A stretch of 64,000 nt of DNA from Rhodoluna sp. (GTDB lineage Bacteria; Actinomycetota; Actinomycetes; Actinomycetales; Microbacteriaceae). This document shows positions 1 through 64,000 of this stretch, piece after piece. The notes under the pieces are model-generated. The model searched no databases. It was not told the origin of the DNA and saw nothing but the letters and a program-made list of their open reading frames with translations. Location of the stretch: contig NZ_JAHEDV010000033.1 in the NCBI RefSeq assembly GCF_024641065.1, forward strand, positions 124,001 through 188,000. The letters are read 5' to 3'. Position numbers and translations under genes: made by a program. Every line of letters starts with the position of its first letter. Positions within the stretch are counted from its first letter, which is position 1.

Positions 1-1
1 A

Positions 2-595
2 CCTTGGAAAGAAATCGAGGCGCAGGGATACATCGCTCCGGCGGCTTGTTTTGAAGTTCGAATCGACCTACCTGACGAAGAGCGCCTGAATTATGCAGTA
101 TCAAATCAAGAGGATCGCTATCGGATCGCGGCTACTTCTTCGAGCAAAATTCCGGTAATCAAGCAGTTGATGGCTAGGCACCAAGGTGAGCCGACTCTGA
201 TTATTGGGCAATATCTAGATCAAATTCACGAAGTTTCTGCGGCTCTAAAAGTTGACGAAATCACCGGTGAAACTCCGATTGCAGACCGCGAGCGACTTTT
301 CGATGATTTCAGAAATGGTCGAATCACCACTCTTGTAGTTTCGAAGGTTGCCAACTTCTCAATTGACCTGCCCGAAGCATCTGTCGCGATTCAAATTTCA
401 GGTTCCTACGGAAGCCGTCAAGAAGAAGCCCAACGCCTCGGTCGCCTTTTGCGCCCAAAGGCTGATGGTCGCGCGGCCAACTTCTACACCCTGATTGCCC
501 GCGACACCATTGATCAAGACTTCGCTCAAAACCGCCAAAGATTCTTAGCCGAACAAGGTTATAGCTACGAAATTATGGACTCTTTCGAGCTCTAA
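2..595 (+). CDS. XPB/Ssl2-family DNA repair helicase, C-terminal part (5' end outside window)
   Basis: The reading frame is open from base 2 to a TAA ending at 595, so only the C-terminal ~197 residues are seen. The piece matches the second RecA-like lobe of superfamily 2 helicases of the XPB (ERCC3) type. It has an LIIGQYLDQ strand, an ITGETP segment, a DFRNG motif, VANFSIDLPEA, and motif VI-like EEAQRLGRLLRPK, which carries the arginine fingers. XPB-type helicases unwind DNA 3' to 5' and are common in Actinobacteria; their bacterial role is thought to be DNA repair, though not well established. The ATP-binding lobe lies upstream of the window. A two-component system follows after 52 bases. 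Confidence 0.88.
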   Translation, partial: PWKEIEAQGYIAPAACFEVRIDLPDEERLNYAVSNQEDRYRIAATSSSKIPVIKQLMARHQGEPTLIIGQYLDQIHEVSAALKVDEITGETPIADRERLFDDFRNGRITTLVVSKVANFSIDLPEASVAIQISGSYGSRQEEAQRLGRLLRPKADGRAANFYTLIARDTIDQDFAQNRQRFLAEQGYSYEIMDSFEL

Positions 596-608
596 GCATC
601 CAGCAGAC

Positions 609-637
609 TCACAGGAATCTCCCAGATAAACCTGTGA
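609..637. promoter_or_regulatory. Inverted repeat upstream of the response regulator
   Basis: Arms TCACAGG (609-615) and CCTGTGA (631-637) are separated by 15 bases and end 10 bases before the response-regulator ATG. It could be an autoregulatory operator or a hairpin in the spacer after the helicase gene. No T-run follows, so a terminator is unlikely. Confidence 0.35.
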
Positions 638-647
638 AACTCTCAGT

Positions 648-1346
648 ATGGAAAACATCAAGGTACTTATCGTCGACGACGAGCCAAACATCCGTGATCT
701 TCTTTCAACCAGCCTTCGCTTTGCCGGGTTTAGCGTTCACGCTGTAGCCAACGGTGCCGATGCGGTCAACGCCGCTGAAAAAGGCAACCCCGACATCATC
801 TTGCTTGACGTAATGCTGCCTGACATGAACGGCTTTAGCGTAACCAAGAAAATTCGCTCGATGGGCATCAATGCTCCGGTTTTGTTCTTGACCGCCCGCG
901 ACGAAACTGAAGACAAAATCACCGGCCTAACCGTTGGTGGCGATGACTACATGACCAAGCCATTTAGCTTGGATGAAATTGTTGCGCGTATTAACGCAAT
1001 TCTTCGTCGTACCAAAGCGGCTGAGGTCGAAGAGTCAGTGCTCGAAGTTGGCGAGATTCGAATCAACCAAGATGCGCACGAGGTCTTCGTCAATGACAGC
1101 GCGGTTGACCTGAGCCCTACCGAATACAAACTATTGCGCTTTTTGATGTCAAACCCAAACCGCGTTTTGACCAAGGCCCAGATTCTCGATCACGTGTGGG
1201 AGTATGACTTCAACGGTGAAATGGGAATCGTAGAGTCTTATGTTTCTTATCTTCGAAAGAAACTTGACCCACTAACCTCCGAGCCGCTAATTCAAACCAA
1301 GCGCGGCGTTGGTTACATGTATAAGTCAGTCAAGAACGGCAAGTAG
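648..1346 (+). CDS. OmpR/PhoB-family response regulator
   Basis: A 232-aa two-domain response regulator. The receiver domain (about 1-118) has the acidic pair D10-D11, the phospho-acceptor aspartate in LLDVMLPD (about D54), and the switch threonine and lysine in TARD and TKPF. The C-terminal winged helix (about 130-228) has the LSPTEYKLLRFL and RVLTKAQILDHVW signatures and ends in the RGVGYMY hairpin. The stop codon shares one base with the GTG start of the histidine kinase that follows, so the two are translationally coupled and form a pair. There is no clear Shine-Dalgarno before the ATG; GAAACT sits six bases upstream and may be the -10 of a leaderless transcript. The protein resembles MprA/TcrA-like actinobacterial regulators, but the exact orthologue and signal are not resolved. 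Confidence 0.93.
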   Translation: MENIKVLIVDDEPNIRDLLSTSLRFAGFSVHAVANGADAVNAAEKGNPDIILLDVMLPDMNGFSVTKKIRSMGINAPVLFLTARDETEDKITGLTVGGDDYMTKPFSLDEIVARINAILRRTKAAEVEESVLEVGEIRINQDAHEVFVNDSAVDLSPTEYKLLRFLMSNPNRVLTKAQILDHVWEYDFNGEMGIVESYVSYLRKKLDPLTSEPLIQTKRGVGYMYKSVKNGK

Positions 1347-2830
1347 TGTCAGAAAAGTTCGGCAGCATTTGGGAGCGCATTTCTCTGCGCTCTAAGTTGA
1401 CCGCACTCTCAGTAGCTCTCATCGGCCTGCTTTTGATGGTTTCGAGTATGGGCACAATCTCACTGATTCGTACCTACCTGTTGGCGAACACTGACACGCT
1501 TTTGACATCCACAGCTGAGGTATTGAATCATGAAGACCCGATGCTAATCGAAGCGCACCTTGCCAATGGTGAACTGACCCTGCCGAGCCTGCCGAGTGAT
1601 TTCTACATCGGTTATGTGAGCGCTGAGGGCAAGTTGATCATTGGTTTGGTTTCTAGCGCCAGCGATCAAGACGAAGTGCCTAACCTAACAGGCTTCACAT
1701 CGGCTGTTGTCGCAGCCAGTGGCGGTGTTCCATTCGAGGTTGACAGCAACGGAAAGATTGCCGAAGAAGTTCGCGGCGAGGGCTGGCGAATGGTTGCTGT
1801 TCCGCTAACCACAAGACCCGGCTCTCTGATTGTGGCGCTGCCGACCAATGCCAACGGTGCATTGCTAACCATGTATGGCTCTATCGGCTTAGGCTTTGGG
1901 CTGCTGTTGCTCTTCTTCAGTGGATTCAGCATTTGGTTCACAATTTCTTCTGCACTTAGACCGCTGAATGAGGTTGAGCGCACCGCCAAGCTGGTGAGCG
2001 CCGGCGATACATCCCAGCGGCTCATTGAGCGACCGGGCAACACTGAAATTGCGCGTCTAAATCGTGCACTTAACAGCATGCTCAATGGCATTGACGGTGC
2101 CATGCAAAATCGCAACGCAACCCTAGATCAAATGCGTCGTTTCGTTTCTGATGCCAGCCACGAGCTTCGCACTCCCCTAGTTTCTGTTCGAGGTTATGCC
2201 GAACTTTACCGAATGGGTGCGCTGAAAAAGCCTGAACAAATTGCCGAGGCAATGGGTCGAATTGAGAGCGAAGCGGTGCGAATGACCGGCCTCGTCGAGA
2301 GTCTCTTGACCCTTACGCGCATGGATGAAGGCGCAGCCCCAACAAAGACCCCGACCAACTTGGTATCGCTAGCCCACGACAGCGCCATGGATGCAAGCGT
2401 TGCAGCAGCAGGGCAGAGCATCCGTGTGATTCATGCTTCGGGTGAAGACTTTGCTGCCGATGAATCGCTTATGGCAAACGTTGACGCCAATGCAATTCGT
2501 CAGGTTTTCACAAATCTGTTGGCCAATGCTTCGCGTTTTTCACCGGCAGACGGCTCAATTGAAATCGTGTTAGACGACAGCGCAAAAGTTGACGGCAAAA
2601 AGTTTGTAATTGTCGATGTTCGCGATCACGGCGAAGGAATTCCTGAGCAGTTGCGAGACAAAGTTTTTGAGCGCTTCTATCGCGTCGACAACTCACGCAA
2701 TAGCGAAACTGGTGGCTCGGGCCTTGGTTTGGCGATTGTTTCGAGCATCGTCAAGCGCCATGGCGGCAACATCGTTGCAATCGAAACCGAAGGCGGCGGC
2801 GCTACGTTCCGAGTGTCGCTTCCGGCCTAG
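1346..2830 (+). CDS. Sensor histidine kinase (HAMP-HisKA-HATPase)
   Basis: A 494-aa membrane sensor kinase, partner of the regulator just upstream (GTG start overlaps the TAG stop by one base). A first membrane helix lies at about 18-40, an extracellular sensor domain follows to about 170, and a second helix is near 177-200. A HAMP linker follows, then the dimerisation/phosphoacceptor helix with SHELRTPL (histidine near 272). The ATP-binding domain shows the N box NLLANASRFSP, the G1 box VRDHGEGIPE, the F box FERFYR and the G2 box GGSGLGLAI. It should autophosphorylate on histidine and pass phosphate to the aspartate of the regulator. The extracellular domain has no family I recognise, so the stimulus is unknown. 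Overall shape is that of MprB/TcrY-like kinases. Confidence 0.94.
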   Translation: MSEKFGSIWERISLRSKLTALSVALIGLLLMVSSMGTISLIRTYLLANTDTLLTSTAEVLNHEDPMLIEAHLANGELTLPSLPSDFYIGYVSAEGKLIIGLVSSASDQDEVPNLTGFTSAVVAASGGVPFEVDSNGKIAEEVRGEGWRMVAVPLTTRPGSLIVALPTNANGALLTMYGSIGLGFGLLLLFFSGFSIWFTISSALRPLNEVERTAKLVSAGDTSQRLIERPGNTEIARLNRALNSMLNGIDGAMQNRNATLDQMRRFVSDASHELRTPLVSVRGYAELYRMGALKKPEQIAEAMGRIESEAVRMTGLVESLLTLTRMDEGAAPTKTPTNLVSLAHDSAMDASVAAAGQSIRVIHASGEDFAADESLMANVDANAIRQVFTNLLANASRFSPADGSIEIVLDDSAKVDGKKFVIVDVRDHGEGIPEQLRDKVFERFYRVDNSRNSETGGSGLGLAIVSSIVKRHGGNIVAIETEGGGATFRVSLPA

Positions 2831-2889
2831 TTATTCACAGATTTGCCAGATCAAGCCCAAATCACGCATGCTTTCGGCACACTGACTCC

Positions 2890-3177
2890 ATGACTCAATT
2901 CACCGTAGATAGCGACCAGGTTCTGGTTGCCAACAGTGCCGTTCAAAACAGCATTCAAATACTCAACCAAGAGGCCACTGCGCTGTTGGGCCAACTAAAC
3001 GCGCTGCAATCCTCATGGACAGGCCTTGCCGCAAACAGTTTTCAAGAGCTAGCCAGTCGATGGCGAGTGACTGCCAGTCAAGTCGAGAATCAACTAAGTG
3101 ATATTGGCCAGGCACTTGCGATGGCGGCAAGTCAATACAGCGAAATTGAACTCGCTAATCAGCGGTTATTTTTGTAA
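2890..3177 (+). CDS. WXG100 (ESAT-6-like) family protein
   Basis: A 95-aa protein with the hallmark length and hairpin-of-helices pattern of WXG100 proteins. A Trp-x-Gly turn (W43-T44-G45) lies in the middle, flanked by two long amphipathic helices, with an FQELASRW segment in the second. Family members are exported by type VII secretion systems, usually as dimers; no FtsK/EccC ATPase or partner is in this window, so the secretion apparatus must lie elsewhere if it exists. It stands alone 59 bases after the histidine kinase and overlaps the 3' end of the convergent marR gene by 23 bases. Confidence 0.82.
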   Translation: MTQFTVDSDQVLVANSAVQNSIQILNQEATALLGQLNALQSSWTGLAANSFQELASRWRVTASQVENQLSDIGQALAMAASQYSEIELANQRLFL

Positions 3178-3532
3178 TTTCATCAGCGCGGTCAGCTAGG
3201 CGGCTGAGCACGTTGGCTTCAATGTCCGAGTAAAGCGCGGCAGCGGTTTTAGAAAGTGCCACGCGACGCTCACGCGCGTCAACCAGTGCATCGCGGCGCT
3301 CAACGTAGCCAAGCTTTTCGAGCGGCTGTAGCGCTCTCGTGAGGCCAGAGACACTAAGACCAACGGTCGCCGCAAGGTCGCTTCTGCGCATGCCTTCAGA
3401 ATCGGCCGCTACTAAGGCCCTCATGATCACAAATTCGTTGAAACTCACACCGTAGACCAAACCGCTATCGAGGCGTGACTCAACCTGGTTTACAAAGGAG
3501 CGAAGCTTTAGAAACTTATCCAGAATCTGCAT
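3155..3532 (-). CDS. MarR-family transcriptional regulator
   Basis: A 125-aa winged-helix regulator. The DNA-binding part shows RRSDLAATVGLSVSGLTRAL followed by the wing ERRDALVDARERRVALS, the typical MarR arrangement, between dimerising N- and C-terminal helices. I start it at the ATG at 3532 because a GAAAGG ribosome site sits just before it. A longer TTG reading (to 3562) would begin inside the palindrome at 3549-3564, which is better explained as this gene's own operator. MarR proteins usually repress their own promoter and nearby efflux or redox genes and are released by small ligands. A near-identical 12-bp site at 32106-32117 suggests a possible second target. Confidence 0.9.
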   Translation of the reverse strand: MQILDKFLKLRSFVNQVESRLDSGLVYGVSFNEFVIMRALVAADSEGMRRSDLAATVGLSVSGLTRALQPLEKLGYVERRDALVDARERRVALSKTAAALYSDIEANVLSRLADRADEITKITAD

Positions 3533-3548
3533 GATGCCTTTCGAATAT

Positions 3549-3564
3549 AGTTGCGAACGCAACT
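3549..3564. promoter_or_regulatory. Perfect 16-bp palindrome, probable MarR operator
   Basis: AGTTGCGAACGCAACT is a perfect palindrome. Read on the minus strand it follows a CATAAT -10 (revcomp of about 3571-3576) by about six bases and lies 16 bases before the regulator's ATG, so it would cover the transcription start. This is the usual place for MarR autorepression. Confidence 0.7.
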
Positions 3565-3597
3565 AATTCAATTATGCACCAGCCTTCGGCAAGACAT

Positions 3598-3634
3598 AAA
3601 AAACGGGCAGCCCCGAAAGGCTGCCCGTTTTTTA
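3598..3634. terminator. Bidirectional rho-independent terminator between marR and groEL
   Basis: The stem GGGCAGCC / GGCTGCCC with loop CCGAAA is flanked by an A-run on one side and a T-run on the other. Its main role is to end groEL transcription (minus strand), ten bases after the stop codon. Confidence 0.9.
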
Positions 3635-3643
3635 TGAATCGAC

Positions 3644-5312
<1,669 letters not shown>

Positions 5313-5317
5313 TGACT

Positions 5318-5346
5318 ATTTTGGCACTCTCACCCCTAGAGTGCAA
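5318..5346 (-). promoter_or_regulatory. groEL promoter (-35 TTGCAC, -10 CAAAAT, 17-bp spacer)
   Basis: On the minus strand, TTGCAC (5341-5346) and CAAAAT (5318-5323) are 17 bases apart. The -35 and spacer are covered by CIRCE 2, and CIRCE 1 lies just downstream of the start point, so HrcA could block both polymerase binding and escape. Confidence 0.75.
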
Positions 5347-5347
5347 A
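5321..5347. promoter_or_regulatory. CIRCE element 2 (imperfect) of groEL
   Basis: TTGGCACTC-N9-GAGTGCAAA is a second HrcA-type operator with intact GCACTC/GAGTGC cores and altered ends, nine bases beyond the first. Tandem CIRCE elements are known at actinobacterial groE promoters. Confidence 0.9.
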
Positions 5348-5383
5348 CAGGGTTAACCGCTATTGGCGAACATCCTGGGATAA

Positions 5384-5417
5384 AAAAATCACCCTCCCCG
5401 AAGGGAGGGTGATTTTG
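5384..5417. terminator. Terminator downstream of the cold-shock gene
   Basis: A 13-bp stem, AAATCACCCTCCC / GGGAGGGTGATTT, with a CGAA tetraloop is flanked by A- and T-runs. It ends the minus-strand cold-shock transcript about 20 bases after its stop codon. Confidence 0.92.
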
Positions 5418-5434
5418 TAAAAGATCTAAGGGTC

Positions 5435-5638
5435 TTAGCCGATTACGTGAACTGCGTCAGCCTGTGGGCCCTTGTCGCCGTTCTTTACTTCGAACTCAAC
5501 GCGCTGGTTCTCTTTTAGCTCCTTGTAGCCATCTGACTGGATTGCTGAGAAGTGTACGAATACGTCTGCTCCGCCATCCTGGGTGATGAAGCCGAAGCCC
5601 TTTTCAGCGTTGAACCACTTTACGGTACCTTGTGCCAT
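5435..5638 (-). CDS. cspA: Cold-shock protein (CspA family)
   Basis: A 67-aa single cold-shock domain. The RNA-binding motifs RNP1 (KGFGFI) and RNP2 (VFVHF) are intact, and the start [10 protein letters not shown] is the actinobacterial CspA form. The protein binds single-stranded RNA/DNA and melts mRNA structure. The ATG at 5638 is preceded by AGGAG at good spacing; the longer frame to 5734 runs through the untranslated leader and is not credible. The ~170 bases between this gene and the next contain a long apparent leader, a common feature of cold-shock genes whose mRNA folds in a temperature-dependent way. A strong terminator follows. Confidence 0.96.
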
Positions 5639-5764
5639 TTGTTTTTTACTCCTGTTACATAACGACGTCTGAAATAATTTCTCAGAGCGAGTCGCATAGA
5701 AAAGAGCTGGTGCTACGTGTACTGCTACGACCACTTACAACACTAGCCTTGCAAAATGTAATCA

Positions 5765-5780
5765 CCTAGAGAAATCTAGG
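5765..5780. terminator. Short hairpin after the LytR_C gene (weak terminator candidate)
   Basis: CCTAGA-N4-TCTAGG is a perfect six-bp stem with no clean T-run after it on the minus strand. It may weakly end the LytR_C-gene transcript or belong to the cold-shock leader. Confidence 0.35.
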
Positions 5781-5812
5781 CAAAAAGCCAAGTGTTTATC
5801 GAACGGTTATAA

Positions 5813-6355
5813 CTATTCAGTTACCGGAATTTCGTATTCGGTACCCAAAACGATGGTGATCGGGCCGGCAAATTGATCTGAAACAGTCACCAGAGGCGAG
5901 CCGAGCAGTTTGGCCATTTCTTCGGCTTCTGCCCTGAAAAGTTCGTCGGTGATAACAATTGTTGAAGTTTCGATGGTGATTGGTTTTCCGTCAGCATCTT
6001 CAAGCGCGCTCCAGTTGAGCACGTTGAAACCAGCAGATTCAAGGTCTGCAGCGAATAATTGACCAGCGGCAATCTTGGTATCGTCAGTTTTGCCTGAGCC
6101 ATCGACTACGGCAACACCCGGGCGAGCGTCTTCGGTTGCTGTTGGGCTTGGCGATGCATTTGTAATGACGCCTTCAAAAACGCTAGATGCGTCAGCAAAT
6201 TTCAAAACACCCCAGGCAGCTCCTGCTACCAAAATTCCGGCACCAAAAATCTTTACCCATTCCAAGGCTCGATCTTTGCCAGTGCGACGAGCGCGATGGC
6301 GACCACCGTGAACTGATGCTGCATCAAATTCGTCGAGTGGGAACTTTTTAGCCAT
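5813..6355 (-). CDS. Membrane-anchored LytR_C-domain protein
   Basis: A 180-aa protein with a basic cytoplasmic head (about 1-32, HGGRHRARRTGK) and one membrane helix (about 33-52). A short Ser/Pro/Thr linker (ASPSPTATED) precedes an extracellular domain that starts PGVAVVDGSG and fits the LytR C-terminal domain fold. This domain is found on LCP ligases, which attach glycopolymers to peptidoglycan, and also on small stand-alone proteins like this one in Actinobacteria; function of the stand-alone form is not settled. The LCP catalytic domain is absent. It lies divergent from msrB and just upstream of the cold-shock gene on the same strand. Confidence 0.75.
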   Translation of the reverse strand: MAKKFPLDEFDAASVHGGRHRARRTGKDRALEWVKIFGAGILVAGAAWGVLKFADASSVFEGVITNASPSPTATEDARPGVAVVDGSGKTDDTKIAAGQLFAADLESAGFNVLNWSALEDADGKPITIETSTIVITDELFRAEAEEMAKLLGSPLVTVSDQFAGPITIVLGTEYEIPVTE

Positions 6356-6420
6356 GAATCCTGCTTATCTTTGAGGCACTAAGAAGTGCAGTTTCAATTT
6401 TAGGCGAAGTAGGTTGGGGC

Positions 6421-6819
6421 ATGAACTATCCAGTTGAGAAATCTGATGAACAGTGGCGCGAAGAACTGACCGATTTTGAATATCACGTTCTGCGAGAAGC
6501 CGGAACCGAGCGCGCTTATACGGGCGAACTTCTTGAAGAAAAACGCGTTGGTACGTTTTCTTGCCGAGGATGTGGGGCTGAACTTTTCACCAGTGAAAGC
6601 AAATTTGATTCTCACTGTGGCTGGCCAAGTTTTTATGAACCAAAAGCCGGTGACGCGGTCGAACTACTTGAGGATCGAAGCGTTGGCATGGTTCGCACCG
6701 AAGTTCGATGCTCAAACTGCGGAAGCCACCTAGGCCACGTATTTGAAGATGCACCGCAAACCCCGACCGGCGATCGATACTGCATCAACTCGGTCAGCGT
6801 AACTTTCAAGAGCGTTTAA
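6421..6819 (+). CDS. msrB: Peptide-methionine (R)-S-oxide reductase MsrB
   Basis: A 132-aa stand-alone MsrB, full length. It reduces the R-epimer of methionine sulfoxide in proteins using thioredoxin. Two CxxC pairs bind structural zinc (C48/C51 and C96/C99), the HCGWPSF motif holds the candidate resolving cysteine C65, and the catalytic cysteine is C120 in RYCINS; the LGHVF strand is also present. The gene is transcribed away from the LytR_C gene. No strong ribosome site is visible: TAGGTT sits five bases upstream of the ATG and may belong to a leaderless promoter. A terminator follows directly. Confidence 0.97.
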   Translation: MNYPVEKSDEQWREELTDFEYHVLREAGTERAYTGELLEEKRVGTFSCRGCGAELFTSESKFDSHCGWPSFYEPKAGDAVELLEDRSVGMVRTEVRCSNCGSHLGHVFEDAPQTPTGDRYCINSVSVTFKSV

Positions 6820-6828
6820 TGACTTTAT

Positions 6829-6865
6829 GAAAAAAGGACCCCCATTTGGGAGTCCTTTTTCTTTT
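6829..6865 (+). terminator. Terminator after msrB
   Basis: A-run, GGACCCCC, loop ATTT, GGGAGTCC, then TTTTTCTTTT. One mismatch in an otherwise long stem. It also separates msrB from the convergent tRNA-Thr. Confidence 0.85.
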
Positions 6866-6866
6866 G

Positions 6867-6939
6867 AGCCGACTAGGGGACTCGAACCCCTAACCACCTC
6901 ATTACAAGTGAGGTGCGCTACCAATTGCGCCAAGTCGGC
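6867..6939 (-). tRNA. tRNA-Thr (anticodon TGT)
   Basis: The minus strand folds as a 73-nt cloverleaf. Acceptor GCCGACT pairs with AGTCGGC, the D arm is GCGC..GCGC, the anticodon stem CCTCA/TGAGG holds the loop CTTGTAA, and the T arm carries GGTTCGAGTCC. Anticodon TGT reads ACA and other ACN threonine codons; discriminator base is T. CCA is not encoded. Confidence 0.96.
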
Positions 6940-6941
6940 CA

Positions 6942-6957
6942 GTTGCCCGAAGGCAAC
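6942..6957 (-). ncRNA. 5' leader hairpin of tRNA-Thr(TGT)
   Basis: On the minus strand GTTGCC-TTCG-GGCAAC forms a perfect 6-bp stem with a UUCG tetraloop, ending two bases before the mature tRNA. A TAGGCT -10-like box lies six bases upstream, so the hairpin would be the very 5' end of the primary transcript. The same arrangement precedes the other two tRNA genes in the window. Confidence 0.6.
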
Positions 6958-6990
6958 CTGTCCAGCCTATAAGGTCTGGAAGATTTTTGC

Positions 6991-7830
6991 TTAGTTAGCT
7001 GAAGCTTCTTGCACAAACTGAGCGAAGCGAGCCGGGCTGGCTAGCTCTTCAGCTGTTGCAAACGCATACTGCTTGCCATTCACAACGATGGTTGGAGTGC
7101 CGCCCATCTTGATCTCGGTTCCAGGAACCATCTCGTTCAGAATGCGAGTGGTGGCACTTTCAACCCAGCTGCCGAAGCTCTTGTTGTTGATGCAGCTGGT
7201 GATCTGCTCCAGGTTTGAAACCCCTGCCTCTTTGGCGCGGTCAGCAAGTTCAGCGTTGTCTGGGCCGGCGGTGCCTTCATCTGGCTGGTTCGCAAACAAC
7301 AGGTTGTTATAGGCCAAGAAGCTGTTTGGTGAATATTCAGCAACACAGATAGCAGCGTTGCCGGCACGGCTTGAGTATTGGTTCAAAGAAGCACGGCTGT
7401 CTAGGAACGATACCGGGTGAATTTCTAGGGTTACTGAGCCTGACTTGACCCAGCTCTCAATCTGAGATGCGTTTGGGTTCTCAAAGTCACGACAAATTGG
7501 GCACTGGTAGTCGACATACATGACGATGTTTGGAACATCTGCGTCTGGGGCTGGTGTCTGGGTTTCGGTGAAAGCCTTAGCCTCGAGGCCGATCTTGATT
7601 CCGTCGTTAAAAGACATGTTCTTTGGGGTTAGCTGCACCTGGTTTGCGCCCTGCACAACAACCATTGAAACGATTGCGATTGCGGCAATAATTGCAGCAC
7701 CACCGCCGGCAAACAAGATGTTGCGCTTGCGCTTTTCGTTCTTCTTGTGCTGCTCACGAAGCTCACGGGCCTTTGCACGGGCCTGTTCGCGCTGCTCGCT
7801 GCGAGTTGGTCTGTTCTGGTTCGGTGTCAT
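6991..7830 (-). CDS. Membrane-anchored DsbA/thioredoxin-fold protein
   Basis: A 279-aa protein. The N-terminal ~38 residues are a highly charged cytoplasmic segment rich in Arg/Lys/Glu, followed by one membrane helix (about 39-59). The outward-facing thioredoxin-fold domain (about 75-275) has the redox motif CPIC in YVDYQCPICRDF and the cis-proline region GGTPTIVVNG. Further cysteines (AAICVAE and SCINN) lie in the helical insert. This is the actinobacterial DsbA-like family (Thioredoxin_4), thought to make or rearrange disulfides in exported proteins; substrates are unknown. No VKOR/DsbB partner is nearby. It is transcribed in the same direction as tRNA-Thr, which follows it. Confidence 0.87.
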   Translation of the reverse strand: MTPNQNRPTRSEQREQARAKARELREQHKKNEKRKRNILFAGGGAAIIAAIAIVSMVVVQGANQVQLTPKNMSFNDGIKIGLEAKAFTETQTPAPDADVPNIVMYVDYQCPICRDFENPNASQIESWVKSGSVTLEIHPVSFLDSRASLNQYSSRAGNAAICVAEYSPNSFLAYNNLLFANQPDEGTAGPDNAELADRAKEAGVSNLEQITSCINNKSFGSWVESATTRILNEMVPGTEIKMGGTPTIVVNGKQYAFATAEELASPARFAQFVQEASAN

Positions 7831-7958
7831 TGAGTCCTCAATCAGTTAGTCACAATATGGTGACAGTCAGGCTTTCAAGTCTAACCGCAGGCCCCTCTGA
7901 TGCCATAATGAAGTTCATCAGCAGCGTCGCTGTTGATGTTTCTATCACTACGGATCGT

Positions 7959-7976
7959 CCGGCACGTACCTGCCGG
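7959..7976 (+). promoter_or_regulatory. Hairpin in the leader of the sugar ABC ATPase gene
   Basis: CCGGCA-N6-TGCCGG is a perfect six-bp inverted repeat 17 bases before the ATG and just before the purine-rich ribosome site. It may be an operator or an mRNA stem near the start. The rest of the 163-base spacer holds a CATAAT -10-like box (about 7914-7919) and no gene. Confidence 0.4.
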
Positions 7977-7993
7977 TGAAGGAATAAGAAAAA

Positions 7994-9070
7994 ATGGCAT
8001 CAGTAACATTCGATAACGCCACCCGCCTATACCCAGGTGGCACCCGCCCAGCAGTTGACAAGCTGAACCTCTCTATCGCCGACGGCGAGTTCTTGGTTCT
8101 TGTTGGCCCATCAGGTTGCGGAAAGTCAACCTCATTGCGCATGCTGGCTGGTCTAGAAGACGTCAACTCAGGTGCAATCCGCATCGGTGACCGCGACGTA
8201 ACTCAGACCCCACCAAAAGACCGCGACATTGCGATGGTTTTCCAGAACTACGCTTTGTACCCACACATGACCGTTGCCGAGAACATGGGCTTCGCTCTAA
8301 AGATCGCTGGCGTTAGCAAAGAAGAGCGTGCAGAGCGCGTTCTAGAGGCTGCAAAGCTTCTTGACCTAGAGCCATACCTAAGCCGCAAGCCAAAGGCCCT
8401 TTCTGGTGGTCAGCGTCAGCGCGTTGCCATGGGTCGTGCGATTGTTCGCAAGCCTCAGGTATTTCTTATGGATGAGCCTCTTTCAAACCTTGACGCGAAG
8501 CTACGCGTTCAGACCCGCACCCAGATTGCGTCGCTTCAGCGTCGCCTGGGCGTAACCACTGTTTACGTGACCCACGACCAGGTTGAAGCTATGACCATGG
8601 GTGACCGCGTTGCAGTTATGAAAGACGGCATCCTGCAGCAGGTTGCTACTCCTCAGGAACTATACGACGAGCCAGCAAACGTTTTCGTTGCAGGCTTCAT
8701 CGGCTCACCAGCCATGAACCTTCTACAGCTTCCAATCGTTGAGGGTGGCGTGCAGTTCGGCACCACCGTTCTAAAGGTTGAAAAGTCTGTACTAGCGAAG
8801 ACCAAGGCTAAGTTGGTCACCGTTGGTATCCGCCCAGAGAACATCACCGTTACCAAGTCAGAGGGCATTGCCGTCGAGGTTGACGTTGTTGAAGAACTTG
8901 GTGCAGATGGCTACCTATACGGTCACACCTCAATCGACGGTGCAGAAGCAGACGTTGTTGCACGTGTTGACGGTCGTGTTCACCCACACGCTGGCGACAA
9001 GGTCTTCTTGAAGGCTGACGGCGGCATCGTTCACATCTTCGACGTTGAAACTGGCGAGCGCCTTAACTAA
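7994..9070 (+). CDS. Multiple-sugar ABC transporter ATPase (UgpC/MsiK type)
   Basis: A 358-aa ABC ATPase of the carbohydrate importer class. Walker A is GPSGCGKST, the Q loop is VFQNYALYPHMTV, the signature is LSGGQRQR, Walker B is VFLMDEP, and the switch histidine is in VTHDQVEA. A C-terminal regulatory OB-type domain (about 235-358) follows, as in MalK/UgpC. No permease or binding-protein gene is adjacent. That fits the actinobacterial MsiK arrangement, in which one shared ATPase powers several sugar importers encoded elsewhere. The ATG has AAGGAATAAG upstream. The DUF4032 gene begins three bases after the stop. Confidence 0.93.
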   Translation: MASVTFDNATRLYPGGTRPAVDKLNLSIADGEFLVLVGPSGCGKSTSLRMLAGLEDVNSGAIRIGDRDVTQTPPKDRDIAMVFQNYALYPHMTVAENMGFALKIAGVSKEERAERVLEAAKLLDLEPYLSRKPKALSGGQRQRVAMGRAIVRKPQVFLMDEPLSNLDAKLRVQTRTQIASLQRRLGVTTVYVTHDQVEAMTMGDRVAVMKDGILQQVATPQELYDEPANVFVAGFIGSPAMNLLQLPIVEGGVQFGTTVLKVEKSVLAKTKAKLVTVGIRPENITVTKSEGIAVEVDVVEELGADGYLYGHTSIDGAEADVVARVDGRVHPHAGDKVFLKADGGIVHIFDVETGERLN

Positions 9071-9073
9071 TAA

Positions 9074-10381
9074 GTGAGTTCACTAGACATCACGGCTGCC
9101 ACGGTAGAACCAGCAATGCTGGATCTACCGTGGCATTTGCCATTGGAGGACTGGCCGAAAGAGAACATCGCAGCTTTACCTAAGGGTTTGAGCCGCCACA
9201 CTGTTCGTTTCGCCCATCTAAACGACCACGTAATCGCTATCAAAGAGACGCTCCCCGAGCTCGCTAAGCGCGAATACGACATGTTGAAATTGCTGCTCAA
9301 GCTTGACGTACCTTGCGTTGAGCCATTCGCAATCATCAACAATCGTGAAACCACGGATGGCGAGCCACTGCTATCCGTTTTGATTACACGCCACTTGAAG
9401 TTTTCATTGCCTTATCGCGCCATGTGGTCACAGGGTCTAAGACCTGACACCGCAACCCGATTAGTTGACGCCTTGGCCCTGTTGCTGGTTCGCCTGCACA
9501 TTGCCGGTTTCTTCTGGGGCGATGTATCGCTTTCAAATACCCTGTTCCGTCGCGATGCCGGTGCATTCGCCGCTTATTTGGTAGATGCCGAAACTGGCCA
9601 CCTGTATGACTCTGGTCTTTCAAACGGTCAACGCGAGAACGATCTAGAAATTGCCCGCATCAACATTGCCGGCGAATTGATGGATCTGATCGCCAGTGGT
9701 CACGCAGCGCCTGGAGTTGATGCGTTGGCCACCAGCGAACGCATCGTCGCCAAGTATCGCGAGCTGTGGGAGGCCTTGACCGGTGTTGAGACCTTCAAGT
9801 CAGATGACCGCTGGAAGATCAACCGTCGTGTTTCAAAGCTGAATGAACTGGGCTTTGACATCGAAGAACTGGCTATCAAGACTGATAGCGAAGGCTCGAC
9901 TGTCAAAATTCAGCCAAAGGTTGTCGACGCCGGCCACCACCAACGCAGATTGATTCGCCTAACTGGCCTAGATGTTGAAGAGAACCAGGCTCGTCGCCTA
10001 CTCAACGACCTTGACCAATACCGCATTGATCACCCGCGACCAGGTGCCGACGAAGAGGTGCTTGCCCACGAGTGGTTGAGCAACGCCTTTGAGCCGGTCA
10101 TCACTTCGATTCCAAAAGAACTTGCCGGCAAGCTTGAACCAGCTGAAATTTATCACCAGGTTCTTGAACACCGCTGGTACATGTCTGAAAAAGAATCCAA
10201 GGATGTTCCGCTTCAGGATGCAGTCTCTAGTTATGTAGAAAACGTATTGCGTTATCGACGTGAAGAAGAGTCGTATCTTGGCACTTCAACCGAGTTAATC
10301 ACTTTGCCAGATGCCATTCCTCGCGGAACCATCGTGGTTGCTGAAGATGATGAAGAAGTTGACTGGAGAGATCTGGTCTAG
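9074..10381 (+). CDS. DUF4032 domain protein, kinase-like
   Basis: A 435-aa protein starting with GTG three bases after the ABC ATPase gene, so probably co-transcribed. The N-terminal half (about 60-190) resembles lipopolysaccharide-kinase/RIO-like folds: an IAIKETLPELAKREYDML segment that could hold the phosphate-binding Lys and Glu, then FFWGDVSLSNTLF, matching a kinase catalytic loop (Asp..Asn), then YLVDAETG, matching the Mg-binding Asp. The C-terminal half is the conserved DUF4032 region of Actinobacteria. The substrate is unknown. Coupling to a shared sugar ATPase hints at sugar metabolism, but that is inference. A strong terminator follows. Confidence 0.82.
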   Translation: MSSLDITAATVEPAMLDLPWHLPLEDWPKENIAALPKGLSRHTVRFAHLNDHVIAIKETLPELAKREYDMLKLLLKLDVPCVEPFAIINNRETTDGEPLLSVLITRHLKFSLPYRAMWSQGLRPDTATRLVDALALLLVRLHIAGFFWGDVSLSNTLFRRDAGAFAAYLVDAETGHLYDSGLSNGQRENDLEIARINIAGELMDLIASGHAAPGVDALATSERIVAKYRELWEALTGVETFKSDDRWKINRRVSKLNELGFDIEELAIKTDSEGSTVKIQPKVVDAGHHQRRLIRLTGLDVEENQARRLLNDLDQYRIDHPRPGADEEVLAHEWLSNAFEPVITSIPKELAGKLEPAEIYHQVLEHRWYMSEKESKDVPLQDAVSSYVENVLRYRREEESYLGTSTELITLPDAIPRGTIVVAEDDEEVDWRDLV

Positions 10382-10389
10382 ACCTTAAG

Positions 10390-10431
10390 AAGGAATCCCC
10401 TGAGCCTTTCGGTTCAGGGGATTCCTTTTTA
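10390..10431. terminator. Bidirectional terminator between DUF4032 gene and rlmB
   Basis: A 14-bp stem, AAGGAATCCCCTGA / TCAGGGGATTCCTT, is followed by T5 on the plus strand. It serves the two convergent genes. Confidence 0.93.
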
Positions 10432-10436
10432 GGCGC

Positions 10437-11477
10437 TTATCGCTTTAGAGCTGCTCGACGCTTTGAGATTTCATACAGGGTCACCGACGCTGCAATACCC
10501 GCGTTCAGCGACTCAGTGTCGCGGGCGATAGGAATCGACAGCACTGCATCACAGTTCTCGGTAACTAGGCGCGAAAGACCCTTGCCTTCAGAACCAACCA
10601 CTAGAAGCACTGGCTCGGTGGCTAGGTCAAAGTTGGGCAAGCTCATGTCGCCGTCTCCGTCTAGACCGACAACAAACACACCGCGCTTCTTGAACTCTTT
10701 CAAAGTGCTGTTCAGGTTTGCAGCCAAAGCAACTGGCACGCGAGCCGCGGCACCAGCCGAGGTCTTCCAAGCTGAGGCGGTAACACCGGTTGAACGGCGC
10801 TGAGGCAAGATGACTCCCTGGCCACCAAAAGCGGCGACCGAACGAATGATGGCACCAAGGTTGCGAGGGTCAGTGATTCCATCCAAGGCAACAAAAAGAG
10901 GCTTCTGGCCGCGTGAAAGTACTAGGTCGAGAAGCTCCATTGGGTGCTGGTACTTGTATGGCGGCACCTGAAGCGCGATGCCCTGGTGAACTGAGTCGAA
11001 GCCGGTCATGCGGTCCATCTCAGGGCGAGTGATTTCATTCACCGCGATACCGCGTGAGCCGGCAATCTTGATAGATTCTTTGACTCGGTCGTCCATCTCA
11101 ATACGAGCGGCGATGAATAGTGCGGTTGCAGGAACCTTTGAGCGCAACGCCTCGACAACAGAGTTGCGACCTGACAGCACCTCAGATGCGTCGGCAGCCT
11201 TGGCAACTCGCTGGCCGCTGCGCGCAGCGGCTCCGGCAGAACCTGCGGTGCGTGCAGCAGGAGCTAGAAACTCGCCGCGACGAATCGGGGTTGCGCCAGT
11301 TGCTGCACGGTGCTTTTCAGCTGCAGCCTTGGCCTTGTATGCCTTGTGATACGGGCGATCTTCGGCCTTTGGTGTTGGTCCGCGGCCCTCTAGAGCCTGC
11401 TTTCCGTGACCTCCGGTACCAACGCGCATACCCTTTTTGCCCTTAGCGGCGCCTGGGCGACCTGGTTTTCCAGCCAT
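10437..11477 (-). CDS. rlmB: 23S rRNA (guanosine-2'-O-)-methyltransferase RlmB-type (SpoU family)
   Basis: A 346-aa SPOUT methyltransferase. The first ~95 residues are a basic, Ala/Gly/Lys-rich extension typical of actinobacterial members. Next come the small substrate-binding domain (LSGRNSVVEALRS) and the knotted catalytic domain with DGITDPRNLGAIIRSVAAFG (motif 1), VVGSEGKGLS (motif 2) and LSIPIARDTESLNAGIAASVTLYE (motif 3). It should methylate the 2'-OH of a guanosine (G2251 in E. coli numbering) of 23S rRNA using SAM. The ATG directly abuts the cysS stop codon, so it is the last gene of the carD-ispDF-cysS-rlmB run. Confidence 0.93.
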   Translation of the reverse strand: MAGKPGRPGAAKGKKGMRVGTGGHGKQALEGRGPTPKAEDRPYHKAYKAKAAAEKHRAATGATPIRRGEFLAPAARTAGSAGAAARSGQRVAKAADASEVLSGRNSVVEALRSKVPATALFIAARIEMDDRVKESIKIAGSRGIAVNEITRPEMDRMTGFDSVHQGIALQVPPYKYQHPMELLDLVLSRGQKPLFVALDGITDPRNLGAIIRSVAAFGGQGVILPQRRSTGVTASAWKTSAGAAARVPVALAANLNSTLKEFKKRGVFVVGLDGDGDMSLPNFDLATEPVLLVVGSEGKGLSRLVTENCDAVLSIPIARDTESLNAGIAASVTLYEISKRRAALKR

Positions 11478-12884
11478 TTAAATTACACTCCAATGGGTTC
11501 CGTCGGCAGCATCTTCAATTGAGACACCTGCTGCCTTTAGTTGATCTCTAATCGCGTCTGAACGCGCAAAGTCTTTTGCAGCACGAGCTGCATTTCTTTC
11601 GGCAATTAAACCTTGGATGAGTGCGTCGAGCACTCTTGATTCTCCGTTGTCACCAGAATTTGCATCCGAGTGGTCAAGGCCAAGAACATCTAGCATCGCT
11701 ATAACCGACTGGGCAGCCTTTAGAAGCGCAGCCTGATCATTTGAGTCTAGGGCGGTGTTGCCCTCGCGAACAGTGTCGTGAAGTGAAGCCAGTGCTGCCG
11801 GAATGGCAAGGTCTTCATCCATGGCGGTAATAAACGCTTCGGGAAGGTAGTCGATGACCTGCGCACCCAGGTGAATATCGCCAAGGCTGCGCTGTGCTCG
11901 CGACACAAAATTTTGAATTCGCCCGAACGCGGTCTCGGCCTCGGTCAAAACGCCATCGTGGTAATCGAGAACCGAACGATAGTGGGCTGAGCCAAGGTAA
12001 TAACGCACGACGGCCGGCTTTGCCTGACCAAGCAGGTCGGCGGCAAAGATGGAGTTGCCAAGTGACTTTGACATCTTTTGGCCCTGAACGTTCACTAGCC
12101 CGTTGTGTAGCCAATAGTTTGCAAACTTGTCTCCGGCTGCACGGCTTTGGGCAAGCTCGTTTTCGTGGTGCGGGAACCTAAGGTCAAGACCGCCGCCATG
12201 GATGTCGAAGTTGCTGCCGAGATATTTTGTGGCCATGGCTGAACACTCAATGTGCCAACCCGGACGGCCTTCGCCGAATGGGGTTGACCAAGCTGCTGAT
12301 TCAGGCTCGCCTAATTTTTGAGCTTTCCAGAGGGCAAAGTCGTGAGGGCTGCGCTTTCCGCGAAGGTCTGCTTCAGCATCAGCATCCATGTCGTGAATTC
12401 GCTGATTGGTTAGTTCGCCATAATCAGCCCATTTGTCGGCCGCAAAATAAACGTTCGCCGAATCATCTTCGGCTCGATAGGCATAACCTGCCTCAATCAA
12501 ACGCTCGATCAGGGCGATCATCTCAGGAATAGCACCAGTTGCTCGCGGTTCATAAGTTGGCGGCTTGATTGCCAAAAGCGAGTAGGCCTTGTTGAACTCG
12601 ACTTCGAAACGGTAAGCCAGAGCCCACCATTCTTCGCCAGTATTGTCTGCGTTTTCAAGCACTTTGTCGTCGATGTCGGTGACGTTGCGCACGAGGGTTA
12701 CGTCGAAGCCTTTGACTTCTAACCAGCGACGAAGTTGGTCATAGACCAGAGCTGATCGAAGGTGGCCCACGTGAGGAAGACCCTGAACGGTTGGTCCACA
12801 AAGGTAGATTCCGACCTGCCCCTCGTTCAATGGAACGAAGGCGCGAAGGCTCTGGGTGCGCGAATCGAAAAGGCTAAAGGTCAC
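11478..12884 (-). CDS. cysS: Cysteinyl-tRNA synthetase
   Basis: A 468-aa class Ia synthetase charging tRNA-Cys. The HIGH signature appears as HVGH in [15 protein letters not shown], with the zinc-binding cysteine just before it. [15 protein letters not shown] and [14 protein letters not shown] supply further zinc ligands, and KMSKS is present in KMSKSLGN. The C-terminal anticodon-binding domain is intact. It starts with GTG four bases after ispDF. Gene order ispD/F-cysS-rlmB is widely conserved in Actinobacteria. Confidence 0.97.
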
Positions 12885-12888
12885 GGTG

Positions 12889-14055
12889 TCAGCCTACCTT
12901 TGCGATCGAAATCAGCGCTGTAGCCACTGCAGCTACGCCCTCTGAGTTGCCAAGAAAACCAAGGCCGTCGGTGGTGGTTGCGCCGAGAGTTACCGGTGCG
13001 CCAATTAGGCCAGTAAGTGTTGCTTCAACTTTTTCGCGGTTCGGCGAAACCTTAGGCCGGTTTCCGATAATTTGCACTGCAACGTTTTCAACCTGATAGC
13101 CCTTTGAATCGAGCAGTTCAAGTGCGCCACGGATAAACACCTCGCCATTGGCACCAGCGAATTCCGGGCGGTCTACGCCAAAGTTCGAGCCAATGTCTCC
13201 GAGCCCGGCAGCTGAAAGCAGCGCGTCAACAATGGCGTGACTTACTGCATCACCATCGCTGTGCCCATCTAGACCGCGCTCGCCCGGCCAAACTACGGTG
13301 CCTAGGAACAGCGGCTTTGATTTGTCTTCGGTGAATCGGTGAACATCGGTGCCGATTCCGGTGCGCATGCCACCACCGAATCGAAGTTCAGCCGCTGCCA
13401 AATCTTCAGAAGTTGTGATTTTGAATGCTCGAGCATCACCGGCAACAGCATTGACCTGAATTCCGTGCGCTTGAACCAGTGCAGCATCGTCGGTGTATTC
13501 ATATTGGGCAAGGGAATAGGCCTCTATCAGATCTTTAGCTACGAAACCCTGAGGAGTTTGCGCGGCACGAAGGCTGTCGCGGTCGATAGTCTCGCGCACA
13601 ATTTCGTCATCGACGCGTTTGATGGTGTCAACCACTCGCATCACCGGCAAAGCTGCAACACCTGATCGGCGAACTTCTGCTGCGACTCGTTCAAATAACT
13701 GGGATGGAGTGAGTGCTCGGGCGGCATCGTGAACCAAAACCACCTGCGCGGTTTCATCAAGCTCTGCTAGTGCATTAGCGATTGACTGCTGACGAGATTC
13801 GCCCCCGACAACCACGTCGAATCGAACTTCTTTGCCTGCCAGCGCTTCATCGGCTAGTAGAGCGGTCTGCTCTTCGTGGCCGGCAGGTACAGCGATGATG
13901 ACTTGACTAAGGGCAACAACCTCGGCAACGTTCTCGAGGGTGTGCTGCAGCAGTGGCTTTTCGGCCAGGTTTACAAAGGCTTTAGGTTTATCGGCACCCA
14001 GTCGTGTGCCCAACCCCGCAGCAACTACGACCACCGCAAGATCGCGACTGGTCAT
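12889..14055 (-). CDS. ispDF: Bifunctional IspD-IspF enzyme of the MEP isoprenoid pathway
   Basis: A 388-aa fusion. Residues about 1-228 are IspD (2-C-methyl-D-erythritol 4-phosphate cytidylyltransferase) with the CTP-binding VVVAAGLGTRLGADKPKAF loop and the HDAARAL segment. Residues about 230-388 are IspF (2,4-cyclodiphosphate synthase) with GIGTDVHRF, which carries the metal-binding Asp and His, and LDGHSDGDAVSHA. These are steps 3 and 5 of the MEP pathway, so isoprenoid precursors are made without mevalonate. Separate genes are the rule in E. coli, but the fusion is known in several bacterial groups. It lies between carD and cysS. Confidence 0.96.
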   Translation of the reverse strand: MTSRDLAVVVVAAGLGTRLGADKPKAFVNLAEKPLLQHTLENVAEVVALSQVIIAVPAGHEEQTALLADEALAGKEVRFDVVVGGESRQQSIANALAELDETAQVVLVHDAARALTPSQLFERVAAEVRRSGVAALPVMRVVDTIKRVDDEIVRETIDRDSLRAAQTPQGFVAKDLIEAYSLAQYEYTDDAALVQAHGIQVNAVAGDARAFKITTSEDLAAAELRFGGGMRTGIGTDVHRFTEDKSKPLFLGTVVWPGERGLDGHSDGDAVSHAIVDALLSAAGLGDIGSNFGVDRPEFAGANGEVFIRGALELLDSKGYQVENVAVQIIGNRPKVSPNREKVEATLTGLIGAPVTLGATTTDGLGFLGNSEGVAAVATALISIAKVG

Positions 14056-14062
14056 TTTGTAA

Positions 14063-14554
14063 TTAAGCTCCTGGAGATGCCAGAACTGTGTCTAGCTCGG
14101 CCGACGCTTTTTCTTCGTTGGTCTTGTGAGCAAGAGCAAGCTCTGAAACTAGAATCTGGCGCGCCTTGGCAAGCATGCGCTTTTCACCAGCTGAAAGGCC
14201 ACGGTCTTGGTCGCGGCGCCAAAGGTCGCGAACAACCTCAGACACCTTCACGACATCGCCTGAAGCAAGCTTCTCAAGGTTGGCCTTGTATCGACGCGAC
14301 CAGTTGGTTGGCTCCTCGGTGAACTCAGCGCGCAAAACGCCGTAAACAGTCTGAACACCCTTTTTGTCGATAACGTCACGAACACCGACCATGTCGACGT
14401 TCTCAGCTGGAACCCAGATGGTGAGGTCGCCCTGGGCAACCTTCAACTGTAGGTAAAGCTTGTTTTCGTTACGGATGGTGCGCTCAGCAACCTCAACGAT
14501 TAGAGCTGCTCCGTGGTGAGGGTAAACGACAGTTTCGCCGACTTTGTACTTCAT
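14063..14554 (-). CDS. carD: CarD-family RNA polymerase-binding regulator
   Basis: A 163-aa protein beginning [17 protein letters not shown]. The N-terminal Tudor-like RNAP-interaction domain (about 1-60) is followed by the helical DNA-binding domain with the conserved tryptophan near 86 in [13 protein letters not shown] and the [16 protein letters not shown] helix. CarD binds the RNAP beta subunit and stabilises open complexes, especially at rRNA promoters. The ATG at 14554 has GAAGGGAAT before it; the in-frame TTG/GTG starts farther up (to 14590) lack that support. It heads the run into ispDF, cysS and rlmB, and is divergent from a lipoprotein gene. The carD-ispD-ispF order is widespread in Actinobacteria. 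Confidence 0.97.
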
Positions 14555-14652
14555 GTGGCTGATTCCCTTCAGAAACCACAATTTTACCACAGGGATGCCC
14601 CGTTAGATAGGAGTAAACTAGAAGGGCTATTCAGCGTTTCTCAGGAGGAAAA

Positions 14653-15195
14653 TTGTCTATCCGCAAGTTTGCAGCAGTTGCTCTTTCAGCATCATTGATG
14701 CTTGGCACCGCAGGTTGCACTTTCATGACCCCAATTGCTTCAAAAACCGAATACGCGCCTAGCGAAGGTTCACAGGCAAATCTTGGCAATGTCAAGGCTC
14801 TCAACTTTCTTTACCTAGAAAGCGAAAATGGCTCAGCTATTTTCGGCTCGCTGGTAAACACCGACCTCAAGTCACACAAGGTGACCATTCAGTACACCGA
14901 CGCAGTTTTGGCTGAGAAAAAAGAAGTTTCATTCGTTCTTCTACCTGGCCAGAAGCTAGACCTTGGTTACAACGGCTCAGCACCAGTGTTCGCTGAGCTC
15001 GGTGCTGCACCTGGCGCTGTTTCGCAGATCTTCTTGGTTGAGGGTGGCGAAAACGGAGTTGCCATCAACATTCCATCGCTAAACCCAAACCAGCCAGATT
15101 ACGCCGACCTATTCGCCGCACTAAACGCTTTTGACCTTGAGCTTGCTGGTATCGAATCTGCCGGCGAAGACGCTGCGGCTGACGCCACCGAATAA
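14653..15195 (+). CDS. Predicted lipoprotein of unknown function
   Basis: A 180-aa exported lipoprotein. It has a basic start, a hydrophobic stretch and the lipobox LGTAGC with lipidated cysteine near residue 22. The mature part is mostly predicted beta-strand and ends in a very acidic tail (GEDAAADATE). The start is TTG, chosen because AGGAGGAA lies at perfect spacing. No catalytic motif is visible. It sits between carD and the regX3-senX3/phoU block; similar lipoproteins occur at this place in other Microbacteriaceae as far as I recall, so a role tied to phosphate sensing is possible but unproven. Confidence 0.82.
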   Translation: MSIRKFAAVALSASLMLGTAGCTFMTPIASKTEYAPSEGSQANLGNVKALNFLYLESENGSAIFGSLVNTDLKSHKVTIQYTDAVLAEKKEVSFVLLPGQKLDLGYNGSAPVFAELGAAPGAVSQIFLVEGGENGVAINIPSLNPNQPDYADLFAALNAFDLELAGIESAGEDAAADATE

Positions 15196-15203
15196 TTTTT
15201 CCG

Positions 15204-15241
15204 TCAAAAAAGCCCCGCCGATTTTCGGTGGGGCTTTTTTG
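15204..15241. terminator. Bidirectional terminator between lipoprotein gene and regX3
   Basis: A6, GCCCCGCCGA, loop, TCGGTGGGGC, T6. A strong hairpin with U-runs on both sides, shared by the two convergent genes. Confidence 0.93.
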
Positions 15242-15260
15242 TGTTTCTAAGATTTTGGCT

Positions 15261-15950
15261 CTAAACCTCGTACTTGTAACCCAACCCACGAACGGTGAGC
15301 AAGTGCACTGGGCGTGCAGGGTCTTCTTCAATTTTTGAGCGAAGGCGCTTGATGTGAACATCCAAGGTCTTGGTGTCACCAAAGTAATTCGCGCCCCAAA
15401 CTCGATCAATGATCTGGCCGCGGGTTAGAACTCGGTTGGCATTTTCTAGCAGCAGCTCAAGAAGTTCAAACTCCTTTAGCGGCAACTGAATCTTCTCGTT
15501 GTTGACGAAAACCTGGTGGCGATCAACATCCATGCGAACCGCACCCACCTCGAGCACACCGGCTGCCTGAGACTCGATGCTCGGGGCCTCACCGCGACGG
15601 CGAAGCACGGCCTTCATGCGAGCAAGGAGCTCACGGCTTGAGTAAGGCTTGGTCACGTAGTCATCTGCGCCAATTTCGAGGCCCACTACTTTGTCGATCT
15701 CGCTGTCTTTGGCAGTCAACATGATGATTGGCACCTGGGATGTCTGGCGAATTGTGCGGCAAACTTCATTGCCGCTCATGCCAGGAAGCATTAGGTCGAG
15801 CAGAATCAAATCAACACCGCCCTGGGCGAATGCTTCTACCGCCTTGGTGCCATCATCAGCTTCGATAACGTCGAAGCCTTCTTTTTTTAGCAGGTAGACC
15901 AGTGGCTCGCGAAGAGACTGTTCGTCTTCAACGACTAGTACTCGAGTCAT
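15261..15950 (-). CDS. regX3: Response regulator RegX3 (phosphate-starvation type)
   Basis: A 229-aa OmpR-family regulator. The receiver has the acidic pair in VEDEQSL, the phospho-acceptor in LLDLMLPGMSG (about D52), MLTAKDSEIDKVVGLEIGADDYVTKPYSSRELLAR and a winged helix ending VHLLTVRGLGYKYEV. These match mycobacterial RegX3 very closely by eye. Its start overlaps the end of senX3 by four bases. In Actinobacteria SenX3-RegX3 senses low phosphate and activates Pst, PhoU and related genes through GTTCACC-type direct repeats. Such repeats are visible in the spacer between senX3 and phoU and before the pit gene. Confidence 0.95.
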   Translation of the reverse strand: MTRVLVVEDEQSLREPLVYLLKKEGFDVIEADDGTKAVEAFAQGGVDLILLDLMLPGMSGNEVCRTIRQTSQVPIIMLTAKDSEIDKVVGLEIGADDYVTKPYSSRELLARMKAVLRRRGEAPSIESQAAGVLEVGAVRMDVDRHQVFVNNEKIQLPLKEFELLELLLENANRVLTRGQIIDRVWGANYFGDTKTLDVHIKRLRSKIEEDPARPVHLLTVRGLGYKYEV

Positions 15951-17101
15951 TTCTTGCTCCCTGTTGCTTCAATTGCCGTGGTTGACATCGGAAGGCGAAG
16001 GGTGAATGTTGCACCCTTGCCAAGTTTGGATTTGATAGTGATCTCGCCCAGGTGCTTTTGAGCGATGTGTTTGACGATGCTCAAACCAAGGCCGGTTCCA
16101 CCGGTTTGACGTGAGCGGCTTGGGTCAACGCGATAGAAGCGCTCAAAGATTCGCTCTTGGTCTTCTTCTGAAATTCCTGGGCCAGCGTCTTTCACTGAGA
16201 TTTCAGCTACACCCTTGTGCTTACGCAACTTCACTGAAACAAGACTTTCGTCCCCTGAATAGACGATTGCATTCTCGATGAGGTTTTTAACCGCGGTCTT
16301 GAGAAGCTCTTCATCACCGAATACGGTCAGTGCGTCAGGAGCGATGACATCAATATCAATCTTCTTTTTGCGGGCGGCAACTCGGTTTCGGTCAGCCGCC
16401 TCGGCGATGACATCGACAAGATTTACGGTCTTAGTCTGACCCGCTACCTCGGTTGACTGCACGCGCGAGAGCTGAATGATGTCTTGAACTAGTTCGGCCA
16501 GGCGTTGCGATTCGGTTGACATGCTCGCAGCAAAGTGAGCCACCTGCTCAGGGTCATCAACCGCAGATTGAATTGCTTCAGCCAACAGGCTGATTGCACC
16601 GATTGGGGTCTTGAGCTCGTGTGAAATGTTGGCTACGAAGTCGCGACGGGTTTCTTCAAGGTTGTGCGATTCGGTTCGATCTTCTACCAGCAACAACACA
16701 TAGCCCTCACCGAGGTGAAGCGCTCGAGCGTTTACCCAAAGGGTGGTCTGGCCAATTTCAGTGATCAGTTGCAAGTCGCGACCGCGCGCTTTGGTTGGTT
16801 TCTTGACACCGCGAGCTTTGTCGACCAAGGCAACCAACTTTGGATGCACCAAGGTTTGACCCTTGACCAAACCCAAAGCAAATGCACTTTGAGTCGCGCG
16901 AACAATTCGGTTATCAAAATCTAGAACTAGGCCGGCCGAAGCCAATGCGTGCAGTGCGCTAGCAATGCCATCTGGGATTGCCTTTGATTTTTTCTGAGCC
17001 TGGTTGGTCTTGATAGTGGTCCAGCCAATTACACCAACGGCTACTCCACCGGTGACAAAGGCAAGCAACGCCGAAGTCCACAACTCAGTGAAGGTGATCA
17101 T
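15947..17101 (-). CDS. senX3: Sensor histidine kinase SenX3
   Basis: A 384-aa kinase. One or two N-terminal membrane helices (about 5-32) are followed by a cytoplasmic PAS-like domain (about 45-130). The H box SHELKTPIGAISLLAEAI comes next, with the N box NLIENAIVYS, VKDAGPGISEEDQERIFERFYR and GGTGLGLSIVKHIA. It is the partner of RegX3 (ATGA overlap). As in mycobacteria there is no large extracellular sensor, fitting the idea that it is controlled by the Pst-PhoU complex. The ATG has no ribosome site but TACTCT lies six bases upstream, a leaderless geometry. The gene is divergent from phoU. Confidence 0.94.
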   Translation of the reverse strand: MITFTELWTSALLAFVTGGVAVGVIGWTTIKTNQAQKKSKAIPDGIASALHALASAGLVLDFDNRIVRATQSAFALGLVKGQTLVHPKLVALVDKARGVKKPTKARGRDLQLITEIGQTTLWVNARALHLGEGYVLLLVEDRTESHNLEETRRDFVANISHELKTPIGAISLLAEAIQSAVDDPEQVAHFAASMSTESQRLAELVQDIIQLSRVQSTEVAGQTKTVNLVDVIAEAADRNRVAARKKKIDIDVIAPDALTVFGDEELLKTAVKNLIENAIVYSGDESLVSVKLRKHKGVAEISVKDAGPGISEEDQERIFERFYRVDPSRSRQTGGTGLGLSIVKHIAQKHLGEITIKSKLGKGATFTLRLPMSTTAIEATGSKK

Positions 17102-17161
17102 GTTTTAAGAGTAGGCGATGGCGTCGACCGAGTTAAGCGAGTGAACGCGTTATTGGGTGGT

Positions 17162-17201
17162 ATTCGATGGCTATTCACAAGGAGTTTTACGTTTGTTCAC
17201 C
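17162..17201 (+). promoter_or_regulatory. PHO box (RegX3/PhoP-type direct repeats) upstream of phoU
   Basis: Four 7-bp units begin exactly 11 bp apart: ATTCGAT (17162), ATTCACA (17173), GTTTTAC (17184) and GTTCACC (17195). The last is the full consensus half-site. TAGATA (17222-17227) is a plausible -10 downstream. They lie in the divergent senX3/phoU spacer, where autoregulation by RegX3 is expected. Confidence 0.7.
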
Positions 17202-17248
17202 TTCTGCTGGCAACCTCACTTTAGATAACTGTAAAAAGGAGAAGCAGC

Positions 17249-17899
17249 ATGCGCGAAGTGTTCCAAAAAGAACTAGCTGAAGTACAGGGTCGATTGGTTG
17301 AAATTGCCGAATCGGTTACTCACATCATCAAGGATGCAACCGAGGCATTCACTACTTCTAACGCACTGCTTGCCGAGCGCGCGATCGGAATGGCCGAGAG
17401 CAATGAGAGCAAGGCACTCGCCCTAGACGAGCTTGTCATTCGCATTTTGTCGCGTCAGTCACCGGTGGCACGCGACCTGCGCATCTTGGTTTCTGCATTG
17501 AGAATCTCGGCTTCGCTCGAGCGCATGGGTGCACTTGCCGGTCACATTGCAGCCATTGCTCGCTACCGCTTTCCTGGTTCAGCTATCCCTGCATCACTGG
17601 TTGGCACCTTTGAAGAGATGGGTCGCCTTGATGTCGAACTAGCGTCAAAGGTTACTGAACTTCTTCGCAACACCAATGTTGACCAGGCTCGCGAAATTCA
17701 GGCCCAGGATGAACGTATCGACGAACTTCACCGTCACGTCTTTGATGTTGTTCTTGCTGACGACTGGAAAGAGAACGCGATGTTCACCGTTGACGTGACT
17801 TTGGCCAGCCGCTACCACGAGCGCTTTGCCGACCACGTTGTCGACATCTCAAGCAAGGTTTCATACTTGACCACCGGAGAGTGGCACGAAGGCGAATAG
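17249..17899 (+). CDS. phoU: PhoU phosphate-signalling regulator
   Basis: A 216-aa all-helical protein made of two PhoU repeats (about 8-100 and 112-205), with the metal-binding segments SPVARDLRIL and the counterpart helix DEIDELHRHVF. The start MREVFQKELAEVQGRLVEIAE is the actinobacterial PhoU/PhoY form, with AAAAAGGAGAAG before the ATG. PhoU links the Pst transporter to the SenX3-type kinase and keeps the pathway off when phosphate is plentiful. Pst genes are not in the window. It is divergent from senX3 with the PHO box between them, and ends at a strong terminator shared with gpmA. Confidence 0.95.
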   Translation: MREVFQKELAEVQGRLVEIAESVTHIIKDATEAFTTSNALLAERAIGMAESNESKALALDELVIRILSRQSPVARDLRILVSALRISASLERMGALAGHIAAIARYRFPGSAIPASLVGTFEEMGRLDVELASKVTELLRNTNVDQAREIQAQDERIDELHRHVFDVVLADDWKENAMFTVDVTLASRYHERFADHVVDISSKVSYLTTGEWHEGE

Positions 17900-17906
17900 C
17901 CAATTA

Positions 17907-17944
17907 AAAAGAAGGCCTCCCGCAATTGGGAGGCCTTCTTTTTA
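17907..17944. terminator. Bidirectional terminator between phoU and gpmA
   Basis: An 11-bp stem, GAAGGCCTCCC / GGGAGGCCTTC, with A-run and T-run flanks, serving two convergent genes. Confidence 0.94.
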
Positions 17945-17956
17945 TTTAAGTTGCAA

Positions 17957-18712
17957 TTACTTCTTTGCACCCTGAGCAGCAACTGCAGCTGCACCGGCTG
18001 CGGCAGCCTCTGGGTCGAGGTACTCGCCACCAGCAACCACTGGCTTGAAGTTTTCATCCAGGTGGTAAACCAAAGGAATACCAGTTGGAATGTTCAATTC
18101 AGCGATGTCTTCGTCAGACACGTTGTCTAGGTGCTTTACCAAGGCGCGAAGTGAGTTTCCGTGTGCGGTAACCAAAACGGTCTTGCCAGACTTTAGCGAA
18201 GGCTGAATGTCTGAAAGCCAGAATGGCAGCATGCGCTCGAGAACGTCCTTGAGGCACTCAGTCTTTGGAATGTTGTCACCAAGATCTGCGTAGCGCTCAT
18301 CGTGAGCCTGTGAGTACTGGTCATTGTCATCGATCGGCGGTGGTGGAACATCAAAGCTGCGACGCCAGGTCTGGAACATTTCTGGACCATACTCTGCCAA
18401 GGTCTGAGCCTTGTCTTTGCCCTGAAGTGCACCGTAGTGACGCTCGTTTAGGCGCCAGTCACGCTGAACGTCGATCCAGCTGCGGTCAGCAGCGTTTAGT
18501 GCAATGTGCGCAGTGTTGATCGCACGCTTTAGGCGTGAGGTGTAAAGCAAGTCTGGCTTTAGGCCTGACTCAGCTAGCAATTCGCCAGCGCGCTTTGCCT
18601 CTTCGCGACCCTGGTCGCTGAGGTCAACATCTACCCAACCGGTGAATAGGTTTTTTTGGTTCCAGTCACTGTTTCCGTGACGAAGAAGAATCAATGTGTA
18701 TTTCGCAGTCAT
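17957..18712 (-). CDS. gpmA: 2,3-bisphosphoglycerate-dependent phosphoglycerate mutase
   Basis: A 251-aa histidine-phosphatase-fold enzyme of glycolysis and gluconeogenesis, interconverting 3- and 2-phosphoglycerate. The catalytic histidine is in [26 protein letters not shown], with [12 protein letters not shown], the [13 protein letters not shown] loop and [15 protein letters not shown] carrying the second catalytic histidine. The C-terminal Ala/Lys tail is typical. I choose the ATG at 18712: TAAACT lies seven bases upstream, a leaderless promoter geometry, whereas the longer TTG frame would run into the divergent methyltransferase. The gpmA-senX3-regX3 neighbourhood matches mycobacteria. 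Confidence 0.96.
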
Positions 18713-18747
18713 AATGCCAAGTTTAGCGTTCAGGTAGGTTGGTATCC

Positions 18748-19539
18748 GTGGCAATCAAAAAGCCGTTCGGCACAATCACCAGGGGCACAACCAACCCCAA
18801 CCGACTTCGTCGCATCGACCGGTTTATCGCAGCCCAGCCACTTCTTCGCCGCCTCGAATCACCGATTGTTGTCGACTTAGGTTTTGGTGCCAGCCCAACC
18901 ACTGCGGTTGAGCTTCGAGAGCGACTTTCAAAAATCAACTCGGATGTTCACGTAATTGGAATCGAGATTGATCGTGAGCGCGTCGATCGGGGGTTAGCCG
19001 TGGCTAACGATCACCTGCACTTCACACATGGCGGTTTTGAAGTGCCACTGCCTAGCGGCCTTGCCACACATGCCGACATCATTCGCGCGTTCAATGTTTT
19101 GCGTCAATATGACGAGAGCGAGGTTGCTGCAGCTTGGTCGACCATGCAGGCTCGGCTTTCACCACAAGGGCTTCTAATTGAAGGAACCTGCGATGAAATT
19201 GGTCGACTCGCAAGTTGGGTGACCCTAGACAGACACCACCCACTAAGCCTCACGGTTTCACTTCGACTCAACGAATTAGATTTACCGAGCAAGGTTGCCG
19301 AACGCCTTCCGAAGGCTTTGATTCACCATAATTTGCCGGGCGAGAAAATTCACGATTTCTTGAAGGCTCTTGATTTGGCCTGGCAGACCAACGCTGGCCT
19401 TGGAGCTTTTGGTGCCTCACAACGTTGGGTTGCCGCGTGCCGGCATATTGCTGAGGCCGGTTGGCCGCTTATCGGCGACAAAAAACGTTGGCGCTTGGGC
19501 GAAATTTCGGTCCAGTGGTCGGCAGTTGCGCCCGACTAA
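18748..19539 (+). CDS. Class I SAM-dependent methyltransferase-like protein
   Basis: A 263-aa protein. The SAM-binding glycine loop appears as [12 protein letters not shown] (about 44-55), followed by an acidic strand end [14 protein letters not shown] and a later [18 protein letters not shown] segment equivalent to motif IV/post. The C-terminal half is family specific. GTG at 18748 is preferred since AGGTAGG sits nine bases before it; the upstream TTG at 18739 would abut that site. The substrate is unknown. It is divergent from gpmA by 35 bases and convergent with the FUSC gene. Confidence 0.78.
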
Positions 19540-19546
19540 TCTGAGG

Positions 19547-20629
19547 CTAAATTTCAGGCAGTTCGTTGCGCGCTTGCTCTTCGGTCATTCCGCTGGCGCA
19601 CAGTAGGTCAATTAGCAACGGTCGAAGTAATAGCAAAACGCTTGCCTCTCGAACATCATCTGCGATGCCGAATTTCTTTGGGTCGAGTTGATGCGTGATC
19701 ACCACAAATTGCTCGCGAGCATCTTTGAGTGCATCGGTGCTTTCAAGACCCTTAGCCAGCAAAGCTGTTGCAGCGGCGATTTGCTCGAATAGGTCAGCCA
19801 GATAAGGGCGAGACTGGCCATCTCGAATCAAGAAATCAACTCGACGAACCACAACGCGCAGATTGCGAGTTGCTAGATCCATGCCGCGCATCAAACGAAC
19901 CTGGCTAGAAAGCTCTTTGCGATGACGACGCAAAAATGGAGAAATTCGAGAAACCGAAATTGCACTGTCTAGCGACATGCGCCAGTTATCAACCAATGGC
20001 TGTGATGCTCGAACGCGAACCAACGCTGCGTCGACGACCTTTACGTCCAAGCTGCGTACCGCAATTTTGAGTGCATCAACTGCATCCAAGAAAACTGCAA
20101 AGAGTTTGTCTGCATCTCGCGAAGCCATGCCGATTGGGTCGCGTGGAATGAATGCGGTGAAAATCAGAGCAACAGCGCCACCGATAAGAGCATCAAAACT
20201 GCGGATGAACACCCCGCCGTCTGGCGCCGGCATGATGTATACCAACATTGCCTGGATGCCAACCGTCAGCGAAAAGGCCGCAGTGCCCGAAAGAAATCTT
20301 GCGGTGGTTAGGGCAATCAACAGAACAAGGCCCATCTGCCAAACACCTTGGCCAATGGTGTTGAGCATGACTTCACTAAGCGCGATGCCCGCAGTCATGC
20401 CGAAGGCAGTTTCTGTTACTCGTCGAATTCGTGCATCACGAGTGAATCCAAGTGACGCGATGGTAACAGTGACCGCAAAGATTGGGTGTTGGTGACCCAG
20501 CAGGTAGTAGGCCACCGAGAACGCAACACTGGCTGCAATTACAATCTGCAAAATCGGAGGAAGCGATTCTCGCACTCGCTGAATCGAAGCACGAAAAGTC
20601 CAGTTAATCTTGGGCGTTTGAATAGCCAT
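19547..20629 (-). CDS. FUSC-family integral membrane protein
   Basis: A 360-aa membrane protein. A short cytoplasmic head is followed by six predicted membrane helices within about 25-165 (starting PPILQIVIAASVAFSVAYYLLG), then a long mainly helical cytoplasmic domain to the C-terminus. This is the FUSC (fusaric acid resistance/aromatic acid exporter-like) arrangement in half-length form. Substrates are unknown. The ATG directly abuts the ygfZ stop codon, so it belongs to the small-membrane-protein/nitrobindin/YgfZ/FUSC operon. Confidence 0.83.
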   Translation of the reverse strand: MAIQTPKINWTFRASIQRVRESLPPILQIVIAASVAFSVAYYLLGHQHPIFAVTVTIASLGFTRDARIRRVTETAFGMTAGIALSEVMLNTIGQGVWQMGLVLLIALTTARFLSGTAAFSLTVGIQAMLVYIMPAPDGGVFIRSFDALIGGAVALIFTAFIPRDPIGMASRDADKLFAVFLDAVDALKIAVRSLDVKVVDAALVRVRASQPLVDNWRMSLDSAISVSRISPFLRRHRKELSSQVRLMRGMDLATRNLRVVVRRVDFLIRDGQSRPYLADLFEQIAAATALLAKGLESTDALKDAREQFVVITHQLDPKKFGIADDVREASVLLLLRPLLIDLLCASGMTEEQARNELPEI

Positions 20630-21673
20630 TTAGTGCTTGCCGCCCATCAAAAGGTTTCGCTTTGGCAGGTTTGCCGCCTTACCCGCAGATGCCGGAACGA
20701 TTACTTCTTGATTGGCGGCGATGTCACCGTGCTGAGAGCGCACAATCAAATCTGCATCTTCTGGAACCGAACGACTAACCAAGGCGAGCGCGATTGGGCC
20801 CATCTCATAGTGGTTTGCTGCGAGGGTGACTTTGCCCTTGGCAATAGCGCCCTCAACACCCGCAACAAAAATCTCGTCGCCAGCCTCGGGTAGCGAATGC
20901 TCTGAACCATCCAAGTGAAGAAAAGTTAGGCGACGCGGTGGGTGACCAAGATTGTGCACTTTGGCTACTGTCTCTTGGCCGCGATAACAACCCTTTGACA
21001 TGTGAACTGCTGTTGACATCCAGTCGAGCTCGTGCGGAAGTGATTTCTCGTCTACCTCAGACTTTTGGCGAGGTCGGTGTGCAGCAATTCTCAAAGCGTC
21101 ATAGGCCATGGTTCCGGCTGATTCAAAACCTTCGGTCGCCGCGGCGAGTTCTTCACTAAGAACCAGCGATTCAGACCAAGGCCATTTTGCAGGCCAGGCT
21201 CTCGAGTATCGAACGCCACCAGTGACAACACCAGGCCAAGGGTCATTCCAAATCAACGAGAGGCCATTTGACTTTGCTGCCTTGGCGAGACCTTCACCAA
21301 GACGGCCAATCACGACGAAGTCATCTGAGCGATCTTGAATTTCAACCTTCATGCGAAAGACCATTTTGCGCAGCCAAGCTAGCAGCGGTTCACGGCTCTC
21401 GGCTTCAACAATCAACCAGGATGCTTCGCCATCGTCAAGAAAGTGAATGGCCTGTTCGATGTGCCCATGCGGGTCAAGCAAAAGAGCCTCAGCCGCTTGC
21501 CCGGGATTCAGATTTTTGAGATTTTGGCTGAGAAGTGAGTGCAGCCAGTCAAGTCGGTCGACACCTGAAACAGTAATTATTCCGCGAGCGCCAAGATTCA
21601 CCACGGCAGTTCCGTTGGCCAAATTTCGCTGTTCGATCAGCGGGTTTGAGAAATGCAACGCTGAGTCAGTCAT
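20630..21673 (-). CDS. ygfZ: YgfZ/GcvT-like folate-binding protein (Fe-S cluster repair)
   Basis: A 347-aa member of the YgfZ branch of the GcvT family. The diagnostic motif KGCYRGQET is intact, including its cysteine, and lies near residue 228. The N-terminal part has the folate-binding fold (VSGVDRLDWLHSLLSQNL) and the C-terminal beta domain is complete. YgfZ helps maintain some iron-sulfur enzymes through folate. It follows the nitrobindin-like gene by three bases and precedes the FUSC gene. Confidence 0.92.
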   Translation of the reverse strand: MTDSALHFSNPLIEQRNLANGTAVVNLGARGIITVSGVDRLDWLHSLLSQNLKNLNPGQAAEALLLDPHGHIEQAIHFLDDGEASWLIVEAESREPLLAWLRKMVFRMKVEIQDRSDDFVVIGRLGEGLAKAAKSNGLSLIWNDPWPGVVTGGVRYSRAWPAKWPWSESLVLSEELAAATEGFESAGTMAYDALRIAAHRPRQKSEVDEKSLPHELDWMSTAVHMSKGCYRGQETVAKVHNLGHPPRRLTFLHLDGSEHSLPEAGDEIFVAGVEGAIAKGKVTLAANHYEMGPIALALVSRSVPEDADLIVRSQHGDIAANQEVIVPASAGKAANLPKRNLLMGGKH

Positions 21674-21676
21674 GAA

Positions 21677-22282
21677 TTATTCGACTTTTTCGAGGCGAGC
21701 TGAAGCGTGAGGCTTTAGGTCAGCACCCGGAAGCGCGATCTCCCAAACCCAGAGCAAAGCGTTCTCAACCAAGCCATAAAGGCGTGTTGAGTGGCGGTAG
21801 GTTTTTGCGCCTTCGAATGCAACACCGTGTGCAGATGCTAGATCTACTCGCGCACCCTTGATTTTGCCGTTATAAAGTTCTGCCATGCCGCCTGGGTGCA
21901 GCATCGAAACCATGATGTCGAAGCCACCCTCTTTATTGCGGAGCGTCTCTAGATCTTCGTGAGACTTGAGGCTCTTTTCACCCTGGCCAATGATGAAGCC
22001 TGGCCCGTGGTCGGCGCTCTCTGCAGGGCGCGAAATGCGCCAGTAGCCAAGCTCGCTAGGCAAGATTGTTCCGGCTTCGTCGATAAGTTCTGCTGAAGAA
22101 ACGTAGGTGAGCGCGTTTGAACCGTCGTGGGCAAACTCAACGCGCTGTTTGAACTCGTATTCGACAGGTGCTTCGTCATCCTCGTTAACTCGATAACTGA
22201 TGACGCCGGTGCCCTCCCATTTGCCAACTAGAAAGGCAAAAGGAGTGAGCTCGAGTGGGAGCCCCTCAGGAAAAACGAACAA
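21677..22282 (-). CDS. Nitrobindin-like (FABP-family) heme-binding beta-barrel protein
   Basis: A 201-aa ten-stranded beta-barrel protein. The signature GKWEGTG (about 20-26) and the C-terminal histidine region (YRHSTRLYG, about 165-173) match the nitrobindin family, whose members hold heme through a C-terminal histidine and bind nitric oxide or isomerise peroxynitrite. It begins with TTG placed immediately after the TAG of the 36-aa membrane protein gene (TAG-TTG), which points to translational coupling. The mycobacterial relative Rv0813c lies in a comparable neighbourhood. Confidence 0.88.
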   Translation of the reverse strand: MFVFPEGLPLELTPFAFLVGKWEGTGVISYRVNEDDEAPVEYEFKQRVEFAHDGSNALTYVSSAELIDEAGTILPSELGYWRISRPAESADHGPGFIIGQGEKSLKSHEDLETLRNKEGGFDIMVSMLHPGGMAELYNGKIKGARVDLASAHGVAFEGAKTYRHSTRLYGLVENALLWVWEIALPGADLKPHASARLEKVE

Positions 22283-22393
22283 CTATTTCTGACCCTTGAA
22301 CAGCTTGTAAAGAACTAGCACTGATACAGCGCCAATCGCAAGTGAAGCCAGAACCAATAGTCCGGTGAAGAAGATTTCTAGAGCAAGAATCAT
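22283..22393 (-). CDS. 36-aa single-pass membrane protein
   Basis: A short gene with ATG at 22393 and TAG at 22283-22285. The product starts MILALEIFFTGLLVLASLAI and is one membrane helix (about 5-28) followed by a basic tail, YKLFKGQK. Tiny helix-plus-KLFKGQ proteins occur widely in Actinobacteria as far as I recall. The ATG has no ribosome site, but TAGACT lies six bases upstream (revcomp of 22400-22405), the same leaderless geometry used by many genes here. The stop is directly followed by the TTG start of the nitrobindin-like gene. Function unknown. Confidence 0.75.
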   Translation of the reverse strand: MILALEIFFTGLLVLASLAIGAVSVLVLYKLFKGQK

Positions 22394-22402
22394 GGTAAAA
22401 GT

Positions 22403-22666
22403 CTAACCTCTCAGCCAGATATACAAAGTTGCAGTTGCAAGAATCAAGTAGCTTCCGCCGCCTACATACACCAGGCGACGAACAAACCCCTCAACCTGAG
22501 ATTTGAAAAGCTGAATCAAAGAAACGGTTGCAATCGAACCGGCAAGGATAGCGCCAAACCAGGCCTCTACCTGAGGGTTGCCTGGTTCAGAAAGCAGAAC
22601 AGAAATCAGAGTCAGTGCAGCCACACCAATCCATATCGCAATGATTTCCATCCAAGTTGATTTCAC
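22403..22666 (-). CDS. Small hypothetical membrane protein
   Basis: An 87-aa protein with three predicted membrane helices (about 6-24, 35-52 and 66-84) joined by short loops, including a basic FVRRLVYVGGG stretch. The GTG at 22666 or the ATG five codons later could be the start; neither has a good ribosome site. It lies ten bases before the 36-aa gene, whose -10 box would overlap this gene's stop codon, and is divergent from glnR. I do not recognise a family. Confidence 0.65.
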   Translation of the reverse strand: MKSTWMEIIAIWIGVAALTLISVLLSEPGNPQVEAWFGAILAGSIATVSLIQLFKSQVEGFVRRLVYVGGGSYLILATATLYIWLRG

Positions 22667-22733
22667 AGCTTAATCATGCCTTAACCCGACAGTTAATCGG
22701 GGCTAGACTTAGTTACGGGAAATGGAGAGAGAC

Positions 22734-23420
22734 ATGGCTCAACTTTTGGTTTTGTCAGCATCAGCTGACACCGAAGTTCTTCCTGCGCTCGGGTTTCTAA
22801 GTCACCGCGTTCGCCAAATTCCGGCAGAACCTGCAAACCTCGTAAACGCCCCCGGTCACGACCTAATTTTCTTGGATGCCCGTCGCGATCTAGCCCAAGC
22901 AAAATCACTCGCAAAAATTTTGGTCACCACCGGCACAAGTGCGCCACTCATCCTGGTAGTTTCTGAGGGCGGCCTAGCCGCTATCTCAAACGAGTGGGGT
23001 GCTGACGACATCATTCTTGAAGGCGCAGGCCCAGGTGAAATCGATGCTCGAATTCGTCTTGCCGTTGGCCGTCAACGTGCAGCCGAGCAAGATGACAAGA
23101 TTCACGCATCGGGAGTAGTAATCGACGAGGCCAATTATTCGGCAAAGGTGCACGGGCGCCCGCTCGACCTCACCTATAAAGAGTTCGAATTGTTGCGCTT
23201 CTTGGCTCAGCACCCTGGTCGAGTTTTCACGCGCGAGCAACTTTTGAGTGAAGTTTGGGGTTATGACTATTTTGGCGGCACAAGAACAGTAGACGTTCAC
23301 ATTCGCCGCCTACGTGCCAAACTAGGCGACCTCGAGGCACTGATTGGCACCGTTCGAAACGTTGGTTACCGCTTTAATAACGCTGATGATGTAGACGCCC
23401 TCAGCTCAACTGTTCAATAA
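22734..23420 (+). CDS. glnR: GlnR-type orphan OmpR-family regulator of nitrogen metabolism
   Basis: A 228-aa regulator. The N-terminal domain is an atypical receiver ([23 protein letters not shown]) without the acidic DD pair, but with the solitary aspartate in IFLDARRDL and the GlnR-like [21 protein letters not shown] strand. The C-terminal winged helix has [50 protein letters not shown]. These are hallmarks of actinobacterial GlnR, which acts without a cognate kinase and controls ammonium assimilation genes. I start at 22734 because GGAGAGAG precedes that ATG; an ATG four codons upstream is possible. It sits before ppk, and Rv0818 is the likely mycobacterial counterpart. Confidence 0.9.
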
Positions 23421-23462
23421 GTTTTTACTCCCGCGTCACCCATGCGTGGCAAGATTGCAAGT

Positions 23463-25592
23463 ATGTCTTCTGAAGAAACTATGGCTATCTCTTTGCCAAA
23501 TTTTGGCACCGAGTTTGATGCCGACCGCTACCTTGACCGCGAGCTGAGCTGGCTTGCCTTTAATCAGCGAGTTTTAGAACTTGCCGAAGACCCGAATCTC
23601 TACTTGCTTGAGCGAGTCAACTTTCTGGCAATTTTCGCCTCAAACCTTGATGAATTCTTCATGGTTCGAGTTGCTGGTCTCAAGCGACGTATTGCCACCG
23701 GCCTAGCAGTAACTTCAAGCTCTGGCCTTTCACCTCAAGATGTGCTCAGCAAAATTAGCGCCGAGGCGCACCGTTTGCAGGAGCGTCACGCAGGCCTATT
23801 TATTGATGTAATCAAGCCAGCAATGAAAGACCAAGGGATCAGAATTGTTCGTTGGTCGGCCCTAGAAGCTGAAGAGAAAACTGCACTGCACGAATACTTT
23901 CAGAACCAGATTTTTCCGGTTCTGACTCCCCTAGCTGTTGACCCAGCCCACCCTTTTCCATACATCTCAGGTCTTTCGCTGAACCTGGCTGTTGTGGTTC
24001 GCAACATCGAAACCGGCAAAGAGCACTTTGCTCGCGTCAAGGTTCCGCCGCTGCTTCCGCGCTTTGTGCGCATCCCAGGTAACAAGGGTGTGGCAGATGC
24101 CAGATTCGTGCCTCTTGAAGACGTGATTGGTGAATTCTTGGGGCAGTTGTTCCCGGGCATGGAGGTGTTGCAGCAGCACACCTTTAGAGTTACCCGCAAC
24201 GAAGACCTTGAGGTTGACGAAGACGAGGGCGAAAACCTTTTGCTCGCGCTAGAAAAAGAATTGCTGCGTCGCCGATTTGGCCCGCCGGTTCGCCTCGAGG
24301 TTGCCAACGACATCAATCCACAGGTTCTAGAACTTCTAATTCGAGAACTCGACATCTCTGATGAAGATGTTTATCACCTACCTTCTCCGCTTGACCTGAC
24401 CGGTCTTTTTGAGATTGCGTCGTTGAAGCGACCAGAGCTTCACTACCCGCAGCACCACGTGATTACCAACCGTTTCTTGCAGCCGGTTGAAGACAAAGAT
24501 GTAAGCATCTTTTCGGTGCTTCGCCAACGCGATGTCTTGCTTCACCACCCCTACGAATCATTCTCAACCTCGGTTCAGGCATTTGTTGAGCAGGCAGCAG
24601 CTGACCCAAAGGTCTTGGCGATCAAGCAGACTTTGTATCGCACCTCAGGTGACTCACCAATTGTCGATGCCCTAATTGCTGCGGCAGAAGCCGGCAAGCA
24701 GGTTTTGGCGCTAGTTGAAATCAAGGCTCGCTTCGACGAGCAAAACAACATCGCCTGGGCCCGCAAACTTGAGCAAGCTGGTGTGCACGTTGTTTATGGC
24801 ATCGTCGGTCTAAAGACCCACTGCAAGCTTGCCCTTGTAATTCGCCAAGAAGGCAACCAACTAAAGCGCTATTGCCACGTTGGAACCGGAAACTACAACC
24901 CAAAGACAGCTCGCTATTACGAGGACTATGGCCTACTCACCTCACGCGATGCAGTTGGCGAAGACCTAACCAAGCTGTTCAACCAGCTATCTGGTTATGC
25001 TCCCGAGGCTGAATTCAAGTCACTCTTGGTTTCACCAAACGGCGTTCGCGAGGGTTTGGTTGAGCGCATCGAACGCGAAGTGGCATTTCACGCGGCTGGA
25101 AAAGATTCACGAATTCGCATCAAGGTGAACTCACTAGTTGACGAGCAGATCATCGACTCGCTTTATCGAGCGTCTTGCGCTGGCGTAAAAATTGAGATCG
25201 TGGTTCGCGGAATGTGTGCCCTAAAGCCAGGAGTACCTGGGTTGAGCGAAAACATCAAGGTGCGCTCGGTTCTCGGTCGTTATCTCGAGCACTCTCGAAT
25301 CTTTGCCTTTAACGGCGGTGGCGACCCGGCAGTGTTTATCGGTTCGGCCGACATGATGCATCGAAACCTCGACCGCCGCGTTGAAGCTTTGGTTCGCATT
25401 TCACAGCCAGACCACATCCGTGAATTAAATGCCTTCTTTGATTTGTGTATGGACGAGCGTTCGAGTTCTTGGCACCTTGCCTCAGATGGCACCTGGGCCC
25501 GCCACCAAGTTTCGGCCGAAGGTACCGCGCTAATTGATGTACAAGATCAGGTGATGAGCGAAGTATTCAGCAAGCGAAAGTCACGCATCTAG
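23463..25592 (+). CDS. ppk: Polyphosphate kinase 1
   Basis: A 709-aa PPK1 that makes long-chain polyphosphate from ATP reversibly. It starts near [22 protein letters not shown] (N domain). The head domain follows, then two phospholipase D-like catalytic domains, with the autophosphorylated histidine in [11 protein letters not shown], plus [30 protein letters not shown] and [11 protein letters not shown]. The start at 23463 is one choice; an in-frame ATG lies at 23442. The stop overlaps the GTG of the MutT1-like gene by one base. The ppk-mutT1 pair is conserved in mycobacteria (Rv2984-Rv2985), and the setting beside glnR and the phosphate regulators fits a nutrient-storage role. Confidence 0.96.
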
Positions 25593-26545
25593 TGACGATT
25601 TATGCAGCTGGCGCGCTTCTTTGGCGAGAAGTTAAGGGTGAACTCACGGTTGCCCTGATTCACCGCTCACGTCACAACGACTGGAGCTGGCCCAAAGGCA
25701 AAGTTGACCCGGGCGAAAGCCTTCTCGAAACAGCCGTTCGTGAAATCAAAGAAGAGACTGGCCTAAGTATCAAATTGGGTCCACGCCTCAAAATTGTGAA
25801 TTACAAAATTCCTTCAGGCACACCAAAAGAAGTGCACTACTGGTCAGCTCGCGTTAGTGACGCCGCTCTTGCAAAGTCGACGTTCGAGCCTTCTGAAGAG
25901 GTTGCAAGTGTTGAATGGCGCACACCAGAAGAAGCCCTGAAGCTGCTCACCTATGAATTTGACCGAGAAGTTCTCGATGCACTTCTCGCCAATCGCAAAA
26001 AAGGCCACCTTCACACAAAACCGGTGATTGTGCTTCGCCATGCAAAAGCAACGGCACGCACAGATTGGTTTGGTGGGCAACCACACGACGACGGACACAG
26101 ACCACTACTCGCTGCTGGAGTAGCTCAAGCAAAGGCACTGGTTCCGGCACTGGCTGCTTTCGGCATCAAGCGCGTGGTGACCAGCCCTTGGGTTCGATGC
26201 GAGAACACTGTTGCACCTTATGCTCACTCAAGAAACTTGAAGATCATCGAACGCTCGCAACTGAGCGAGCAGGGTAATAACAAGGGACCAAAGCGCACCA
26301 GAAACGTGGTTAAAGACATAGTTACTGATGGTCGCGCAAGCCTAATCTGCTCTCACCGCCCTGCAATGCCAACAATTTTGCAAGCTATAGGAGAATTCGG
26401 CGATGCAGTTCAGAGCGAATTAATTGGTTCAGCTAAAGATTTAAAGCCAGCCGAATTTCTTGTAGTTCACTTGACCAAGAATGAGCTAGGTAAAAAGCGT
26501 CAGGTTGTAGCGATAGAACGTTACACAGCTGACCCAGTTGCCTAA
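25592..26545 (+). CDS. MutT1-like NUDIX hydrolase fused to a histidine phosphatase domain
   Basis: A 317-aa two-domain protein starting with GTG that shares one base with the ppk stop. The NUDIX domain (about 1-140) has the box GESLLETAVREIKEETGL. The C-terminal half (about 145-317) has the phosphatase motif LRHAKATART and a second histidine in ICSHRPAMP. In mycobacterial MutT1 this architecture cleans oxidised nucleotides (8-oxo-dGTP) and hydrolyses diadenosine polyphosphates. A role in nucleotide sanitation or polyphosphate-linked metabolism is likely here. Confidence 0.92.
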   Translation: MTIYAAGALLWREVKGELTVALIHRSRHNDWSWPKGKVDPGESLLETAVREIKEETGLSIKLGPRLKIVNYKIPSGTPKEVHYWSARVSDAALAKSTFEPSEEVASVEWRTPEEALKLLTYEFDREVLDALLANRKKGHLHTKPVIVLRHAKATARTDWFGGQPHDDGHRPLLAAGVAQAKALVPALAAFGIKRVVTSPWVRCENTVAPYAHSRNLKIIERSQLSEQGNNKGPKRTRNVVKDIVTDGRASLICSHRPAMPTILQAIGEFGDAVQSELIGSAKDLKPAEFLVVHLTKNELGKKRQVVAIERYTADPVA

Positions 26546-26569
26546 CCAATTCGCGACTAAGGTAAAGCC

Positions 26570-28084
26570 ATGAGCCAATTGCTTAGTCAAGGTTTACCAC
26601 TTCTCAAGGATGAGAAAGGTAAACCTGCGCTGTGCCTAGTGACCGGCGCAACTGGCTACATCGGTGGGCGCCTAATTGTCGAACTGCTAGCTCACGGCTA
26701 CCGCGTGCGTGTTCTGGCGAGAAACTCAAGCCGGCTTAAGAATCATCCGTGGATAAATCAGGTTGAGGTTTTTGAGGGCGACGCACAGGATGAGGTTGCT
26801 CTCAGTAAAGCCATGGCTGGTGCCGATGTTGCCTATTACATGCTTCACGCATTGATGGCCAAGGATAATTTTGAAGACCAAGAGCGATCCATGGCTGAGC
26901 TGTTCGGAAAAGTCGCCAAAGCGGCGGGCATCAAGCGAATGGTCTATTTGGGCGGCATCATCGCCCCAACCGAGACAATGTCACCACATCTTCAGGCCCG
27001 GGCCGACACTGGTGAAATATTACGAAATTGCTCAGTACCAACCATTGAACTTCGAGCTGGAGTAGTGATTGGCTCTGGCTCGGCATCTTTCGAAATGCTT
27101 CGATACCTCACTGAGCGATTGCCGATCATGACGGTTCCTAAATGGGTGAATGTTCGAATTCAGCCGATCGCCGTGCGTGATGTTCTGCGATATTTGGTGG
27201 GTGCTGCAGCACTCGACAAATCAATTTCTGGTGTATTCGATATCGGTGGCCCCGAGGTCTTTACCTACAAAGAAATGATGCAGCAATACGCTGAAGCAGC
27301 TGGGCTTCGTCGCCGGATTATCATCCCAGTGCCAGTGCTAACACCAAGACTCTCATCGGGGTGGGTTGGCTTAGTTACACCCGTGCCCTACACACTGGCC
27401 AAAAGGCTGGTCGAAAGCCTAAAGAACGAGGTTGTCGCTAGCGACGATCGAATCCGTGGTCTAATTGCCGACCCGGATGGCGGCCTGACACCATTCAAGC
27501 GAGCTGTGCAACTTGCCCTAACCAAGATTAAAGATGCTCGAGTTGAAACTCGGTGGACAAACGCATCGGTGCCGGGCACACCGTCTGAACCATTGCCTAC
27601 TGACCCAAACTGGGCGGGCGGAACACTCTATAAAGACGTGCGAATTCGACACAGCCCCGACACCGTTGAGCAGGTTTGGCAACGGGTTGAGGCAATTGGC
27701 GGCGAAAACGGTTACTCAACCGCTACCTGGGCTTGGGAGCTGCGCGGCCTTATCGATCGAATGTTTGGCGGTGTGGGGCTTCGGCGCGGGCGCCGGGATC
27801 CACACAAGCTGCAGGTTGGCGATGCGCTCGATTTTTGGCGAGTTGAGGAGCTCGAAGAGAACCGCTTGCTAAGACTGCGCGCTGAGATGAAAATGCCTGG
27901 GCTAGCCTGGCTAGAATTTGGCGTCGAAGAAGACGTCGAAACCGGTGGTTCGATTATCACCCAAGTGGCAATCTATGCTCCCCGAGGACTTCTCGGGCAC
28001 CTGTATTGGTGGGCCGTTTGGCCTATGCACGGGCTGGTGTTTCCATCGATGGTTAAGAACGCTGCGCAGGGGCCTCGCCGCTAG
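26570..28084 (+). CDS. NAD(P)-binding SDR-like protein with DUF2867 domain
   Basis: A 504-aa protein. The N-terminal ~300 residues are an atypical/extended short-chain dehydrogenase with the nucleotide-binding loop VTGATGYIGGRL and a MVYLGGII strand in place of the usual catalytic YxxxK. The C-terminal ~170 residues are DUF2867, a START-like domain with WRVEELEENRLLRLRAEMKMPG. Such fusions are common in Actinobacteria; substrate unknown, possibly a lipid or quinone-like molecule. The ATG has TAAGGT six bases upstream, a leaderless promoter geometry. Confidence 0.85.
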   Translation: MSQLLSQGLPLLKDEKGKPALCLVTGATGYIGGRLIVELLAHGYRVRVLARNSSRLKNHPWINQVEVFEGDAQDEVALSKAMAGADVAYYMLHALMAKDNFEDQERSMAELFGKVAKAAGIKRMVYLGGIIAPTETMSPHLQARADTGEILRNCSVPTIELRAGVVIGSGSASFEMLRYLTERLPIMTVPKWVNVRIQPIAVRDVLRYLVGAAALDKSISGVFDIGGPEVFTYKEMMQQYAEAAGLRRRIIIPVPVLTPRLSSGWVGLVTPVPYTLAKRLVESLKNEVVASDDRIRGLIADPDGGLTPFKRAVQLALTKIKDARVETRWTNASVPGTPSEPLPTDPNWAGGTLYKDVRIRHSPDTVEQVWQRVEAIGGENGYSTATWAWELRGLIDRMFGGVGLRRGRRDPHKLQVGDALDFWRVEELEENRLLRLRAEMKMPGLAWLEFGVEEDVETGGSIITQVAIYAPRGLLGHLYWWAVWPMHGLVFPSMVKNAAQGPRR

Positions 28085-28106
28085 TACCCTCACTTAGACT
28101 GGCAGG

Positions 28107-28997
28107 ATGAAGAAAACATCCTGGGCTGCGATAGCGCTTGTAAGCGTTGCGGTTTCTTGGGGTGCGGCGTTTGTTCTTATGAAGGACGCCATTGCTGACC
28201 AGCCTTTTTATGACTTTTTGGCAACCAGATTTTTGATTGCCGGCCTGCTTATGCTTGCGTTTCGACCAAAGGCACTTCGTTCATTTGACAAAACAACGGT
28301 CAAACACGGCATCTTCTTGGGCGCAATTCTCGCGGGCGGTTATTTCACTCAAACCATTGGCCTAGAGCTTTCCACCGCCGCGATTACCGGATTCATAACC
28401 GGTCTTTACGTAGTTCTTGTTCCGATCTTTAGCTGGGTGCTCTATAAGGTGAAGGTGGGCAAGCGCTTGGTGTGGGGTGTAATACTCGCAACCATCGCGC
28501 TAGGTCTGATTTCTATCAATGGTTTAGCCATCGGACTCGGCGAAACCTGGGTGATTCTGTGTGCGGCGTTGTTTGCGGCCCACATTGTTGGCCTAAGCAA
28601 ATTGAGCCCTGGCAAAGATGTTTATGCACTAACCGTTCTGCAGCTGCTGACGGTGGCTGGGTTTAGCGGAGTTGGTGCATTAATCACCGACGGTTATCAG
28701 GCACCTGCAGATAGCTTCGGCTGGTTTGCTGTTCTATTCACCGCGGTTTTTGCCACCGCCATTGCCTTCTTAGTTCAAACCTGGGCGCAATCGATTATGG
28801 ACGCCTCTCGCGTAGCAATTTTGCTAACCGGCGAGGTTGCTTGGACAGCAATCATCGCCGTAATGGTAGGGCAAGAAGAACTAAGCCTCAAAACCATTGT
28901 TGGCGGCCTGTTGATGATTGCAGCGATGCTCGTGGTTGAATGGCCAACCAAGAACAAGGATGAACCACCGGTTCTGCTGGACCCGCTAGTTCATTAG
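28107..28997 (+). CDS. EamA/DMT-family transporter
   Basis: A 296-aa protein with ten predicted membrane helices in two repeated EamA halves (about 5-135 and 145-285). It begins SWAAIALVSVAVSWGAAFVLMKDAI, with the AAITGFITGLYVVLVPIFSW and ILLTGEVAWTAIIAVMVGQEELS motifs typical of drug/metabolite transporters. The exported compound cannot be told from sequence. TAGACT lies exactly six bases before the ATG, so the mRNA is probably leaderless. It converges with the DUF998 gene. Confidence 0.9.
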   Translation: MKKTSWAAIALVSVAVSWGAAFVLMKDAIADQPFYDFLATRFLIAGLLMLAFRPKALRSFDKTTVKHGIFLGAILAGGYFTQTIGLELSTAAITGFITGLYVVLVPIFSWVLYKVKVGKRLVWGVILATIALGLISINGLAIGLGETWVILCAALFAAHIVGLSKLSPGKDVYALTVLQLLTVAGFSGVGALITDGYQAPADSFGWFAVLFTAVFATAIAFLVQTWAQSIMDASRVAILLTGEVAWTAIIAVMVGQEELSLKTIVGGLLMIAAMLVVEWPTKNKDEPPVLLDPLVH

Positions 28998-29009
28998 CAA
29001 TTTGCTCAG

Positions 29010-29615
29010 CTAAGACTTTGTGCGCTTACGCTCGTGATGCAGGCAAACCCAAATTACAAATGCCATGTACCAACTTTGCAGAACAACAATCACCCTCTCA
29101 GCTAAACCCACCGTGGATGAATTTGGGTCAGTCCAGGTAAGCAAGAACCAAACTGAAACCACAGTCAGAAGCACCGTGACTCCGATGGTGGCAGCTGGTC
29201 GCAAGACCCAGGGTGCCGAAGGAGACATCCGTGTTGAAAAAAGTGGCCAGGCTGAATAAAGCACGAACGAAATGATCGCGAAAAGGCGATGAAGGTCTGA
29301 GTGCCCGTCTTGCGATGGGGTGGTGAAGAAGGTCAGGCCATAGGTGGCGATGCCGGCCGCAAAAATTATCAAACGACCTGGCAGGGCCAACCATTTGGCG
29401 AAGATTGCCACCACTAGTGTGAGCGTCGCGCCGACAAGAAAGAAACCGCTTTGAATAAGTTGCACCGGCGAATCGTCAGCTGCCAGATCGCTGATGGTCT
29501 TTTTGATTGGGTCATAGCCCGACCAAAGCGACCCAGCAATCACCCAGCCAGCAACAGATTGAATCGGGCCAAGAATTGCTGCAAGGGCGAGAATTCGTTG
29601 GTGATTTTTTGTCAT
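29010..29615 (-). CDS. DUF998 integral membrane protein
   Basis: A 201-aa protein with six predicted membrane helices. It opens RILALAAILGPIQSVAGWVIAGSLWSGYDPIKKTISDLAA, the signature segment of DUF998, followed by FFTTPSQDGHSDLHRLFAI. The ATG at 29615 has GAGAGAAG before it; the longer frame to 29666 lacks support. Function unknown. Confidence 0.87.
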   Translation of the reverse strand: MTKNHQRILALAAILGPIQSVAGWVIAGSLWSGYDPIKKTISDLAADDSPVQLIQSGFFLVGATLTLVVAIFAKWLALPGRLIIFAAGIATYGLTFFTTPSQDGHSDLHRLFAIISFVLYSAWPLFSTRMSPSAPWVLRPAATIGVTVLLTVVSVWFLLTWTDPNSSTVGLAERVIVVLQSWYMAFVIWVCLHHERKRTKS

Positions 29616-29685
29616 TAGCTTCTCTCTTGGTGGCCTTAGTTCTATTAGACCGCAGTTATCTGGCATTTTGAGCCGGTTCGCTTGT

Positions 29686-29691
29686 TAGACT
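29686..29691 (+). promoter_or_regulatory. -10 box of tRNA-Lys
   Basis: TAGACT lies seven bases before the first G of the leader hairpin and 24 bases before the mature tRNA. No good -35 match is seen at 16-18 bp. Confidence 0.55.
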
Positions 29692-29698
29692 TGGATGC

Positions 29699-29713
29699 GT
29701 TGCCTTCGGGCAC
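29699..29713 (+). ncRNA. 5' leader hairpin of tRNA-Lys
   Basis: GTTGCC-TTCG-GGCAC: a 4-bp TGCC/GGCA stem capped by a UUCG tetraloop, a shortened form of the hairpin before tRNA-Thr(TGT). It starts at the predicted +1 and ends two bases before the mature tRNA. Confidence 0.55.
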
Positions 29714-29715
29714 AT

Positions 29716-29789
29716 GGGCCTCTAGCTCAGTTGGTTAGAGCAACGGACTTTTAATCCGTGGGTCGTCGGTTCGATCCCGACGGGGCCTA
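29716..29789 (+). tRNA. tRNA-Lys (anticodon TTT)
   Basis: A 74-nt cloverleaf. Acceptor GGGCCTC pairs with GGGGCCT (with two G-U pairs), D arm GCTC..GAGC, anticodon stem ACGGA/TCCGT around CTTTTAA, T arm GTCGG-TTCGATC-CCGAC. Anticodon TTT reads AAA/AAG. CCA is not encoded. Confidence 0.96.
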
Positions 29790-29799
29790 CAAGAAAATG

Positions 29800-29830
29800 A
29801 AAACCTCACCATTGCGGTGGGGTTTTTGTT
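29800..29830 (+). terminator. Terminator after tRNA-Lys
   Basis: AAAACCTCACC, loop ATTGC, GGTGGGGTTTTT, starting 11 bases after the tRNA. Confidence 0.88.
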
Positions 29831-29875
29831 TTAACCCAGAGCTTCGTGAATCTAGCTGGGCATAAACTTGCGAGC

Positions 29876-30502
29876 ATGAATCAAGCTATTACCCACTTCG
29901 TGGACGGCCGACCTGAAAACCTAGCGCCTACCAGCCCTCTGGTAGTTCTCATGCACGGATACGGCTCAAACGAAAACGATCTTGTCGGATTGATGAATTA
30001 TTTGCCGGGTAATTTTGCCTGGGTGTCGCTTAGAGCCCCATTAGATTCTCAGTATGGCGGGTATGCCTGGGCACCGATTATTACTCCAGGAAACCCTCGA
30101 GTAGAAGACATTGAACCAGCCACCGCAAGATTGTGGAGTTGGATTGACGCGAATATTCCAGCTGAAACACCATTGGTTTTGATTGGATTCTCGCAGGGCG
30201 GACTAATGGCAACCCAGCTGTTGCGCACTCGACCAAACCGAATATTGGCAACTGTAATTCTGGCCGGGTTCACCCTCGACGCGGTTCAGCCGGGAGATGC
30301 CGAACTCGAAGCCACCAAACCAAGAGTCATTTATTGCCGAGGCCTGAGCGATCAAGTTATTGCGACAGACACCGTGATTAGAACCGAAGCTTGGCTAGCG
30401 CGGTGCACTTCTGCACTCACGCCAACCTACCCGGGTCTCGCCCACTCAATCGATGAGCGGGTGATTCAGGATGTTTCTGAATACCTGCGCGACTATGCCT
30501 AG
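29876..30502 (+). CDS. Alpha/beta hydrolase, carboxylesterase/phospholipase family
   Basis: A 208-aa serine hydrolase of the YpfH/acyl-protein-thioesterase type. The oxyanion region is VVLMHGYGSNENDL, the nucleophile elbow is GFSQGG (serine near 105), the aspartate is in CRGLSDQVI and the histidine in GLAHSID. It cleaves carboxylic esters; the natural substrate is unknown. I choose the ATG at 29876 because TAAACT lies seven bases upstream (leaderless); the GTG at 29846 would start before that promoter. Confidence 0.9.
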   Translation: MNQAITHFVDGRPENLAPTSPLVVLMHGYGSNENDLVGLMNYLPGNFAWVSLRAPLDSQYGGYAWAPIITPGNPRVEDIEPATARLWSWIDANIPAETPLVLIGFSQGGLMATQLLRTRPNRILATVILAGFTLDAVQPGDAELEATKPRVIYCRGLSDQVIATDTVIRTEAWLARCTSALTPTYPGLAHSIDERVIQDVSEYLRDYA

Positions 30503-30515
30503 TTAGCGATGAATG

Positions 30516-30926
30516 CTAGAACTTTGCGTCAATCTCCGAAATTAAGGCCTCTACCTTTGCGCGAATCTCGTCGCGAATAGGTCGAACGTATTCTACACCC
30601 TTGCCAGCTGGGTCATTGAGAGGCCAGTCGAGGTAGGTTTTGCCTGGAAAGAATGGGCAGGTGTCGCCGCAACCCATGGTGATGACGTAATCAGACTCTT
30701 TGACAGCTGAATCGGTCAACACCTTTGGAGTGTTGTTTGCGATGTCGATGCCCTCTTCGGCCATTGCCGCGATTGCAGATGGGTTGATTTCATTCTTCGG
30801 CTCGGTTCCTGCAGACAGCACCTGAACTCGGTCGCCGGCTAGGTGCTGCAGGTAACCAGCAGCCATTTGTGAGCGGCCCGCGTTGTGAACGCAAACGAAA
30901 AGTACAGTGGCTTTTTTGTCAGACAT
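30516..30926 (-). CDS. arsC: Arsenate reductase ArsC, three-cysteine (thioredoxin-coupled) type
   Basis: A 136-aa low-molecular-weight-phosphatase-fold arsenate reductase. The P loop is CVHNAGRS (nucleophile C12, arginine R18). C86 and C90 lie in MGCGDTCPFFPG, giving the three-cysteine relay used by thioredoxin-coupled ArsC, and DWPLNDPAGK carries the catalytic aspartate. It reduces arsenate to arsenite. AGGAG precedes the ATG. It is the last gene of an aquaporin-arsC-arsC run and lies 12 bases after the second, single-cysteine homologue. Confidence 0.94.
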   Translation of the reverse strand: MSDKKATVLFVCVHNAGRSQMAAGYLQHLAGDRVQVLSAGTEPKNEINPSAIAAMAEEGIDIANNTPKVLTDSAVKESDYVITMGCGDTCPFFPGKTYLDWPLNDPAGKGVEYVRPIRDEIRAKVEALISEIDAKF

Positions 30927-30938
30927 TATTTCTCCTGC

Positions 30939-31361
30939 TTAGTTTGAAGTTAGTTCTACGAACAGCTGATCTACGCGACGAGCAATGTCGTCTCGAATGA
31001 TTTTGGTTTGGGCAAGTTTGTCGCCAACTTCTGAGCCGGGCTCTGGGGTGAGCCAAGTTTCGATTGTTCCTGCCATGCCTTCACGCGGCGAAAGCTTTGC
31101 CTCGTTGCCGAGAATCACAATTCGGTCAACTGACATAAAGACATCATCCGTGATTGCCTTTGGAAACTCATCACCCATGGTGACGCCGATTTCAGCCAGA
31201 GCGAGCTGAGCCTCGTGGTTCAGAGACGAACCTGGGTCAGTGCCGCCAGACAGAACTTCGACGGCCCCTGAGACTTTAGCTCGCATCAGGGCCGCAGACA
31301 TCTGTGACTTGCCGGCGTTGTGAACACAAACGAATAGAACTCGTGGCTTCTGACTAGTCAT
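30939..31361 (-). CDS. ArsC-like protein, single-cysteine type (possible mycothiol-dependent arsenate reductase)
   Basis: A 140-aa relative of the neighbouring ArsC, with P loop CVHNAGKS: the usual arginine is replaced by lysine. C12 is the only cysteine in the protein, and the segment equivalent to GCGDTC reads LGNEAKLSP. It therefore cannot run the intramolecular disulfide relay. Single-cysteine, Lys-containing members resemble corynebacterial ArsC1/ArsC2, which form an arsenate-mycothiol adduct; that role is likely but inferred. AGGAGTTTCAA precedes the ATG at 31361, which overlaps the end of the aquaporin gene by eight bases. Confidence 0.87.
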   Translation of the reverse strand: MTSQKPRVLFVCVHNAGKSQMSAALMRAKVSGAVEVLSGGTDPGSSLNHEAQLALAEIGVTMGDEFPKAITDDVFMSVDRIVILGNEAKLSPREGMAGTIETWLTPEPGSEVGDKLAQTKIIRDDIARRVDQLFVELTSN

Positions 31362-32010
31362 TTGAAACTCCTTTAGCGATCGCAAACCCCAGAGCTGCGC
31401 CAACCAATTGGGCAGCCACGAAGGGCAAAACTGAACCAGGCTCGATTCCTGCAAACGTGTCGGTGAAGACTCGACCAATGGTCACAGCTGGGTTGGCAAA
31501 CGAGGTTGAAGATGTGAAGAAGTAGGCCGAACCAATCCAACCGGCGACAGCGACGGGAATGACAGTACCCTGACCACGTTTGCTAAGAATGCCAATCAGT
31601 GCGATCAAACCGGCAGTCGCAATTACCTCGCCGATGAGGGCGCCTGAATTTGCACGATTTTGAGTTGAAATCTGAATCGCAGTTTGATTGAACATTGCAT
31701 TTGCAGTAATCGAACCAGCCACCGCGCCAAAAATTTGAGCTGGAATGTACGCCAGCAAATCAATATCTTTGATGTTGCGACTAAAAGCCTCAACCAGAGT
31801 TACAACCGGGTTGAAGTGGGCGCCGCTGATTGGGCCGACCACGAAGATGAGCAAGGCCAGGGCGAACGCTGTCGACAGCGCGTTGATAACCAGGGCGATT
31901 CCCTCGTCACCCGAAAGGCTTGTGCCCATGATTCCAGAACCAACCACCACACAAACCAATAGCGCCGTGCCGAAAAACTCTGCTATCGAGCGCTTCAAAA
32001 GTGCTGGCAA
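31354..32010 (-). CDS. MIP-family aquaporin/aquaglyceroporin (AqpS-like)
   Basis: A 218-aa channel with six membrane helices and two half-helices. The first NPA box is changed to NPV in GAHFNPVVT; the second is FANPAVTIGR with the pore arginine in place. Its position directly before two arsC genes mirrors the aqpS-arsC arrangement of rhizobia, where the channel lets arsenite out after arsenate reduction. The start is set at TTG 32010, five bases after AGGAG; there is no ATG nearby, and the longer frame to 32184 would overlap the divergent SDR gene. Confidence 0.9.
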   Translation of the reverse strand: MPALLKRSIAEFFGTALLVCVVVGSGIMGTSLSGDEGIALVINALSTAFALALLIFVVGPISGAHFNPVVTLVEAFSRNIKDIDLLAYIPAQIFGAVAGSITANAMFNQTAIQISTQNRANSGALIGEVIATAGLIALIGILSKRGQGTVIPVAVAGWIGSAYFFTSSTSFANPAVTIGRVFTDTFAGIEPGSVLPFVAAQLVGAALGFAIAKGVSND

Positions 32011-32073
32011 AATGACTCCTAAGTGGTTTCCTAACCCTAATTTTGGCATAAACAAAGATGCAAATATGTCCTT

Positions 32074-32091
32074 GTTCACTGTCTGTTCATC
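32074..32091 (+). promoter_or_regulatory. PHO-box-like direct repeat between aquaporin and SDR genes
   Basis: GTTCACT (32074-32080) and GTTCATC (32085-32091) are 11 bp apart, as in PHO boxes. Flanking units are weak. It reads toward the SDR gene, with CATACT (32098-32103) as a possible -10. Confidence 0.4.
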
Positions 32092-32105
32092 GAGGCGCAT
32101 ACTTA

Positions 32106-32117
32106 TTGCAAACGCAA
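32106..32117. promoter_or_regulatory. Possible MarR-type operator upstream of the SDR gene
   Basis: TTGCAAACGCAA differs by one base from the core of the marR palindrome (TTGCGAACGCAA at 3551-3562). It lies just after the candidate -10 CATACT. Confidence 0.4.
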
Positions 32118-32137
32118 ATCTTGATTGAGGAATATTA

Positions 32138-32830
32138 ATGAATATCGCTTCAAAGACGTTTCTTGTAGTCGGAGCTAACGGCACCCTTGGCCACCTGCTT
32201 GCAAATCAGCTGCTTGCCAAGGGGGCTGTAGTGATTGGAACAGCACGAAGCCCAGAAAGTTCGCAGGGCTTGGCGCCAAACCTGACCGAACGCCTGCTTC
32301 TGGACCTAGAGAGCTCGCCGTCAATCGAGGCTCTGACTAACTATTTACTAAATCAGCACACAACCATTGATGGCATTATTTTTGCCAGCGGATTAGTTGC
32401 GTTCGGCTCTATCGAAGAGATGCCAGGTTCAGTCTTTGATCGGCTCTTGAGAGTAAACACCACCGGCCAAGTTGAGTTGTTTCAAAAACTCATCGGTGGG
32501 CTGAAAACTTCGGCCGCAAATGGTGGCGAGCCATTCGTAGTCTCGATTAGTGGCGTTATCGCTGAGTCACCAATGGCAGGCATGAGCGCTTACAGCGCGA
32601 GCAAAATTGCCCTAAAGGGTTTTGCCCAGGCCGCCTCGAAAGAACTTAGAAAGCAGGGCATCCGATGGATTGATGCAAGGCCTGGCCACACAGAAACAGG
32701 TCTTGCATCAAGAGCTATTTTTGGCTCAGCACCCAACTTTGGTTCTGGGCTAGACGCTCAGATTGTCGCACAGCGAATTGTCCAAGCAATTGAAAATGAC
32801 GAACGCGATCTACCAAGCACGGCCTTCTAA
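32138..32830 (+). CDS. Short-chain dehydrogenase/reductase
   Basis: A 230-aa classical SDR. The NAD(P) loop is VVGANGTLGHLLA, the NNAG-equivalent is FASGLVAFG, and the catalytic residues are Ser in VSISGV and Tyr-x-x-x-Lys in YSASKIAL, followed by DARPGHTETGL. It should act as an NAD(P)-dependent oxidoreductase; substrate unknown. GAGGAAT precedes the ATG. It diverges from the aquaporin-arsC operon and shares its 127-base control region, which contains PHO-like and MarR-like sites. Confidence 0.92.
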   Translation: MNIASKTFLVVGANGTLGHLLANQLLAKGAVVIGTARSPESSQGLAPNLTERLLLDLESSPSIEALTNYLLNQHTTIDGIIFASGLVAFGSIEEMPGSVFDRLLRVNTTGQVELFQKLIGGLKTSAANGGEPFVVSISGVIAESPMAGMSAYSASKIALKGFAQAASKELRKQGIRWIDARPGHTETGLASRAIFGSAPNFGSGLDAQIVAQRIVQAIENDERDLPSTAF

Positions 32831-32868
32831 ATGCAATTCTGAACTTTGAATTAATCGGAGGAATTGCG

Positions 32869-32882
32869 TTGGGTTAACCCAA
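32869..32882. promoter_or_regulatory. Perfect palindrome upstream of the surface-protein gene
   Basis: TTGGGTTAACCCAA, a 14-bp perfect palindrome, is the first of three stacked inverted repeats in the spacer. Confidence 0.5.
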
Positions 32883-32887
32883 TTTCC

Positions 32888-32901
32888 TTCGCATAAGCGA
32901 A
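32888..32901. promoter_or_regulatory. TTCGC-N4-GCGAA operator candidate, copy 1
   Basis: TTCGCATAAGCGAA. Its centre is 42 bp from copy 2, four helical turns, so a regulator could bind both on one face. Confidence 0.5.
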
Positions 32902-32928
32902 TGCAAGCCAAGATAATATTGCAAAGTT

Positions 32929-32944
32929 GTTCGCCTATGCGAAC
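32929..32944. promoter_or_regulatory. TTCGC-N4-GCGAA operator candidate, copy 2
   Basis: GTTCGCCTATGCGAAC. It shares the core TTCGCnTAnGCGAA with copy 1 and ends 25 bases before the likely start codon. Confidence 0.5.
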
Positions 32945-32969
32945 ATTTAATTCGATTATGAGGCACGTC

Positions 32970-35228
32970 ATGCGAAGTCGATTTACTGCGAAATTCAAAT
33001 CTGGAAGCTTGAAGTCAATTTTGTCAATGGCTCTGGCTCTAACCTTTGGGCTGGTAGGAGCATTAGCATTTGTTCCGAGCGCAAAGGCCGCGACCGTAGT
33101 AGATGTGAGCGGTGTCGAACTTGACTTCAGTTCAAGCAAACGTACTGCGACTTCAACCCCGACAGCTTTGAACGGCACTGCTACCTATACCAATGTTGCA
33201 ACCGTTGGCGGAGTCCAAATTGATGCTCGTGTCACTACAGTCGCCCTTCAAAACTCCTCAGTCGATGTTTATGACTCACCAGGTAGCGCATCAGCCAACG
33301 AAAAATACTTTCAAATCAACAACACAACTTCAGTTGCGGGCGGATTTACATCCTTTAAGTTTGATTTTTACGACCATGCCGATGGTTCTGTTGCAGTGCT
33401 GAAAAACGTATCAGTAACCTCAATTGACCTCGACAGTCCTGGGCGCCAATTTACAGAATTCAACGGTTTTCAGTCATATGTCTTCTCAACCGACACGAAG
33501 TTGACGGCCTATACAACAAACCACACCGGTGGGGCTCTTGCTAATGGTCTGGTCCGCTTTGTTCAAACCCGCACCAATGCTGCTGTATCAAGCTCAAACG
33601 ATCCATTTTCTGCTGTTGAGGTCAAGTTTGACCAGATGAGTAGTTACACTGCGGTGTTCGGAAACGAAGTGGCCCAGGGTGGCTTTTACGGAGTGTCTTT
33701 CAAGGGCCTTTGCGCAACCGCAACCGGCAGCGCCTGTGGGGCGCGTTCTGCCGTATCAAACCCAAACAATAGCCCACCCACTTCACAAGACACCACCCGC
33801 TATTACGACCTGACCGTGCCGGCAATTCTGAGTTTGGCAAATTTCCCTTACTCTGACCCAGATGGAAACGCGTTTACAAACATCAAGGTCGAAACCCTGC
33901 CATCAACCGGCACATTGCAGTACTTCAATGGGACTGCATGGGTGAATGCAACCGTCGGGCTCACCGTATCCGTTGCAAACATTGAACTTGGATATCTCAG
34001 GTATTCCGGTTCTGGCTCCAGCTTCACCTACAAAGTCTCAGACGGTACCCTTTATTCGACTGCAGCAAACACCGTCAATCTTCTTGGCGCTCCAAACGGT
34101 CAGATAATTACTTTTACTAACCCTGGCAACAAAACTCCAACCGCACCAAATTTTGCATCGAATGCAGCAGCAGACTCGGGGCTAACAGTTGTTCTCACAT
34201 CACTAACTCCAAGTGTGTGCGTGGTGAGCGGACTAGATATTGACCCGATTGCAACCGGCGCCTGTACGATCGTGGCCAGCCAGCCAGGCAACGCCAATTA
34301 CGGTGCTGCGACGAACGTGACCCAAACTTTTTACATCACAACTGATGCATCGCAAACAATCACATTTGTGAATCCTGGCGACCAATCTTGGTCAGGCAGC
34401 TCGTTCACAGTCCCAACGACGCCAACAGCCACTTCTGGGCTAACAGTTACATTGACCTCATTCTCACCGGCTGTTTGCACAATTAGCGGCACCACTATTA
34501 CGGTGGTCGGCCCAGGAACCTGTCAGATTCGAGCTACCCAAGCAGGTGGGGCATCGGGAGGGACAACCTACGCGGCCGCACCACCAGTGACGATTTCATA
34601 CCTCGTCAGCGCACCTGTTGTGGCCAGCTACACAATCACCTATGACGGCAACGGAGCAACCAGCGGAACCGCACCAAGCGACACAACCGGCAACGGATCA
34701 GTGAGCCTAGCCACCAACAGCTCCCCACTAGCCAAACTAGGCTTCACCTTCGCAGGCTGGAACACGCAAGCCGACGGAACCGGAACCAACTACACAGCAG
34801 GTGCCAGCTACACGCTCAGCGCAGACATCACCCTCTACGCCAAATGGACAATTGTTGTATCCCCGCCAACACTGCCTGTTATCGATTTCTCTGGCAATGG
34901 TTCAAACAGCGGCGGAGTACCTCCGCAAATCAATGCCGACGGGTCGATCACAGTACCTGGAAATGTGGCTGGACTAATTAAAGGCGGGTACGTTTTCACA
35001 GGCTGGAACAGTCAGCCAGATGGCAAGGGTACTCACTTTGAGCCAGGCGACCGAGTTATGCTTTCTACCGGAATGACGCTTTACGCCGAGTGGGCTCCGA
35101 TTATTGAAGAAGAATCTTTGGCAGAAACAGGTGCCGAAGTTCAGTCCAGCGCTCTGTACGCATTTGCTGTCCTTATGATGATCGCCGGAGCAATCCTGTC
35201 GTCACCGAAAAGACGCAGTAAACACTAA
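32970..35228 (+). CDS. Large LAETG-anchored surface protein with Ig-like and InlB B-repeat modules
   Basis: About 752 aa. A signal peptide ends at PSAKA (about residue 40). A beta-rich domain runs to about 280, then a cadherin-like stretch (NSPPTSQDTTRYYDLTV), then two ~80-aa repeats each starting ITFTNPG/ITFVNPG and containing SVCVVSG/AVCTISG with GTC near the end. Two InlB B-type repeats follow (TITYDGNGA..FAGWNTQADGTG..LYAKW and a degenerate copy ending LYAEW). The C-terminus is LAETG, a membrane helix and KRRSKH, the signal for class E (LAxTG) sortases. It is probably an adhesin or surface-layer protein. ATGs at 32901, 32937 and 32958 are alternatives; 32970 gives the best signal peptide. 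No sortase gene lies in the window. Confidence 0.88.
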   Translation: MRSRFTAKFKSGSLKSILSMALALTFGLVGALAFVPSAKAATVVDVSGVELDFSSSKRTATSTPTALNGTATYTNVATVGGVQIDARVTTVALQNSSVDVYDSPGSASANEKYFQINNTTSVAGGFTSFKFDFYDHADGSVAVLKNVSVTSIDLDSPGRQFTEFNGFQSYVFSTDTKLTAYTTNHTGGALANGLVRFVQTRTNAAVSSSNDPFSAVEVKFDQMSSYTAVFGNEVAQGGFYGVSFKGLCATATGSACGARSAVSNPNNSPPTSQDTTRYYDLTVPAILSLANFPYSDPDGNAFTNIKVETLPSTGTLQYFNGTAWVNATVGLTVSVANIELGYLRYSGSGSSFTYKVSDGTLYSTAANTVNLLGAPNGQIITFTNPGNKTPTAPNFASNAAADSGLTVVLTSLTPSVCVVSGLDIDPIATGACTIVASQPGNANYGAATNVTQTFYITTDASQTITFVNPGDQSWSGSSFTVPTTPTATSGLTVTLTSFSPAVCTISGTTITVVGPGTCQIRATQAGGASGGTTYAAAPPVTISYLVSAPVVASYTITYDGNGATSGTAPSDTTGNGSVSLATNSSPLAKLGFTFAGWNTQADGTGTNYTAGASYTLSADITLYAKWTIVVSPPTLPVIDFSGNGSNSGGVPPQINADGSITVPGNVAGLIKGGYVFTGWNSQPDGKGTHFEPGDRVMLSTGMTLYAEWAPIIEEESLAETGAEVQSSALYAFAVLMMIAGAILSSPKRRSKH

Positions 35229-35232
35229 GTAA

Positions 35233-35265
35233 AGAAGAATCCCCTCCAAGGAGGGGATTCTTTTA
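35233..35265. terminator. Bidirectional terminator between surface-protein gene and 35-aa gene
   Basis: A 13-bp stem, AAGAATCCCCTCC / GGAGGGGATTCTT, with a two-base gap and T-run. Confidence 0.92.
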
Positions 35266-35267
35266 AG

Positions 35268-35375
35268 TTAGTCAGATTTTTTGTTTGCAGCCTTGGTTTG
35301 CTTGTCTAGGCGCTTTTCTTTGAGCGACTTTGCAGCAACTTTTTTGACATTCTTCTGCTGTGATTTCTCAGCCAT
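35268..35375 (-). CDS. 35-aa lysine-rich small protein
   Basis: ATG at 35375 has GAGGAGAA at ideal spacing; TAA at 35268-35270. The product begins MAEKSQQKNVKKVAAKSLKE and has 12 lysines and one arginine, with the core SLKEKRLDKQ. It has no membrane segment and is strongly basic. Short proteins with a SLKEKRxxK core occur widely in Actinobacteria as I recall, with no known function; nucleic-acid binding is a guess from charge. A terminator follows, shared with the surface-protein gene. Confidence 0.82.
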   Translation of the reverse strand: MAEKSQQKNVKKVAAKSLKEKRLDKQTKAANKKSD

Positions 35376-35490
35376 TTGATTCTCCTCAATAGAGAGCCAA
35401 AGCGGCCATCTACCCCGAGGCTAACACCAAGGTATTCTCAGTATCGAGACACGCTCACCAGTTATTGAAAACACGGATGAAAGGCCAGCG

Positions 35491-36651
35491 TTGACCGAGA
35501 CTGCAAAACAACTGCGGATGGACATCCAAGGTCTTCGCGGTTTGGCCATTTTGCTGGTGATTGCTCTGCATGCTGGTTTCGCACCATTGCCGGGTGGTTA
35601 TGTTGGCGTCGAAGTGTTTTTTGTAATTAGCGGATACGTCGTTACCGCCAGCATGCTGCGAAAAGACACAAAGGCACTCAAATTCAACCTGCGAAATTTT
35701 TATGTCAAGCGCGTATTGAGAATTCTGCCGTCTTCGACAGCCGTAATTATTGCGACGGTTTTTGCAGCTGTTCTTTTTTTGGGCCCAGCATTCAATAGCG
35801 ACCTATTCACCGATGCAAAATGGGCTGCGTTCTTTGCGACAAACTTCAGGCTCATCGACACCGGTGCAAATTACTTCATTGCCGGGCTGGATAAGTCGCT
35901 TTTGACCCACTACTGGTACCTAGCAATTGAAAATCAGGTTTATCTCGTTTACCCGCTGATGGTTTTTGTTATCTGGCGATTGACTCCAGCTCGCGCCAGC
36001 AGACCGGTGCTGGCATCACTTTTGCTGGTTTCGTTGGCGCTATCAGGCTTCTGGTCGATCACCATGACACTTAGTGATTCAGTAACCGCCTATTACTCCC
36101 CGCTGACTCGAATTTGGGAGCTTGCTCTGGGCGGTCTTGTCGCCTTGGTTCCGCTTCGTATGAATCATGCTCGAACTTGGCTGCGAAATGTCACTGCAGT
36201 TTTGGGCTTGGCAACGATTTCCGCCGTTGCTGTGCTGTTCGATGCGAGCACTGCGTATCCTGGCTATTTAGCCGCGTTGCCAGCTTTTGCCACCGCTGCA
36301 ATTATTTGGGCTGGCACCGCAGAGAAAATATCAGGGCCAAACCTATGGCTTGGCTTTAGACCACTCGCCTACTTGGGCGAGATTTCATATTCGCTTTACC
36401 TTTGGCACTTTGGCTGGCTTTACCTGCCGACTCTGATGCCAGACCCGCCAACGGGATGGTGGGTACTGCCGTTGCAATTTGCCGGAGCATTCGGCTCAGC
36501 GATTCTTTCTCACCATCTGCTTGAAAACCCGATCCGCAAATCGCGCCTATTGAATCAAGATGGTTGGGCAACGTTGCTTTTCGCTGCTGTGTGTTTGGTT
36601 CTTATCTGGGATGCAACGCTCGCTGCCGAGAGTCTCTGGCTAAATCTTTAG
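35491..36651 (+). CDS. Membrane acyltransferase (acyltransferase 3/OafA family)
   Basis: A 386-aa protein with about ten membrane helices. The family signature DIQGLRGLAILLVIALHAGF holds the conserved arginine and histidine; GGYVGVEVFFVISGYV, LTHYWYLAIENQVYLVYPL and the closing HHLLENPIRK motif also fit. These enzymes move acyl groups, often acetyl, onto exported sugars or cell-wall polymers. Many carry a C-terminal SGNH domain; here it is lacking, and a separate SGNH protein is encoded convergently next door. TTG start with AAAGG nine bases upstream. Confidence 0.9.
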   Translation: MTETAKQLRMDIQGLRGLAILLVIALHAGFAPLPGGYVGVEVFFVISGYVVTASMLRKDTKALKFNLRNFYVKRVLRILPSSTAVIIATVFAAVLFLGPAFNSDLFTDAKWAAFFATNFRLIDTGANYFIAGLDKSLLTHYWYLAIENQVYLVYPLMVFVIWRLTPARASRPVLASLLLVSLALSGFWSITMTLSDSVTAYYSPLTRIWELALGGLVALVPLRMNHARTWLRNVTAVLGLATISAVAVLFDASTAYPGYLAALPAFATAAIIWAGTAEKISGPNLWLGFRPLAYLGEISYSLYLWHFGWLYLPTLMPDPPTGWWVLPLQFAGAFGSAILSHHLLENPIRKSRLLNQDGWATLLFAAVCLVLIWDATLAAESLWLNL

Positions 36652-37604
36652 CGCAACTCGTGCCTGTGGGTTGACCGCAGCGTCACGTGATAAACCGAAG
36701 CAACTTTGTCGATGATGTAGGTTCCGATTACCGATTGACCATCAGCCGTAAAGTGAATGCCATCTTCACCGCGAATCTTGGTTCGAACTCCGTTTACTGA
36801 CGCATACTGGCGATAGACGCCTGCTAAGTCAGCAGTGAGAGTCCAGAGCGGAACGAAGGTTGCACCAGTCATAGTTGGCACCACAGCCCTGAACTGGGCA
36901 TTGATAACTTTCATGCCTTGGTTGTAGTTATAGGGTTTCGAAATTGGCATGCCCACCCAGAGCACATAGGCCCCCGCATCCGTGGCAAGTTTTGTCATTT
37001 TAGTAACTTGCGCTTTGTATGCCGACTGCCAGGCTGCGGTTGGGTAGGTCAACACGCGTGTACCAACCTTCATGTTCTGACGGTCGTTGGCACCAATGAG
37101 AACAATCACCAGGTTTGGCTTTTCGGCTTTCAAAAATGTACTCAGGTTGTTAGGCCAGTTATAGAACCAAGAGTTCGACAACCCGGTTGAGGCCTTTGCT
37201 TTGAGTGAGAATTTGAGGCCACCCGAGGTGTTTAGCTGCCCGAGCATTCCATAGCCGAGGTTGTTGCCGATTGAGTCGCCAACGAGCATGATCTTGCAAG
37301 TGCCCACACTTAGCGCCGCGGTTTTTGCCGAATTGAAATGACAGCCGGTGGCTTTTTGGTGATCTCGAATTACCTTCAAAACTGGGTCTGAAATCACCGT
37401 TGAGCTGGCGCTCGGCGATGGCGACGAGGTTGAGGTGCTTGAAGAAGCGCTCGGCGAGTTGGAGGCAGACGGTGAAATTGACTGCGACTCACTTGCCTGA
37501 GCTTTGACCGTAGAGTCGTTTGAAAGCTGAAGACTGAAACCAGCACCAATCAGTAGCGTTAGCGACAGCGCCAATGCCCAGCGAATAGTGCCATGCGATT
37601 TCAT
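36648..37604 (-). CDS. Exported SGNH/GDSL-type hydrolase
   Basis: A 318-aa protein. A signal/anchor helix (about 8-26) precedes a Ser/Pro-rich linker (to about 70), then the SGNH domain: block I MLVGDSIGNNLGYG with the catalytic serine, block III VIVLIGANDRQ, and block V DGIHFTADGQ with Asp and His. It overlaps the acyltransferase by four bases at their 3' ends. SGNH proteins of this kind transfer or remove O-acetyl groups on envelope polysaccharides, so the two may act together outside the membrane (inference). Its start lies two bases after phnA, with which it is co-transcribed. Confidence 0.87.
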   Translation of the reverse strand: MKSHGTIRWALALSLTLLIGAGFSLQLSNDSTVKAQASESQSISPSASNSPSASSSTSTSSPSPSASSTVISDPVLKVIRDHQKATGCHFNSAKTAALSVGTCKIMLVGDSIGNNLGYGMLGQLNTSGGLKFSLKAKASTGLSNSWFYNWPNNLSTFLKAEKPNLVIVLIGANDRQNMKVGTRVLTYPTAAWQSAYKAQVTKMTKLATDAGAYVLWVGMPISKPYNYNQGMKVINAQFRAVVPTMTGATFVPLWTLTADLAGVYRQYASVNGVRTKIRGEDGIHFTADGQSVIGTYIIDKVASVYHVTLRSTHRHELR

Positions 37605-37606
37605 GG

Positions 37607-37960
37607 TTACAGAACCTTCTTGACCACACTTGATTTGAGCATCATCGGCCCGAATCCGTCAACCTTGGCATCGATGTCGTGGCCATCGGCGCCGTTCACC
37701 AAACGAATGTTTCGCACTTTGGTGCCCACTTTGATTGCGGTTGAGCTGCCCTTGACCTTTAGATCTTTAGCGATGGTAACGGTGTCACCATCAGCAAGGA
37801 TGTTGCCAACTGAATCTTTGATGACCTTTTCAACTTCAGCGGTTGACTCGTCTTCAGCAGCCTGCCATTCGTGAGCACACTCTGGGCAAACTAATAGCGA
37901 ACCCATCTCATAGGTGTATTCGCAATTACATTTTGGGCAGTTAGGCAGTTGATCAGACAT
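37607..37960 (-). CDS. PhnA/YjdM-family zinc-ribbon protein
   Basis: A 117-aa protein. The N-terminal zinc ribbon has CPKC (about 8-11) and CPEC (about 25-28). The C-terminal part has [25 protein letters not shown] and ends [13 protein letters not shown], the PhnA (alkylphosphonate-utilisation-associated) domain. Despite the name, a role in phosphonate use is doubtful. TAAGAT lies six bases before the ATG, a leaderless promoter geometry. It is followed by the SGNH gene. Confidence 0.93.
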
Positions 37961-37984
37961 ACTTCAATCTTAAGTCGCGGGTTA

Positions 37985-38033
37985 AAAGAAAAGACCCCGG
38001 AATACCGAGGCCTCTTCTTGTTGAAACAAGAAG
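37985..38033 (-). terminator. Double-hairpin terminator after the DUF1737 gene
   Basis: On the minus strand CTTCTTGTT-TC-AACAAGAAG is followed by CCTCGG-TATT-CCGGGG and TCTTTTCTTTT. The second hairpin plus T-rich tract is the likely terminator. Confidence 0.7.
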
Positions 38034-38035
38034 AA

Positions 38036-38389
38036 TTACTTCTTCTTGCCCTTTGAAGTCTTTGACTTGCCCTTGGCCTTTGCAGGCAGCTTCTTTAGAA
38101 CAACAGCCTGACCGACGATGACATTTTTGCCATTGAAGGTTGAAGTAGGCGAACCATAAAGTTCATAACCGTTGTCTAGGTGCAGTGAGACTCTTGAGCA
38201 GAACTCTGAATCGTCAATGCCTGTGATCATCTTGTAGCGCTTGGTGAAGTCTGGTGTAGTTGCGACGGCTGGCGCAGCAGCAGCGCGTGCCGCGGTTGTG
38301 CGGGCAGCGGTTGCGCGTGGAGCGCGTGCGGCAGCCGGCTTGGCAGCAGTGCGTGCAGCTGGTTTTGAAGTGGTGTTTGAAATAGTCAT
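38036..38389 (-). CDS. DUF1737 protein with basic Ala/Lys-rich tails
   Basis: A 117-aa protein. The middle (about 51-100) is DUF1737: YKMITGIDDSEFCSRVSLHL, GYELYGSP and NVIVGQAVVLKK. The first ~45 residues are almost only Ala, Thr, Arg, Pro and Lys, and the last ~18 are Lys-rich (KGKSKTSKGKKK), like histone H1-type tails. DUF1737 is of unknown function; the flanking tails suggest nucleic-acid contact. CAAAAT lies six bases before the ATG, another possible leaderless start. Confidence 0.82.
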   Translation of the reverse strand: MTISNTTSKPAARTAAKPAAARAPRATAARTTAARAAAAPAVATTPDFTKRYKMITGIDDSEFCSRVSLHLDNGYELYGSPTSTFNGKNVIVGQAVVLKKLPAKAKGKSKTSKGKKK

Positions 38390-38455
38390 ATTTTGATTTT
38401 GCCAAACTCTAGAAATTGATGGCGAATAATTTGCAGTTATCAGGTTAATTTTTCG

Positions 38456-38468
38456 TTCACCAGGTGAA
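38456..38468. promoter_or_regulatory. TTCACC-A-GGTGAA palindrome in spacer
   Basis: A 13-bp palindrome built of two inverted PHO-like half-sites, about 67 bases upstream of the DUF1737 gene. Significance is uncertain. Confidence 0.3.
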
Positions 38469-38483
38469 TGACCCGCCTATGAG

Positions 38484-38513
38484 AAAACCCCCGGCACACA
38501 ACCGGGGGCTTTC
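38484..38513 (-). terminator. Terminator after the Pit operon
   Basis: The stem CCCCCGG / CCGGGGG with a seven-base loop ends the minus-strand transcript nine bases after the last gene's stop. Confidence 0.85.
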
Positions 38514-38522
38514 AACATCGAC

Positions 38523-38780
38523 TTACTTGTCTAGGTGAAAGTAAGGAACGATCAGATAGATTCCATAAAGAATGGCTGAGCTTGCAATGGTGAACAATGC
38601 ATAAGCTGCAACACGGTTCAAGATCTCTAGAGGCTTAGCGCCTTCTTTCTTCTTGGTGTTTTCTTGGATGTGCTTCGCGTTGGTCAAGAAGCGAATTCCA
38701 AGAGCGAAAGCCAGCGATACAGAGGTAGCTGCACCGATGGCCACGGCAGCTACTAGTAGGAGTGCGTTCCAGTCGATCAT
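38523..38780 (-). CDS. Small membrane protein downstream of the phosphate transporter
   Basis: An 85-aa protein with two predicted membrane helices (about 5-28 and 56-77) joined by a charged loop (HIQENTKKKEGAKPLE). Its ATG directly abuts the stop of the Pit transporter gene, so the two are co-transcribed. It may assist or regulate the transporter; no recognised family. Confidence 0.75.
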   Translation of the reverse strand: MIDWNALLLVAAVAIGAATSVSLAFALGIRFLTNAKHIQENTKKKEGAKPLEILNRVAAYALFTIASSAILYGIYLIVPYFHLDK

Positions 38781-40010
38781 TTACTTGGTTACCTTTCCTT
38801 TAGCAGCAGCTTTCTTGGCTGCCTTTTCTGCCTTAGCGGCAGCTGCACGAACCTGGCGAGGTGATGCAACAACTTCTGAAGCACCCTCAACTTCGCTTAG
38901 AACGTTGGTGTGGCTAATGCGGTTGCGGCGAGCAATCTGGAAGATTGCGATTGCAACAGCAAGTGTCAAAACTAGGTCAACGAAAATTCCAATTGGGCCA
39001 CTCTTCACCAGAAGTGCTGAAAGTGCTCCAACTGCTGCAGCAGCAGGAAGGGTAAGCAACCAACCGGTTACAACCTGACCGGCCTTACCCCAGCGAACCT
39101 GACCGCCCTTGCGACCAAGACCAGCACCCATAACACCACCCGATGCAACCTGTGTGGTTGAAAGAGCGAAACCAAGGTAAGAAGAAGCAAGAATTGCTGA
39201 ACCGGTAGAAACCTCAGCGGCAAAGCCCTGAGCAGGCTTGATCTCGGCTAGGCCTGAACCCATAGTCTTGATGATTCTCCAGCCACCTGAATATGTGCCA
39301 AGCGCAATTGCTAGAGCAGCTGCGATGATTACCCACCACTCAACGTGGTCACCGGTTGACTGTAGACCAGCTGCAACAAGTACCAGGGTGATTACACCCA
39401 TGGTCTTCTGTGCGTCGTTAGTACCGTGTGAAAGCGCTACTAGCGATGAGGTGAAAATCTGGCCTACCTTGAAGCCATTGCGACCGGTGCTGATGCCGGT
39501 TTCTTTGCGCTGCTTCTGGCTGCGTGCAGTTACCAGGTATGCGATGCGGGTAGCCAAGAATGCGGCCAAACCAGCGATCAACGGAGCGAATACCGCAGGA
39601 AGCGCTACCTTCTCGATGATCTTCGGGAAGTTCACTGCTGCAAAGCCGGCAAAAACCAAAGCTGAACCAACAAGGCCACCGAATAGTGCGTGTGAAGATG
39701 ACGACGGAAGACCTAGCAACCAGGTGGTTAGGTTCCAAAGAATCGCACCGGTTAGACCTGCGAATACCATCTCAGGCGGAATTACAACACCCTCGTTGAT
39801 TAGCGAGACAGAAATTGCCTTGGCTACTGCGGTTGAAAGGAACGCACCAACTAGGTTCATCAAAGCAGCGATGATTACTGCGGTGCGAGGAGACAAGGCG
39901 CCAGTTGCGATCGCAGTAGCGCTCGAGTTAGCGGTGTCATGAAAACCGTTGGTGAAGTCAAAGAAGAGGGCTAGTGAAACAACTAGCGCAACAATCAGGA
40001 TTGGATCCAC
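38781..40010 (-). CDS. pit: PiT-family low-affinity inorganic phosphate transporter
   Basis: A 409-aa transporter with about ten membrane helices in two repeats. The family signatures are FDFTNGFHDTANSSATAI near the N-terminus and SLVALSHGTNDAQKTMGVI in the second half; LLGLPSSSSHALFGGLVGS is also typical. It should take up phosphate (as metal-phosphate) with protons. The start is GTG. The leader contains a 24-bp perfect palindrome, and strong PHO-box repeats lie at the -35 position, so it is likely controlled by RegX3. A C-terminal Lys/Ala tail and the 85-aa gene follow. Confidence 0.95.
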   Translation of the reverse strand: MDPILIVALVVSLALFFDFTNGFHDTANSSATAIATGALSPRTAVIIAALMNLVGAFLSTAVAKAISVSLINEGVVIPPEMVFAGLTGAILWNLTTWLLGLPSSSSHALFGGLVGSALVFAGFAAVNFPKIIEKVALPAVFAPLIAGLAAFLATRIAYLVTARSQKQRKETGISTGRNGFKVGQIFTSSLVALSHGTNDAQKTMGVITLVLVAAGLQSTGDHVEWWVIIAAALAIALGTYSGGWRIIKTMGSGLAEIKPAQGFAAEVSTGSAILASSYLGFALSTTQVASGGVMGAGLGRKGGQVRWGKAGQVVTGWLLTLPAAAAVGALSALLVKSGPIGIFVDLVLTLAVAIAIFQIARRNRISHTNVLSEVEGASEVVASPRQVRAAAAKAEKAAKKAAAKGKVTK

Positions 40011-40043
40011 GGGATACTTTCTGGTTAGTGACCGGGAATGGAA

Positions 40044-40067
40044 TATTCAGGGAACGTTCCCTGAATA
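40044..40067. promoter_or_regulatory. 24-bp perfect palindrome in the pit leader
   Basis: Every base from TATTCAG (40044) through GGAACGTTCC (centre) to CTGAATA (40067) is palindromic. It begins about seven bases after the candidate -10 TAAGGT (minus strand, revcomp of 40076-40081) and ends 34 bases before the GTG. It may be an operator or a 5'-terminal mRNA hairpin. Confidence 0.75.
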
Positions 40068-40079
40068 CATTGTTTACCT

Positions 40080-40108
40080 TAGGAACACAAGGTGAACAGA
40101 AGGTGAAC
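40080..40108 (-). promoter_or_regulatory. PHO box upstream of pit
   Basis: On the minus strand GTTCACC (40102-40108), GTTCACC (40091-40097) and GTTCCTA (40080-40086) repeat at exactly 11-bp steps. The two perfect units lie in the -35 region of the candidate promoter. Confidence 0.82.
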
Positions 40109-40120
40109 TAAATCTAACTG

Positions 40121-40148
40121 TTGTTGAACATATAAACTTGCCTAATAT
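40121..40148 (+). promoter_or_regulatory. Candidate galT promoter
   Basis: TTGTTG (40121-40126), 16-bp spacer, TAATAT (40143-40148), 32 bases before the galT ATG. Confidence 0.45.
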
Positions 40149-40180
40149 CCGCGCACTAGAAGCATCCAAGGTTAAGGGTT

Positions 40181-41275
40181 ATGACTAGTTCAAGAAAAAT
40201 AGCTGCCAAGCTCTCAGATGGTCGAGACCTGTTCTATTTTGATGACGCAGGTTCAGCCCTGCCTAGCGAGCGCAAGCCCGATCACCGCGAACCAGCACCG
40301 CGCCCCAACGTTGCCGAAATGCGACTTGACTCACTAACCGGTGAGTGGATCTCGGTGGCCGCAGCTCGCCACAATCGTGCCTTCTTGCCACCGGCCAATC
40401 AGTGCCCGCTGTGCCCAGCGACTGATGAGAATCTTTCAGAGGTTCCAGACATCTTTGATGTGGCCGTGTTCGAGAACAAGAGCCCTTCGTTTGGCCCTGA
40501 TCTACTAGAAGTCGATGACGAAAATTATTCAGTTGTTGCCAACCTAGAACTTGGCAGCAAACGCAAGTCGGTTGGTCGCTGCGAAGTTGTGGTTTTTAGC
40601 CCGACTCACCTCGGCTCTCTTAGTGAAATGCCGGTTTCGCGCGTTCGCACCGTTATCGAAGCTTGGACAGACCGCACCGCACACCTAAAGTCTCTTCCGG
40701 GTGTTCGCCAGGTGTTTCCTTTTGAGAACCGCGGGCAAGAAATTGGCGTGACCCTGCACCACCCTCACGGGCAGATTTATTCATACCCTTACCTAACCCC
40801 GCGCACCAAGAAAGTTCTTGACTCGATTAAGGCTTATGGTCCGAACCTGTTTGCCGACACTCTGGCCTTTGAACAAAAGAGCGAGCGCGTGCTTATCAAG
40901 GGTGAGCACTTCACTTCATACGTGCCATTTGCTGGTCGCTGGCCGGTTGAAATTCACCTTCTTCCTCACCGCCACGTGAACGACTTCACCGACCTGACTG
41001 ACGAAGAGCGCGACGAACTAGCGGTCATGTATTCACGCCTTCTGGGTGCACTAGATCACATCTACTCAACCCCTACTCCATACATCTCGGCTTGGCACCA
41101 GGCGCCTATGGTTGAGGGCGGCGAGCATATTCGCCTTCAACTTCAGATCACCTCACCCCGCCGTGCCGAAGACAAGTTGAAATACCTAGCTGGTTCAGAG
41201 AGCGCAATGGGGGCCTTCATCGCAGACTTTCCGCCTGAGGTTACCGCCGAGCTAATCCGAGGCGCACTCAAGTGA
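40181..41275 (+). CDS. galT: Galactose-1-phosphate uridylyltransferase
   Basis: A 364-aa HIT-superfamily enzyme of the Leloir pathway, exchanging UMP between UDP-glucose and galactose-1-phosphate. The zinc site has CPLCPATDEN, the ENKSPSF segment binds nucleotide, and the active-site HHPHGQIYSYP holds the catalytic histidine. The C-terminal histidines (HLLPHRHVNDF) are also present. Stop and the GTG start of galK overlap by four bases. galE is not in the window. Confidence 0.96.
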   Translation: MTSSRKIAAKLSDGRDLFYFDDAGSALPSERKPDHREPAPRPNVAEMRLDSLTGEWISVAAARHNRAFLPPANQCPLCPATDENLSEVPDIFDVAVFENKSPSFGPDLLEVDDENYSVVANLELGSKRKSVGRCEVVVFSPTHLGSLSEMPVSRVRTVIEAWTDRTAHLKSLPGVRQVFPFENRGQEIGVTLHHPHGQIYSYPYLTPRTKKVLDSIKAYGPNLFADTLAFEQKSERVLIKGEHFTSYVPFAGRWPVEIHLLPHRHVNDFTDLTDEERDELAVMYSRLLGALDHIYSTPTPYISAWHQAPMVEGGEHIRLQLQITSPRRAEDKLKYLAGSESAMGAFIADFPPEVTAELIRGALK

Positions 41276-42429
41276 TTCACGAGCTAGTTGCCAAAACCCA
41301 GGCTGGCTTCAGCGACCTATTTGGTTACGAAGCCACCGGCGTCTGGTCGGCTCCCGGCCGAGTAAACCTCATTGGCGAGCACACTGATTACAACGAAGGT
41401 TATGTTTTTCCGTTTGCAATCAATCGACGCACCTTCGCCGCTCTGGCGCTTAGAGAAGACTCAACCGTTCGTGTTGCTTCGAGCTTTTCTGATGACATTC
41501 ACCAGGTAGACATCGCCAACATCAGTAGCGATGCCAAGAACGAGTGGGCCGCTTACCCGTTTGGAGTTGCCTGGGCGATTCAACAGTTGGCCGAAGTTTC
41601 ACCATCGGGCTTTGACTGCTTCATCGAATCTGATGTTCCAGTTGGCGCCGGGCTCTCATCTTCAGCAGCCATTGAGTGTGCCGTTGCACTGGGTTTGAAC
41701 GAACTTTGGGGCGCAGGCCTCGACCGCCGCAAATTGGCTCGAGCCGGTCAGCTTGGCGAAAACGAAATCGTCGGAGCACCAACCGGAATCATGGATCAAT
41801 CAGCTTCGCTATTGGGCGAGATTGACCACGGTGTTTTCTTGGATTGCCGAAGCCTTGAGGCAACACCGATTGAGTTGGGATTCTCAAGCGCTGACCTCGA
41901 ACTTCTGATTATTGATACCAAAGTTGCGCACCGATTGGTTGATGGCGGTTACGCAGCCCGCAGGGCAGCGTGCGAGACCGGCGCGACTGAAATGGGCGTG
42001 ACTAGCCTGCGCGATCTTTCTATCGAAGACCTTGAAAAGGCCAAAGAAATCTTGGATGAAGTAACTTTTCGCCGAGTTCGCCATGTGGTTACTGAAAACC
42101 AGCGCGTTCTAGACACGATTCGAACTCTTCGCGAGGCTGGGCCAACAGCAATCGGTCAGCTGATGCATGCATCTCACGAGTCAATGAGGGATGATTTCGA
42201 AATTTCGGTGGATGAACTCGACACCGCGGTTGAAACTGCGATTCGCCACGGCGCTATTGGCGCAAGAATGACTGGCGGCGGTTTCGGTGGTGCGGCAATC
42301 GCACTGACCCCGATTGGCAAAATCAGTGAGGTTACGCTTTCGATTTTGGCCGAGTTTGAGGCATTGGGTTATGCCAAGCCAGACATCTTTGCTGTGTCAG
42401 CCGCCCCGGGCGCGATTCGCGAGGTCTAG
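41272..42429 (+). CDS. galK: Galactokinase
   Basis: A 385-aa GHMP kinase phosphorylating galactose. The galactokinase signature GRVNLIGEHTDYNEGYVFPFAI is at about 29-50, the GHMP ATP loop is VPVGAGLSSSAA, and the third motif is MTGGGFGGAAIAL. It starts with GTG overlapping the galT stop (GTGA), so galT and galK form one operon. Its 3' end abuts the convergent DD-peptidase gene with no spacer. Confidence 0.96.
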   Translation: MIHELVAKTQAGFSDLFGYEATGVWSAPGRVNLIGEHTDYNEGYVFPFAINRRTFAALALREDSTVRVASSFSDDIHQVDIANISSDAKNEWAAYPFGVAWAIQQLAEVSPSGFDCFIESDVPVGAGLSSSAAIECAVALGLNELWGAGLDRRKLARAGQLGENEIVGAPTGIMDQSASLLGEIDHGVFLDCRSLEATPIELGFSSADLELLIIDTKVAHRLVDGGYAARRAACETGATEMGVTSLRDLSIEDLEKAKEILDEVTFRRVRHVVTENQRVLDTIRTLREAGPTAIGQLMHASHESMRDDFEISVDELDTAVETAIRHGAIGARMTGGGFGGAAIALTPIGKISEVTLSILAEFEALGYAKPDIFAVSAAPGAIREV

Positions 42430-43803
42430 CTACTCGTTAGACAGCTCGTTGCCGCAGCGATAGAAGCCGGTCACGAGATTATCGATGGCATCTTTGGCGT
42501 CAGGTTTAACCGATCCAAGTGCATAGACGGCAAAGGTTAGAGTCGAACCGTCTTTGGCATTGATGATTCCAGACAGCGTGTATCCCTTTTTGATCCATCC
42601 GGTTTTAGCAATCACGTGACCGCGAGCATCTACATTTTCACCGCTAAATCTTGCCGCCAATGAGCCAGACTCACCAGCAACTGGCATCCCAGCTTTGACG
42701 CCAGCCAAGTCGCCGGTGGCTGTGTTCAACATCTGCATGAGTTTGGCCATAAAAATTGGTGAAACCGCGTTGTCGCCGCTGAGGCCTGAACCGTCTCTGA
42801 AGTACATGCCGGTCGTGTCGAATTCGAGCGCCGCTAAGGCTTTTTTGAAGGCCGCATCGATTGAAGCACCGGAGCCGTCAAAGCCAAGGTCGAGTGACAC
42901 CAAACGCGCGAGGGCTTCGGCCTGGGTGTTGTCTGAGACCTGGAGCATGTGCGTGATCCACGAACTGATTGGTGCGCTGGTTACTTTGGCCAGTTCAACC
43001 GCATTTGATGGCAGGGTTCCGGCACTCACTCGCGCGGCTGTTGCCGTTGAGCCAAGCGCGGTCTTGAAATATCCGCCTGTGTTTAGCGCCGGGCGCTGGC
43101 TGCGCCATGAGGTTTCACTCTTAGGGTCTTTGCGGTCACCATCGGTCTGCAGTGCAGAAACCTGCGACATGTAGCCCTCTTTGCGTTCGCTGTCTTCCCA
43201 GGTTGAATCCCAATTTGGGCCAGCAAACAAATCGTCAACCACGATGATTTTGGTGATTGCCGCATTCGACAACTTTGCATTCACCGCAATGGCCAGTGAG
43301 GCCAACTTCGGTGCATTTTTGTAAACCGATTGCTGCGCAGCACTCAGGCGCGAAAGAGTTGGGTCGCCGCCACCGACTAGGTAAACCACACCTGGCTTTG
43401 CTGGGTCTGAATAAACCCGGGTGTCGACTCGATAGTTTGGGCCAAGGGTTGACAGTGCCACGGTTGCAGTAACAGCTTTCATAACCGAGGCGGTTGACTT
43501 TGGCAGGTCACCTTGGCGATCAAACAGCACCTCATTGGTGCCGGTGTTCAAAACATAAGCCGAAAGGCTGGCTAGACGCGGGTCGGCCGCAAGGTCTGCA
43601 ACCGAACATGACTTGAGTGGAGACGCGCTGGCAGAGGGTGAAGCAGATTCGCTAGCCGATGCCTGGGGCGAATTGCTTGGTTCAGGGTTGTTCGAGCCAG
43701 TCAGTGCTGTGCCACCAATAATCAAAGCCAAAACCGCAACAGCCGACCCAACCCCGATGCCGACAGACTTCAACAACGATGCGCGACCCTGGTTTTCTGA
43801 CAC
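42430..43803 (-). CDS. dacB: D-alanyl-D-alanine carboxypeptidase/endopeptidase, PBP4 (S13) family, copy A
   Basis: A 457-aa exported peptidase. One N-terminal membrane helix (about 10-33), a Ser/Pro/Ala-rich linker, then the penicillin-binding domain with SxxK in STASVMKAV, SxN in VSDNTQAE and KTG in AKTGWIKKG. It trims or cleaves peptidoglycan cross-links. GTG at 43803 is chosen because GGAG sits at good distance; a TTG six codons up lies in front of that ribosome site. A second S13 paralogue lies 0.6 kb away, with the CopC gene between. Confidence 0.93.
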   Translation of the reverse strand: MSENQGRASLLKSVGIGVGSAVAVLALIIGGTALTGSNNPEPSNSPQASASESASPSASASPLKSCSVADLAADPRLASLSAYVLNTGTNEVLFDRQGDLPKSTASVMKAVTATVALSTLGPNYRVDTRVYSDPAKPGVVYLVGGGDPTLSRLSAAQQSVYKNAPKLASLAIAVNAKLSNAAITKIIVVDDLFAGPNWDSTWEDSERKEGYMSQVSALQTDGDRKDPKSETSWRSQRPALNTGGYFKTALGSTATAARVSAGTLPSNAVELAKVTSAPISSWITHMLQVSDNTQAEALARLVSLDLGFDGSGASIDAAFKKALAALEFDTTGMYFRDGSGLSGDNAVSPIFMAKLMQMLNTATGDLAGVKAGMPVAGESGSLAARFSGENVDARGHVIAKTGWIKKGYTLSGIINAKDGSTLTFAVYALGSVKPDAKDAIDNLVTGFYRCGNELSNE

Positions 43804-43838
43804 AAAAGCTCCAAATCTCAATTAAGTAGACTTCTAGT

Positions 43839-44420
43839 ATGAACCGTTTTGCCCGCGTAATCGCTAGTTTCTTGCTCACTCTCCTTGCCGTTTTCGGAGC
43901 CACAACCCTGGCATCTGCGCACAATGACGAAATCGAGTATTCGCCTGAGGCCGGATCTACCGTTTCTGCTGGAATCATCGACATTAAGGCAACCTTCACT
44001 GAGGAGCTTTTGCTTCTTGATGATTCGAGTGGGCACGAAATGGCTGTAACGGCACCTGACGGTTCGGCGGTCGCAATTGCCTGCTTGGCGCCAACTACCC
44101 TAACTCTGGGCGCGCAAATCTCGGTTGATCAGCCCGGTGAATATCAAGTGACTTGGCGAACGGTTTCAATCGACGGCCACCCAGTGAGTGGCAACTATTC
44201 ATTCAAGGTCGAAAATACTGACGGCTATGTAGCCGAAGACCTGAGTGCTGCACCCTGTGCCAATGGCGGAATCACTCCTACCGAAGCACCTAAGCCCGGC
44301 ATTCCTGATTCAGAGCCTGACTTCGGACCAGCCCTGGCGGTTCTAATTATTGGCCCTGCCATCGCACTCGCGGCCGGACTAGTGGCCGTGATGGTCAAGC
44401 GCAAAAAGGCTAAGAACTAG
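43839..44420 (+). CDS. CopC-domain copper-resistance-like protein
   Basis: A 193-aa exported protein. The signal peptide ends at LASA, leaving histidine as the first mature residue (HNDEIEYSPEAGSTV), the classic N-terminal copper ligand of CopC/YcnJ/YobA proteins. The Ig-like domain (to about 130) includes VTWRTVSIDGHPVSGNYSF. A linker, a C-terminal membrane helix (about 165-187) and a KRKKAKN tail follow. It probably binds copper outside the membrane. TAGACT six bases before the ATG marks a leaderless start. No CopD gene is adjacent. Confidence 0.9.
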   Translation: MNRFARVIASFLLTLLAVFGATTLASAHNDEIEYSPEAGSTVSAGIIDIKATFTEELLLLDDSSGHEMAVTAPDGSAVAIACLAPTTLTLGAQISVDQPGEYQVTWRTVSIDGHPVSGNYSFKVENTDGYVAEDLSAAPCANGGITPTEAPKPGIPDSEPDFGPALAVLIIGPAIALAAGLVAVMVKRKKAKN

Positions 44421-44429
44421 TCGCTGAAG

Positions 44430-45728
44430 TTATTCGGTGAGTTTCGCGCCACAGAAATAGAAGCGCGATGCCAGGGTGTCGATTGCGTTTCGTGTTTGGC
44501 CATCAACCTTTTTTGAAACATGACTGCGCGCAAAAATCGCGTAGGCAATTCGACTACCATCTTTGGCGTCGATGATTCCCGCCAGGCTATACAAACCTGG
44601 AATAAAGCCGGTTTTGCCCTTAACCGAACCGCGAGCTGCAGCGTTACGGCCCGTGAAACGGCCGGCCAAACCTCCTGAGACACCGGCTACCGGCAGGTAG
44701 CTCTCGAGCGGTGCAAGTTCAGGGTCACCCAGTGCAACCGCACGCATCAGTTGAGTAATCATCTTCGGGGTCACCCGATCGGCTTGAGCCAGGCCAGAAC
44801 CGTCTTTCATTACCAGCTTTCGCGAATCGATTTTTAAGTCGGCGAGCATGGTCTTCACCATCGGCTCGATTGAAGCGAAGGTTGGCTTCAATCCCGCGGC
44901 TATAGCAGCGTGACGAGCAATAAATTCAGTCTCGGTGTTATCCGAAACGGTGATGGCGTGATCCATCCAAGTTTCGATCGGTTGGCTCGAAATGCTAGTC
45001 AGTTCGACAGCATTTTTGGGCGTCTTGCCAACCACAAGTTGAGCACCGACAGCCAGCCCGGCTAGCTGCTCGCGAAACTTCTCACCAGTCTTAAGAACCG
45101 GATTTGTGCTTCGGTAGCCGCTGTAGTGGGTGCTGGTTAGATCTGGGTTTGCTCGGTCGCCATCAAGCTGAAGGCCGGTGATGTGAGAGATGTAACCGTT
45201 GGTTCGGTCAGATGCCTTCCAAGCGCTGTTGTATGTGGGTCCACTGAAAAACGAGTCATCCAAGATGATTTTTGTAATTTGGCTTTCTGAAGTCCAGCGG
45301 GCATAAACGCGGCTAGCGAGCGTCGAAAGTTGAGGCGCACGAACATAAGTGGTGAAGCCATCACGCGATACCTGGCTGAGCGTGTGGTCTCCCCCGCCCT
45401 TGAGCACGATGGTTCCAGGCTGGCCCGGCAACGTAAAAACGCGAGTGGTTGCGGTGTAATTTTCTGGGATGTTTTCAAGCGCCGCAGCTACTGTGAGCAC
45501 CTTAAGCACAGATGCCGAAGGTGTTGCCTGAGTGCCCTTTTCGTTGATCAAAACCTTGCCCGACTCAACATCAACGGCGTAGGCATATAGGTAACCGAGG
45601 TGCGGTGATGCCATCTGAGCAGCTGCACTGCAATCAGTAATTGCTTGGGCGCTACCAGCTTGCCCCGTTAGCGTCACAACTAGCGCGGCCGAAAGAAAGT
45701 AGGCAGATAGCCGTTTGATTTTGGACAT
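44430..45728 (-). CDS. dacB: D-alanyl-D-alanine carboxypeptidase/endopeptidase, PBP4 (S13) family, copy B
   Basis: A 432-aa paralogue of the copy 0.6 kb upstream. It has a cleavable signal peptide (AGSAQA) instead of an anchor, then SxxK in SASVLKVL, SxN in VSDNTETE and KTG in GKTGFIPG. Both copies share the HLGYLYAYAVDVESG-type start of the domain and the GSGLA region. TAGCCT lies seven bases before the ATG at 45728 (leaderless geometry). It converges with the CopC gene. The difference in anchoring suggests a membrane-held and a released enzyme. Confidence 0.93.
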   Translation of the reverse strand: MSKIKRLSAYFLSAALVVTLTGQAGSAQAITDCSAAAQMASPHLGYLYAYAVDVESGKVLINEKGTQATPSASVLKVLTVAAALENIPENYTATTRVFTLPGQPGTIVLKGGGDHTLSQVSRDGFTTYVRAPQLSTLASRVYARWTSESQITKIILDDSFFSGPTYNSAWKASDRTNGYISHITGLQLDGDRANPDLTSTHYSGYRSTNPVLKTGEKFREQLAGLAVGAQLVVGKTPKNAVELTSISSQPIETWMDHAITVSDNTETEFIARHAAIAAGLKPTFASIEPMVKTMLADLKIDSRKLVMKDGSGLAQADRVTPKMITQLMRAVALGDPELAPLESYLPVAGVSGGLAGRFTGRNAAARGSVKGKTGFIPGLYSLAGIIDAKDGSRIAYAIFARSHVSKKVDGQTRNAIDTLASRFYFCGAKLTE

Positions 45729-45754
45729 CAATTCAAGGCTAGCGAAACCTTGTA

Positions 45755-47146
45755 TTAAAGCTCCACTGTTTCGCCGTCGCGTGGCGCATGTGAACGCCAG
45801 CCAAGCTGAGACTTGATGCGGTCGCTGAAGGTCTCGGCAGCTCCTGCTTCACCGTGAACAACCAAAACCTGCCCCGGAGCCTCAGAGGTGCTCTTCATCC
45901 AAGCAATCAGTTCGTCGGCATCTGCATGCACTGAGAAAGATTGAATTTGCTCAATTTGTGCTTTCACGGGCACCATCACGCCGTGCATCTTGACTTCTTC
46001 TTCGCCCTCAACCAATCGACGCCCGCGAGTGCCAATGGCCTGGTAACCGACCATGATTACGGTGTGAATCGGGTTTGGCAACATGTTGCGAAGGTGGTGA
46101 ACTACACGGCCACCGGTTGCCATACCAGAAGCCGAAATAATGATGCATGGTGAATCAGGGTTATTGATGGTTTTTGAATCTTCTACGGTTGGCAACTCAA
46201 CCAGCGTTCCCGAATCGAATGGGTCGCGGCCGCGCCAGGCAGCAACGATCTCATCGCGAATCTCTGGTGAATCTTCGTCAATTGCTTGACGGTAGAAAGC
46301 CAAGGCCTTGAGTGCCATCGGTGAATCGGCATAAACCGGCACTCGGCGAATCTTGCCTGCATCCATGAGTTCACGAAGTTGCACCAAGATAATTTCGGTG
46401 CGGTCAACGGCGAATGCCGGAATAAGAATCGAACCTCCACGGTCGATGGTTTGGTTGATCGACTGTTCAAAGTTGGTGGTTACCGGAGTGTGTTCGCGAT
46501 CGCCATAGGTCGACTCGGTGACGATTGCATCAAACTTGCCAGCTGGGACGCGGTCTGGGCTAACCAAAAGCGGGTGTTCCTCACGACCCATGTCTCCGGT
46601 GAAAAGAATTCGCTTGCCAAAGAATTCAACTTCAACGAACGCTGCGCCAAGGATGTGCCCCGAAGGATAAAAAGTGACAAAGGTCTGCTCGGCAATTTGA
46701 ACTCGAGCGTGGAATTTTTCGGTCTTGAACTGCGCAACCGCCTTGATGGCATCTGGCTCTTCATAAAGCGCCTTTGGTGGGTTGTGTTTTGAATAACCCT
46801 CTTTTGCCGCATACTTGGCGTCTTCGGTCTGAATTCTTGCCGAGTCGAGTAGAACTACCTCGGCCAATTTTGCAGTGTAGTTAGTGAGGTGAATCTTGCC
46901 TCTGAAGCCATCTTTGACCAACTTGGGAATGTAGCCGCAGTGATCGAGGTGGGCGTGGGTCAACACAACCGCACTCAGTGTCGAAGGGTCGATTGGCAGT
47001 GGGTTCCAGTTTTTGAGTCGCAACTCTTTGAGCCCCTGGAACAAACCTGCGTCGACCATGACGCGAGTGTCTCCGCACTCCAATAGAAATCGGCTGCCAG
47101 TTACAGTGCCTGCGGCACCAAGAAATTGAATCGTTGGATTGACCAT
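45755..47146 (-). CDS. MBL-fold beta-CASP ribonuclease-like protein
   Basis: A 463-aa metallo-beta-lactamase/beta-CASP protein. The metal site is LTHAHLDHCGY, and the later motifs are FTGDMG, the beta-CASP insert IPAFAVDRTEIIL, ISASGMATGGRVVHHL, and the C-terminal VHADADELIAWM followed by VVHGEAGAAETF. This is the CPSF73/Ysh1-like RNA-processing exonuclease group present in many bacteria, distinct from RNase J. It likely processes RNA, though targets are unknown. TAGACT sits six bases before the ATG, a leaderless promoter geometry. Confidence 0.92.
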   Translation of the reverse strand: MVNPTIQFLGAAGTVTGSRFLLECGDTRVMVDAGLFQGLKELRLKNWNPLPIDPSTLSAVVLTHAHLDHCGYIPKLVKDGFRGKIHLTNYTAKLAEVVLLDSARIQTEDAKYAAKEGYSKHNPPKALYEEPDAIKAVAQFKTEKFHARVQIAEQTFVTFYPSGHILGAAFVEVEFFGKRILFTGDMGREEHPLLVSPDRVPAGKFDAIVTESTYGDREHTPVTTNFEQSINQTIDRGGSILIPAFAVDRTEIILVQLRELMDAGKIRRVPVYADSPMALKALAFYRQAIDEDSPEIRDEIVAAWRGRDPFDSGTLVELPTVEDSKTINNPDSPCIIISASGMATGGRVVHHLRNMLPNPIHTVIMVGYQAIGTRGRRLVEGEEEVKMHGVMVPVKAQIEQIQSFSVHADADELIAWMKSTSEAPGQVLVVHGEAGAAETFSDRIKSQLGWRSHAPRDGETVEL

Positions 47147-47192
47147 ATTTTGAGTCTAGGTCGCTTTCTGGCATCAGTGGCAAACTAAGAAC

Positions 47193-49016
47193 ATGAGCAA
47201 GGCATTTCGCAATAACTACCTGCTTCTGGGCATTTCAATTTTGAGCCTGGTTGCTGGTTTGATTTTGGCCGCTCAAAAACAAGAAGCCGCATCTGTTTTT
47301 TCCTATGCCGTTGGCGCTGCGATCGGGTTGGGTCTATCAATACTTTTGCTGATTCGTGCGCTCAAAAACGGCGAATTTGGCAGCGATGTGTTGGCACTCA
47401 TTTCTATTACAGCCACAGCACTCACCAACGAATGGTTGGCCGCCAGCGTAATCACCGTAATGTTGGCGACCGGCCGTGCACTTGAGCGCTGGGCCGAAGG
47501 TCGGGCGCGCAAGCAGCTCGAAGCTTTGCTGAAGCGGGCACCCCAATTTGCTCATCTAATTGACTCGGATGGTCAGATTCGCGATGTTGCACTCAATCAG
47601 GTTGCGATTGGCGATCGACTTTTGGTTCGGTCTGGAGAGGTAGTTCCTATCGATGGAACAATGCTCACCAGCGGGAGCTTTGACCAATCAGCCCTAACTG
47701 GTGAGCCTATCCCCGTGTTTATTGCACCCGGCGAAATGGTTCAATCGGGCGTTCTAAATTCAGATAACCAGGTTGAGATTTCGGCGAGTTGCACGGCAGA
47801 GAACTCGACCTATGCGAACTTGATTCGGTTGGTTGAACAGGCGCAGGCTTCTTCAGCACACGGCGTTCGCCTGGCAAACAAATGGGCAGTCAGGTTTGTG
47901 CCTTTCGCCATACTCCTGGCGCTTGCCGCTTGGATGATTTCTGGGCAGGTTTCAACCGCGGTTGCCGTAATCGTGGCAGCGACTCCGTGCCCTCTAATTT
48001 TGGCGGTACCGGTTGCCATCATCGCCGGCATGTCTAGAGCAGCAGCGAATGGCGCAATCGTGAAGGGCGGTGCTGCACTCGAGGCATTAGCCAGAACCGA
48101 AACTGTTCTGCTTGATAAAACCGGAACACTTACCCACGGTGGGCCACAGATTTCTAAGATGGCGTATGAGCCGGTTGCAGACCCTGACCGCGTGTTGATG
48201 CTGGCTGCCTCTCTCGACCAGTCAAGCCCGCACGTGGTGGCCAACGCATTGGTGACTGAAGCCAAGCGCCGAGGGCTGGTGTTGAAGCAAGCTACCGAAG
48301 TTGTAGAAAACCACGGTGTCGGGCTCAGTGGCCTGGTGGGCGAAAGACAAGTCAAGGTTGGGCAGCCCGAAGGTGAACTACCCGAGTGGGCACACCTAGA
48401 CAGCGCTTTGCTGGTTGCTATAACCATCGATGGATCTTTGGCCGGCGTGATTGGCCTAGATGACCCGTTGCGCGATGAAGCAAAGGGCATGGTGCGTGCT
48501 CTGCGCGAACTCGGAGTGAGGCGAGTGCTGCTCGTTTCAGGTGATCGCAAAAGAACAGCAGACAGCGTTGGGCTCGAGGTTGGTGTCGATCAGGTTTTTG
48601 CCGATTGCAAGCCAGAGCAAAAACTTCAGATTCTCACGGATGAAATGCGTTCAGCCAAGGGAACAGTGATTGCAGTTGGCGACGGAATAAACGATGCTCC
48701 GGCACTGGCTGCGGCAACTGTTGGCGTTGCTATGGGAGCTCGAGGGGCAACCGCGGCCAGCGAGGCTGCCGATGTGGTGATTGTCGAAGATTCAATCAAA
48801 CACCTGGCCATCGCGATTTCGATTGCTAAGGGAACCAGAGCCCGAGCGCTTCAAGCAGCCGGCATTGGAATGAGCCTCGCGATGCTCAGCATGTTTGGTG
48901 CAGCCTTTGGTTTTATTGGTGCTACCGAAGCTGCAGTCATCCAAGAATTTATCGACATGGCTGCAATTTTGTGGGCTCTCGTGCCCACTCGCATCATGCG
49001 TTATTCAAACAACTAA
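47193..49016 (+). CDS. P1B-type heavy-metal-translocating ATPase with TPC motif
   Basis: A 607-aa metal pump. No N-terminal metal-binding domain. Early membrane helices, the actuator motif LTGEPIP, then the metal-selecting TM6 motif TPCP in AATPCPLILAVP rather than CPC, the phosphorylation site DKTGTLTHGG, and VGDGINDAPALAAATVGVAMG. The TPC form is that of the P1B-5 subgroup, linked to nickel/iron export in the few cases studied; metal specificity here is inferred. It has no C-terminal hemerythrin domain. CAAACT lies six bases before the ATG. It converges with the TrkA gene with a four-base overlap. Confidence 0.88.
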   Translation: MSKAFRNNYLLLGISILSLVAGLILAAQKQEAASVFSYAVGAAIGLGLSILLLIRALKNGEFGSDVLALISITATALTNEWLAASVITVMLATGRALERWAEGRARKQLEALLKRAPQFAHLIDSDGQIRDVALNQVAIGDRLLVRSGEVVPIDGTMLTSGSFDQSALTGEPIPVFIAPGEMVQSGVLNSDNQVEISASCTAENSTYANLIRLVEQAQASSAHGVRLANKWAVRFVPFAILLALAAWMISGQVSTAVAVIVAATPCPLILAVPVAIIAGMSRAAANGAIVKGGAALEALARTETVLLDKTGTLTHGGPQISKMAYEPVADPDRVLMLAASLDQSSPHVVANALVTEAKRRGLVLKQATEVVENHGVGLSGLVGERQVKVGQPEGELPEWAHLDSALLVAITIDGSLAGVIGLDDPLRDEAKGMVRALRELGVRRVLLVSGDRKRTADSVGLEVGVDQVFADCKPEQKLQILTDEMRSAKGTVIAVGDGINDAPALAAATVGVAMGARGATAASEAADVVIVEDSIKHLAIAISIAKGTRARALQAAGIGMSLAMLSMFGAAFGFIGATEAAVIQEFIDMAAILWALVPTRIMRYSNN

Positions 49017-49696
49017 CTTAGTTGGCCGAAAGCTCGAATCATGTCGGTAGGCCCGGCTAGCAACAAGTGGTCACCCTTGTGAATGATTGTCTCAGGCGTC
49101 GCGTTTTTGAAGTCTTGATCACCATGACCGGTTGCAACAACGGTGACACCGTAGCGTTTGCGAAGCTCAAGTTTGGCCAAGGTCTGACCATCAAATGATG
49201 TTGGTGCCGAGATTTTCACCATGACAAATTCAGGTGCAATCTCGATGTAGTCGAGAGACTCACCGGCAACCATGTGCGCAACCCGTCGGCCCATGTCGGC
49301 CTCGGGGAACACCACGTGGTGAACGCCGAGCTGCTCAAGAATTCGGCCGTGGGCACTCGATGTGGCTTTTACCCACACCTGCTTGACACCCAACTGCAGC
49401 AATAGCGAAGCAGTCAAAATGCTTGCCTCGAGATCGCTGCCGATGGCAACCACAGCTGCATCGAATTCATCAATGCCAAGCTCGCGCAGCGTCTCTTCGT
49501 TAGTCGAATCAGCCTTCACCACGTGTGTTAGGCCAGCGGCTGAGGCCTGCACCAAGCGATCGTCAGAATCGATTCCCAAGACTTCGCAGCCTGATTTCAC
49601 CAATTCCAGCGCCAAGGATGTGCCAAATCGGCCCAAACCAATAACTGCGATGTTTGAAGCTTTGTTTGGATTGCGAAGGTTCAGTTTCTTAGCCAA
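49013..49696 (-). CDS. Potassium channel/transporter regulatory protein TrkA/KtrA
   Basis: A 227-aa RCK protein. The N-terminal Rossmann domain has IAVIGLGRFGTSLALELVKSG and a nucleotide-binding acidic end VLGIDSDD; RCK_C follows from about 140. It gates the partner TrkH/KtrB channel in response to nucleotides. The start is TTG at 49696, eight bases inside the partner's 3' end; the longer frame to 49777 would overlap it by 89 bases without reason. Confidence 0.93.
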   Translation of the reverse strand: MAKKLNLRNPNKASNIAVIGLGRFGTSLALELVKSGCEVLGIDSDDRLVQASAAGLTHVVKADSTNEETLRELGIDEFDAAVVAIGSDLEASILTASLLLQLGVKQVWVKATSSAHGRILEQLGVHHVVFPEADMGRRVAHMVAGESLDYIEIAPEFVMVKISAPTSFDGQTLAKLELRKRYGVTVVATGHGDQDFKNATPETIIHKGDHLLLAGPTDMIRAFGQLS

Positions 49697-51080
49697 TGAT
49701 CGGCCTTTCTTGAGCGTATTCGTAATGCTTGGTGGATTGCTTTTTGGCCAAAGCGATTGCAATCGCCATCGGTCCAATTCTGCCTAGGAACATCAAAATA
49801 ATGAGGATTACCTGAGATGGAACACCCAGCGCTGCGGTGATTCCTGTGCTCAAGCCAACGGTTGCGAAGGCCGAGATAACTTCGAAAATAACCTGGTCAA
49901 GTGTGAAGTCGGTAATTAGACGAATGATGATGGTGGCCACGATAACTGCGGTGAACGCGAGGCTAATGATGGTCAGTGCTTCACGTTGAATTGAGCGCGG
50001 CAAGCGACGTTGGCCAACGTTGACTGCTGTTTCACCGCGAATTTCTGCCCAAACAATAAAAATCAGAACAGCTGCGGTTGTGACTTTAATGCCACCACCG
50101 GTTCCGGCGCTTCCGGCACCAATGAACATCATTACATCCATGCCCAAAAGCGAGCTTGGGTGGAGCGCAGCCATATCAACGGAATTGAAGCCAGCGGTTC
50201 GAGGCATGATCGAAAGTGTGAATGAGTTGAGCAGTTTTTCGCCAAAGCTCATCGGGCCCAAGGTGCCAGGGTTATTCCACTCGATTGCACCGAGATATAC
50301 CCAGCCGCCGAAAATTAGTACGGCTGTCGCCCAAACCACAATTCTGGTGTGCAAAGACCAGTGGTGGGCAAAGTGCACGTAGCGAAACTCGCGCTCTTTG
50401 ATGGCAGAAACGATACGGCGGCCAATTTCAAAAATGACCGGAAAACCCAAACCACCCAGGATGATGGCCAAGTTGATTGGCATCAACACAAATGGGTCGT
50501 CGTCGAATGAAATCAAGTTGTCTGAATACAGCGCAAAGCCCGCGTTGTTGAATGCCGAAATGGCGTGAAAGAACCCGTGCCAAAGCGCATCGCCAATCGA
50601 GTAACCCTTGGCGAGCATGAGGTGAACCGCGATAAACAGGGCAACCGAAGATTCCACCAAGAAAACAACGGTAAAGATTTTTCGAAGCACGCTTCTAACG
50701 TTGCTTAGCCCACCGAGACGAGCTTCAGATGCTGTGTTCAACCGGCTGCGCAGACTGATTTTGTCGGCAAACAAAACCCCAACCAAAGTTGCAAAGGTCA
50801 TGATTCCGAAACCACCGATGGCAATCAAGCCAAGGATGACCAGGTGCCCGAGAGGGGTCCAGTAATTGGCAACATCGACTGTAGACAATCCGGTAACGCA
50901 GACTGCTGAGACTGTTGTGAAGAGGGCATCGATAAAGGTTGCGCCGCCTTCACCTTTTTTAGAGACAGGGAGCAACAGCAGAATGGTTCCGACAATCACG
51001 GCTGCCAGATAGCCCAAACTGATCAACTGAGCGGGGTGAAGACCTCGCTTTTGCTGAACTACCTTGGATTTCTTGGCCAT
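49689..51080 (-). CDS. TrkH/KtrB-family potassium uptake protein
   Basis: A 463-aa ion translocator with four M1-P-M2 repeats. The selectivity loops are recognisable as TVSAVCVTGLSTVD, ISAFNNAGFALYSD, TAGFNSVDM and FATVGLSTGIT. It imports K+ (with Na+ or H+) under control of the TrkA/KtrA subunit encoded directly after it. AGGTGGGG precedes the ATG. Confidence 0.94.
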   Translation of the reverse strand: MAKKSKVVQQKRGLHPAQLISLGYLAAVIVGTILLLLPVSKKGEGGATFIDALFTTVSAVCVTGLSTVDVANYWTPLGHLVILGLIAIGGFGIMTFATLVGVLFADKISLRSRLNTASEARLGGLSNVRSVLRKIFTVVFLVESSVALFIAVHLMLAKGYSIGDALWHGFFHAISAFNNAGFALYSDNLISFDDDPFVLMPINLAIILGGLGFPVIFEIGRRIVSAIKEREFRYVHFAHHWSLHTRIVVWATAVLIFGGWVYLGAIEWNNPGTLGPMSFGEKLLNSFTLSIMPRTAGFNSVDMAALHPSSLLGMDVMMFIGAGSAGTGGGIKVTTAAVLIFIVWAEIRGETAVNVGQRRLPRSIQREALTIISLAFTAVIVATIIIRLITDFTLDQVIFEVISAFATVGLSTGITAALGVPSQVILIILMFLGRIGPMAIAIALAKKQSTKHYEYAQERPIIG

Positions 51081-51181
51081 ACCCCACCTGTTATCTGACT
51101 GGTTAACTGTAATTCATCCGTGTCGGGGTGCTTGGGTTTGTTGACGGGCAAGGGCAATATGGTTCTAACAAAGGAGCCATC

Positions 51182-51451
51182 ATGAGTGACCAGACCAATC
51201 AAGAAATTCTCGAGCGCATCGAGAAGGCATCAGACCGAACCACTCATGCGGTGCGTGCGCTTGCCCAGTTCTTCTACATTCAGTTGACCTCGACCACGGT
51301 TGGATCAATTCTGGGAACAGTGGCCGCGGCTACTGGCTTAGCTTGGCTTGGCGTCATTGCCGGTTTTGTGGTTACCGGCGGATTGATTTGGGCTGGCCTT
51401 GTGGGGCGAGCTGAACTGCGCAAATCTAAGATTCGAATCAACGGAAAATAG
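51182..51451 (+). CDS. Small membrane protein of unknown function
   Basis: An 89-aa protein: a charged helical head (EILERIEKASDRTTHAV), then two predicted membrane helices (about 37-56 and 58-76), then a basic tail (ELRKSKIRINGK). ATG at 51182 has AAAGGAG at good spacing. TTGACG (51141-51146) and TCTAAC (51164-51169) at 17 bp form a likely promoter. No recognised family. Confidence 0.8.
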   Translation: MSDQTNQEILERIEKASDRTTHAVRALAQFFYIQLTSTTVGSILGTVAAATGLAWLGVIAGFVVTGGLIWAGLVGRAELRKSKIRINGK

Positions 51452-51479
51452 TTTTCGCAAGCCGTCGAGCCGGAACGAG

Positions 51480-51552
51480 AGCCACCTTGGGGAATTGAAC
51501 CCCAGACCTGCTCTTTACGAGGGAGCTGCTCTACCAACTGAGCTAAGGCGGC
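51480..51552 (-). tRNA. tRNA-Thr (anticodon CGT)
   Basis: The minus strand forms a 73-nt cloverleaf: acceptor GCCGCCT/AGGTGGC (one G-U), D arm GCTC..GAGC, anticodon loop CTCGTAA, T arm TGGGG-TTCAATT-CCCCA. Anticodon CGT reads ACG. The anticodon stem GCTCC/AGAGC has a C31-A39 mismatch next to the loop. Discriminator T, CCA not encoded. Confidence 0.94.
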
Positions 51553-51554
51553 AC

Positions 51555-51571
51555 GTTGCCGAATTGGCAAC
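51555..51571 (-). ncRNA. 5' leader hairpin of tRNA-Thr(CGT)
   Basis: On the minus strand GTTGCC-AATTC-GGCAAC, ending two bases before the mature tRNA. TAAGAT (revcomp of 51578-51583) lies six bases before it, so the hairpin starts at the predicted +1, as in the other two tRNA genes. The stem is conserved and the loop differs. Confidence 0.6.
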
Positions 51572-51580
51572 TAGAAAATC

Positions 51581-52510
51581 TTACCGCTGGGCAAGAATGC
51601 CGATGCGTTCAAGCCTGGCAATCGCGCCATCTTCAATAGGGCTTTCTGGGCCAATGGCAAGGCGAATGAATCGAAGCACTCCCCTGGTGGTCGGCTGAAT
51701 CAACCAGCGGGGTTTTGCCTTGAGGCCGAGCATCGATCTAAATTCCGCAGGCAGCGACAGCACAGCAGCGTCAAACAACAGTCTGTAAACCAGCTTGGCC
51801 GCCGCAGGGAGTGGCGGATTCTTGATGAACTTGACAACATTCAAAGTGGTTTCGTCAGCGCGAAGCAGGCCATCTGAGTTGAATTTTTCAATTGCCGCAT
51901 TGAGTTCTTGGGCATTCATGGGTGCTGTATCTAGACCAAGAGGAATCACTGACTTTGCCCACTGGGCGATGTAGTTGTCGGCACCAGTGGGCGCTTGGCC
52001 GGCAGGAATTTCACGCCAGGCATACATCTGATGACAGGTTAGAAACGATTCGGTGAATGCAATGTGCACCCAAAGCAAAAGGTCTGGGTCAGCTGCGCGA
52101 TAAGCCCTGGCTTCGCCCTGACCAGTTAGGTATTCGCCCTTGACCCGCTCGTGAAGTCGGTTGACTCGAGATGATTCACCGGCAACCGCATTATGCGAAC
52201 CAAAGGTGGTGACTGTGAGCCAGCGAATGGTTCCAGCAAGGCGGCCAAGTGCATCTTGTTCATATCTAGAGTGATTGGCCACTCCCGTTAGCGAGCCCGG
52301 ATGAAGTGCCTGCATCAACAAAGCACGGATGCCGCCGACCAGCGTTCCGAAGTCAGCATGAACAATCCATGGGGCATCGGTAGGCAAGTAGAGCCCGGGT
52401 TCGTCTCCGGCTGCAATTACATCGAGCCAAGGCGGAACTCCATCTGGGTCACCTGAGAGCAAGCGACGAAAACGCTTTGAAAGCGCCTCTTGGAGTGCAT
52501 TATTGGGCAT
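51581..52510 (-). CDS. MpaB-family oxygenase-like protein (DUF2236)
   Basis: A 309-aa helical protein. It has the conserved LMQALHPGSLTGVANHS histidines and the DLLLWVHIAFTESFL segment of the DUF2236/MpaB family, whose founder (rubber oxygenase-type latex-clearing relatives) binds heme b. The substrate is unknown. TAGTCT lies six bases before the ATG (leaderless). Its stop lies close to the -10 of tRNA-Thr(CGT), which is transcribed the same way. Confidence 0.85.
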   Translation of the reverse strand: MPNNALQEALSKRFRRLLSGDPDGVPPWLDVIAAGDEPGLYLPTDAPWIVHADFGTLVGGIRALLMQALHPGSLTGVANHSRYEQDALGRLAGTIRWLTVTTFGSHNAVAGESSRVNRLHERVKGEYLTGQGEARAYRAADPDLLLWVHIAFTESFLTCHQMYAWREIPAGQAPTGADNYIAQWAKSVIPLGLDTAPMNAQELNAAIEKFNSDGLLRADETTLNVVKFIKNPPLPAAAKLVYRLLFDAAVLSLPAEFRSMLGLKAKPRWLIQPTTRGVLRFIRLAIGPESPIEDGAIARLERIGILAQR

Positions 52511-52528
52511 GCGTTAAGACTAACCAGC

Positions 52529-52573
52529 AAGCAGAAAGCCCCCGACCAATCGGCCGAGGGCTTTCTGCTTTGA
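52529..52573. terminator. Terminator between the MpaB and ActP genes
   Basis: The stem GCAGAAAGCCC / GGGCTTTCTGC has an inner CGAccaatCGG loop region. It ends the minus-strand actP transcript directly after its stop. Confidence 0.88.
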
Positions 52574-52575
52574 AA

Positions 52576-54357
52576 CTAGTGCTGAACAGCCTTGCCAATA
52601 GCAGCGCCGGTCATTGATCGAACCTCAAGCTCTGCATATTTTGCAGTGTTGCGTTCGTTCGAGGTGATGGTTCCGAGGAATCCGAATAGGAATCCGAGTG
52701 GAATCGACACCAAACCAGGGTTAGCCAATGGGAAGAAGTCAAAGCGAACTCCACCCTCGACGTAAGGAATAAGGCTGGTAGCCAGACCCGAAACGTTTGG
52801 AGAGAAGATCAGCAGCGTAACTGCTGAAGCTAGACCACCATAGATAGACCAGACGGCACCGCGGGTGTTGAACTTCTTCCAGAACAGCGAGTAGAGCACT
52901 GCTGGTAGGTTGCCCGAAGCTGCAATCGCAAACGCGATGGCAACCAAGAACGCTACGTTGAGTCCCTGTGCACCAATCGCAAGCACGATCGAGATGCCAC
53001 CAATAACAATTGCTGAAATCTTGGCAACACGAACTTCTTGCTCAGGTGAGGCGGTTCCACGCTTGATCACGTTTGCATACAAGTCGTGTGCGAACGATGA
53101 AGAGCTAGCCAAGGTTAGACCAGCAACAACAGCAAGGATGGTCGCGAACGCGATTGCACCGATTACTGCAAGCATGACTGCTCCACCGGTTGTGCCCTCG
53201 CCACCACCAAGGAACTGTGCCAACTGAGGTGCAGCAACGTTTCCTGATGGGTCAACCGGAACCAGCAACGCCTTGGCGCCTGCAGATAGATCCTTGACGT
53301 GGTCAAGAGTCGTACAAGCTACGTCGCCGTCGGCAATTGCAACACCCTTGGCATCCATTAGACAACCATCGGCATCAACCTTGTATCCACGGAACAATGT
53401 GGTTCGGCTAACCAAAGCAGCTGCACCAAAACCTAGAGCGATGGTCATTAGGTAGAAAGCACCGATGTTACCGATTGCCCAGTTCACTGACTTTCGAGCA
53501 GCCTTGGCAGTTGGCACGGTGTAGAAGCGAATCAAGATGTGTGGCAAACCTGCGGTTCCAAGAACCAGAGCCATACCCAGTGAGATTAGGTCAAGCTTGC
53601 TGATCAGGGTCTTCACAGGGTCAATTGCACCGGTAGTGGCATCAACTATGTCTTTACCAAACTTCAAACCTGGCTCTAAGAAGTGCTCTTTGCCCGATGA
53701 ATCGCGTGCGGCACCAAGTAGGTCTGAAATGTTGAAACCAAACTTCCAAAGCACCATCACGGTAAGCAGAATGGCACCGATCATCAGCAAGAATGCTTTG
53801 ACGATCTGCACGTAGGTTGTGCCCTTCATGCCACCCACGGTTACGTAGATGATCATCAAGATACCAACGCCACCGATGATCCAGTTTTTAGCTGCTGGGT
53901 CGCTGATGCCTAGCAATAGTGAAACCAGCGCACCTGCACCAACCATCTGTGCCATCAGGTAGAAGATTGAAACTACCAGGGTGGAGGTTGCAGCGGCACC
54001 ACGAACTGGTCGCTGCTTCATGCGGAACGCAAGCACGTCACCCATGGTGAATCGGCCCGAGTTGCGAAGCGGTTCAGCTACTAGAAGCAGCGCAACCAAC
54101 CAAGCGACCAAGAAACCGATGGAGTATAGAAAGCCGTCATAGCCAAAAAGCGCGATGGTTCCGGCGATACCCAAGAACGATGCTGCCGACATGTAGTCAC
54201 CGGCGATTGCAAGGCCATTCTGAAAACCAGAGAAGCTGCCGCCACCGTCATAAAAGTCTGAAGACTTTTTGTTGCTGCGGCCGGCTCTAAAGACCAGCAC
54301 CAAAGTAAATGCTACGAAGGCGACAAACAGAATTGCGCTCAGTGTTGTTGAATTCAT
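52576..54357 (-). CDS. actP: Cation/acetate symporter ActP (SSS family)
   Basis: A 593-aa sodium:solute symporter with 13-14 membrane helices. It has DFYDGGGSFSGFQNGLAIAGDYMSAASFLGIAGTIALFGYDG, the ActP start, and a SLALA-type VVAGLTLASSSSFAHDLYA sodium site. It imports acetate and other short carboxylates. The ATG overlaps the last base of the DUF485 gene, the conserved partner of ActP (yjcH-actP arrangement). Confidence 0.93.
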   Translation of the reverse strand: MNSTTLSAILFVAFVAFTLVLVFRAGRSNKKSSDFYDGGGSFSGFQNGLAIAGDYMSAASFLGIAGTIALFGYDGFLYSIGFLVAWLVALLLVAEPLRNSGRFTMGDVLAFRMKQRPVRGAAATSTLVVSIFYLMAQMVGAGALVSLLLGISDPAAKNWIIGGVGILMIIYVTVGGMKGTTYVQIVKAFLLMIGAILLTVMVLWKFGFNISDLLGAARDSSGKEHFLEPGLKFGKDIVDATTGAIDPVKTLISKLDLISLGMALVLGTAGLPHILIRFYTVPTAKAARKSVNWAIGNIGAFYLMTIALGFGAAALVSRTTLFRGYKVDADGCLMDAKGVAIADGDVACTTLDHVKDLSAGAKALLVPVDPSGNVAAPQLAQFLGGGEGTTGGAVMLAVIGAIAFATILAVVAGLTLASSSSFAHDLYANVIKRGTASPEQEVRVAKISAIVIGGISIVLAIGAQGLNVAFLVAIAFAIAASGNLPAVLYSLFWKKFNTRGAVWSIYGGLASAVTLLIFSPNVSGLATSLIPYVEGGVRFDFFPLANPGLVSIPLGFLFGFLGTITSNERNTAKYAELEVRSMTGAAIGKAVQH

Positions 54358-54698
54358 TACTTAGCCAACTCCCTGTCAACCTTGTCGCGAAGGGCTTCTG
54401 AACGGCCGTCAAGATTCTTGGATGAGTGACGCTCATAAAGCCACATGATCAGGAATGTAGAGACGAACTGCAAAGTACCCAAAACAAAGGCGATGTTGAT
54501 GTTGCCGATAACCGGCTGGGCGACCCATTCACGAGCGAATGCGGTCAGGATTACGTAGAGGAAATACCAAACCAAGAAAGCCGCGGTCAGAGGAAAAGCA
54601 AACCCTCTAAACTTTCGCTTCAGTTCTTGGAATTCAGGGCTGGCCTGCGTTTCGGCCCATACCCTTTCGTTCTCTGTTGAACTCAATTGAACTCCCAT
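54357..54698 (-). CDS. DUF485 membrane protein, partner of ActP
   Basis: A 113-aa protein with two membrane helices (about 33-54 and 68-90). PEFQELKRKFRGFAFPLTAAFLVWYF and the IGNINIAFVLGTLQFVSTFLIMWLY segment are diagnostic for DUF485 (YjcH). It sits directly before actP as in most bacteria. The ATG at 54698 is used here; a TTG four codons later has a better ribosome site (GGGAG at five bases) and could be the true start. A perfect 9-bp inverted repeat lies just upstream. Confidence 0.88.
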   Translation of the reverse strand: MGVQLSSTENERVWAETQASPEFQELKRKFRGFAFPLTAAFLVWYFLYVILTAFAREWVAQPVIGNINIAFVLGTLQFVSTFLIMWLYERHSSKNLDGRSEALRDKVDRELAK

Positions 54699-54710
54699 GT
54701 TCAAAAAGTC

Positions 54711-54734
54711 CAGTTCGGCGACGTTGCCGAACTG
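54711..54734. promoter_or_regulatory. Inverted repeat upstream of DUF485-actP
   Basis: CAGTTCGGC-N6-GCCGAACTG is a perfect 9-bp repeat 12 bases before the ATG. It could be a repressor site at the transcription start or an mRNA hairpin controlling translation. Confidence 0.6.
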
Positions 54735-54822
54735 CAGGGTGCTGGGGCACTCTTACCGTGAGCCTATCCAAAATTGGAAAAGTTTTTTAGCACTTTTTGG
54801 GAGGTAATCAATTCGTTATATT

Positions 54823-56355
54823 TCAGCAATTCGGATCTTCGCTTGGCACAACATTTTTGATGAAGTAATTGTCAACAGCGTCAGCTATGCACTGATTGCT
54901 GCGCCCATAGGCAGTGTGCCCCTCGCCGTTATAGGTAACTAAGTGACCATTTTCTAAAATCTCGTTGGCCAGCGAAACCGCTTCTTCATATGGGGTTGCC
55001 GGGTCGCCGGTGGTGCCGATTACCAAAATGGGGGCCGAGCCTGCGGCGTCATAGTTTGCTGGGCGTTTTGCTACCGGGAAAGGCCATTGCTCACACCCAA
55101 GGCCGCCGAATTGCCAGTACCTTCCGAAAACGGCACTAGCAGACAGCGCCCTTTTGTTCTGAGCTGCCATTGCTGATTCATCAGCCGACTCTCGGCCATC
55201 AAGGCATGAAATAGCCCGGTGGGCTTCCATGGTGTTTGAGGCATAGGTGCCGTTATCTAAGCGGTCGTTATAAACATCGGCAAGCAGCATGAAAGTGCTG
55301 CCGTCACCTTGCTTCAATTCGCTGAAGGCCTGGCTCAGATAAGGCCAGTAATCCTCGCTGTAGAGCGGCATGATCATGCCTGTGATCAAACCCCAAATTG
55401 TTAATTCGCGACCAGTGTCGGTATTCACCGGGTTGCTTTCAACTTTTTTGAGGAGTGTCTTTACCTCTTTGACTGCCTGGCTTGAGGTGCCCTTGAAAGG
55501 GCAGTCGGCGCTTGTGACACAGTCATTGACAAAGTTTCTAAAAGCCTGGTCAAAACCCACAAGTTGATTCAGGCTTGAATCTGACTCACTAATGTTCGGG
55601 TTGATGGCGCCGTCGAGAACCATGCGGCCAACTTTTTCGGGGTAGAGCTCGGCATAGGTCGTGCCCAAGAATGTGCCATAAGAAAAACCGAGGTAATTCA
55701 TTTGTGAATCACCAAAAACTGCACGGATCACATCCATGTCGTGGGCAGCAGAAACGGTGTCGAGCAACCCTAGCCCCGGCCCCGTGTTCTCTAGACAGGC
55801 ATCACTGAACACTTTGGTTTGTGCTCGAGTTGCAGCTATGTCTTGCGCTGAACCAAGTTCGAATCCGGTGTCTCCGTAAAGCAGCCCATCGGTGGCTTTC
55901 GCACCGAGGCAAGTCACGTGTGGTTCGCTGAGGCCAACCCCTCTTGGGTCAAAGCCAACGATGTTGAAATTTGCGCGCAACTGATCTGTGCCAAGTTGAT
56001 CAATCGAATCGGTGATCCACGAATAACCCGAAGCACCCGGGCCGCCCGGATTGAAAATAACTGAGCCCAGTGGCTTCACCTTGTCGGCTTGGTGGTAGGC
56101 CACTGCCAACTTGAATGAACTTTCACCAGGATTATTCCAGTCGGCCGGAACCTCAATCGTGCCGCAATAGGTCTTGGTGCCACCACATGATTTCCAGGTG
56201 ACTTCTTGCTCATAAAAGGGCGCGAGTTCAGCTGAGACAGACTCAGCAACCGATGGCGAAACCTTTGGGTCTGGCTGCGCACAAGAACTGAAAACCATAG
56301 CGAGAACTAGGGTCGCTGCAACCGTAGCGACTGACCGAAAATACTTGAGGGGCAC
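54823..56355 (-). CDS. Exported alpha/beta hydrolase, TAP-like peptidase (lipoprotein)
   Basis: A 510-aa secreted hydrolase. Lipobox VFSSC gives a lipidated cysteine near residue 25. The oxyanion region is NPGGPGASGY, followed by GFDPRGVGLS, the nucleophile GFSYGTFLG (serine near 227), then the TAP C-terminal domain with Asp in GTTGDPATPYE and His in GEGHTAYG. Relatives (SlpD/E, TAP) are tripeptidyl aminopeptidases or esterases. The GTG start shares one base with the holB stop, so it is co-transcribed with the DNA-metabolism genes although its role is extracellular. No clear terminator follows. Confidence 0.92.
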   Translation of the reverse strand: MPLKYFRSVATVAATLVLAMVFSSCAQPDPKVSPSVAESVSAELAPFYEQEVTWKSCGGTKTYCGTIEVPADWNNPGESSFKLAVAYHQADKVKPLGSVIFNPGGPGASGYSWITDSIDQLGTDQLRANFNIVGFDPRGVGLSEPHVTCLGAKATDGLLYGDTGFELGSAQDIAATRAQTKVFSDACLENTGPGLGLLDTVSAAHDMDVIRAVFGDSQMNYLGFSYGTFLGTTYAELYPEKVGRMVLDGAINPNISESDSSLNQLVGFDQAFRNFVNDCVTSADCPFKGTSSQAVKEVKTLLKKVESNPVNTDTGRELTIWGLITGMIMPLYSEDYWPYLSQAFSELKQGDGSTFMLLADVYNDRLDNGTYASNTMEAHRAISCLDGRESADESAMAAQNKRALSASAVFGRYWQFGGLGCEQWPFPVAKRPANYDAAGSAPILVIGTTGDPATPYEEAVSLANEILENGHLVTYNGEGHTAYGRSNQCIADAVDNYFIKNVVPSEDPNC

Positions 56356-57518
56356 TATTTGGCCTTTCGACGCAATTGCACAGCCAGCGATTCTAGAACC
56401 ATGAGATCACGAACGTTGGCCGCGATTCGGTGACGGGATTTGGCGATTGCATCGAGCTTGGCAAGAGTTTCGGCCGGAGTGCTGTTGGATGCGATGTCTG
56501 CGATTGCTGCGGCTTGTTCGGCGTTTACGAGTGGACTATTTGCCTGCAATTGCACAGTCAAAATGTCACGGAACAGGGCAAGCAAATCAACCAGAATGCG
56601 GTCTAGCCCGTCTCGCACGCTTCGAGTGGCACGGCGCTTTTGACCTTCATCCAAGGTGCGCAGGTCAGCCTTGAGATTATTCGGAATTGCATCGCCCGGC
56701 TGAAGACCGAGCGAACGCATCATGGCAGCCTTTTCTTCTTCATCGCGTTCGGTTGATAGCGCCTCGGCATCTTTCTTGGCGATATCTAACCAGCGTTCTG
56801 CTGCTGAAATCGCTGAACCAACGCCGGTGATGTTTAGTGCGATTTTCAAAGTTTCGGTGCGTCGGCTGCGAGCTTCTGGGCTAGTGGCAAGTCGTCTAGC
56901 CATTCCGATGTGGCTCTGTGATTCGGCGGCCACCTGAAGGGCAAGCTTCTCGTCAATGCCATCTCGCTGCATTAGTAAACGGGCCACTTCTTCAGTGGCA
57001 GGCACCTTCAGCCCCACGCGGCGAACTCGCGAGCGAATGGTCGGCAGCATGTCAGCCTCTGATGGAGCACACAGCAACCAGATGGTTCCGGCTGGCGGCT
57101 CTTCTAGGGCCTTCAAGAGAACGTTTGAAGAACGCTCTTGCATGCGGTCTGCGTCTTCAATGATCATGATTCGCAATTTGCCCAGGCTGCCACCAAATTG
57201 CGAGTTAGCGACTAACTCACGAACTTCTTCAATTGAAATTTGCACACGCTCAGTTGAGAGAACCGAGATGTCTGGGTGACTGCCAGCGGCGGCCATTGTG
57301 CAGCTCTTGCAGGTTCCGCAGCCGTTTTCAGAGCACAGCAACGCTGTCGCAAAAGCGTGAGCCAGATTCGAGCGACCCGAGCCAGGTGGGCCGGTCATTA
57401 GCCATGCGTGATGAACGCCAGCTTCTTTGTGCGCAACAGCCATGGATAACTGGCTAACAGCCTCGGGTTGACCAAGCAGGTCTGCCCAAACCGGCGCGAA
57501 CGTCTCAAGATTTGTCAT
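56355..57518 (-). CDS. holB: DNA polymerase III subunit delta' (HolB)
   Basis: A 387-aa clamp-loader subunit. GPPGSGRSNLAHAFA is a degenerate P loop; the zinc module is CSENGCGTCKSC; the SRC-like arginine motif is IRSRVRRVGL. It helps load the sliding clamp. The ATG at 57518 overlaps nothing and lies two bases after the tmk stop. The topA-tmk-holB order matches mycobacteria (Rv3646c to Rv3644c region). Confidence 0.94.
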   Translation of the reverse strand: MTNLETFAPVWADLLGQPEAVSQLSMAVAHKEAGVHHAWLMTGPPGSGRSNLAHAFATALLCSENGCGTCKSCTMAAAGSHPDISVLSTERVQISIEEVRELVANSQFGGSLGKLRIMIIEDADRMQERSSNVLLKALEEPPAGTIWLLCAPSEADMLPTIRSRVRRVGLKVPATEEVARLLMQRDGIDEKLALQVAAESQSHIGMARRLATSPEARSRRTETLKIALNITGVGSAISAAERWLDIAKKDAEALSTERDEEEKAAMMRSLGLQPGDAIPNNLKADLRTLDEGQKRRATRSVRDGLDRILVDLLALFRDILTVQLQANSPLVNAEQAAAIADIASNSTPAETLAKLDAIAKSRHRIAANVRDLMVLESLAVQLRRKAK

Positions 57519-57520
57519 GG

Positions 57521-58141
57521 TCAACCCAACAGTGATTCGATGCGAGCGCGAATTTGCGCCTGCATCTGTTCAACAGTTTGGCTAGCATCTACGACAAAGA
57601 ACCGTTCTGGCTCGGCAGATGCAAGTGCTAAAAACCCTTGGCGAACCGCTTCAAAAAATTCGACCTTTTCTCTTTCGAGTCGATCTGGTGCCACACCTGT
57701 AGTTTTTCTTCGTGCTCGCGCAGAAGCGGCATCGAGGTCAAGCAAAACCGTTAGATCTGGCAACAAGCCTTCAACCGCAAACAGCGAGATTCTTCGAATT
57801 TCATCAGCGGCCAATTCGCGACCAGCGCCTTGATAGGCAACCGATGAATCTAAGTAACGGTCGGTAATTACATCGGTGCCCGCTTCAAGAGCAGGTCTAA
57901 CTTTGGTAGCCACGTGCTGGGCTCGATCGGCTGCATATAAAAGTGCCTCTGCTCGGGCTGAAACTTCACCCTTTCGGTGCAGCAGCATGTGGCGAATCTC
58001 TTGGCCTAAATCAGTTCCGCCCGGCTCTAAGGTGCGCTGAACGTTGCGACCCTTTTCAACCAGATACTGTTCGAGCAAATCGGCTTGGGTAGATTTTCCA
58101 ACCCCGTCGATTCCCTCAAACGAAATGAACAGCCCAGCCAT
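57521..58141 (-). CDS. tmk: Thymidylate kinase
   Basis: A 206-aa P-loop kinase making dTDP from dTMP. It has FEGIDGVGKSTQ (P loop), the TLEPGGTDLGQEIR segment and DRYLDSSVAYQGAGREL. The ATG's first base is the last base of the topA stop (TAATG), so the pair is translationally coupled. Confidence 0.97.
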   Translation of the reverse strand: MAGLFISFEGIDGVGKSTQADLLEQYLVEKGRNVQRTLEPGGTDLGQEIRHMLLHRKGEVSARAEALLYAADRAQHVATKVRPALEAGTDVITDRYLDSSVAYQGAGRELAADEIRRISLFAVEGLLPDLTVLLDLDAASARARRKTTGVAPDRLEREKVEFFEAVRQGFLALASAEPERFFVVDASQTVEQMQAQIRARIESLLG

Positions 58142-60834
58142 TACTTCTTCTTTCGAGTTCCGGCTTTGACAACTTTGGTCTTGCTGGCGATCTTCTTCTT
58201 TGGCTTTCCAGCTTTCGCAGGCGCTTCGCCCGGCTCAAGGCCCAACTTTTCACGTCGAATAGCCAAAAGCTCAAACGCCTGGTCGGCTGACATCTCTTCA
58301 AGATTTTCATCTTTAGGAACTGTGGCGTTCACGGCACCATCGGTTACATAAAGACCGAACTGACCAGTCTTTGCGACCACCGGCAAGCCTGAAGCAGGGT
58401 CTTCGCCGAATTCCTTTAGTGGGGTCGCTGCAGTGCGACGGCCTCCATATTTTGGCTGGGCAAAAATCTCTAGCGCACCTGCCAGATCAAGGCTGAATAG
58501 CTGGTCTTCGCTGGTTAGCGAACGAGAGTCTTTCGCTTTGCTCAAGTAAGGGCCGAACTTGCCGTTTTGAGCGGTGATATCAACGCCGGTTTCTGGGTCG
58601 ACGCCAATAACTCGAGGTAAAGATAGCAACGAAATTGCGTCTTCAAGAGTCAAGGTCTCAGGGCTCATCGATTTAAACAGTGAAGCTGTCTTTGGCTTCG
58701 CGGCGTGTTCGTCATCCAAGGTGACATATGGGCCGTAACGGCCATCCTTGAACAAGATATTGAAGCCGGTTGAAGGGTCAACGCCCATCACGCGGTCGGT
58801 AATAACCGGTGCATCAATCAACTCTTGAGCCTTGACCGGAGTCAATTCATCGGGAGCCAGGCCTTCGGGAATGTTGACAATGCGGCGGCCATTTTCGTCG
58901 GCGCCCTCGTCGTCTGGTGAACCCATTACCTCGATGTATGGGCCATATTTACCGGTGCGCAGGGTGATGCCTTCGCCGATGGCAATCGAGTTGATCGCAC
59001 GAGGATCGCTGTCACCCAGGTTCTCTACTGTTGGGCGCAAGCCCTCTGTGCCTTCGCCGCCAAAGTAGAACTTCTTGAGCCAGGTGCTGCGGTCTAGTTC
59101 GCCAGAGGCAATGCGGTCAAGGTCTTCCTCCATCTGAGCGGTGAAGGCATAGTCAATAAGGTTGCCGAAGTTTTCTTCAAGAAACCTGGTGACGGTGAAG
59201 GCGATCCATTCTGGAACCAACGCTTGGCCGCGTTTTGAAACATAGCCCTTGTTGATGATGGTCGACATGATGGCGGCGTAGGTCGAAGGGCGGCCGATGC
59301 CATCTTCTTCTAGAGCCTTGACCAGTGATGCCTCGGTGTAGCGAGGCGGTGGGCTGGTCTGGTGATCTTTTGCCGTTACCTCGACGGCCTTCAAAACTTG
59401 ACCAACTGTCAGGTTAGGTAGCTTCGATTCACGCTCGTCTGACTCATCGGTGTTGCGTGATTCATCGTGGCTTTCTTCGTAGGCAGCCATGAATCCGCGG
59501 AAGGTCACTACGGTGCCTGATGCTGTGAATTCAGCATCTTTGCCATTTACACCGGGAGTTACAGCGATTTTTGCGGTGGTGGTAGAAACCTTTGCGTCTT
59601 CCATCTGCGAGGCAACAGTGCGCTTCCAGATGAGGTCATAAAGATCTAGCGCGCGACCGCTAAGCACTCGGGCTAACTCTGACGGGTGCTTGAAGGTCTC
59701 ACCAGAGGGGCGAATCGCTTCGTGGGCTTCTTGAGCGTTCTTTGATTTACCCTGATAAACGCGTGGCTTTTCGGGAACAAAATTTGCACCAAACATTTCT
59801 TTCGCCTGGGCCCGAGCAGCATTGATGGCCTGAGTCGAAAGTGTTGGCGAGTCGGTACGCATATAAGTAATGTGACCGTCTTGGTAGAGACCCTGGGCTG
59901 TATCCATGGTCTGTTTTGCCGACATGCGCAATTTGCGAGAGGCCTCTTGCTGCAGCGTTGAGGTCGTGAATGGCGCTGCCGGGCGACGAGTGCTTGGCTT
60001 TGATTCAACCGATGTGACAGTGATTTTTGCCTCGGATGACCTGACGGCCACTGCGAGCTCATCTGCCTCAGCCTGGCCCAGCAAAATTACATCGGCAGTT
60101 AGTTGACCCAAGTCGTTGAAGCTCTGACCGGTGGCGATTCGCTTGCCGCCGATGCTCTGAAGTTTGGCAGTGAACTGTGGTTCACCAGAAGCTTGTGGGT
60201 CGAGCAACGCCTCAACGTCGCAATAAGAAGCCGAGACAAATGCCATTCGCTCACGCTCGCGCTCAACAACCAAGCGCATCGCCGGCGACTGCACACGACC
60301 AGCACTTAGACCGCGGTTGATCTTGCGCCAAAGAACTGGCGAAACCTCATAGCCATAAAGTCGGTCGACAACTCGACGAGTCTCTTGTGCCTGAACCAGG
60401 TTGTCATCAACAGCGCGAGTGTGTTCAAGCGCCCCTTGAATTGCATCTTTGGTGATCTCGTGGAACACCATGCGCTTGACCGGAACCTTTGGCTTCAAAA
60501 CCTGCAGAAGATGCCATGCGATGGCCTCACCCTCGCGGTCCTCATCGGTAGCGAGATAGAGCTCCTCAGCGCCCACCAGGGCCTTTTTCAAATCTGTGAC
60601 AGTTTTGTTTTTACCAGGTGAAATCGCGTAGTACGGCTCAAAGTCGTTTTCAATGTCGATTGAAAATTTAGCCAGCGAACCCTTCTTTTTTTCGGCAGGC
60701 AAGTTCTTTGGGTCAACCAAGTCACGGATGTGACCAACCGAGGCCAAGACCTCGTAGTCGTTGCCCAGAAATTTAGAAATCGTCTTCGCTTTTGCTGGCG
60801 ACTCAACGATTACTAACTTGCGGCTACCTGCCAA
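58141..60834 (-). CDS. topA: DNA topoisomerase I
   Basis: An 897-aa type IA topoisomerase that relaxes negative supercoils. The TOPRIM domain has LVIVESPAKAKTISKFLG and DEDREGEAIAWHLL; the catalytic tyrosine is in TYMRTDSPTLS. Four repeats of the actinobacterial C-terminal domain (GxxxRTGKYGPYIEV, DGRYGPYVTL, NGKFGPYLS, TGQFGLYVT) replace zinc fingers, and the protein ends in a Lys-rich tail. The start is TTG with GAGGAG upstream. Confidence 0.97.
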   Translation of the reverse strand: MAGSRKLVIVESPAKAKTISKFLGNDYEVLASVGHIRDLVDPKNLPAEKKKGSLAKFSIDIENDFEPYYAISPGKNKTVTDLKKALVGAEELYLATDEDREGEAIAWHLLQVLKPKVPVKRMVFHEITKDAIQGALEHTRAVDDNLVQAQETRRVVDRLYGYEVSPVLWRKINRGLSAGRVQSPAMRLVVERERERMAFVSASYCDVEALLDPQASGEPQFTAKLQSIGGKRIATGQSFNDLGQLTADVILLGQAEADELAVAVRSSEAKITVTSVESKPSTRRPAAPFTTSTLQQEASRKLRMSAKQTMDTAQGLYQDGHITYMRTDSPTLSTQAINAARAQAKEMFGANFVPEKPRVYQGKSKNAQEAHEAIRPSGETFKHPSELARVLSGRALDLYDLIWKRTVASQMEDAKVSTTTAKIAVTPGVNGKDAEFTASGTVVTFRGFMAAYEESHDESRNTDESDERESKLPNLTVGQVLKAVEVTAKDHQTSPPPRYTEASLVKALEEDGIGRPSTYAAIMSTIINKGYVSKRGQALVPEWIAFTVTRFLEENFGNLIDYAFTAQMEEDLDRIASGELDRSTWLKKFYFGGEGTEGLRPTVENLGDSDPRAINSIAIGEGITLRTGKYGPYIEVMGSPDDEGADENGRRIVNIPEGLAPDELTPVKAQELIDAPVITDRVMGVDPSTGFNILFKDGRYGPYVTLDDEHAAKPKTASLFKSMSPETLTLEDAISLLSLPRVIGVDPETGVDITAQNGKFGPYLSKAKDSRSLTSEDQLFSLDLAGALEIFAQPKYGGRRTAATPLKEFGEDPASGLPVVAKTGQFGLYVTDGAVNATVPKDENLEEMSADQAFELLAIRREKLGLEPGEAPAKAGKPKKKIASKTKVVKAGTRKKK

Positions 60835-60980
60835 AGGGTGCTCCTCTTTATAAAGGTGAAAATCAATACTGCAAACTCGACAATACGACAGTCGCCAAGT
60901 TTAGCCATATTCGAAAATGTTATTTGTGCATGGATGATGGCTGAGTAAGGTGGAACTTATCAAGCATTAGGGGGCTAGAA

Positions 60981-61505
60981 ATGTTTTATTCAACTATCAA
61001 CATCGTTCAAACCGCAACGGCAAACTCGGCGGATGCGCCAGACATCGACTGGGGACAAATTTCGCAAGTATCCCAGGCATTCGGTGCAGTATTGACCGCA
61101 ATTACAATCGGCTTTCTTATTTGGCAGAGTCGTGCTCTGAGCCGTTCAATGAAATCGCAGTCATACCAAGCCATCGTTGCCATGCAGGTGGGTGTCGACA
61201 AGCTTTTGATTGAAAACCACTTTGCCAGACCATACCTATATGGAGACAAAAAGCTGCCAAAGGCCACCACCGAAGAAGGCGCCAAAGTTCACGCCATCAT
61301 CGACATCGCGATGAACGTGATTGACAACACCTGTCAACAGCGCGACCTTCTACCTAAAGATATGCTTGAGTCTTGGATCTACTTTGCGATGGAGACTTCA
61401 GAGCGCCCGGCTGTTCGAGAGTTTCTGAAGCTTCACCCAGACTGGTACCCAATTGCACACCGCGGTGAGTACCGCAAAGAATACAAACGATTGACAAAGG
61501 GCTAA
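60981..61505 (+). CDS. Hypothetical membrane-anchored protein
   Basis: A 174-aa protein. A short exposed head (SADAPDIDWGQ), one membrane helix (about 31-50, SQAFGAVLTAITIGFLIWQS) and a mostly helical cytoplasmic domain with DPxxxR-free but Trp-rich LHPDWYPIA near the end. I do not recognise the family; similar one-helix proteins with a domain after a WQSR segment occur in many bacteria. GGGGG lies eight bases before the ATG. Its last base is the A of the next gene's ATG. Confidence 0.75.
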   Translation: MFYSTINIVQTATANSADAPDIDWGQISQVSQAFGAVLTAITIGFLIWQSRALSRSMKSQSYQAIVAMQVGVDKLLIENHFARPYLYGDKKLPKATTEEGAKVHAIIDIAMNVIDNTCQQRDLLPKDMLESWIYFAMETSERPAVREFLKLHPDWYPIAHRGEYRKEYKRLTKG

Positions 61506-61987
61506 TGACCATAGTTTTCAAGCCGCTTGAAGCAGAGGCGATGAGCGAAATTCTTCGCATTCAAGAATCCGCCTACGAGCCTCGCTACCAAGAGTCTGAA
61601 GAAACTATCCTTTCGAAAATTGAGTACTCACCCGGCACTTCTATCGGTGCTTATGAAGATGGCAAGTTGGTTGGCTACGCCTTGGCTTTTCCTTGGGGTG
61701 CTTCTGAGAACATCCCGCTAAATTTTGATCTTGCCGATCACTCTCCAATCATTGACACACTTTATGTTCACGATGTTTCAGTTGATTCTTCGCACCGCGG
61801 ACGAGGCATTGGCTCACACATCGTTCAGCATCTTTTTGAAAAAGCTGAGGCCATGGATGCTCAAAGCCTCACCCTGGTAGCCGTGCAAGACGCCAAGCCT
61901 TTCTGGGAGTCACGTGGTTTCGAGACTCTTTACGGCCCGGTCGAGGGCTATGGATCTGAGTCAGTAAAGATGCGCAAGTTTCTATAG
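61505..61987 (+). CDS. GNAT-family N-acetyltransferase
   Basis: A 160-aa acetyltransferase. The acetyl-CoA site is DVSVDSSHRGRGIGSHIVQHL (Q/RxxGxG/A), followed by SLTLVAVQDAKPFWESRGFE. The substrate is unknown. It overlaps the preceding gene by one base (TAATG) and its 3' end overlaps the convergent Tad gene by six bases. Confidence 0.93.
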   Translation: MTIVFKPLEAEAMSEILRIQESAYEPRYQESEETILSKIEYSPGTSIGAYEDGKLVGYALAFPWGASENIPLNFDLADHSPIIDTLYVHDVSVDSSHRGRGIGSHIVQHLFEKAEAMDAQSLTLVAVQDAKPFWESRGFETLYGPVEGYGSESVKMRKFL

Positions 61988-62317
61988 AGCGCTAGCACCT
62001 GCCCGAGCTTTCGAAATAAGCCGGATGCCCAGCACCTCTTTATGAGACTCAACCTCAACTTCAAAGGCCTCAACTCGGCACTTATCGAGGCTTATCTCGA
62101 AGCGTTTAGCCATCTTGCCCGCAACTTCACACGGATATCCAGTAGTCAACCCTCGAAGTGAATCTGCTGCGGCGAGCGCAATTGCCTCGACTCGCACATT
62201 CAGTCGATGATGCTCTATTTCGGCGAGAACAATCGATTGTGTCAGCGCGAACACACCGAGTGAAGCTGTCATGAGCGCAATGGCGAGAATTGTTCCTGAG
62301 CCAGATTCAGCCTTCAT
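61982..62317 (-). CDS. TadE-like/Rv3654c-type pseudopilin-like protein
   Basis: A 111-aa protein starting ESGSGTILAIALMTASLGVFALTQSIV, a prepilin-like N-terminal helix after a Gly-Ser-Gly, followed by a small exposed domain with two cysteines (about 65 and 82). This is the Rv3654c-type TadE-like protein that ends actinobacterial Tad operons. Its ATG overlaps the preceding tadE stop by four bases. Confidence 0.82.
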   Translation of the reverse strand: MKAESGSGTILAIALMTASLGVFALTQSIVLAEIEHHRLNVRVEAIALAAADSLRGLTTGYPCEVAGKMAKRFEISLDKCRVEAFEVEVESHKEVLGIRLISKARAGASAL

Positions 62318-62673
62318 AGACCAGGCTTTCTCGAGCACTCTCTCTCAGCCAGAACAAAGCTGAACCCCGGCAACGAACCCAGGGTTGCTGTCTTCGATGC
62401 CTTGGCACAAATTAGGTCTTCTGAAACATCCGAAGCGATATCGAACCCCGAACCAAATTGGCTTTTCAGCGTCTCTACGAATTCGACCTTCTCGCCGCGC
62501 GCCAGAGCCCTTGATGTGCTTGCAGCCAGCGAAATTAGTTCTAACCGCTGCAACTGCAGAGAAGTTGCACCCAACGTGATTGACAGCACCAGGGCTATCG
62601 CTGGCAATGTCAGTGCAAACTCAGCGGTTATCGAACCAAGTTCGTTGTTTTGACTAGCCTGCTGGCGCATCAT
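62314..62673 (-). CDS. TadE-family pseudopilin
   Basis: A 119-aa protein. ELGSITAEFALTLPAIALVLSITLG matches the TadE prepilin-like helix with the conserved glutamate after the cleavage glycine. The exposed part has two cysteines (ICAKAS and RECSRK). It would be a minor pilin of the Tad apparatus. It overlaps the 3' end of the DUF4244 gene by 20 bases. Confidence 0.86.
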   Translation of the reverse strand: MMRQQASQNNELGSITAEFALTLPAIALVLSITLGATSLQLQRLELISLAASTSRALARGEKVEFVETLKSQFGSGFDIASDVSEDLICAKASKTATLGSLPGFSFVLAERECSRKPGL

Positions 62674-62878
62674 TTGGATTAGCGAAGCTTAGTGCGCTTC
62701 TAACCAGATCAAACAGGATTGTTCGAACCTCATCGCTGCGCATAATTACCACCAGTAGTCCTGCAAAACCAACAGCGGCCATGGTTGCAATCGCATATTC
62801 TGCGGTCGCCGCTCCGGTTTCGTCTGCGAACCAATTACGCAGCTTTCCACCCAATTTCATACTTTTGACACTATTCAC
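62654..62878 (-). CDS. Flp-type pilin, DUF4244 family
   Basis: A 74-aa small pilin. FADETGAATAEYAIATMAAVGFAGLLVVI has the Gly then Ala..Glu-Tyr pattern of Flp pilins, where the prepilin peptidase cuts after a glycine. The start is GTG with AAAGGAG at ideal spacing. It should be the major subunit of a Tad/Flp pilus. It is the counterpart of Rv3656c in mycobacteria. Confidence 0.9.
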   Translation of the reverse strand: MNSVKSMKLGGKLRNWFADETGAATAEYAIATMAAVGFAGLLVVIMRSDEVRTILFDLVRSALSFANPNDAPAG

Positions 62879-62912
62879 CTGTGCTCCTTTATTTATCTCT
62901 GTTTTTAGTGGG

Positions 62913-63716
62913 CTAATTAGCCATCAACCCGATGGCTACCGGCACCAAGGCAATCAGCACGAATGCCGGCAGACTGGTGAGCCCTAGAGGAATCATGAGA
63001 TTCACTGACAATTTGCTGATCTTGGTCGAATCTTCATGCCAGTTGGCTTGGCGCAACCTTGTCGCCTCAGAAACCAGGAGACTGGCCAGCGAAGCGCCAG
63101 TAGCCACTGAAATATTGAGCACTTCAGCAATCTGAGATCGATCGAATCCGACTTCGGTTATTGCCTGATTGGTGTTTAGGCCGGCATCCAAAGCAATTAC
63201 AAGTTCGTCGAAACCTGCAGCAGGGTCACTTTTGTTGGGCTGCGCTTTGTTGACCATGGAATCAGACCAGATGCGGCCGATAAGCATGAGTGCAATCCCG
63301 AGTGCGAATGCTATGAAGCCAATGGGCGATTGAAATATTGATGGCAGCGGGCTTAAGCCTGAAAACTGCGCAAGCAATAGCGCTAGAACGGGTAGACCCA
63401 TTACAAGCTTGGCCGTAGCTCTTGGGGCAGAAAGTGCCAGCTCAATCTCGCGCTGGTGCAAGTTCGCCTGCTTGAGAATCTGAATCTGTCGCTCGATTGC
63501 TGACAGCACTGAACCGCCAAGCCGGTTTGCCAGATTCCAGACTCCATAAAACTTGGCCGATTGCTCTGCGGTTAGTTCATCAAACTTTGCCTGAAGGTAA
63601 CCCATGGCATTTTGCGACGAGATTCCAGCTGATAACAGGCCAGAAAGTTGCATTAGCAACTCAACCAAATCAGGCTTGGCATCATGCGTTTCTGACTGTA
63701 TAAGGCCGCTAATCAA
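62913..63716 (-). CDS. Tad secretion membrane protein (TadB/TadC, GspF-like domain)
   Basis: A ~267-aa membrane platform protein. DLVELLMQLSGLLSAGISSQNAM and FDELVIALDAGLNTNQAITEV are two copies of the type II secretion F-domain start; the membrane helices are at about 110-130, 135-155 and 245-265. One gene may cover both TadB and TadC halves. The start TTG at 63716 (eight bases inside tadA) is a best guess, as no ATG lies nearby. Confidence 0.83.
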   Translation of the reverse strand: MISGLIQSETHDAKPDLVELLMQLSGLLSAGISSQNAMGYLQAKFDELTAEQSAKFYGVWNLANRLGGSVLSAIERQIQILKQANLHQREIELALSAPRATAKLVMGLPVLALLLAQFSGLSPLPSIFQSPIGFIAFALGIALMLIGRIWSDSMVNKAQPNKSDPAAGFDELVIALDAGLNTNQAITEVGFDRSQIAEVLNISVATGASLASLLVSEATRLRQANWHEDSTKISKLSVNLMIPLGLTSLPAFVLIALVPVAIGLMAN

Positions 63717-64000
63717 TTGACACCGGTTGCACTTGGAGGCCGGAACCAGACAGACAAAGCCGCCCGACAGCGACAAGTTTCTTACCTTCTACATAAAGAA
63801 CCCAGTTGAACGCGGCACTGGCCGCATTGGCCAATTGCTGTGCGGACATACCTTCGGCGAAGGCAATCATCTCTAGCCGTGTAACCGTTGACTCGATTGA
63901 ATTTGCATGGATGGTTGCCCCGGCCCCTCGATGCCCAGTATTCAATGCCTGAAGAATCACCATCAGCTCGGCCCCTCGAATCTCGCCAACAGCAAGTCGA
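63709..64000 (-). CDS. Tad pilus assembly ATPase TadA/CpaF, C-terminal part (5' end outside window)
   Basis: The last ~96 residues of a secretion ATPase. RLAVGEIRGAELMVILQALNTGHRGAGATIHANS is the Walker B region and the His-box of CpaF/TadA. It powers pilus assembly. The ATP-binding part lies beyond the window edge. It is followed by the TadB/C gene with an eight-base overlap. Confidence 0.92.
   Translation of the reverse strand, partial: RLAVGEIRGAELMVILQALNTGHRGAGATIHANSIESTVTRLEMIAFAEGMSAQQLANAASAAFNWVLYVEGKKLVAVGRLCLSGSGLQVQPVSID

Follow-up and report, generated by a model that had tools for sequence, protein, structure and literature searches.

In a tRNA precursor, the leader is generally regarded as disposable sequence. 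In a stretch of 64,000 nt of DNA from a Rhodoluna sp. genome, termed the window here, each tRNA gene is preceded by a small hairpin at or next to the predicted start of transcription. This raises the question of what is kept in these leaders, a sequence or a shape, and of what a hairpin in front of a tRNA might do. The genome that holds the window is a draft of 1.43 Mb in 33 contigs.

The tRNA leaders of the window

Exactly three tRNA genes are found in the window by ARAGORN. The gene for tRNA-Thr(TGT) is at positions 6866–6939 on the minus strand (ARAGORN and Rfam RF00005, 72.8 bits). On the same strand, the best match to the −10 matrix is TAGGCT at 6964–6969, which gives G6957 as the predicted +1, and the hairpin GTTGCC-TTCG-GGCAAC occupies 6942–6957; it would form the 5′ terminus of the precursor and is followed by the linker TG. 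The 18-nt leader has a minimum free energy (MFE) of −8.5, and 0 of 100 shuffles were equally low. The gene for tRNA-Lys(TTT) is on the plus strand at 29716–29790 (ARAGORN and Rfam), with a predicted −10 box, TAGACT, at 29686–29691 and the hairpin GTTGCC-TTCG-GGCAC at 29699–29713 (both plus strand), followed by the linker AT. This hairpin is weaker, with a core of 4 bp (MFE of the leader −4.4; 6 of 100 shuffles equally low), and the 7-nt rule puts +1 at C29698, one base 5′ of the stem. tRNA-Thr(CGT), encoded on the minus strand at 51479–51552 (ARAGORN and Rfam), has a −10 box predicted by the matrix (TAAGAT, 51578–51583, minus strand) and a putative 5′-terminal hairpin, GTTGCC-AATTC-GGCAAC, at 51555–51571 on that strand, followed by GT. 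Its leader has an MFE of −9.4, equalled by 0 of 100 shuffles.

The original prediction, that TANNNT, 6–7 nt, a GTTGCC hairpin with the loops TTCG, TTCG and AATTC, and a short linker (2 nt as found) precede all three genes, is thus borne out. So is its view that the hairpin is not a terminator: there is no T-run, and the stems are followed at all three sites by TG, AT or GT and the tRNA. The motif GTTGCC-N4/5-GGCA has five matches over both strands of the window, which represent three sites, all at the tRNAs; in 100 dinucleotide shuffles of the window the mean was 0.57 and the maximum 4, and none reached five. A scan of the window with Rfam gave the three tRNAs and an msiK RNA only, and the hairpins match no known family. 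The msiK RNA, a cis-regulatory element (RF01747, 62.6 bits), is at 7932–7993 on the plus strand, ∼1 kb from tRNA-Thr(TGT). A separate open reading frame of the window, at 32901–35228 on the plus strand (775 amino acids), displays by eye WNTQADGTGT-type repeats toward the C terminus, together with a probable membrane anchor; its product looks like a surface protein bearing repeats.

A uniform leader sequence at every tRNA gene, as originally envisaged, is not what the genome displays. It has 42 Rfam tRNA matches, which correspond to 41 distinct ARAGORN genes, one of which lies at the very start of a contig, with no DNA upstream of it. The GTTGCC hairpin is present at only five of the 41, those for Thr(TGT), Lys(TTT), Thr(CGT), Ala(GGC) and Arg(ACG). 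Other tRNA genes lack it, and the literal claim is refuted. Among the 27 leaders of this genome with a clear −10 box, six are at most 8 nt long and free of hairpins, and 21 are at least 16 nt long and have mostly other stems; 20 of these 21 fold at −2 kcal/mol or below, 15 of the 21 significantly. Since many of the remaining tRNAs have hardly any leader, or a small hairpin of another sequence, it was the shape that was tested and not the sequence. Some leaders depart from the simple arrangement and have two hairpins in tandem, or a GTTGCC hairpin and then ∼25–40 nt to the tRNA; these are found among L012, L105 (Arg(ACG)) and L045, L047 and L053 (Thr(TGT)).

Leader length and folding in the genus

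The same-genus set consists of 243 ARAGORN tRNAs, drawn from the genome of the window, from two complete relatives, G006 and G016 (tRNAs read for 35 of 40 matches in the latter), and from four orthologue families, Thr(TGT), Lys(TTT), Val(TAC) and Ala(GGC), in up to 31 genomes. There are 196 distinct tRNAs with at least 100 nt of upstream sequence, of which 20 are internal, i.e. behind another tRNA, and 176 are non-internal. The 149 non-internal tRNAs with a −10 score above 5 were analysed and 27 were set aside; in the window's own genome, six of 33 non-internal tRNAs have no clear −10 box. The −10 matrix was trained on the very upstream regions analysed, and +1 was always taken as the seventh base after the −10 box, placed blind to the fold; the starts are predicted and not mapped ones. 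As 87 of the 149 rows belong to the four orthologue families and rows share descent, the counts are not independent.

Predicted leader lengths are unevenly distributed (n = 149). There are 33 leaders of 3–9 nt, five of 10–14 nt and 53 of 15–19 nt; a further six are 20–24 nt, 33 are 25–30 nt and 19 are longer. The absence of a hairpin in the short leaders is trivial, because they are too short to fold. What is informative is the gap in length together with the folding of the longer leaders. The latter (at least 15 nt) number 111 of the 149, and for 84 of the 111 the fold ranks within the lowest 5% of energies obtained from 100 shuffles of the same leader. At 15–19 nt, 48 of 53 leaders fold at −2 kcal/mol or below and 43 are in the lowest 5%; the corresponding values are 5 and 2 of 6 at 20–24 nt, 33 and 26 of 33 at 25–30 nt, and 19 and 13 of 19 at 31–60 nt. 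Judged by predicted starts, then, tRNAs of the genus that begin a transcript mostly appear to have a leader of 3–9 nt, or one of at least 15 nt that nearly always can form a hairpin.

Sequences of comparable length fold far less often. Random 18-mers of the same loci (n = 1500) reach −2 kcal/mol in 25% of cases and are significant in 6.6%, and 18-mers behind −10-like hexamers elsewhere (n = 503) do so in 28% and 12%. The first 18 nt of the tRNA leaders from the predicted +1 (n = 111) reach it in 77% and are significant in 57%. Internal tRNAs of the genus have a stable fold (−2 kcal/mol or below) in the preceding 18 nt in five of 20 cases; when the initial 18 nt of the leaders are taken for comparison, 84 of 111 have one (Fisher p = 2e-5). 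Like for like, with the 18 nt adjoining the tRNA, the leaders have 63 of 111 against the same five of 20 (Fisher p = 0.014).

The sequence GTTG occurs inside +1 to +6 in 54 of the 111 longer leaders. It appears to be a sequence preference of transcript starts, apart from the hairpin. A transcriptional role is conceivable in which an initial GTTG and the hairpin would aid promoter escape or block backtracking at the strong promoters of stable RNAs. The frequency of GTTG agrees with such a role, as does the excess of significant folds behind −10-like sites elsewhere over random 18-mers. Leaders with and without GTTG, however, fold about equally often at −2 kcal/mol or below (53 of 54 and 52 of 57), and tRNAs with short leaders have similar −10 boxes and no stem. 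A transcriptional role is accordingly regarded as quite improbable, and the GTTG start motif as sole cause of the folds was rejected, as leaders lacking it fold about as often.

Stem position, covariation and the acceptor stem

Of 105 folded leaders, 73 have a hairpin that starts at the predicted +1, 17 one that starts at +2 and seven one that starts at +3. Shuffled leaders that fold start at these positions in 26%, 15% and 12% of cases, so that a stem at +1 or +2 is found in 90 of 105 leaders against 41% in shuffled ones. The original placement of +1 at the first base of the stem is thereby supported as a common pattern, although at the window's tRNA-Lys the predicted start is one base earlier. 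The contrast between leaders and the spacers before internal tRNAs points, with modest strength, to something about the 5′-end position that favours a stem, which could be closure of the triphosphate end or a pairing off of the initial GTTG imposed by the promoter.

The linker between stem and tRNA is less constrained. It ranges from 0 to 13 nt, with 2–5 nt in 76 of 105 leaders and 2 nt as the commonest length (31 of 105); the Gln(CTG) leaders and several of Val(TAC) keep the stem at the start, with 9–13 nt behind it. A stable stem-loop near the RNase P site is reminiscent of valVW of E. coli, where the valV leader, as folded here, has a stem from the second leader nucleotide to 2 nt before the tRNA. 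According to a review (PMC10731613), a leader stem-loop in the binding site of the RNase P protein, a position understood here as adjoining the tRNA, slows E. coli RNase P ∼10-fold, in a single-tRNA precursor as well, and processing of valVW is made to run 3′ to 5′ by the stem-loops that surround its first tRNA (Zhao and Harris, 2019, as cited there). Since the effect reported is one of slowing, guidance of RNase P, one of the functions first suggested for the hairpin, is unlikely. By the same precedent, and in view of the common 2-nt linker, the stem might slow or order RNase P cleavage, with maturation of the 3′ end coming first. The valVW stem-loop, however, is described as an anti-determinant that orders a two-tRNA transcript, whereas the leaders described here are anchored at +1, share no sequence and belong to many single tRNAs. 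Only eight of the 105 folded leaders of the genus precede a tRNA with another within 250 nt; the other 97, the window's three included, do not, so that in most cases there are no successive tRNAs whose processing would need ordering. Moreover, the linker is variable and the 5′ offset nearly fixed, and slowing of a needed step would be an odd default. Control of RNase P cleavage is thus an unlikely reason for the stems.

Orthologous leaders have quite different stems. Those of Lys(TTT) include TGCC/GGCA, CGTGC/GCACG, GCGC/GCGC, GACGC/GCGTC and TCTGC/GCAGA, and those of Thr(TGT) include GTTGCC/GGCAAC, GTTGCT/AGCAAC, GTTACC/GGTAAC and GGAC/GTCC. As the stem letters vary freely among genes and relatives, a site for a single protein, which had also been put forward, or an operator is unlikely. 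Counting of pairs on MAFFT alignments was dropped, since stems and loops vary in length and the alignments misplace the arms; an arm-swap test was used in its stead. In this test the initial 8 nt of a leader are joined to the remainder of another, and folded rows are not preselected. For 57 distinct leaders of 14–22 nt, the mean MFE was −5.20 for native leaders against −2.18 for chimaeras, and 0 of 1000 permutations were as low. The result was 0 of 1000 as well for each family, Lys (16 leaders), Thr(TGT) (9), Ala (18) and Val (12); for the window's own genome alone (eight leaders, several of which share the GTTGCC stem), 12 of 1000 permutations were as low. The compensatory changes that were to be looked for are therefore found: stems differ between orthologues and remain paired. 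Across the sequences compared, the hairpin is retained as a shape while its letters turn over.

It could be argued that the folds are fortuitous, i.e. that they arise from promoters with inverted repeats, from misplaced −10 boxes or from terminators of upstream genes. Some rows probably are of this kind: by eye, the hairpin at tRNA-Leu(TAA) resembles a terminator, with TTTT behind it, and the choice of −10 box is doubtful at Lys(CTT) and Arg(CCT). The comparisons with shuffles and with random 18-mers, the arm-swap test and the anchoring all argue against chance or artefact, which is considered very improbable.

The effect of leaders on the acceptor stem was modelled with ViennaRNA as a function of leader length, in the 139 of 149 rows for which the program folds the bare tRNA. 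With random genomic leaders of 3 or 6 nt the acceptor stem is almost undisturbed (3.8% of 6-mers give a pairing probability below 0.5); with random leaders of 9, 12, 15 and 18 nt, 15.8%, 25%, 33% and 30% fall below 0.5. The length at which random leaders start to do harm, 9–12 nt, fits the gap at 10–14 nt. With native leaders, none of 51 of 15–19 nt, none of 34 of 20–30 nt and none of four of 10–14 nt fall below 0.5, while four of 31 shorter than 10 nt (worse than random 6-mers) and two of 19 longer than 30 nt do so. For leaders of 14–22 nt, mean acceptor-stem pairing is 0.918 with native leaders, 0.598 with shuffled ones and 0.935 without a leader, native leaders being better in 58 of 59 cases; the expected number of leader:tRNA pairs is 0.47 for native against 3.84 for shuffled leaders. 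As modelled, a hairpin suffices to neutralise the leader. This is a matter of sufficiency and not of selection for insulation, because any hairpin leader looks insulating in a folding program. In addition, insulation alone needs no hairpin, since the spacers before internal tRNAs spare the acceptor stem (0.876 in 17 tRNAs) and have a stable fold in only five of 20 cases; these spacers have an A+C content of 64%, against 46% in leaders.

A reading that relies on the 5′ end alone is the main rival to sequestration of the leader. RNase J is a 5′–3′ exonuclease. A paired triphosphate nucleotide would bar pyrophosphohydrolases, RNase J and 5′-sensing RNase E until RNase P cuts. RNase J and RNase E/G are encoded in the genome, and PMC3997798 describes a general 5′-end dependence of RNases E and J. 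Protection of the end, also among the functions first suggested, would account for the stems at the predicted +1 and +2, for the Val(TAC) and Gln(CTG) hairpins that stand at the start and far from the mature end, for the tmRNA leaders described below, and for the less frequent folds before internal tRNAs, which have no triphosphate end. It leaves the open 5′ ends of the 3–9 nt leaders (33 of 149) to be explained, and it does not predict the scarcity of 10–14 nt leaders, because an exonuclease would presumably halt at the acceptor stem. Pure end protection is considered possible, if rather doubtful.

The preferred explanation is a hairpin that folds first, sequesters the leader and also closes the 5′ end, with sequestration taken as what was mainly selected and closure as secondary; it is given about an even chance of being correct. 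It builds on the observed hairpins, their anchoring at the predicted +1, their covariation and their insulating effect in silico, and it takes the predicted starts to be the real ones. Promoter positions would drift, and once a leader had the length needed to pair with its tRNA it would have to be neutralised; selection for such insulation is supposed. A hairpin made from the first transcribed nucleotides would fold before the tRNA emerges, if folding follows the order of transcription, and the folded leader would be kept from invading the acceptor stem. The 5′ end would be left blunt and hard for end-dependent nucleases to reach, a protection that is likewise presumed, and the short linker would provide room for the RNase P cut. 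The secondary closure of the 5′ end may explain why the stem is at +1 rather than beside the tRNA, although such closure is not universal, as the 3–9 nt leaders stay open. Some hairpins, in Val, Gln(CTG) and tmRNA leaders, are at least 9 nt from the mature part, a distance that insulation does not require, and these count against the explanation.

Related leaders, other bacteria and tmRNA

The leader of the E. coli tyrT precursor is known from the classic work on pre-tRNA-Tyr. It opens with GCTTCCC-loop-GGGAGC near +1 and thus resembles the leaders described here, but by the −10 estimate it is 44 nt long, and its fold is not significant (shuffle test 0.14). The 5′-terminal stem-loops of the ompA type stabilise mRNAs. 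They share with the present hairpins a stem at the extreme 5′ end, preceded by 0 or 1 unpaired nucleotide, and differ in being on mRNAs, where the present ones are on precursors of tRNA, and partly of tmRNA, that are destined for the RNase P cut. Pettersson and colleagues reportedly described, in 2005, that the length of the leader has an effect in tRNA precursors of E. coli; the relevance of this length to growth is a common point, and the title of that work speaks of length only. In the literature searched, outside which most subscription journals lie, no report of a genome-wide rule for leader hairpins was found. The available parts of two papers on Streptomyces transcriptomes (PMC8079986 and PMC4681348) mention no leader hairpins, and those of PMC8509007 and PMC11143913 hold nothing that bears on them. 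Within the portions available, single cases such as E. coli valVW were known before, and no account of a rule across tRNAs was found.

Three complete genomes from other families of the order, G020, G021 and G029, were analysed; coverage was 42 of 46, 38 of 46 and 39 of 49 Rfam tRNA matches, with 42, 39 and 39 ARAGORN calls. Among leaders of at least 15 nt with a clear −10 box, significant folds are found in 6 of 11 (G020), 9 of 10 (G021) and 8 of 10 (G029). The arm-swap test on non-internal leaders of 14–25 nt, with no −10 cut-off, gave 0 of 1000 in each genome (six, ten and nine leaders, respectively). Leaders of 10–14 nt are less rare in these families (3 of 20, 3 of 14 and 1 of 16, the three of G020 being significant small folds), and the gap is thus weaker outside the genus. 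Among the Lys(TTT) genes of further genomes in the order, 13 of 29 have a clear −10 box, and four of ten leaders of at least 15 nt are significant, a weak signal.

In E. coli K-12, 22 chosen stretches have 29 non-internal ARAGORN calls, 28 of which have an acceptable −10 box. There are 17 leaders of at least 15 nt, a number that includes one Arg call (L418) absent from the annotation. Twelve of these fold at −2 kcal/mol or below and eight are significant; nine of the 17, including valV, serX, metT and lysT, have a fold of any energy that starts at nucleotide 1 or 2. Leaders of 10–14 nt make up five of 28. Hairpin leaders, as predicted from these sequences, thus appear to be present in three other families of the order and partly in E. 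coli. Deeper in the phylum, 32 of 60 genomes matched the query, and 28 new loci yielded 29 non-internal tRNAs, 14 with a clear −10 box. Among these 14 alone, six leaders are at least 15 nt long (two of the six significant), five are short and three are 10–14 nt. A further 80 loci around matches to the gene at 23442–25592 of the window, which is taken to encode polyphosphate kinase, have 17 tRNA calls, mostly with no clear −10 box. Among the 80 loci kept, the gene is closest, at 75% identity, to that of an uncultured Micrococcales MAG, and next to those of Micrococcales genera such as Auritidibacter, Arthrobacter and Agromyces, which places this small-genome actinobacterium in the same group.

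A general rule may be proposed for the order of the window, probably Actinomycetales, and in weaker form for other bacteria. According to this rule, free leaders of intermediate length are avoided, so that leaders are of two kinds, those without the length for pairing and those capped from nucleotide 1 by a hairpin with compensatory turnover; tmRNA precursors would behave likewise. The proposal is tentative and is rated somewhat below an even chance. If the rule holds, leaders are themselves under selection, through the need to leave tRNA folding undisturbed and to control the 5′ end. The rule would tell where a promoter can be tolerated at a tRNA gene, suggest a reason for the joint evolution of tRNA promoters and leaders, and offer a simple design rule for tRNA expression in actinobacteria.

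A tmRNA match above the cut-off is present in 14 of 21 genomes of the genus, and 12 tmRNAs have readable upstream DNA. Six of the 12 leaders have a hairpin at the predicted +1, with differing stems, although the −10 score is above 5 in only two of the six. The linker behind the hairpin is ∼16 nt or more and ends in a conserved AACTA-type stretch. The tmRNA leaders agree, weakly, with a hairpin that is anchored where transcription begins and not at the mature end. In all 12 leaders (L311–L323) the last dozen nucleotides are alike (GGTAACTAAATAT or similar), and the DNA farther upstream mostly differs.
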